From positions 1-22,229 of the IMG/VR virus record IMGVR_UViG_3300035701_000324: a DNA stretch of 22,229 bases. One strand, written 5' to 3'. Every line of letters begins with the position of its first letter. The first letter of the stretch is position 1. Source of the stretch: a virus. The translations under genes and the position numbers were made by a program. Below the pieces are notes generated by a model. That model did no database searches, was not told the DNA's origin, and was given only the letters and a program-made list of their open reading frames with translations. Positions 1 through 22,229 of the stretch are shown in pieces.

Positions 1-963
1 TGGGACCGGTTCAAGTTCCGGTAAGTCGGAGCGCAAACGATTCGCGGGCACGCCGGTTGTACTGCGTCCGGCGGCGTCCTCCACTTCATAGCGACGGAGC
101 AGTTGAGATTCGTCCACAGGAAGTTTCGGCACGTACCCTTCCGGCGGACGTGCGCCTTCCATCGCGCCGTGTGGCACCGGACGGTTGCGAATCCCCTGGA
201 CGCCCTGGATGCCGAGAGAGCCGACGAGTCCTGCGGCGAGTCCGAATCGTCCGCCCGCGTTGATCTCTTTCTGGAACTCTTCGGCGGTCGGGAGCGCGGC
301 TATCCATCCGGCGTCCTCGTTCGCCGCGTGGCGTTCCGTGATCCCGGTCAACGCCGTGCCGGTTGCGCCAATCGCGCCGCCGACGCCGCTTTCGAGCGCG
401 GCCTTGCCGAGAACGCGCATCGCCGGAGACAGGCTGGCGGCGGTCTTGCCGAGAACCGCGCCGGGGATGAGGCCGAGTCCGCCCTGGACAGCCATCGAAC
501 CGATGCTGTAGTTCTTCCGGCGTCCGGTCGCCTTCTCGTAGAGTTGCGCGAGTCCTTCCCCCGCTGCCGCGCCGATGCCGCTGCCAACCTCGTAGCCGCC
601 GTATCCGCCCGCGATCGTACCGGCGACGGGAACCGCTGAACCTCCGGCCGCGCCGAGTCCGCCGCCAATCGCGCCGCCTGCGAGTTGTCCGCCGACGCGG
701 AGCGTGGTCGAGACGGGATCGAAGCCGCTGATCTCTTCCTCACGCCGCGCGGTTTCCTCTTTCAGCCACTCGTCGAGATCCGTTTCGGTGAGGTAAGGAT
801 CTTCCGCGAACGCGGCGTCCAGTTGTGCGCCGTCCACGGTGCCATCGGGCTTGAGTCGCAACCGTCCGTACAGGCGGCTCCGCTTCGGCCCCGGCGCGTC
901 GATGGGACCGTGGCTCGCCTCGTAGTCTGCGAGCAGGCGATGGAGTGACGGATCCTGCGGCAT
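1..963 (-). CDS. Glycine-zipper protein, candidate internal/ejection protein (partial, C-terminus outside window)
   Basis: An open frame starts with ATG at 961-963 and runs through 321 codons to base 1 without a stop, so the gene continues beyond the left edge. A weak GAGG lies upstream, 12 bases after the previous stop. Residues 1-80 are charged and soluble-looking (DLDEWLKEE, RREEE). Residues about 91-137, 155-172, 185-210 and 236-255 are dense in Gly and Ala with small spacing (for example GGAIGGGLGAAGG), a glycine-zipper pattern typical of segments that insert in or cross membranes. Phage ejection proteins and large virion polyvalent proteins can carry such segments and commonly sit at the end of a podovirus structural module, as here. 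I recognise no enzyme domain in the visible part. The role as an ejection protein is inference; the open frame and glycine pattern are seen directly. Confidence 0.75.
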   Translation of the reverse strand, partial: MPQDPSLHRLLADYEASHGPIDAPGPKRSRLYGRLRLKPDGTVDGAQLDAAFAEDPYLTETDLDEWLKEETARREEEISGFDPVSTTLRVGGQLAGGAIGGGLGAAGGSAVPVAGTIAGGYGGYEVGSGIGAAAGEGLAQLYEKATGRRKNYSIGSMAVQGGLGLIPGAVLGKTAASLSPAMRVLGKAALESGVGGAIGATGTALTGITERHAANEDAGWIAALPTAEEFQKEINAGGRFGLAAGLVGSLGIQGVQGIRNRPVPHGAMEGARPPEGYVPKLPVDESQLLRRYEVEDAAGRSTTGVPANRLRSDLPELEPVP

Positions 964-975
964 ACGAGCCTCGCG

Positions 976-2091
976 CTACCGGGTGACGGTGACGCCCCGC
1001 TGCTGGAGCGCGTTGGTCGCTGTGGCCGAGTTGAACGGCACGGGACGCGCCGGGCCTGCGCCCGCCGTGTTGGGCGAACCGTAGAGCGCGTCCATCATCG
1101 CAGAGAGTTGACGCATCCGCGCATCGCGCTCCGGCCCCGGCATTTCCATCATGAGCGCCTTGCTCTGATCGGTGAGCATCTTCGCCTGAGCCTGGAACTG
1201 TTTGTCGCCGCTCTGTGCCGCCGCCTTTTCGAGTTCCTGGCTCTTGCGAATCGTGGCGACTTCTACCTGTGTGTCGTACTTGCGGTCGGTCTGCTGCGTC
1301 TGGAACTCGCGTTGCGACCGCGCCGTGCTGGAGTCCCACACGCGCGCGTTGGTGTCGATCTTCGACGTGGTTTCCGATTCGGCGTCGAGCGCGTTCTTCT
1401 TCCGTTCGAACTCCGCCTGCCACGAACTCTGATCGCGCTTCCGGCCCGTGTCGTACTCGTCGTTGCTGAAATCGTTGGCGCGATCTCGGAACGTGTCGGC
1501 CTGATGTGCGGACGCCTTTGCACGCGCACCGCGCGCTTGCGTCTCTTCCACTTCGGCCAGATACCGCTGTACGCGGAGGAAGTCATCTTGCGTGTTGAAC
1601 CACGCCTCCGGGTTGTCCTCGCGTGGGATGCCGTTGGCGGTGCGTCCAAGCGCGCGCGTGGACTGAGGCATTCCAGATTCGGCGGCGGCGGCGCGTTCTG
1701 TGAGCAACGCGGTGATGTTCTCGCGGTTGGCCCGGCGCGATTCCGTCTGCACGTTGAGGTCTGCCTGATTTTCGTCGTACGAGGGGCCACTGTAGCCTGC
1801 GCGCACGTCGAGATTGCCGGATCCGCCGCCCATGATGTCTCGAATCTTTGCGCTCTCGCCCTGCGCGTTGAGGTCTTTTGCGTACAGATCCCATGCGGGC
1901 GAGCCGACGCCATTCATCATGAAGCCACGGTCAGCGGCGCGCGCGTCCTGATCGCGGTTCCGAAAACTGAGCAGGCGTTGCGCGTCGAGTGAATCGAGAC
2001 GATCCTGGAGCGCCTTGAGGCTGCGCGCCTTGCTGGTCTGAGCGGGGCTTTGTCCCGCGCCCGGAGCGGCGTATCCGTTCATGAGCGCCAT
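976..2091 (-). CDS. Coiled-coil virion protein, candidate internal/ejection protein
   Basis: This is a 371-aa protein. Its ATG is preceded by TAGGAGACAGCCA, in which the upstream gene's stop TAG is fused to the Shine-Dalgarno site. The composition is highly charged and rich in Gln, Ala and Arg, with almost no hydrophobic core. Residues about 22-45 and 185-320 look like long helices or coiled coil (for example EFERKKNALDAESETT and QELEKAAAQSGDKQFQAQAK). The C-terminal 40 residues are loose and Pro/Ala-rich. No catalytic motif is visible. The gene lies between low-complexity virion-type proteins and a glycine-zipper protein, which resembles the internal-protein end of short-tailed phage modules. 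An ejection or core protein is the best guess, but I do not recognise a named family. Confidence 0.8.
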   Translation of the reverse strand: MALMNGYAAPGAGQSPAQTSKARSLKALQDRLDSLDAQRLLSFRNRDQDARAADRGFMMNGVGSPAWDLYAKDLNAQGESAKIRDIMGGGSGNLDVRAGYSGPSYDENQADLNVQTESRRANRENITALLTERAAAAESGMPQSTRALGRTANGIPREDNPEAWFNTQDDFLRVQRYLAEVEETQARGARAKASAHQADTFRDRANDFSNDEYDTGRKRDQSSWQAEFERKKNALDAESETTSKIDTNARVWDSSTARSQREFQTQQTDRKYDTQVEVATIRKSQELEKAAAQSGDKQFQAQAKMLTDQSKALMMEMPGPERDARMRQLSAMMDALYGSPNTAGAGPARPVPFNSATATNALQQRGVTVTR

Positions 2092-2101
2092 TGGCTGTCT
2101 C

Positions 2102-2617
2102 CTACAGGCCGAGCGACTTGCCGCCTTCCGCGCCGCCCATTCGATCTTTGAGTGCCTTGAGCGCGGGCGCGAGTTGCTTCATCGTTTCGCCGTCGAGTTC
2201 GGGTTCCCCGCCGAAGTTCATGGTCGTGGGGTACTTCGGCATCGCGCGGCCGGTGCCGATGATGTTGCCGGGTGCGCGGCGTCCTGGCAACGCCTCGGTC
2301 GGTGGCTGGTAGTTGTCAGCCGCGCCGATGGCGGTAGTTGATCCGAGTGCGGGGAGCATCGGGCTGTCCATCTGAGGTCCGGGCGGAAGTGGTCCTACGT
2401 TTCCCGGTCCAGGAAGCGGAGCCGGTGGCGCCATTGGAGGTGCCATGCGTCCGTTGGCCGCGCCTTGGGGCGGAGTTGCGTTGGTCATCGCCGCCTGCGC
2501 CAGCGGGCGCATGGAACGCTTGCCCGTGTTGCCTGCTTCGCCGGATTTGAACAGGTCGGACACCTGGAAGGAACTCTTCTGGTTCGGCGGTCCTACGGGT
2601 GTGGGTTGCTGTGGCAT
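2102..2617 (-). CDS. Proline-rich low-complexity phage protein (171 aa)
   Basis: The ATG follows TAGGAGAGTTCA, where the stop codon of the preceding gene forms part of the Shine-Dalgarno site. The N-terminal 45 residues are mixed. Residues about 48-110 are rich in Pro, Gly, Ala and Met (MAPPMAPPAPLPGPG), so this part is probably disordered. The last 40 residues regain charge and may form a helix (LDGETMKQLAPALKALKDRMGG). There is no transmembrane segment, signal or enzyme motif. It lies in a run of low-complexity proteins and has the same length as its upstream neighbour (also 171 aa), although the sequences align only in general composition. The function is unknown; a minor virion or internal protein is plausible from position only. 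Confidence 0.72.
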   Translation of the reverse strand: MPQQPTPVGPPNQKSSFQVSDLFKSGEAGNTGKRSMRPLAQAAMTNATPPQGAANGRMAPPMAPPAPLPGPGNVGPLPPGPQMDSPMLPALGSTTAIGAADNYQPPTEALPGRRAPGNIIGTGRAMPKYPTTMNFGGEPELDGETMKQLAPALKALKDRMGGAEGGKSLGL

Positions 2618-2626
2618 TGAACTCTC

Positions 2627-3142
2627 CTAGTACGCTTTGCTCTTGAGCGATGAAATCGACGCGCGGTTTCTTCCACCTGCCGCGCTGTCGCTCATCCATG
2701 CCTGTCCGGATTGCCCCTGTGTGCTTCCGAGTGCATCTGACGCGGCGGGTGTGGCGCGTGGTGCGACAGAGGTAGCGGTCGCAACGGGTGCGATGGTCGG
2801 TGTCGTGCCGCCTCCAGGGGTCATCGGTGGCGCGGACGGCGGCGCGGGCGGGCCTGGAGGCGGCGCGACGGGCGGCGCGACGGGTGCCGGGGCGGGTGGC
2901 ATCATCGGTGGGGCAGCGGGCAGCGGAACGGGTGGCGCAACCGGAGGTGGCGCTGTGGGCGCGGGATTCGCGGCCATCGGAGGCGGTGGCGGCGGCGGCG
3001 GATAGCGCGGCGAATCTGGCGTCCGTGGGGCGATGGGCGCAATCTGCGGAGGTGCGTCGGGCACCTTCGGCTTGCCGTACGCGGCGTAGTAGAGTTCCGA
3101 AGCCGATGGCGACGGGCGTGTCGGCTGCTGGAGTCCTGCCAT
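2627..3142 (-). CDS. Extremely proline/alanine-rich phage protein (171 aa)
   Basis: The start ATG lies 1 base after the stop of the upstream gene. Residues about 27-125 are dominated by Pro and Ala, with eight consecutive prolines near residue 48 and many APP/VAPP units. This predicts an extended, disordered rod with polyproline-II character. The N-terminal 25 residues (ASELYYAAYGKPK) and the C-terminal 45 residues are more ordinary; the C-terminus is basic and ends in SLKSKAY. The upstream gene ends in a similar way (NLRKQAY), and the two 3' ends align codon by codon over at least 12 codons. No enzymatic motif is present. A spacer or internal virion protein is possible; the function is not known. 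The reading frame is supported by its fit between the two flanking genes and good Shine-Dalgarno sites around it. Confidence 0.68.
   Translation of the reverse strand: MAGLQQPTRPSPSASELYYAAYGKPKVPDAPPQIAPIAPRTPDSPRYPPPPPPPPMAANPAPTAPPPVAPPVPLPAAPPMMPPAPAPVAPPVAPPPGPPAPPSAPPMTPGGGTTPTIAPVATATSVAPRATPAASDALGSTQGQSGQAWMSDSAAGGRNRASISSLKSKAY
2978..3001 (-). repeat. Imperfect CCN triplet run encoding eight prolines
   Basis: Eight in-frame proline codons, mostly CCG, form an imperfect triplet repeat within the proline-rich gene. Gain or loss of whole units would keep the frame. Confidence 0.85.
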
Positions 3143-3143
3143 G

Positions 3144-3962
3144 CTAGTACGCCTGCTTTCTGAGATTCTGAACCGCCACGCGCTTGCTATCCGCGTCCGT
3201 CACTACAGACCCAGTGTTGCCAGTCCGCCCGCCTTTCAACGGGGCATAGCCGCCTTCAGTGTTGGCGGACGGATAGTTGTAGCCCTTCACACTGCCCGCC
3301 TCGTAGCCGTCTACCGTGTGTGCGGCGAGTGGTCCGCCGTTGCCGTCGTAGTAGGCTGCGCCTTCCGCGCCTCGCATCCCGAGCAACATGGGCAGCGACG
3401 TAGGCGAGAGTCCGTAGCCGTACTGGTAGGGTTCCTCGTCCTCGGCGCCAACACTCCATTCGTCCGCGTACGGTTCAACCTCTCCCTCCCATGTGGGGCT
3501 TGGCGTCATAGGTTCTGGCTCGAACTCTTCGCCGCTGCGCTGCTGATTCTGTGCGGTGTGAACCTGTCGGTACTCTTCTTCGGACGTGCTGTAGCGTGAG
3601 CTTCCCTGGTTCGCGCCGAAGAGTGGTTGATTCGATACGGTGTCGAACATCGGCTCCGTGTCGAAGATGCTGCCGCCGTTCTGTGCCAGCGCGATGAGTC
3701 TAGAAAGTTTCGGGCCACTCGAATACTCCGGTTCGGTGCCGAAGGGAGGTTCTCCCCCTTGGCTGAGAAGATTGGCGAACGCGGCGGGGTCGAGTCCGTT
3801 CAGACTTGTGGCCGGGTTGTAGTTGTATCCCTGTTGCTCGATGGGTGAGTGCCAGCCGCCGAAGGGTCCACCGACCGAATAGCCAAAGCCGGGCGTGTAG
3901 GCTGCGCCCGTGCCGAGCATCTGGCCTTTGGGCGGCGTGGCGGACGATGCGATTGCGGCCAT
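3144..3962 (-). CDS. Acidic low-complexity phage protein (272 aa)
   Basis: The ATG lies 2 bases after the stop of the 353-aa gene. The protein is rich in Gly, Tyr, Glu and Pro. Residues 1-60 are Gly/Tyr-rich (GFGYSVGGPFGGW). Residues about 120-185 are strongly acidic (EEFEPEPMTPSPTWEGEVEP). The last 60 residues contain several Tyr/Gly units (AAYYDGNGG, KGYNYPSANTEGGYAPLKGG) and a basic tail ending in LRKQAY. No transmembrane segment or enzyme motif is visible. The C-terminal tail resembles that of the next gene downstream. It belongs to the run of compositionally biased proteins after the fibre genes. The function is unknown; a virion-associated protein is inferred from the operon only. Confidence 0.7.
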   Translation of the reverse strand: MAAIASSATPPKGQMLGTGAAYTPGFGYSVGGPFGGWHSPIEQQGYNYNPATSLNGLDPAAFANLLSQGGEPPFGTEPEYSSGPKLSRLIALAQNGGSIFDTEPMFDTVSNQPLFGANQGSSRYSTSEEEYRQVHTAQNQQRSGEEFEPEPMTPSPTWEGEVEPYADEWSVGAEDEEPYQYGYGLSPTSLPMLLGMRGAEGAAYYDGNGGPLAAHTVDGYEAGSVKGYNYPSANTEGGYAPLKGGRTGNTGSVVTDADSKRVAVQNLRKQAY

Positions 3963-3964
3963 CG

Positions 3965-5026
3965 TTAGTATCGCAGGCCCGAGTTGAGCAGCGACGAGAG
4001 CGACGAGATGAGGCCGATGTTCTGGCCGCGCGTGGTCACGCCTCGGTTGAGCGCGTTTTCTTTCAGGCCGATGTCGGCCATCGCCTGCTCGCGCTCGAAC
4101 TCTCCGAGTCCTGCCGCGCCGCCGCCGATGATGTTGGCGAACTGTTCCGCTTCGATGCCCGATCCGCTCAGGCCGCGCGAACTCATGGCGTTCTTGAGCG
4201 CGCCCATGCTTGCGCCGATGGTCTGTGCCTGTCGGTCTTTTGCACGCGCGAAGGCGGAGGCGGAGGCGGCGGTGTTATCAAGGGGAGCGCCGTCCCCTCC
4301 GCTCGCGCCGCCAATGCCGATCTTCGCCATCATCTCGTCGATGTACTTCTGGTTTGCGGTGCGGTCCTCCAGTCCCCATCCGCGCTCCGTTGCCTTCTGC
4401 GCGCTTGACAGTTCGCTCGTCTTGAGCAGGCGGTTCATTTCGGCTTGCTGCGCGGCTGATGCCATCCCGCCCTGACCGGCGATCTGTTTTTCAAGCTGCG
4501 CCATCGAAGCGGCGTCACGGGCAGCGGCGGCTTCCATATCCGCCCTGGATTTCGCGCCTAGCTGCTGCATGGCGAGTTCGGATTCGAGCCGGAGGCGGGC
4601 TTCCTCATTCATGCCTTGTCCTGGCGTCGTGCCTCCGCCGCTGCCTCGCACGCCGCCTGCGCCGACCGCGCCGCCCTGTCCGTTCCACTCCACGTTCGGC
4701 GGCGCGTGGTGTTCGGTCGAGCGCACCGCCCATCCGCCGGTTGCGGCCGAGTAGACCTCTGTGATGTTGTCCCACGAACCATCCGGGTACTGTTTCGTGT
4801 TCTGTCGGCTCGCTCCTTCTCTCGGCTGGTTGGGATCGATGGGTTTGCCTGCGGCCAGTCCGCCGAATCCGGCCGGAGTGGAGGTGTTGGTCGAGGGATT
4901 GACGGCAGGCGCGTACGATCCGGCGGCGGCAGGTGCCGCCATTGGTGCAGCGATTGGCTTGGCGCCCATGCTGCCGGTGTAGTAGCCCGAATTGGCTGTG
5001 AATGGAGATCCGCCGAGTCCCGCCAT
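3965..5026 (-). CDS. Gly/Ala-rich helical virion protein, candidate ejection protein (353 aa)
   Basis: I chose the ATG at 5024-5026 (MAGLGGSPFT), which lies 1 base after the upstream stop. The frame stays open a little further upstream, but that would run into the previous gene. Residues 1-150 are Gly/Pro/Ala-rich and loose. Residues about 155-260 are helical and charged (EEARLRLESELAMQQLGAKSRADMEAAAARDAASMAQLEKQIAG), a likely coiled coil. Residues about 275-353 mix Ala/Gly helices with small-residue patches (SSRGLSGSGIEAEQFANIIGGGAAGLGEFEREQAMADIG). This design resembles internal/ejection proteins of short-tailed phages, which are helical, Ala/Gly-rich and placed after the tail genes. I cannot assign a named family. 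The C-terminus ends in SLLNSGLRY. Confidence 0.75.
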   Translation of the reverse strand: MAGLGGSPFTANSGYYTGSMGAKPIAAPMAAPAAAGSYAPAVNPSTNTSTPAGFGGLAAGKPIDPNQPREGASRQNTKQYPDGSWDNITEVYSAATGGWAVRSTEHHAPPNVEWNGQGGAVGAGGVRGSGGGTTPGQGMNEEARLRLESELAMQQLGAKSRADMEAAAARDAASMAQLEKQIAGQGGMASAAQQAEMNRLLKTSELSSAQKATERGWGLEDRTANQKYIDEMMAKIGIGGASGGDGAPLDNTAASASAFARAKDRQAQTIGASMGALKNAMSSRGLSGSGIEAEQFANIIGGGAAGLGEFEREQAMADIGLKENALNRGVTTRGQNIGLISSLSSLLNSGLRY

Positions 5027-5027
5027 G

Positions 5028-5264
5028 TTACGCCTCCGGTTCTGCCGGGGTCGGCGGCTCGCCCGTCCGCTCAACCGCTTCGAGGGTCGATTCGTTGAGA
5101 GTATACGGCTTCTGTGGGTCGAGTCCTAGTTCACTCAAGTAGCGTCCGACCGCCGCGCCGTCATTTTGCGCGCGGTCAGCGGCGATACGTTCTGCGAACT
5201 CCGAATTGCGGGCTTGTGAAACGAGGTATTTCAGCCGCCAGAATTGTTCGCCGGTCAGCTTCAT
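5028..5264 (-). CDS. Small charged phage protein (78 aa)
   Basis: The start is ATG at 5262-5264, overlapping the previous stop as ATGA, a typical translational coupling. The frame extends upstream into the 109-aa gene, but the coupled ATG gives a compact protein. Residues 1-50 look helical (EQFWRLKYLVSQARNSEFAERIAADRA split by short turns). The last 15 residues are Pro/Glu-rich and probably disordered. There is no signal or membrane segment. It follows a fibre and a fibre-associated protein, so it may be a small accessory or chaperone of that module. The function is unknown. Confidence 0.7.
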   Translation of the reverse strand: MKLTGEQFWRLKYLVSQARNSEFAERIAADRAQNDGAAVGRYLSELGLDPQKPYTLNESTLEAVERTGEPPTPAEPEA

Positions 5265-5590
5265 GTGATTTCTACCCCAAAGAAGTTGAAGGTCAAGGTT
5301 GCAAGGGTCGCCCACACGCGGATTTTGTCCGTCGTGGCGAGGGTCACTCCCAAATGGTAACAATGCGTGCAGTTTCCCATGATCGGCACGTCGTAGAACA
5401 GATAGTGCTTGGGGTCATCTGCGGCCCCGGCAACAGCGACGGTGACTCGGTACGACGTGGCAACGGCGCTGCGGTTTGCGATGGTGAGGGTATTCACCAT
5501 CACGGTCGTCGAAGCGGCGACGGTGTACGCGTCGGTGAGGGATGACGCGCCAGGGTTTGTTTGCGCCAGAACCTTGAGAGTGTCAGCCAT
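5261..5590 (-). CDS. Small beta-rich phage structural protein (109 aa)
   Basis: The gene overlaps the end of the fibre gene by 8 bases and the next gene by 4. The protein is an all-beta sequence of alternating hydrophobic and polar stretches (TTVMVNTLTIANRSAVATSYRVTVAVAGAADDPKHYLFYDVPI in pieces), with short Gly/Asn/Asp turns and a C-terminal FFGVEIT. From general knowledge, small proteins of this pattern (YTV, then NRS, then YLFYDVPI and a GVxLATTDxIRVxA stretch) recur beside tail fibre genes in tailed phages and are usually annotated as hypothetical or structural. A fibre-associated or surface protein is likely; the exact role is not known. Confidence 0.8.
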   Translation of the reverse strand: MADTLKVLAQTNPGASSLTDAYTVAASTTVMVNTLTIANRSAVATSYRVTVAVAGAADDPKHYLFYDVPIMGNCTHCYHLGVTLATTDKIRVWATLATLTFNFFGVEIT

Positions 5591-6497
5591 GATAGCCCAG
5601 TCCTGCGGCGAGCAACACGCGCTTCCAGAGTGGCGTGGCGGTGCCGATGATGTTGGCGGTCACGTTGCCTTTGAAGTACGCCGATCCGTCGCCTTTCACG
5701 TAGTAAATCTGCGTTCCAAGATCGTACGTGTAGCCATTGATGGCGTACTCGGTGACTGAACTGCCAGCGACGATGCGGATCCCTTGGCCTGTTGCGGTGG
5801 TGTTTCTGAATTGGGCAGCATAGAACGAACTGGAGTCGCACAGCACGTGTAGAAGAAAGCCTCCCACGTCGTAAAGGTAAATGGTCCCGGATGATCCGAC
5901 AGTCACGCGTACCCGATTGGTATGCAGCCAATCGCCAGAGATCGTTTCGGTGTCGGCGTTGCGCGCGAGCAACGATCCATTGGGGATGTTGGTTTCCTGG
6001 ATGTTGGTGAGTGAAGTTCCGTCAACGCCCCACGAAACGTCCGTGCCGTCGCTCCGAAGAAAGCGCCCTGCAAGTCCGATGGCGAGTCGGCTCCATTTCG
6101 GAGTGGCGTTGCCTACGATCACGTCGCCGCGCACGACTGTCCCGGTGAGCGTGTCGGTGTGAACGGTCGATTGCAAGAGGTTGTGGAGTAGCTGGCCCCA
6201 GTACGGGGCGGCTCCTGGTCCGCCGGAGATGAGTGCGTATCCTATCGGGCCGATGGGTAAGCGTGAGAGGGTCGTGATGTTGCTGGCGTACAGCAGATCG
6301 CCAATGCCGAATCCCGAGAGTCCTGTCCCTCCGTGTTCGGTCTGGAGAATGCCGTTTGTGTACCAGGTCGAGGTATCTGCCCCATGTAGATCCGCGAACA
6401 GTCGGTCGAAGTTCGCGTTGATGTTTTCGACTTGTTGCGCGTTGGTCGGAAATTGGATGTCGTAGGTTTTGGACCGTGCGCGCTTCTGGGGAGACAT
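5583..6497 (-). CDS. Tail fibre protein with GGTG-type repeats (304 aa)
   Basis: I place the start at ATG 6495-6497 (MSPQKRARSK), 2 bases after the upstream stop; the frame is open further upstream only inside that gene. Residues 12-45 form a helix-prone N-terminus (NAQQVENINANFDRLFADL) that may dock to the tail. Residues 56-100 carry the recurrent phage fibre motif GGTGLSG, then GDLLYAS, LSRLPIG, G-ALIS and W. A second copy lies at about 123-157 (GDVIVGN, WSRLAIGLAGRFLRSDG, W), and a degenerate third (GTATPLWKRVLLAAGLG) is at the C-terminus. Residues 195-280 are beta-rich. Such repeats are well known in tail fibre and tail tip proteins. Receptor binding or a fibre stalk is the likely job. 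No intramolecular chaperone domain is visible. Confidence 0.85.
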   Translation of the reverse strand: MSPQKRARSKTYDIQFPTNAQQVENINANFDRLFADLHGADTSTWYTNGILQTEHGGTGLSGFGIGDLLYASNITTLSRLPIGPIGYALISGGPGAAPYWGQLLHNLLQSTVHTDTLTGTVVRGDVIVGNATPKWSRLAIGLAGRFLRSDGTDVSWGVDGTSLTNIQETNIPNGSLLARNADTETISGDWLHTNRVRVTVGSSGTIYLYDVGGFLLHVLCDSSSFYAAQFRNTTATGQGIRIVAGSSVTEYAINGYTYDLGTQIYYVKGDGSAYFKGNVTANIIGTATPLWKRVLLAAGLGYHG

Positions 6498-6499
6498 CG

Positions 6500-8089
6500 C
6501 TAGTCTCGTCCGATGGTATGAAACGGGATCTCGCATCCGAAGAGGCGGAGCTTCTGATTGTTGTCGGCGTTGTAGAAATTGAGCTTCACAAATCTTCCGA
6601 TGCCGAGAATACGCGCGCGCTTTCGGCCCGTCGTCAGATCCATGCTGATTGTTGCTTGGGCGGTCGCGCCCAACTCTCCGACGTACGGGGTAATCACAAG
6701 TGTTCCAGCGACTTCCACGCGCGCGCGGATGGCGAGTTCTCCGAAGAACTTGAGGTCGTCGGGCGCGTCCATGTGGAGATGTGCCAGATCCACGTCAAAG
6801 ACGATGGCGCTTCCGCTATCGGTGCCTACCGTCTGGTTCATCTGGTACACCTGCCCATCCGTACCACAGATGATCGGGACGAGTTGATCGTTGGTGTCCT
6901 CGATGGCGTAGGCGACATTCGGAGTGAATGCGGCGGTCGCGTGTGGTCCCATCCAGGTTTTGCGTGTGGTCGAATAGGACAGCCAGCGATTGATGACGGT
7001 TCCGCCTGCTGCGGGGAGAAAGATGTCGTAGGTATCGAGCAGCGGATTCCATCCGGCGAAGGCATCCTCGAACTTGGCACGATTGAACGTCTCGTCGGTG
7101 GTGAACCACGGGTGAACGCGCTCTCGGGTAATGGAGATCACGCCATCTGGACCCCACGTGTAGACGCCATCTTCTCCAAGGAAGTACGCCACGTCTCGAA
7201 TGACCACGACGGTATCCTGTGACACACAGCCGATGTTCTCTGCGAACTTGATCAACGTCCAGTTGTCGGGGTTGCTGCCGACAAGTTTCCAGCACACGTC
7301 ACGCTTGAGCAGGCCGAGTTCGTCTCGTCTCGCGGCAAACGCCGTAACGCCTTTCTCGTCCTGGTTCAGCGGTGGCACGTCGAAGAAATTACCAGCGGCG
7401 TACTGATAGAAGTTCCCATCCTCGCTGTAGATCACGCGGTCTACCAGTTCCGTGCCCCGAAGAAAGACGCGGTTCTTCCAAGTCGTGATCAATTCGCACG
7501 CTTCGCCGGGCATGGTGCCGGGTGGATTGATGAGATTTAGCGGTGCCCCGAGCAGAATGAGTGCCGCGTCGGAGAGGTCGTCTGCCGAGATTGTTTCGAG
7601 ATTGTTGTCAATGTCGAACCACGGGTAGTACACCGTTCCAGGCCCGGTGGTTGTCCGCCAGAGTCGTCGTCCCGTGATTGTTTCGTCGCTCTTGGGGATG
7701 CCTCGGCAGCGAAGCCATTGGCTCGACAGCGCGACAGACGCTTCGGACTCGGGGCCGAGCGGAGATTCATTGATGATGGTGCCTTCCGCGTCGGCCAGAT
7801 AGAACGACACGCGTACCTTGAAAATACCGCTCAAGGTACCGCCTGCGGTGCCGTCCAGGATCGGTGCGAACGCGGGCGGGCGTATGGTCTGAGTGCGGAC
7901 AGTCAGATTTTCGTCAATCCACAAGCTGCGGGTTGGCGAGTTCACCATGATGACGTTCTTGGCAATCGCTGCGAATCTGGCCCGTTGAGCGCGTAGTGTG
8001 ACGGTCGTTGGGATCGTGACGTTCGTGTACACGCCCGCTGATGTGGCCTTGTAGAGTTGCTGAGCGCCTTGAAGTAGGTAGTAGGACAT
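6500..8089 (-). CDS. Large beta-propeller-like tail protein, nozzle-type (529 aa)
   Basis: The start is ATG at 8087-8089 (MSYYLLQGAQQLYK), 2 bases after the previous stop; the open frame continues upstream only as a shadow inside the neighbour. The protein is almost entirely beta, with repeated aromatic/Gly blades: NRVFLRG, VIYSEDGNFYQYAAGNFFDVPPL, DEKGVTAFAARRDELGLLKRD, DVAYFLGEDGVYTWGPDGV. The middle has RRLWRTTTGPGTVYYPWFDI, a pattern I associate with tail proteins of podovirus-like phages. The C-terminal 120 residues form a separate beta region. The size and the position between a neck adaptor and a fibre fit a nozzle or tail tube-like component, comparable in role to the T7 gp12 nozzle. 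That equivalence is inference from fold type and order, not from recognisable identity. Confidence 0.82.
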   Translation of the reverse strand: MSYYLLQGAQQLYKATSAGVYTNVTIPTTVTLRAQRARFAAIAKNVIMVNSPTRSLWIDENLTVRTQTIRPPAFAPILDGTAGGTLSGIFKVRVSFYLADAEGTIINESPLGPESEASVALSSQWLRCRGIPKSDETITGRRLWRTTTGPGTVYYPWFDIDNNLETISADDLSDAALILLGAPLNLINPPGTMPGEACELITTWKNRVFLRGTELVDRVIYSEDGNFYQYAAGNFFDVPPLNQDEKGVTAFAARRDELGLLKRDVCWKLVGSNPDNWTLIKFAENIGCVSQDTVVVIRDVAYFLGEDGVYTWGPDGVISITRERVHPWFTTDETFNRAKFEDAFAGWNPLLDTYDIFLPAAGGTVINRWLSYSTTRKTWMGPHATAAFTPNVAYAIEDTNDQLVPIICGTDGQVYQMNQTVGTDSGSAIVFDVDLAHLHMDAPDDLKFFGELAIRARVEVAGTLVITPYVGELGATAQATISMDLTTGRKRARILGIGRFVKLNFYNADNNQKLRLFGCEIPFHTIGRD

Positions 8090-8091
8090 TG

Positions 8092-9474
8092 CTATGCCAA
8101 GGTCGTGATAACCGCGCCGTAGCCCGTGAATCCTGCGGCGGCTGATTTGACCACGCTCCAGGTTCCCGGAGATGCGCCAGGAACACGCTTGAGAATCTGG
8201 CCGGATGTGGTGGGTTCGGTGCCGGTGAGGATGATGTACAGATTGCCCTTGAACGTGTGAATGCCGCCGATGCGAGAGTCGTCGAGATGATAGCCGGTGA
8301 GCGCGAACAAGTTGGCGTCTGTGATGTCGTCTGCGAACGTGATGCCATCTGTTGAGGCCCGAATCAGAAGTTGACTCGGAACGAGATTGGCAAGACCTCG
8401 GAAATAGAAGATTTTGTTGTCGAAGAAAAACGGCTTCGAGGTGCCGCCTGAGCCTGCGTGAACGTAGGTATCGCGTGCGGTCCAGACACCATCGCTCGTC
8501 CGTTGGTAGATGCACTTCGGCGTCGTACCGGCGTCGAAGTGTAGTGTCGCCCACAGATAACCCAAGCACGACAAGAGGCCAGTCCCGTAAGTTGATGCGA
8601 ACTCAGCGTCCTTTACCCACGCTCCATCCACTCCTGGTCTGATTCGGTACACGCCGCTGGTGCTGCCTCCGGCGTAGTTATTCGTGATTGCCCATAGACG
8701 ACTGTTCCACGGGGCGAGCGCGAAGGGTGCGCCACGGTTGCTTTCCGGCGCGACGGCGAATGCGCTGCCCGCGAACGGATTGCCAATGCGAATCATCTGT
8801 CCGTCAAAGGGATTCATGCTCCAGACGGTTCCGCGTCGGGTGGCGGTGTCGTCGAATGAGCAGAAGTAGTAGAGTCCCTGGAACTTGATAATGCCTTGGA
8901 CACATTCCACGTTGGTTTCGGTCAGTCCGGCGGCAATCTGGATCTGCTGGTTGAACGGCACTTTCCCGTGCAGGTAGTCATCGGTGCCGTTGAACTGTCG
9001 AAGGGGTGGGGCGGAATGTCCAGCAACGGCGTAGATGATGTAGTCGTTGGACGGATAGAGCATCCGATTCCGGATGGCTGCTCCGCGCGCTGCGAGAAAC
9101 ACGTTGCGATATGCGCCGTTGCGGCGTTGGGCCTGAAAGCTCGCGGCGGGCACGCTGCTGTTCGTCCAGTTGGTTCCGTCCGTGGTGTACGTCCAGGTTG
9201 CGCCTGCGGTCGTGGTGTTTTCGTAGCCTACCCATAGCCGTTCTGTCTGGATGAGGTTCACGGCAACATTAGCGATTCCCCAGATCGCGCCGAGTGCGAC
9301 GGGGGAGCCGAGTGGCGTGAGTCCGCCCCGCTTTTCGATTGCGCCTTCACCTTCGTTCGGCAGCATCACGGCGTTCTGCGCTTTTGTCAGCGTGCCGAAC
9401 TTGCGATGGACAGCGGACGCCGACACGTCCACGCCGATTTCTGCCAGATTGTAGATGTTGAGCTTCTTCCCCAT
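8092..9474 (-). CDS. Beta-propeller-like tail protein, nozzle-type (460 aa)
   Basis: The ATG lies 4 bases after the adaptor gene stop with only a weak Shine-Dalgarno, suggesting coupled translation. The N-terminus reads NIYNLAEIGVDVS, then LTKAQNAVMLPNEGEGAIEKRGGLTPLG. This 'list of objects, then RGGL' pattern recurs in phage tail proteins of this type. The remainder has repeated blades with Trp, Tyr and Gly (LWVGYENTTTAG, WTYTTDGTNWT, LYYFCSFDDTATRRGTVWSM, LWAITNNYAGGSTSGVYRI, LYIILTG), consistent with a beta-propeller. It sits directly after the putative adaptor and before a second, larger propeller-like gene. A tail nozzle or tube role is inferred. No enzyme motif is visible. Confidence 0.82.
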   Translation of the reverse strand: MGKKLNIYNLAEIGVDVSASAVHRKFGTLTKAQNAVMLPNEGEGAIEKRGGLTPLGSPVALGAIWGIANVAVNLIQTERLWVGYENTTTAGATWTYTTDGTNWTNSSVPAASFQAQRRNGAYRNVFLAARGAAIRNRMLYPSNDYIIYAVAGHSAPPLRQFNGTDDYLHGKVPFNQQIQIAAGLTETNVECVQGIIKFQGLYYFCSFDDTATRRGTVWSMNPFDGQMIRIGNPFAGSAFAVAPESNRGAPFALAPWNSRLWAITNNYAGGSTSGVYRIRPGVDGAWVKDAEFASTYGTGLLSCLGYLWATLHFDAGTTPKCIYQRTSDGVWTARDTYVHAGSGGTSKPFFFDNKIFYFRGLANLVPSQLLIRASTDGITFADDITDANLFALTGYHLDDSRIGGIHTFKGNLYIILTGTEPTTSGQILKRVPGASPGTWSVVKSAAAGFTGYGAVITTLA

Positions 9475-9478
9475 ACGA

Positions 9479-10180
9479 CTACCAATACGGCTCGAAAAGC
9501 GCTTCGGTCAGTTCTTCATCTTGTGTCTGTCGGGGAGTCGCGGCGGTGAGGATGTGCGACTTCTCGGTGCCGTAGATGCTGATCCATTCCGCGTCCGGGG
9601 TCTGTGATTCTTTGCGTTTGGCAAGTGCGTAGGCGACGGTCCAGGCGACGAGGGCTTCATCCGACTCGAACGGGATCGGGTTGGCGGTTCCGAGCGCGAC
9701 AGTTGCCAGCGTCGGTACGTAGACGAGGCGGAGTAGCAGCGTCGAAGAGAGTGGCGGAGACACGTAGATGGTCGGCGCGGACACTGGAGCGCCCGCCCCG
9801 GCGATGGAGAAGTAGATCGTTCCGCCCTGATAGGGGTCTGATGCGGCACGCGAGCGCGCGGCCTGAAATACCGGGTCCATATAGTTGCGGTACTGGAACC
9901 GGATGTTGCCGAAGGTTGTGAGATCGCGTGGCTCGATGCCGCGTACCGTCGCTACGTCCGCCGGGATACCGGAAAGCGTTGACGCGCCAGCGACCATTGA
10001 GACGTTTGTGATGTCGTTCGTGAGAAAGAAGTCCTGGTAGTTGTCGTTCAGCGCGCGCCACAGATCCTTGATCCCGAGATTCATGTGATCGCCCAGTTCG
10101 GCATCGCTCCAGAACGAGGCAGTTGGCTCATTCAGATGCCGTCGAACGATGGTCACAAGCGCCGAAAGCAGCGTTGACAT
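9479..10180 (-). CDS. Neck/head-tail adaptor protein (233 aa)
   Basis: The start ATG is preceded by AGGGG and lies 9 bases after the upstream stop. The N-terminus, MSTLLSALVTIVRRHLNEP followed by FWSDAELGDHMNLGIKDLWRAL, is the hallmark of phage adaptor/connector proteins that bind the portal: a helix, then W-[ST]-D-x-E-L, then an N-x-[AG]-x-x-[DE]-L helix. Residues 55-165 are beta-rich. Residues about 170-210 are helical again (FESDEALVAWTVAYALAKR). Length and order fit the adaptor that links portal and nozzle in short-tailed phages such as SU10-like podoviruses. The gene is separated from the capsid gene by nine other genes, which is an unusually long gap. The assignment rests on the N-terminal pattern and context. 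Confidence 0.75.
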   Translation of the reverse strand: MSTLLSALVTIVRRHLNEPTASFWSDAELGDHMNLGIKDLWRALNDNYQDFFLTNDITNVSMVAGASTLSGIPADVATVRGIEPRDLTTFGNIRFQYRNYMDPVFQAARSRAASDPYQGGTIYFSIAGAGAPVSAPTIYVSPPLSSTLLLRLVYVPTLATVALGTANPIPFESDEALVAWTVAYALAKRKESQTPDAEWISIYGTEKSHILTAATPRQTQDEELTEALFEPYW

Positions 10181-10189
10181 TTGCAGCCC

Positions 10190-11089
10190 CTATGGAGTGA
10201 GCGTCCAGCGAATCGTGAGATGGTAGAGTGAGCCTGTGCCTCCAAGGGTGTCCTGTCCATCGGTGTTGAGGCGATAGATGCGAAACACGACCGACTCTCC
10301 CGCCGCGCAGTTGGTCATGGGGATTGCGGTAAAGTCCACCCGGATGGGTTTATCGGTCGTCGCGGTCGAAGCTGAGACTTGCGGTTCATAGCTGTTGAAA
10401 GTCTGCGATGCTTCACCGCTGGCGGTGCAGGCGGAGGCGAGCCACCACTTGATATTCTTCCCGGCGTCGGCAACCGCTGATCCCCACCAGAGCGTTCCGG
10501 TTACGGCTACGGCGCTGTTCCAATTCGCCGGGAGATAGTGTGGGGCGGTTTGGATGGCTCGCTCTGCGTCTGTGAAGTCGATGCGGCCGTACGACGCCTT
10601 CGTTGCCGCGTTGAGGCAGGATCCAGTCGGGTTGGTGTAACTCGGTTCGTAGCTGTAATTGTTGAGAAAAGCGGTTGTAGAACTGGCACACGATACCGGG
10701 TACTCGATGTCCTGGGTTTTGACGCCTGCATTGGCAACCGCCCACTTCATGCCGTAGGTGGAAACGGCGTCGGCGGTCAACACCCATCCATCGGTTCCGA
10801 TGGCGATCTTATTGAGGGTGTTCGTCCCTCCTGCGAGAACGTCGCCCTTCGCGTAGGTGGACTGGCCTGTGCCTCCCGAAGTGGCCGGGACGGTGCCGCC
10901 GCCGCCGCCGCCGCCCGCGCCCACGGTCACACTTAGCGCGCCCGTGCTGTTGCCCTGAAGCGCAATCGGCCCGCCGTTGTACGTGGCGAAGATGCGACTG
11001 ATCTGCTGCGTGACGACGGGTTGCTGGAGCAGCATGACGAACATGGCTCCGAGTAGAACGCCGATGCTGATGACGAGCCATTTTCGCAT
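10190..11089 (-). CDS. Membrane-anchored or exported fibre-like protein (299 aa)
   Basis: The ATG is preceded by AAAGGAC. Residues 1-3 are basic and residues 4-22 are hydrophobic (LVISIGVLLGAMFVMLL), a signal-anchor or uncleaved signal. Residues 23-54 (QQPVVTQQISRIF, ALQG) are nearly the same as in the next gene upstream. Seven glycines (59-65) form a hinge. Residues 71-116 carry the phage fibre repeat (SGGTGQSTYAKGDVLAGG, LNKIAIG, G-VLTA, W). Residues about 125-299 form a beta-sandwich-like region (WNSAVAVTGTLWWGSA, NIKWWLA, GESVVFRIYRLNTDG) of a type I associate with phage receptor-binding proteins. A short-tailed phage fibre with an export segment is odd. It could be a surface-displayed adhesin, or the hydrophobic segment could be a virion docking element. 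Confidence 0.85.
   Translation of the reverse strand: MRKWLVISIGVLLGAMFVMLLQQPVVTQQISRIFATYNGGPIALQGNSTGALSVTVGAGGGGGGGTVPATSGGTGQSTYAKGDVLAGGTNTLNKIAIGTDGWVLTADAVSTYGMKWAVANAGVKTQDIEYPVSCASSTTAFLNNYSYEPSYTNPTGSCLNAATKASYGRIDFTDAERAIQTAPHYLPANWNSAVAVTGTLWWGSAVADAGKNIKWWLASACTASGEASQTFNSYEPQVSASTATTDKPIRVDFTAIPMTNCAAGESVVFRIYRLNTDGQDTLGGTGSLYHLTIRWTLTP
10895..10915 (-). repeat. Seven tandem GGC codons (poly-Gly hinge)
   Basis: Seven identical in-frame triplets encode seven glycines between the conserved leader and the fibre repeat of the 299-aa protein. Unit changes would alter hinge length without breaking the frame. Confidence 0.9.
10931..11089 (-). repeat. Duplicated leader segment, copy 2
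   Basis: These 159 bases encode residues 1-53 of the 299-aa protein and align without gaps to 12122-12280. Positions 10998-11017 are identical to 12189-12208 over 20 bases. Counting by eye, about 37 of the first 54 residues are identical. Confidence 0.85.
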
Positions 11090-11119
11090 ACCGATGTCCT
11101 TTGCAAAACCGTCGTTTGG

Positions 11120-12280
11120 CTACTCGATCTCGAAAGTGCATGTGAAGGAGACGTCCGTGGTGTTCGTTGCTGCTGCCCATGCTGTAGATGTGTTCGCGGT
11201 CACGCGAAGGCTGATGAGCGCAGATGCGGCGGCAGTAAAGGCGGTGCCGATCTGCCGCGTGCCGTTGTCATTCGACTCGTAGGCGCATTTCTGGCCTGCC
11301 TTGGCCTTATAGCCGCCCGGAATCTTGACGAGCAGCAAAGTTGCCGGGGTGCCTCCTACCGATGATGTGATCACGTTCAACGCGAGTACCATCGTCTTGC
11401 CCATGATGGTGTAGGCGAAGTGGTCGAGGTCGCCCGCATCGACGGTCCACGTCATCGATCCACTACCCGTGAAGTCTCCTGCGGTGTGACTCACGGTGGT
11501 CCACGCGCCAGGAGTGTCCAGATAGCCAGCTTGGGCGTGGTCGCCCCATCCGTAGGCTTGATTCCAGTTGCCAGCGTCGGGGCCGGTGATGGTCGCGCCT
11601 ACTGGTACCATCAATTCCTGTCGAACAATCAGCCTTCCGGCTTCAGCTTGTCCCCCCATGAAAAACACGCCGTTGGGAAAATCGTAGAACATGGAATAAG
11701 CCGCCCCAACGGTCGGAGGGGGGTCGCCCGCATAGAAAGAATCGACGATGTTGGGTGCAGCCATGCCGGTTGAAAGCCCGATAGAAGCGATTATGGCGAA
11801 CGAATCCCAGTAGTAGCCTGTTTGTTCCCACGGCCCGCCTGCCGATGAACTAGCGTAAATGCCTGTGCCGTACTGTCCAGGTGCGCGTTGCCATTCGAGC
11901 GATGCGTGTCCATCTTGAGGGCAATCGACAACGGACACCATCTCTGATGCCGCCGACTGTCGATAGCTCTGGTCAAGTGCGACGACACGAAAGTACTTTG
12001 TGACACGTACGCCTGACACGCCTCCCACACAATCAACGGTGACATAAAGCGGGGCGGGAATCAGGTGTGTCTCAAAGAGCGTGTTGAAAATCCCGTAGGG
12101 TGAAGTACCCGAGAATGCAATCTTCAACGCGCCTGCGCTGTCGCCTTGGAGTGCGATGGCGTTGCCGTTGTACGTGCCGAAAATGCGGCTGATCTGCTGC
12201 GTGACGACAGGCTGCTGCATCAGCGCGATGAATGCTGCGCCGAAAAGAATCCCGATGGTAGTGACAGCCCATTTCTTCAT
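11120..12280 (-). CDS. Membrane-anchored or exported fibre-like protein (386 aa)
   Basis: The start ATG overlaps the upstream stop (ATGA). Residues 1-3 are MKK and residues 4-21 are hydrophobic (WAVTTIGILFGAAFIALM), followed by QQPVVTQQISRIFGTYNG, the leader shared with the downstream 299-aa gene. Residues about 78-150 resemble a fibronectin-III-like unit (KYFRVVALDQSYRQSAASE, then SLEWQRAPG and GIYASSSAGGPW). Residues 238-254 read NWNQAYGWGDHAQAGYL, a motif widely found in tail fibre proteins. Residues about 260-386 form a beta C-terminal domain of the fibre type (MTWTVDAGD, GKTMVLALNV, SVGGTPATLLLVKIPGGY, NDNGT). The fibre identity is well supported. The N-terminal hydrophobic segment is directly visible, but whether it exports, anchors or docks the protein is not known. 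Confidence 0.87.
   Translation of the reverse strand: MKKWAVTTIGILFGAAFIALMQQPVVTQQISRIFGTYNGNAIALQGDSAGALKIAFSGTSPYGIFNTLFETHLIPAPLYVTVDCVGGVSGVRVTKYFRVVALDQSYRQSAASEMVSVVDCPQDGHASLEWQRAPGQYGTGIYASSSAGGPWEQTGYYWDSFAIIASIGLSTGMAAPNIVDSFYAGDPPPTVGAAYSMFYDFPNGVFFMGGQAEAGRLIVRQELMVPVGATITGPDAGNWNQAYGWGDHAQAGYLDTPGAWTTVSHTAGDFTGSGSMTWTVDAGDLDHFAYTIMGKTMVLALNVITSSVGGTPATLLLVKIPGGYKAKAGQKCAYESNDNGTRQIGTAFTAAASALISLRVTANTSTAWAAATNTTDVSFTCTFEIE
12122..12280 (-). repeat. Duplicated leader segment, copy 1
   Basis: This 159-base segment encodes residues 1-53 of the 386-aa protein. It aligns without gaps to the start of the 299-aa gene at 10931-11089, with a 20-base exact core at 12189-12208. Confidence 0.85.
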
Positions 12281-12822
12281 TTCACACCTTCGGATCGACT
12301 ACCGTGCGTCTGTCGAAGAAAATGCACGTCGAACGCCGCGAGAAACACGTCGCCCGTGTAGTCCGTTGCGGCGTTGGTGACGCGCTTGACGGTTCCGAGC
12401 AGCAACGAACTGATTTTCATGCCGGTGCCGACGATATCTGTGGTTTCCACCATGCGGAGCTTGCCGATCCCATCTTCGGCTTGTGTACACGTGAGAACCG
12501 TGGGCGTCGTGCTGCTCATGACGCCGCCTTCCCAGTTTACCCATTGGTACGTCAGTTGCCATTTCACGACGTTGGCGGAGACGGTTGATCCGAACCAATG
12601 AAAGTGCGGAGAGAGCGGCGAGCCTTCTTGGTAGCCGTGCGGCATCTGAATTGCGAAACAGGCAAAGTCGTTCAGAACGAACTTGAGCAGATATACGCCT
12701 GAAGTCGCGTACTGCGTCAGCGCCGGGATGTTGGCTCCCGTCGCTCTGAGGGCAAGCGACATTTGTTGCGAATCGTCCCATTCGCCATGTACGAGAATTG
12801 GCCCCGGACTTTCAATCGGCAT
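12277..12822 (-). CDS. Phage structural protein with IQMPHGYQEG motif (181 aa)
   Basis: The start ATG follows TGAGGACGCG, in which the upstream stop overlaps the Shine-Dalgarno. The gene overlaps the following gene by 4 bases. The protein is beta-rich, with the distinctive run CFAIQMPHGYQEGSPLSPHFHW at about residues 55-76 and then WQLTYQWVNWEGG. From memory, the Q-x-P-H-x-Y-x-E-G and P-H-x-H-W pattern recurs in tailed phage structural regions, in proteins usually called hypothetical or virion proteins. The histidines could bind metal, but no enzyme is implied. No signal peptide is present, in contrast to both flanking genes. A surface or fibre-associated virion protein is the most likely role. 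Confidence 0.8.
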   Translation of the reverse strand: MPIESPGPILVHGEWDDSQQMSLALRATGANIPALTQYATSGVYLLKFVLNDFACFAIQMPHGYQEGSPLSPHFHWFGSTVSANVVKWQLTYQWVNWEGGVMSSTTPTVLTCTQAEDGIGKLRMVETTDIVGTGMKISSLLLGTVKRVTNAATDYTGDVFLAAFDVHFLRQTHGSRSEGVK

Positions 12823-12829
12823 CGCGTCC

Positions 12830-13237
12830 TCAGAACACGATGATCGCGTTCCCGCTCGAATCCGCTGCCCACGGGACGGGGGTGCCGCCTGTGAAGTTGG
12901 CGGTAATCGTTCCGGTGGCGGGGGTCGCCGGGCTTCCGGTCACGGTGTACGTGAACGTGTCTGCGCCCGTTCGGGTGATCGTAAACGTGCCGTTGTATTC
13001 AGTCTGATCTGCTGCGGCAATCGTCACCCGATCTCCGGTGACTAGCCCGTGTGCGGTGTACGTGGCTGTCGCTACCTGAGCGACACGGGCAATGGTGACG
13101 CCTGAGAGGGCAACCGCCTTGCGTTGTACGAACAGGCGATTCCAGCCTGTTGATTGATTCTGCTGCGCGAACAGGGGCGCACAGAGCGCCCCTGCGATGC
13201 AGCCGATCAAGAGTCCGACGAGGAACCGTTCGCGCAT
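12830..13237 (-). CDS. Exported small protein with FCCH-like beta domain (135 aa)
   Basis: I chose ATG 13235-13237 (MRERFLVGLL), which follows TGAGGAAGTC and gives an N-terminal signal. The longer upstream frame would bury this signal and overlap the previous gene. Residues 1-24 have a basic start, a hydrophobic core and a small-residue end (LCAPLFA), consistent with a signal peptide; cleavage after Ala24 is possible. Residues about 53-115 (TATYTAHGLVTGDRVTIAAA, TEYNGTFTITRTGADTFTYTV) match the short beta domain often called FCCH-like in phage tail and surface proteins. Residues 33-47 (NRLFVQRKAVALSG) echo the RIF, ALQG linker of the two fibre-like genes downstream. It is probably exported or virion-surface; the function is unknown. 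Confidence 0.8.
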   Translation of the reverse strand: MRERFLVGLLIGCIAGALCAPLFAQQNQSTGWNRLFVQRKAVALSGVTIARVAQVATATYTAHGLVTGDRVTIAAADQTEYNGTFTITRTGADTFTYTVTGSPATPATGTITANFTGGTPVPWAADSSGNAIIVF

Positions 13238-13244
13238 GACTTCC

Positions 13245-13661
13245 TCACAGGTCCGTGATGGCGATTGCCGCGTGGCCTTCCGCGATGCGCGCGTAGGCTT
13301 TGATGCTGATGTCGCCTGCCAGTCCTGCCCCGGACACAACGGCATCCAGGTTCTTGCCTTCCGTGAGCGGAACGCCCTCATCCCCAAAGTTGAACGTCAG
13401 GGGACCGACGCCGGGTGACGACGGAACGAGGGCAATGATTTTCGGTGAGGCAGCGGTATCTTGGAAGGTGATCGTCTGTGCGGCATTCACCCGCACGTTG
13501 ACGATGATCCGCTGAATGTAGACCGTGTACTTCGCGCCCACGTTGGTCACGATGGGTGCGAGTCCGGTCCATGCAATTCCGAACTCCAGGTCTGCCGATA
13601 CCTCGCGGTGCAAGTACCGATGATAGTGTTCGGAGTCGGCCTGTGCCCTCCAGCTTGGCAT
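13245..13661 (-). CDS. Small beta-rich phage structural protein (138 aa)
   Basis: The start is ATG 13659-13661, with AAGGAG seven bases upstream; the longer open frame beyond it is a shadow of the 211-aa gene. The N-terminal 25 residues are polar and aromatic (HYHRYLHREVSADLEFG). The rest alternates as beta strands (KYTVYIQRIIVNVRVNAA, TITFQDTAASPKIIALV, LTFNFGDEGVPLTEGKNLDAVVSG, SIKAYARIAEG). This looks like a compact beta-sandwich, as found in capsid decoration or minor surface proteins. There is no membrane segment. It lies between another beta-rich structural gene and the exported 135-aa gene. The precise role is unknown. Confidence 0.78.
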   Translation of the reverse strand: MPSWRAQADSEHYHRYLHREVSADLEFGIAWTGLAPIVTNVGAKYTVYIQRIIVNVRVNAAQTITFQDTAASPKIIALVPSSPGVGPLTFNFGDEGVPLTEGKNLDAVVSGAGLAGDISIKAYARIAEGHAAIAITDL

Positions 13662-13687
13662 GATCTGTCTCCTTCTCGCGTGCCGGG

Positions 13688-14323
13688 TTACGCGGACGGG
13701 ACAGCGGCGGAGACTTCCCCGACCGAATAGCTCACACTCATGATGGTGCGTCCGGTGGTCGCGCCTGGAGTGCCAACCGTCATGATGCCGGAGATCACGC
13801 CGCCAGCGGCGTAGAACATCGAAAAGTTCGTCGATTGGGGTCCACGTCTGCCGGTGGCGGCGACGAGATACGCGCCTTCCTTGCCGCCCCAGAGCGTTGA
13901 GTGCATGGCGGAGAGGATTTCTCCGAGAACAAGGTCGGTGGCCTTGCAATCGACAGCCGCGAAGATGCCGTTGGGGTCGGCGGCATCGCCCACGTCCAGC
14001 GCGGCGGACGCTGCGCCCCACAACGCCTGATTCGTCACCTTGACATCGTGGACGAACGCGCCCACGGGGATCGTGACGCTTCCCGTGTGGACGGTGTTGG
14101 TCGCGTTCTCGGTGAACAGCACGTGTTTGGTGATGATCACGCCGAGCTTGTTGGTGAGGGTCTGAGCCGAATCTTCGGTGACGAGTGCGCGGGTCGTCGC
14201 CGCGAACACGTCGTAGTAATGGATGACCCCGGTGGCCGCTTCCTGGAGAAATCCGGCGGCGTTCCCGAGACGCTTGAGCAACGCCAGCGCGCCCGTTTCG
14301 ATCTGGATGTACCGTGATGCCAT
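13688..14323 (-). CDS. Beta-rich virion protein, possible decoration or head fibre protein (211 aa)
   Basis: The start ATG has AGGAG nearby and is preceded by a strong hairpin in the leader. The N-terminus (RYIQIETGALALLKRLGNAAGFLQ) is helical. Residues about 75-125 (TVHTGSVTIPVGAFVHDVKV, ALWGAASAALDVGDAADPNGIF) follow a pattern common in phage virion proteins: 'tIPagafV-d-vTxAf, dvGdaadpdG'. The C-terminal 40 residues are beta-rich (GVISGIMTVGTPGATTGRTIMSVSYSVGEV). It has no signal or enzyme motif. Position among small genes just after the capsid gene suggests a head surface or head-fibre protein. Confidence is high for a structural gene, low for the exact role. Confidence 0.8.
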   Translation of the reverse strand: MASRYIQIETGALALLKRLGNAAGFLQEAATGVIHYYDVFAATTRALVTEDSAQTLTNKLGVIITKHVLFTENATNTVHTGSVTIPVGAFVHDVKVTNQALWGAASAALDVGDAADPNGIFAAVDCKATDLVLGEILSAMHSTLWGGKEGAYLVAATGRRGPQSTNFSMFYAAGGVISGIMTVGTPGATTGRTIMSVSYSVGEVSAAVPSA

Positions 14324-14341
14324 GATCTGATCTCCTGCTCC

Positions 14342-14367
14342 GGTGAAGGCCCGGCAGAGCCTTCACC
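14342..14367 (-). promoter_or_regulatory. 9-bp hairpin in the leader of the 211-aa gene
   Basis: GGTGAAGGC at 14342-14350 pairs perfectly with GCCTTCACC at 14359-14367 around an 8-base loop. On the transcribed strand it lies just before the Shine-Dalgarno of the 211-aa gene, with no U-run after it. It is therefore more likely an mRNA stabiliser or translation-control structure than a terminator. Confidence 0.65.
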
Positions 14368-14416
14368 ATCCACAGCCTTGAAAATGTCGCTGCCGCGATC
14401 CGAGAGAGGAACGAAC

Positions 14417-14881
14417 TTACGCCGCGCCGATGATGGCGAAGCCGTTGGCGGAGTCGCCCGCCGCGCTGTCGGTGTTGCCGTTGACGGTCGTGTGGCTGGC
14501 GGTCGTCGCGCCCGTGCCGAGCTTGAGGCCGTCCGAGAACACGATGCAGTAGGCGCGTCCGCCGCCGCCCGTGCCGAGCAGCTTCACCACCACGTCACCG
14601 TTCGCGGCAGCGGTCGTCGCGTGGTCGCTGATCTTGATCCAGGCGTCGGTCGTCGAGGCGGCGGGCTTGAGGACGTAGAGCGCGTAGAGCTTGCACGCCA
14701 CGTCCGCAACCACGATGTCAGCCCCGCCCGTGTAGTCGAGCGGGACGAACTGGAGGTCGGGGTTGCCGAGAGCTTCCATGTGCTTCCACAGCGCACGGAG
14801 GTTTTCGGTGACGCCCGGCTTGCGGGTGTCCATCCTGGTCCGCTTCTTCACGTCCAGGGCGCGTTCGAGAGTGAGTGCCAT
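14417..14881 (-). CDS. Small Ala/Gly/Thr-rich beta virion protein (154 aa)
   Basis: AAGGAG eight bases upstream supports the ATG. The N-terminal 35 residues are basic and helical (LERALDVKKRTRMDTRKPGVTENLRALWKHMEAL). The rest is beta-rich with small residues (LYALYVLKPAASTTDAWIKI, DVVVKLLGTGGGGRAYCIVF, GTGATTASHTTVNGNTDSAAGD, GFAIIGAA). Proteins of this size and composition downstream of a capsid gene are often decoration or minor head proteins. No specific family is recognised. It is followed by a 93-base gap that contains a strong hairpin. Confidence 0.77.
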   Translation of the reverse strand: MALTLERALDVKKRTRMDTRKPGVTENLRALWKHMEALGNPDLQFVPLDYTGGADIVVADVACKLYALYVLKPAASTTDAWIKISDHATTAAANGDVVVKLLGTGGGGRAYCIVFSDGLKLGTGATTASHTTVNGNTDSAAGDSANGFAIIGAA

Positions 14882-14909
14882 GTGTCTGCTCCTTGTGGGC
14901 GGACCCGTT

Positions 14910-15452
14910 CTACTGGCCGGGCGGACCCACGATGTTAGAGGCGACGGGGGTTGGCGTCATGCTCACCCTCCGCCCTGACTTCCAAACGATGTCACTATAC
15001 GCCGAGCGCGCCAGCGCATCAAGATCCTCGCGTTGAGCGCGCGCGGAGCGGGCTTCTTCTTCCGCTTCGCGCGCTTCGAGCGTGTCGGTGAAGGCGTCCG
15101 CGCCTCCGGCCCGGTGGGTGTCCATCTTGGCGAGATCCTGGAGGATGGTCGGACCCCAATGCGTGAGGGGGGACGGCAGAATCGACGTGACGGGCACAAG
15201 GCTGTGCTGTGCCATCGTCCGCGAATCTGGCCTGCCGGGGGTCGAGCGCCCATCGGCGGTCACGCCATGCGTGAGGCTCTTGACGAGCCGCCAGATGTCC
15301 GGGGAGTGCTTCACCTTGCGCCCAAGCCGGTAGACGGCTTCTTCCTGCGACGGGAACATGACGAGTTCCGGGTCGAACACGAAGAGGTCGTGCAGGAAGT
15401 GAACGGGCGGTTTCGCCAGCCCGTACGGATTGAGCGTTTCGATGTAGTTCAT
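14910..15452 (-). CDS. Phage head/neck-region protein (180 aa)
   Basis: The start ATG overlaps the stop of the 125-aa gene by 4 bases (ATGA). The first 55 residues (PPVHFLHDLFVFDPELVMFPSQEEAVYRLGRKV) have a pattern I have seen in phage genes near the capsid gene, in which 'PPxxFL, L-x-FDPxLVxFPSxxxxxYRLxR' precedes a helical tail. Residues about 115-160 are strongly charged and helical (EAREAEEEARSARAQREDL), a likely coiled coil. There is no enzyme motif, signal or membrane segment. The role may be head completion or assembly; this is inferred from position. Confidence 0.75.
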   Translation of the reverse strand: MNYIETLNPYGLAKPPVHFLHDLFVFDPELVMFPSQEEAVYRLGRKVKHSPDIWRLVKSLTHGVTADGRSTPGRPDSRTMAQHSLVPVTSILPSPLTHWGPTILQDLAKMDTHRAGGADAFTDTLEAREAEEEARSARAQREDLDALARSAYSDIVWKSGRRVSMTPTPVASNIVGPPGQ

Positions 15453-15826
15453 ACCGTCTGGATGCCTACCGGGTTGTCGTCGTCGATGGCAACCTTCACC
15501 CGCGAACCGCGCTTCGCGTGGAGGTCCATCGGCTTTGCTTTCTGCCCCTGCGGATCGGTGACGAGGGAGCGGTCGAAGCGTTCAACCGCGTCGGACTGTT
15601 CCAACGGAGAGATGTCATCGCCCCACTCTTCGACGCCGAGCAGGTAATCGGCGCTTCGGGGATCGGTCGGATCCTCGCTGCCCATGACCGGGTTCTGTCG
15701 CTTGACGAGTTCCGCTGCGTTGGACAGCATCGCTTTCCGCCCGTGCGGAGGAATGACCATTGGCTGTCCGTCGAAGATGCCCTCAACCGGCTTGCTGGTG
15801 CGATTCACGACCGTAACGATGTCCAT
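15449..15826 (-). CDS. Conserved-type phage protein downstream of capsid (125 aa)
   Basis: GAGG lies six bases before the ATG, and the end overlaps the next start (ATGA). The N-terminus is beta (DIVTVVNRTSKPVEGIFDGQP). It is followed by KRQNPVMGSEDP near residues 42-53 and SPLEQSDAVERFDRS at about 73-87. The combination 'QNPVMGxEDP, then a P-x-E-Q-S-D-A-x-E-R-x-D-R-S helix' recurs in genes just after the major capsid gene in tailed phages, which are left as hypothetical. A terminator-like hairpin separates it from the capsid gene, suggesting a lower expression level. Its function is unknown; head-tail joining or capsid accessory are possible. Confidence 0.77.
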   Translation of the reverse strand: MDIVTVVNRTSKPVEGIFDGQPMVIPPHGRKAMLSNAAELVKRQNPVMGSEDPTDPRSADYLLGVEEWGDDISPLEQSDAVERFDRSLVTDPQGQKAKPMDLHAKRGSRVKVAIDDDNPVGIQTV

Positions 15827-15842
15827 GCAATCCTCTTCTGGG

Positions 15843-15885
15843 AAAAGCGGGCGGGAGGTCCGTGGGCGATTCGTCCCTCCCGCCC
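15843..15885 (-). terminator. Terminator-like hairpin after the major capsid gene
   Basis: On the transcribed strand a 10-bp perfect GC-rich stem (arms at 15876-15885 and 15849-15858, GGGCGGGAGG with CCTCCCGCCC) has a 17-base loop. It is followed by GC and then a TTTT run at 15843-15846. The U-tract is short and the loop large, so partial termination is more likely than a full stop. It would let capsid mRNA exceed downstream messages. Confidence 0.6.
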
Positions 15886-15889
15886 ATGC

Positions 15890-15914
15890 TCACGGGCCGC
15901 GCGTTGACCCGTGA
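15890..15914 (-). other. Second hairpin after the major capsid gene
   Basis: TCACGGG at 15890-15896 pairs with CCCGTGA at 15908-15914 around an 11-base loop, just after the capsid stop codon and before the terminator-like hairpin. There is no U-tract, so it may protect the 3' end of the capsid mRNA. Confidence 0.45.
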
Positions 15915-15926
15915 ACGTCTGTCCGC

Positions 15927-17234
15927 TTAGAAGTCGCGGACTACAACGAGCGTCTGTCCGGTGATTCCGTCCAGGCGCGCGCACTTGCCGGGGTAGCGCG
16001 CGTGGTACTGCTTCCGCATCCGGTACCACGCCTCGAACGAGTCGCGGGCGGTCGAGCCGACGCCGACGCGGATGATGATCCGGCCGTCCTCGTCAACCCA
16101 CTTGCCCTTCTCCGACCCGTACTCCACCATGCCCGCGCCCGCCGTGTCGAGCAGGAACATGGATGTGAGTGGGTGCGTGCGGATCGCCTTGATCGGCACT
16201 TCACCCATTGTCAGATCGCCCTGCTTCATGGCGGCGGTGCCACCATCGGGCTTCATGAGGTCCGCGCCGCTGTAGCGCCGGTCGGCCTCGGTCATCTTGA
16301 TGTAGAGACGACGAACGCTGTGGTGCGCCGTCATCAGGTTGATCTGCGCGCCGAGCTTCTGGTCCAGCACGTCCGCAACCTGCTGGAACAGGTCCAGGGA
16401 CAGCGCGCCCGTGGACGCCTTCACGTAGGACTGGTACTGCTGCCAGAGGCTCCGGTCCACGTTGAAGTAGTTGTTGCGGTACGTGCCGTCGTCGAACAGG
16501 GCCATCAAGCCCCAGAAGCCATGCTCGAACGACGTGTCGAGAACGTCGGTCACGCTGGGGTTCGCCGCCTGCACGATGTAGTCGTTGTCCGTCGTCGAGA
16601 AGGCCGAGTCCAGCACGATCTGTGTGCCGTCCGCTGTGCAGGAAATCACTTTGCGGATGCTGGACGACCGCAACGCGCCCGATGCCGGGTTGACGAAGCC
16701 GACGTACATGCCCGGCGACACGAAGCGGTTGCCGAAGTCGGCTCCCGCGATGCCGCCCGGCGCGTCGAGGGTCTGAGTTGCGGAGTTCACCGCGCCGTTG
16801 ACGAGGGCCAGCACGCCGCGCCCGTCGCTGGACAGGGCGTACTCCTGTTTCCGGGCGATGTCATCGACGAGGCGCGTCATTTCGTCCTTCTTCGTGGCGA
16901 CGAACGCACCTTCCGACTTCATCGAATCCGAGATGCTCTCGCTCGTCATCCGGACGCGCGCCATCAGCTTCTTCTGGCCGATGTGAACCTTGATGTGCCC
17001 CTGCACGCCCGCGTCCGCGAACGCGCCATCCTCGCCCACGAACATCGGGGACGTGTTGCGCGTCACGTGCGCGTCGTAGACGACTTCCTGCCCCGCGTAC
17101 TCCACGGGGGTCCACTTGAACAGACCCTTCAACGGGAACTTGTTGTTGACCTGATCGGCAACGTAGTCCTCGAAAACGGTCTTGAGTGCGCCCTGGATAA
17201 GCTGAGTGTCAGCCCCACCTGGATAGGCTCCCAT
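15927..17234 (-). CDS. Major capsid protein, HK97-fold type (435 aa)
   Basis: The ATG follows TAGGAGAGAGAGACA, a strong Shine-Dalgarno fused to the scaffold stop. The sequence has capsid features: an N-arm (ADTQLIQGALKTVFEDYVADQVNNKFPLKGLFKWTP), the early beta stretch EVVYDAHVTRNTSPMFVGEDGAF, IKVHIGQKKLMARVRMTSESISDSM (the helix-strand area typical of HK97-fold coat proteins), a long mixed middle and a C-terminal domain with EVPIKAIRTHPLTSMFLLDT and FEAWYRMRKQYHARYPGKCARLDGI. The length is usual for the family. It lies directly after the putative scaffold gene and is followed by two hairpins, as expected for the most expressed gene. I rely on order and overall pattern; the fold is not proven from sequence alone. 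Confidence 0.85.
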   Translation of the reverse strand: MGAYPGGADTQLIQGALKTVFEDYVADQVNNKFPLKGLFKWTPVEYAGQEVVYDAHVTRNTSPMFVGEDGAFADAGVQGHIKVHIGQKKLMARVRMTSESISDSMKSEGAFVATKKDEMTRLVDDIARKQEYALSSDGRGVLALVNGAVNSATQTLDAPGGIAGADFGNRFVSPGMYVGFVNPASGALRSSSIRKVISCTADGTQIVLDSAFSTTDNDYIVQAANPSVTDVLDTSFEHGFWGLMALFDDGTYRNNYFNVDRSLWQQYQSYVKASTGALSLDLFQQVADVLDQKLGAQINLMTAHHSVRRLYIKMTEADRRYSGADLMKPDGGTAAMKQGDLTMGEVPIKAIRTHPLTSMFLLDTAGAGMVEYGSEKGKWVDEDGRIIIRVGVGSTARDSFEAWYRMRKQYHARYPGKCARLDGITGQTLVVVRDF

Positions 17235-17249
17235 TGTCTCTCTCTCCTA
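17235..17249 (-). promoter_or_regulatory. Shine-Dalgarno fused to scaffold stop, upstream of capsid
   Basis: The stop TAG of the scaffold gene is the first part of TAGGAGAGAGAGACA before the capsid ATG. The purine run gives a strong ribosome site and couples the two genes. Confidence 0.7.
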
Positions 17250-18149
17250 CGACGGGGACTGAGCGTTCCGCGCGTTCAGGACGTGATCCCACGCCCGCTT
17301 GAACACGCCGTCCTCGTCCTCGTCGTCGTTGCGCTTCGGCACTTGGGCAGAGGGAGGCGGACTGGTCCGCCCCGCAACCGGCAACCGGCGAGTTTGCTCC
17401 TGTCGAGCCTGCTGCACCTGCTTTGCGCGAGCGGGCGTCAGTACTTCGCGCTCGAACACCTGCATGAACTCACCGACGAGGTTGGGATCCTGCGCTTCGT
17501 ATCGAGCGACGAGACGCGGATCGCGGGCCACGTAATCGAAAAACGCTTGTGACGCAAAGCGCCCCAACTGGCTTTTCGGATCCACTTCGGCGCCGAGCGA
17601 CGTGCCAAGCGCGGTCTGGACCGCCGTGAGGGAGGCGTCTGCGACGTGACCCCAGTACCGCCCGGTATCCTCCTGCAAGCGCGGGATCGTATCCGCTGCC
17701 TGCAAGAGTGCGGGCATCTTTTCCCGGAACTTCAGGAACTCCTGAAACTCCGGCACAACCTCGAATAGCTGCTGGCGGATCCGCTCGCGGGCCTGCTCCT
17801 GGGGCGTCTGTGGACGCCCTGGAGCCTGCGGCGCGGCGGGCGGGGGATTCTGGCTCAGGCGTTCGATCAACGCCATGAGGGTCCGTTCCCGCTCTGATCC
17901 TTGCCGAAGCTGCTCCGTTACCTCGTCGAACCGATACTTGGGGATCTGGTCGGGAACTGCACGCCGACCCGGTTCTTGACCGGCGGGCTTACGTCCCTCC
18001 CCCTCCGGCGCGTTCGGATCGTCTCCGAAAGCGTCGAATGGTTCCCCCTGTGGTTGCTTGTCCTGCTGTGGCGCGGGTGTCGCGTCGGGGCGTGTGATCT
18101 CCCCCTTCTCGAAGTCCACGCCGAATGCCGGGAAGTCGCTGTCGCTCAT
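17247..18149 (-). CDS. Putative capsid scaffolding protein (300 aa)
   Basis: The ATG is preceded by AAAGGA with 7-base spacing. The protein is highly charged and Gln/Pro-rich. Residues 1-75 are acidic and loose. Residues about 70-100 (YRFDEVTEQLRQGSERERTLMALIERLSQ) and 115-160 (QEQARERIRQQLFEVVPEFQEFLKFREKMPALLQ) are helical. Residues 215-250 are also helical and basic (REVLTPARAKQVQQARQEQTRR). An acidic patch (NDDEDEDG) precedes a C-terminal basic helix (VFKRAWDHVLNARNAQ), reminiscent of the coat-binding tail of scaffolds. Its location between portal and capsid genes is the classical scaffold position. No protease motif is seen. The role is inferred from composition and order. Confidence 0.8.
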   Translation of the reverse strand: MSDSDFPAFGVDFEKGEITRPDATPAPQQDKQPQGEPFDAFGDDPNAPEGEGRKPAGQEPGRRAVPDQIPKYRFDEVTEQLRQGSERERTLMALIERLSQNPPPAAPQAPGRPQTPQEQARERIRQQLFEVVPEFQEFLKFREKMPALLQAADTIPRLQEDTGRYWGHVADASLTAVQTALGTSLGAEVDPKSQLGRFASQAFFDYVARDPRLVARYEAQDPNLVGEFMQVFEREVLTPARAKQVQQARQEQTRRLPVAGRTSPPPSAQVPKRNDDEDEDGVFKRAWDHVLNARNAQSPS

Positions 18150-18277
18150 TGCCTATCCTTTGGTTTGACGGCTGGCGGTTGGTTCCGCCGTCACCCTTGT
18201 TTTGCCGTCGCGCGGTCAGTTCCGCGTGGGCTGCTCACCCGGTTTCCGGTGATACGCGCCGGTACGTGAAGGCGTTA
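18150..18277 (-). other. 128-base gap between portal and scaffold genes
   Basis: This is the longest non-coding stretch in the window. On the transcribed strand it holds two possible hairpins: GACGGC with GCCGTC near the scaffold start, and TCACCGG with CCGGGTGA (one bulge) near the portal end. Neither is followed by a U-run. I see no convincing promoter boxes and no small gene with a ribosome site. Confidence 0.5.
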
Positions 18278-20698
18278 TCAGGCCGGAGGCACGCCTTCTT
18301 GACCTTGCGCCTGTTCCCGCGACACATCCGCGAGATTGCCTGATTCTCGATTGGAGTTGACCATCGCTTGTCCGACGCCCGGCGCTCCGCCCTGCATTGG
18401 CGGCGGTGCGCTGAACTTGGGCATCCCCATTGCGGAGGTCATCGCTCCCATTTCGTGTTCGGCCATGTGCATCGTGAAAAGCTGCTCGATTTCCGGCCGC
18501 GCGGTGAAGATTTCGCGTGCGCCGTCCGTGAGTGCCCACTTTCGATGCTCGCTCATGTGGATCACGTCGCTCTGCCACGGTTTGCGGAGCATTGGTGACG
18601 GCGTGACAGGTACGGGCGGTCCCTGAACGAGTGCGCCCGGCTGCATGAGTGGCGCGCCCATCGGATCCACCTGTCCGGTCGGAATCGACGGTCCTGGAAC
18701 CGGCGGGCCGGGCACAAACTGTGAATCGGCGCTCAGTACCCATCGCTCGAACGCATCTTGCTCTTGAAGCGCGGATTTTACGTCGGCGTCGAGTGACGGG
18801 AGTAACTCTTGCTGCCCGAAGGTCCGCAAAATCGAGTACGACTGGTCGGGATCCTGGGGATTGAGGATGCCGAGTTGCTGAAGCTGCTGAATCGCCGCCC
18901 GTTTGCCGAGATTCGTTTTCGGGGCTTGCGATCCGTCCTCGATGATGATCTGGACAGACCCCATCAGGTCTGATTTCTGGAACTCTTGTCCCTGCCACGT
19001 CCCGTTCGGGCCAACCACCGAGAAAAAGCGCGTTTCCGGGCCGAAGGACCGCTCCAATTCCAGGGCGACCTGATACCACGCGCGGTATGCCTCGCCCCGC
19101 TCGCTGAGAACCATCCCGAATCGACTCTGCGACCGCTCGACGAGCAGTTGCATCGCGGAGAAGGCTTCCACGCCCGCCGGTTTCGCGCCTTTCAGCACGT
19201 CATTCGTGCCCGACAGCGAAGTGATGTCGTCAAGGATCTGCACGCGGAGGTTGTTGAGGCTCGCGGGGACGTTCGATCCTTCGATGCGCTCCGGTTTCGC
19301 GTTCCCGGCGGCGATCAACGGGTTGTACTTCACGACGAGGCCGGGTTCGCCCGTGAACTTCTTGACTTCCGCGCCTTTCGGTTCCAGCCAGATCGGATTC
19401 GAGGATCGCTGCACGATGAGTTGAACGAGCGAATCGAGTTGATTGAGATGGTCGTTCTTTTGGATGATCGGATCCAGAGGCGATCTGCCCCACACGCGCC
19501 CGCCGACGCGCTCGTACGGTTCGTGAATCCAGGGCCAGATGGCATCGCCTTGTGGCGTGGTGTATGGCAGCGGTCCTGGAAGGCTCTGGCCCTCGTCCTG
19601 AACGATCACGGGCTTCGTGTCGCCTAACACGCGGATGAACAGCCCGCCGGGGTACTCGCGGTTGGGCTTCATCCACAATTCGTACTCGGTAATGCCTTCG
19701 CCCTGCTCAATGCCGGATCCGGCCATCAGCGCGAGCGGGTTGCTCGATACGTCGCTCTGCGTGGCGAGTGATCGGAGCAGTTGAATGCTGCGTTCGTTCG
19801 TCGATTTGTCGAACGTCAGCTTCTTCGCCAGTTCCGGGTAGACCTTCTCCACCCATCGTTTCGTCCGCCAGCGCAAGCGGAACACGTAGGGCACTTCCTT
19901 GAAGTCGGTGTAGCCCGGCGAGAAGGCAATCTCCCACGGGCTGCACACGTCGGTCTTGCCCTTGCCGCTCGCAATCGACGACACGCTCTGCTGGTCCGCT
20001 CTTGGCGGAATAACCATCTCGCATTGGGCGCACGTTCCGCCCTGCATTTCTGACGGCGCGTTGTTGTACCCGCAGAAGGGACAGGTTGTGAACACCGCGC
20101 ACACGGGCGCATCTTCCGCGAACTTGTCCCACCACGGATGCAGGAACACGTTGCCGGTAGCGATCAACCAGAAATCCGCCTGTCGCATGATGCGCGACAT
20201 TTCGTGTTCGGCACGAATCGCCGGTTCCATCTTGTCTGCGATCTCGCTCGCGCTGATGTCCTTCGGCTGGTTTCCGGTCGGGCGCGCTTTGGCGACGAGA
20301 TCAACGGCCTCGAAGAGACTGAGGATGGTCTGATGGACTTCCGCGATCTTGTTGGTCACGGGACGCGGGATCCACTTTGCCAGCCGCTTGTCTACCCATT
20401 GGCCGCGTGACGTGTCGTAGTAAATCCAATGGCGTCCGAGCAGGTAGAGCAGGTTCCTCCACCACGAACGCTCCCAGACCCATCGGTTGTCGAGTGCCTC
20501 GCTCTTGCACTCCTCGAAGGTCTTGAGCAGCGCCTTGTCGTCGCCGTAGGGGTCCGCCTTGATTTTCTCGGGGTCGATGGAGCCGGTCTTGAACAGTTGC
20601 AGGAGCTTCGCGGTGATCTCAGGCTGCGGCGGGCCAACCTCGGGAGGCGGCATCATCGGGGGCTGAATGGCGTCTCCGAGAAGTCCGGGTGGCAGCAT
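18278..20698 (-). CDS. Portal protein with zinc-ribbon-like insert (806 aa)
   Basis: TAGGAGACGCC precedes the ATG, with the TAG being the upstream stop. The N-terminal 70 residues are Pro-rich and then helical. Residues about 73-130 (WVWERSWWRNLLYLLGRHWIYYD, KWIPRPVTNKIAEVHQTILSLF) match the start of P22-like portal proteins. At 206-209 and 223-226 lie CPFC and CAQC, a four-cysteine zinc-ribbon pattern inserted in the middle. Residues about 390-560 (VWGRSPLDPIIQKNDHLNQLDSLVQLIVQRSSNPIW, SLSGTNDVLKGAKPAGVEAFSAMQLLVERSQSR) fit the portal stem/wing helices. The C-terminal part is Pro-rich, with His pairs in IHMSEHRKW and FTMHMAEHEMG. The portal forms the DNA entry ring and binds the terminase. 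It is long for the class but within the range of podovirus portals. Confidence 0.85.
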   Translation of the reverse strand: MLPPGLLGDAIQPPMMPPPEVGPPQPEITAKLLQLFKTGSIDPEKIKADPYGDDKALLKTFEECKSEALDNRWVWERSWWRNLLYLLGRHWIYYDTSRGQWVDKRLAKWIPRPVTNKIAEVHQTILSLFEAVDLVAKARPTGNQPKDISASEIADKMEPAIRAEHEMSRIMRQADFWLIATGNVFLHPWWDKFAEDAPVCAVFTTCPFCGYNNAPSEMQGGTCAQCEMVIPPRADQQSVSSIASGKGKTDVCSPWEIAFSPGYTDFKEVPYVFRLRWRTKRWVEKVYPELAKKLTFDKSTNERSIQLLRSLATQSDVSSNPLALMAGSGIEQGEGITEYELWMKPNREYPGGLFIRVLGDTKPVIVQDEGQSLPGPLPYTTPQGDAIWPWIHEPYERVGGRVWGRSPLDPIIQKNDHLNQLDSLVQLIVQRSSNPIWLEPKGAEVKKFTGEPGLVVKYNPLIAAGNAKPERIEGSNVPASLNNLRVQILDDITSLSGTNDVLKGAKPAGVEAFSAMQLLVERSQSRFGMVLSERGEAYRAWYQVALELERSFGPETRFFSVVGPNGTWQGQEFQKSDLMGSVQIIIEDGSQAPKTNLGKRAAIQQLQQLGILNPQDPDQSYSILRTFGQQELLPSLDADVKSALQEQDAFERWVLSADSQFVPGPPVPGPSIPTGQVDPMGAPLMQPGALVQGPPVPVTPSPMLRKPWQSDVIHMSEHRKWALTDGAREIFTARPEIEQLFTMHMAEHEMGAMTSAMGMPKFSAPPPMQGGAPGVGQAMVNSNRESGNLADVSREQAQGQEGVPPA

Positions 20699-20706
20699 GG
20701 CGTCTC

Positions 20707-21108
20707 CTAGCGTTCGTAGAGGATGGTGCCCGTGGTCGGGTCGTGCGTCACGCCGAACCGTGCCGCCGCCTCATCGCCCATATCCTCGAAACTCCCGCCC
20801 ATCATCGCGGCGAGCGCCATGCCGGGATCCTCTCCCTCGGGGCGGTCGGTGGCGTTGATGGGAGCGCCCATGCCGACGCGCTCTGCGGGCGGCGGCTCCT
20901 GGCGCGCAATCTGCGGCGAGACAAACCCTACGTCGAGAACGCGCTGGAGCAGCGTGGACCGCTCCGCTTCGAGGCGATTGACGTGATTCGCCAGCCAATC
21001 GAAGTTCTGCTGCATGACCGCCAACTGCTTCCGCAGTTCCGCTTCCCGTCCCGCCGCGCTGTTGCCTTGTCCGATGATGCTGATGAAGCGCGCTGTCGAG
21101 ATCCACAT
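20707..21108 (-). CDS. Small coiled-coil phage protein between terminase and portal (133 aa)
   Basis: GGAGG lies just before the terminase stop and about seven bases before the ATG. Residues about 18-60 (AAGREAELRKQLAVMQQNFDWLANHVNRLEAERSTLLQRVLDVGF) form a likely coiled coil with heptad-like Leu/Val/Met. The rest is Pro/Gly-rich and loose, with MALAAMMGGSFEDMGDEAAARFG near the C-terminus. There is no DNA-binding motif, so a terminase small subunit is unlikely, although that gene may lie outside the right edge. The function is unknown. Its place suggests a role at the packaging or portal-assembly step. Confidence 0.75.
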   Translation of the reverse strand: MWISTARFISIIGQGNSAAGREAELRKQLAVMQQNFDWLANHVNRLEAERSTLLQRVLDVGFVSPQIARQEPPPAERVGMGAPINATDRPEGEDPGMALAAMMGGSFEDMGDEAAARFGVTHDPTTGTILYER

Positions 21109-21112
21109 CGCC

Positions 21113-22229
21113 CTACCTCCAGAAGTCGCCTACCGGATTCTCGCCCTCGGGCAATTCCGAGAGGAAGTCTACGCCGATTTCCTCGTTTTCACCAACTCCC
21201 GTCTCGCACGCCCGGAGCCGCTCCACGCTCCAGCGGATATCCTCCGGTAAGGTGGACAAGTCCCGCCGCCCGCGATCTGTGTCCTCCGCGCCTGCGGTAT
21301 CGTCGCGTGGCGCGAAGGGCCACAGCATGAGCGCGTACCGGAGCGCATCGCACAGATCGTCCTGGATCTTGATGACGCGCTCGCGGCGCATCTGTCCATC
21401 GGACCCGACGTTCTCGTCCCATCGGTAGCCGCGCATCTGCTCGATGAGCTTGGGGCAGGTGTCCTCCGGCAACCACAGCCGCCGGGAGCGGAGCCACGAT
21501 CCGACGCGCGTGATCCCGGCGACCACATCATTCGGCGCGGGCGCCGCCATGATGCCGTGCTGGTGCAGTTCGATGATCGTCTGCCGCTGCGAGCGGTCGC
21601 ACGCCCATTGTTCGGGCTGGAGCGATCCGACCATGAGGTTGAGCGCGAGCGCATGATCCGCGACGGGCTTGTGCCGCTGCACGTACTCGCCCGTGCAGAC
21701 AAGCCCCGCATCCGTTTCGACGAGAATCAGCGCGCCGAAGGGATGGTCCGCGCCGGGGTCGATGCCGACGATGGACGGCAACCAGCCGGGCACCTTCGGC
21801 CACGTCGGAATGAGCGTCTGAAGTTGGCCGCGCGGCACAATGCTCGCGTCAATGAGCGGGCCGTACACCGCGCCCGCGAACGACACGAAATCCGCCTCGA
21901 ACTCCTGCTGGTAGAACAGCGGATCGAGTTGCCGCTTCGCCGCCAGCACTTCCGCCGCGTCGATGAAGGGATTGTCGAGCGTCCGATACTTGCACGCCCA
22001 GAAGCCGGGGTCCATCTCGTACGCCGGGAGATAGAACCGCTTGTACGTCCAGTCGAAGCCGTTGGGGGAAGTCGTGACCCACGCCGCGCCCCGCTTATCG
22101 ACGAGCGCCGGAAGGAGCGTGTCCCACGCCTTCTCCTGCACCTTGCGCGCTTCGTCGATCCACGCCCAATCGAGGCCGGGGCCACGGGCGCGCTCCGGAT
22201 CGTCGAGGGACCGGAACTGCACGCGCGCG
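21113..22229 (-). CDS. terL: Terminase large subunit, C-terminal part (partial)
   Basis: The frame remains open to the right edge, so the N-terminal Walker A part is outside. Counting from the GTG at 22220-22222, Walker B and the catalytic Glu are visible (LDWAWIDEA, residues 17-25) and motif III is TTSPNG (50-55). The nuclease domain shows its acidic residues in IVGIDPG (Asp155), WACDRS (Asp209) and QDDLCDALRY (Asp288-292). The protein is the packaging motor ATPase and headful or site-specific nuclease. It is the first gene of the module here. No small subunit is seen. The first visible residues are not the real start. Confidence 0.93.
   Translation of the reverse strand, partial: ARVQFRSLDDPERARGPGLDWAWIDEARKVQEKAWDTLLPALVDKRGAAWVTTSPNGFDWTYKRFYLPAYEMDPGFWACKYRTLDNPFIDAAEVLAAKRQLDPLFYQQEFEADFVSFAGAVYGPLIDASIVPRGQLQTLIPTWPKVPGWLPSIVGIDPGADHPFGALILVETDAGLVCTGEYVQRHKPVADHALALNLMVGSLQPEQWACDRSQRQTIIELHQHGIMAAPAPNDVVAGITRVGSWLRSRRLWLPEDTCPKLIEQMRGYRWDENVGSDGQMRRERVIKIQDDLCDALRYALMLWPFAPRDDTAGAEDTDRGRRDLSTLPEDIRWSVERLRACETGVGENEEIGVDFLSELPEGENPVGDFWR

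Follow-up and report, generated by a model that had tools for sequence, protein, structure and literature searches.

Two neighbouring genes of an uncultured short-tailed phage encode fibre-type proteins that share a homologous N-terminal leader with a hydrophobic helix and differ in their tips, and both genes belong to a cassette that is optional among related phages. We analyzed the whole 22,229-base stretch of an IMG/VR record (the window), which is probably a fragment and carries all its structural genes on the minus strand. The reading that we prefer, tentatively and as one that comes close to being probable, is that the two proteins, LB and LC, are sent into the envelope of the host, where they would be anchored by the Sec pathway with their tips outward, be made late and block receptors or sugars. 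The genes that matter for the argument are the following; the open reading frames of LB and LC lie where the original prediction had placed them.

21113-22222, minus strand: terminase, a structural gene
18278-20698, minus strand: portal, a structural gene
15927-17234, minus strand: major head protein, a structural gene; several small genes come after it, before LA
13245-13661, minus strand: g13245, one boundary of the slot
12830-13237, minus strand: LA, 135 residues, third leader protein; MRERFLVGLLIGCIAGALCAPLFA followed by QQ, then a FCCH/endosialidase-barrel-like domain
12277-12822, minus strand: g12277, 181 residues, a leaderless protein encoded in the optional cassette with LA, LB and LC; the gene's stop overlaps the start of LB
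11120-12280, minus strand: LB, 386 residues, whole gene
10190-11089, minus strand: LC, 299 residues, whole gene
9479-10180, minus strand: phrog_399 adaptor gene, the fixed boundary of the slot
5583-6494, minus strand: g5583, an ordinary leaderless tail fibre of the phage, with a GGTG shaft

After the small genes, the order is LA, g12277, LB, LC, the phrog_399 adaptor, two more structural proteins and g5583. As LA, g12277, LB and LC lie within the structural operon, their late expression is probable. The nearest annotated phages match the capsid protein of the window at less than 36% identity, and a search for the host with this protein across GTDB genomes gave no match. The portal has a zinc-ribbon-like cluster, CPFC...CAQC, at its residues 200-226 (gene at 18278-20698, minus strand).

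LB and LC have in common, as had been predicted, a basic N-end, a hydrophobic helix of about 17 residues and the linker QQPVVTQQISRIF. The shared part spans 56 residues, where 54 had been claimed.

12218-12280, minus strand: LB leader, residues 1-21 (MKKWAVTTIGILFGAAFIALM), made up of the basic N-end and the hydrophobic helix, from sequence, hydrophobicity and model
12113-12217, minus strand: LB conserved linker, residues 22-56 (QQPVVTQQISRIFGTYNGNAIALQGDSAGALKIAF), with short strands predicted
11027-11089, minus strand: LC leader, residues 1-21 (MRKWLVISIGVLLGAMFVMLL), from sequence, hydrophobicity and model
10919-11026, minus strand: LC conserved linker, residues 22-57, from the alignment

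Judging from their alignment, the two leaders are clearly homologous: they are 66% identical over 56 residues (E 6e-21), and the local alignment has a z of 37 relative to shuffles preserving the hydrophobic bias. Their codons comprise 24 identical ones, 13 synonymous differences and 19 non-synonymous ones, with a dN of 0.25 against a dS of 1.08, which indicates that the protein sequence of the leader is under selection. The ATG of LB overlaps the stop of the preceding gene (ATGA), as does the start of LC in L004, the nearest phage with the cassette, and AAAGGA, a good Shine-Dalgarno sequence, precedes the LC start in the window. Hence, the translation starts of both genes are credible.

On an additive Hessa scale, a simple hydrophobicity scale, the hydrophobic segments score as membrane-inserting (-1.0 kcal/mol for LB, -3.0 for LC and -3.0 for LC of L004); within residues 1-60, the minima of ten leaderless proteins of the window are all at least +4.3. 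Of the window proteins tested, LA, LB and LC alone have an N-end segment of this kind, and such a stretch is rare by composition (0 to 55 of 20,000 shuffles). AlphaFold2 modelled the N-terminal helix in both proteins, at residues 3-21 of LB (pLDDT 85-88) and 2-21 of LC (about 70), and the structure prediction proposed as a check thus agreed with the expected segment. K or R stands ahead of the hydrophobic segment, the roughly ten residues behind it are free of charge, LB and LC contain no canonical AxA site, and neither has a lipobox, there being no cysteine in the first 60 residues. By simple scales, a basic N-end, a helix of 15-20 residues, few charges behind it and no cleavage motif are what a type II Sec signal anchor displays, and at the level of sequence the leader of LB and LC has these properties. 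In the envelope reading, this N-terminus would be an uncleaved signal anchor with its N-end inside and C-end outside, the conserved linker would serve as the fibre's foot, and the C-terminal tip, which is the exchangeable part, would face the periplasm or the cell surface.

The main rival, which we regard as rather unlikely, is that LB and LC are virion fibres whose N-terminal helix never crosses a membrane and is a docking or packing segment, a GxxxG helix bundle seating the fibre oligomer at the neck by the adaptor or on the capsid. It draws on the GxxxG (G10, G14) conserved in five of five leaders, on the position of both genes between the capsid genes and the phrog_399 adaptor, and on shaft and tip modules that are common to virion fibres; the Sec-signal hallmarks of the leader (a basic N-end and a helix that is uncharged, as are the residues immediately following it) argue against it. 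A lysis-related or other envelope role, for instance that of a SAR-like anchored protein freed on membrane depolarisation, appears very unlikely. The anchors contain Gly and Ala and are moderately hydrophobic, as in SAR endolysins (PMC6116005), but Pfam and PHROG profiles detected no cell-wall hydrolase domain in LB or LC, and the tips are of fibre type.

Behind the leaders, the two proteins are organized differently.

11591-12112, minus strand: LB residues 57-230, the middle region, rich in beta structure, without a family match and modelled at low confidence
11519-11569, minus strand: LB NWNQAYGWGDHAQAGYL fibre motif, residues 238-254, with phrog_9729 tail fiber and cyanophage tail-fibre matches
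11123-11509, minus strand: LB C-terminal tip domain, residues 258-386, a confident beta fold
10736-10918, minus strand: LC residues 58-118, a glycine run with the GGTG shaft unit
10193-10717, minus strand: LC C-terminal tip, residues 125-299, with four cysteines, as in the L004 homologue

The expectation of differing tips, both of fibre type, was borne out: residues 229-278 of LB match the phrog_9729 tail fiber family (E 7e-4) and its tip occurs on the fibres of other phages, while the LC shaft is of the g5583 type (E 2e-4 between the two shafts). One clear GGTG shaft unit is present in LC, where a GGTG repeat had been announced. The LB tip was modelled with pLDDT mostly above 85; the LC model is poor (mean pLDDT 47). 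Foldseek matches of the models in the PDB are weak, the best (E 0.02) being reovirus sigma1, with lactococcal phage RBP heads also found, and the viral structure matches are fibre- or collagen-like proteins, which we take as agreement with a fibre-type nature only. No Pfam match to the YadA-type C-terminal anchor of trimeric autotransporter adhesins was found in either protein.

By sequence, the LB tip is present in 20 loci from about 15 phages, several of the carriers having collagen-like or fibre-like shafts and none having the leader or a hydrophobic N-end. In a sister phage (L013), it forms the end of an ordinary tail fibre, the counterpart of g5583. The tips do swap, since that of LB also sits on leaderless fibres, this tail fibre included. 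As the LB tip and the LC shaft both recur on such fibres, binding modules of the same kinds serve in both leader-bearing and leaderless proteins. That the same tip does without a hydrophobic N-end in about 15 phages is a further argument against a docking segment of the virion.

The four cysteines of the LC tip recur in L004, where identity is 33%, and two of the four occupy invariant columns; all four are retained at 33-43% identity, as would be expected of a disulfide-bonded exported domain. The enrichment is modest (8 of 643 residues, or 1.2%, against 0.54% in other proteins), and cysteines also occur in some leaderless tips. The two cysteines of the LB tip are at most a candidate disulfide pair. 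We dropped even cysteine numbers as proof of disulfides because background proteins with cysteines mostly have even numbers too. The LC tip resembles by eye a fibre tip of contig L045, and the comparison gave no support for homology. The cysteine content fits an oxidising compartment, and would thus also suit extracellular maturation, in which LB and LC would first go to the periplasm or membrane and become part of the virion no earlier than lysis. We hold this to be quite improbable: the literature searched offered no precedent, and as LB and LC are without a cleavage site, their release would need proteolysis or membrane disruption.

Two neighbouring leader proteins had been described, and LB and LC are these; a third, LA, lies nearby and had been missed. 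LA has its own signal-like N-end, which ends in APLFA followed by QQ, is kept in L004 and looks cleavable. Its LIGC at residues 10-13 falls in the middle of the hydrophobic segment, making a lipobox doubtful. Comparison of the LA leader with those of LB and LC, to see whether it is one more copy, gave no significant similarity (z 1.4-2.0). The FCCH/endosialidase-barrel-like domain of LA (residues 44-114) is very common in phage structural proteins, and one of this type is inserted in the phrog_399 adaptors of contigs L030, L046 and L047 (phrog_9998 match).

LA, g12277 and LC are present in L004 and L003, two closely matching contigs, one of 48 kb (64, 46 and 42% identical, respectively), and LB is absent from them. 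The leaders of LB and LC in the window are closer to each other (66%) than those of LC in the window and L004 (55%), and LB therefore seems to have come later, as a copy of the LC leader joined to a different tip. In the envelope reading, LB would have originated when a tip of the virion-fibre kind was placed on this copy, and LA would be a companion with a cleavable signal. All four cassette genes are absent from the sister phage (L005/L013; 87% identity in the capsid protein), where the g13245 homologue is followed directly by the adaptor. In about 13 further phages with this adaptor, the slot holds other proteins, none with this leader and none with a comparable hydrophobic N-end, except for an internal segment in L136. 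Hence, the cassette is optional and the slot variable. Searches with the leader among viral contigs, GTDB genomes and isolate phages recovered it only in this phage and L003/L004. The original prediction of a reusable export or docking module with swappable tips is thus partly upheld, by the export- or anchor-type N-terminus, by two unrelated tips on one leader within the window and by the LB tip on leaderless fibres, and is weakened by the rarity of the leader itself, its reusability being seen in two tips, besides independent signal-peptide-like proteins of other phages.

Signal-like N-ends of other kinds occur in environmental phages. We scanned 672 distinct ORFs of at least 200 residues in the fetched loci, plus gene lists; as resemblance to LA, the adaptor and the LB tip was the criterion for collecting these loci, frequencies among them are not a random estimate. 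L030, L045, L046, L047, L136 and L146 are contigs, not isolates, with ORFs called by length and signals from hydrophobicity alone, so that the cases below are leads. Signal-peptide-like N-ends were found in L046 (at 4381, 6984, 7354, 8224 and 8587), L030 (4341, 7154 and 8043), L045 (9188 and 9610) and L047 (667). Fibre or small beta proteins with such N-ends form runs at L046:4381-10023 (five proteins), L030:4341-9044, L045:9188-11091 and L047:667-1629. A small signal-peptide-like protein (AQPGPPRTYTCxWTHDPAGG) also lies upstream of the terminase in two relatives (L012:1139-1540 and L014:6-356).

SU10-type adaptors are encoded by L030, L046 and L047 (PF24175 above its cut-off; phrog_399), and in these and L136, whose adaptors are related, a gene with a signal-peptide-like segment is found upstream of the adaptor gene. 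Its position in L030 and L046 is that of the cassette in the window, with the capsid gene on one side and the adaptor gene on the other. The leaders at this slot in L030 and L046 look cleavable by sequence, which a docking helix would not need. The slot protein of L136 (3131-5710) has 859 residues, about 125 of them preceding RWKKALGITALVGTLLLLAASAFA, followed by QT and a long beta-rich part; it is possibly a type II membrane fibre.

The adaptor of L146 (5848-6945, plus strand) itself starts with a hydrophobic leader. It matches PF24175 at 44.9 bits (cut-off 27) over residues 45-157, with an hhalign value of 97%, and ATG, GTG and TTG are all absent between the hydrophobic stretch and the adaptor domain. 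The next gene (6942-11456, plus strand) encodes a 1504-residue protein with Laminin_G_3 domains and a textbook signal peptide, MRKIFLIAFLFIFASVCFA followed by QELPQ; both starts overlap the preceding stop (ATGA). Homology of the 1504-residue protein to g8092 found no support. An SU10-type adaptor is normally a core virion part, and as that of L146 bears a comparable leader, leaders may accompany virion parts, in line with virion docking. Signal-like N-ends on structural-operon proteins of several phages, adaptor and fibre types included, would likewise suit maturation at lysis, but export would leave an adaptor across the membrane from the place where heads are assembled. It is doubtful that environmental short-tailed phages of the phrog_399/SU10-adaptor type routinely bear Sec-type signals on structural-operon proteins (fibres, small beta proteins and one adaptor), such that maturation of part of the virion or its partners takes place beyond the cytoplasm and a common leader precedes interchangeable binding tips. 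Two further points weigh against the envelope reading: an inner-membrane anchor alone puts no tip outside a diderm cell, and the cassette genes stand among head-tail genes.

If the envelope reading is true, the virus particle may not be the sole site of receptor-binding tips: phages may also put them into the envelope of the cell that they infect, and fibre tips behind an export leader, exchanged with those of virion fibres, would allow them to display or stock receptor binders there. Superinfection control or late decoration of virions could be achieved by this simple route, which is open to testing, and further cases could be sought computationally by their signals.

The usual view is that phage fibres assemble in the cytoplasm. 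In the literature searched, largely open access, no signal peptides on tailed-phage fibres are described, nor is the pattern of signal-like proteins upstream of the adaptor (L030, L046, L047, L136 and the L146 adaptor). The prophage proteins PblA and PblB, of phage tail type, have been reported to act as adhesins for the host bacterium; they are not known to have a signal sequence, in which they differ from LB and LC. Surface proteins diversified by bacterial DGRs, such as a Legionella lipoprotein, have a variable binding domain behind an export signal, an arrangement like that of LB and LC in proteins that are bacterial. Phage DGR proteins are reported without transmembrane regions or signal peptides (PMC6199706), which makes the combination of fibre tip and export leader unusual. 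An N-terminal signal anchor or signal peptide is used by phages in SAR and signal-peptide endolysins such as P1 Lyz and fOg44 Lys44 (PMC6116005); these share the N-terminal signal with LB and LC but are enzymes of lysis and have no fibre character. Tail fibres of the ordinary podovirus kind (g5583 and the phrog_9729 type) have the shaft unit and tip domains in common with LB and LC and lack the hydrophobic leader. In the weakest step of the envelope reading, the tips would bind, on the infected cell, either the phage receptor or a surface sugar, and progeny and competitors would be barred from adsorbing to the cell or its debris, much as with Llp of T5 and FhuA. The Llp of T5 and BF23 is a phage-encoded exported lipoprotein, with its gene near the receptor-binding gene, that binds the receptor of the infected cell (PMC4728585). 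LB and LC are likewise phage-encoded, lie near genes of receptor-binding type and are predicted to be exported; unlike Llp, which is a small lipoprotein and not a fibre, they have no lipobox and carry shaft and tip modules.
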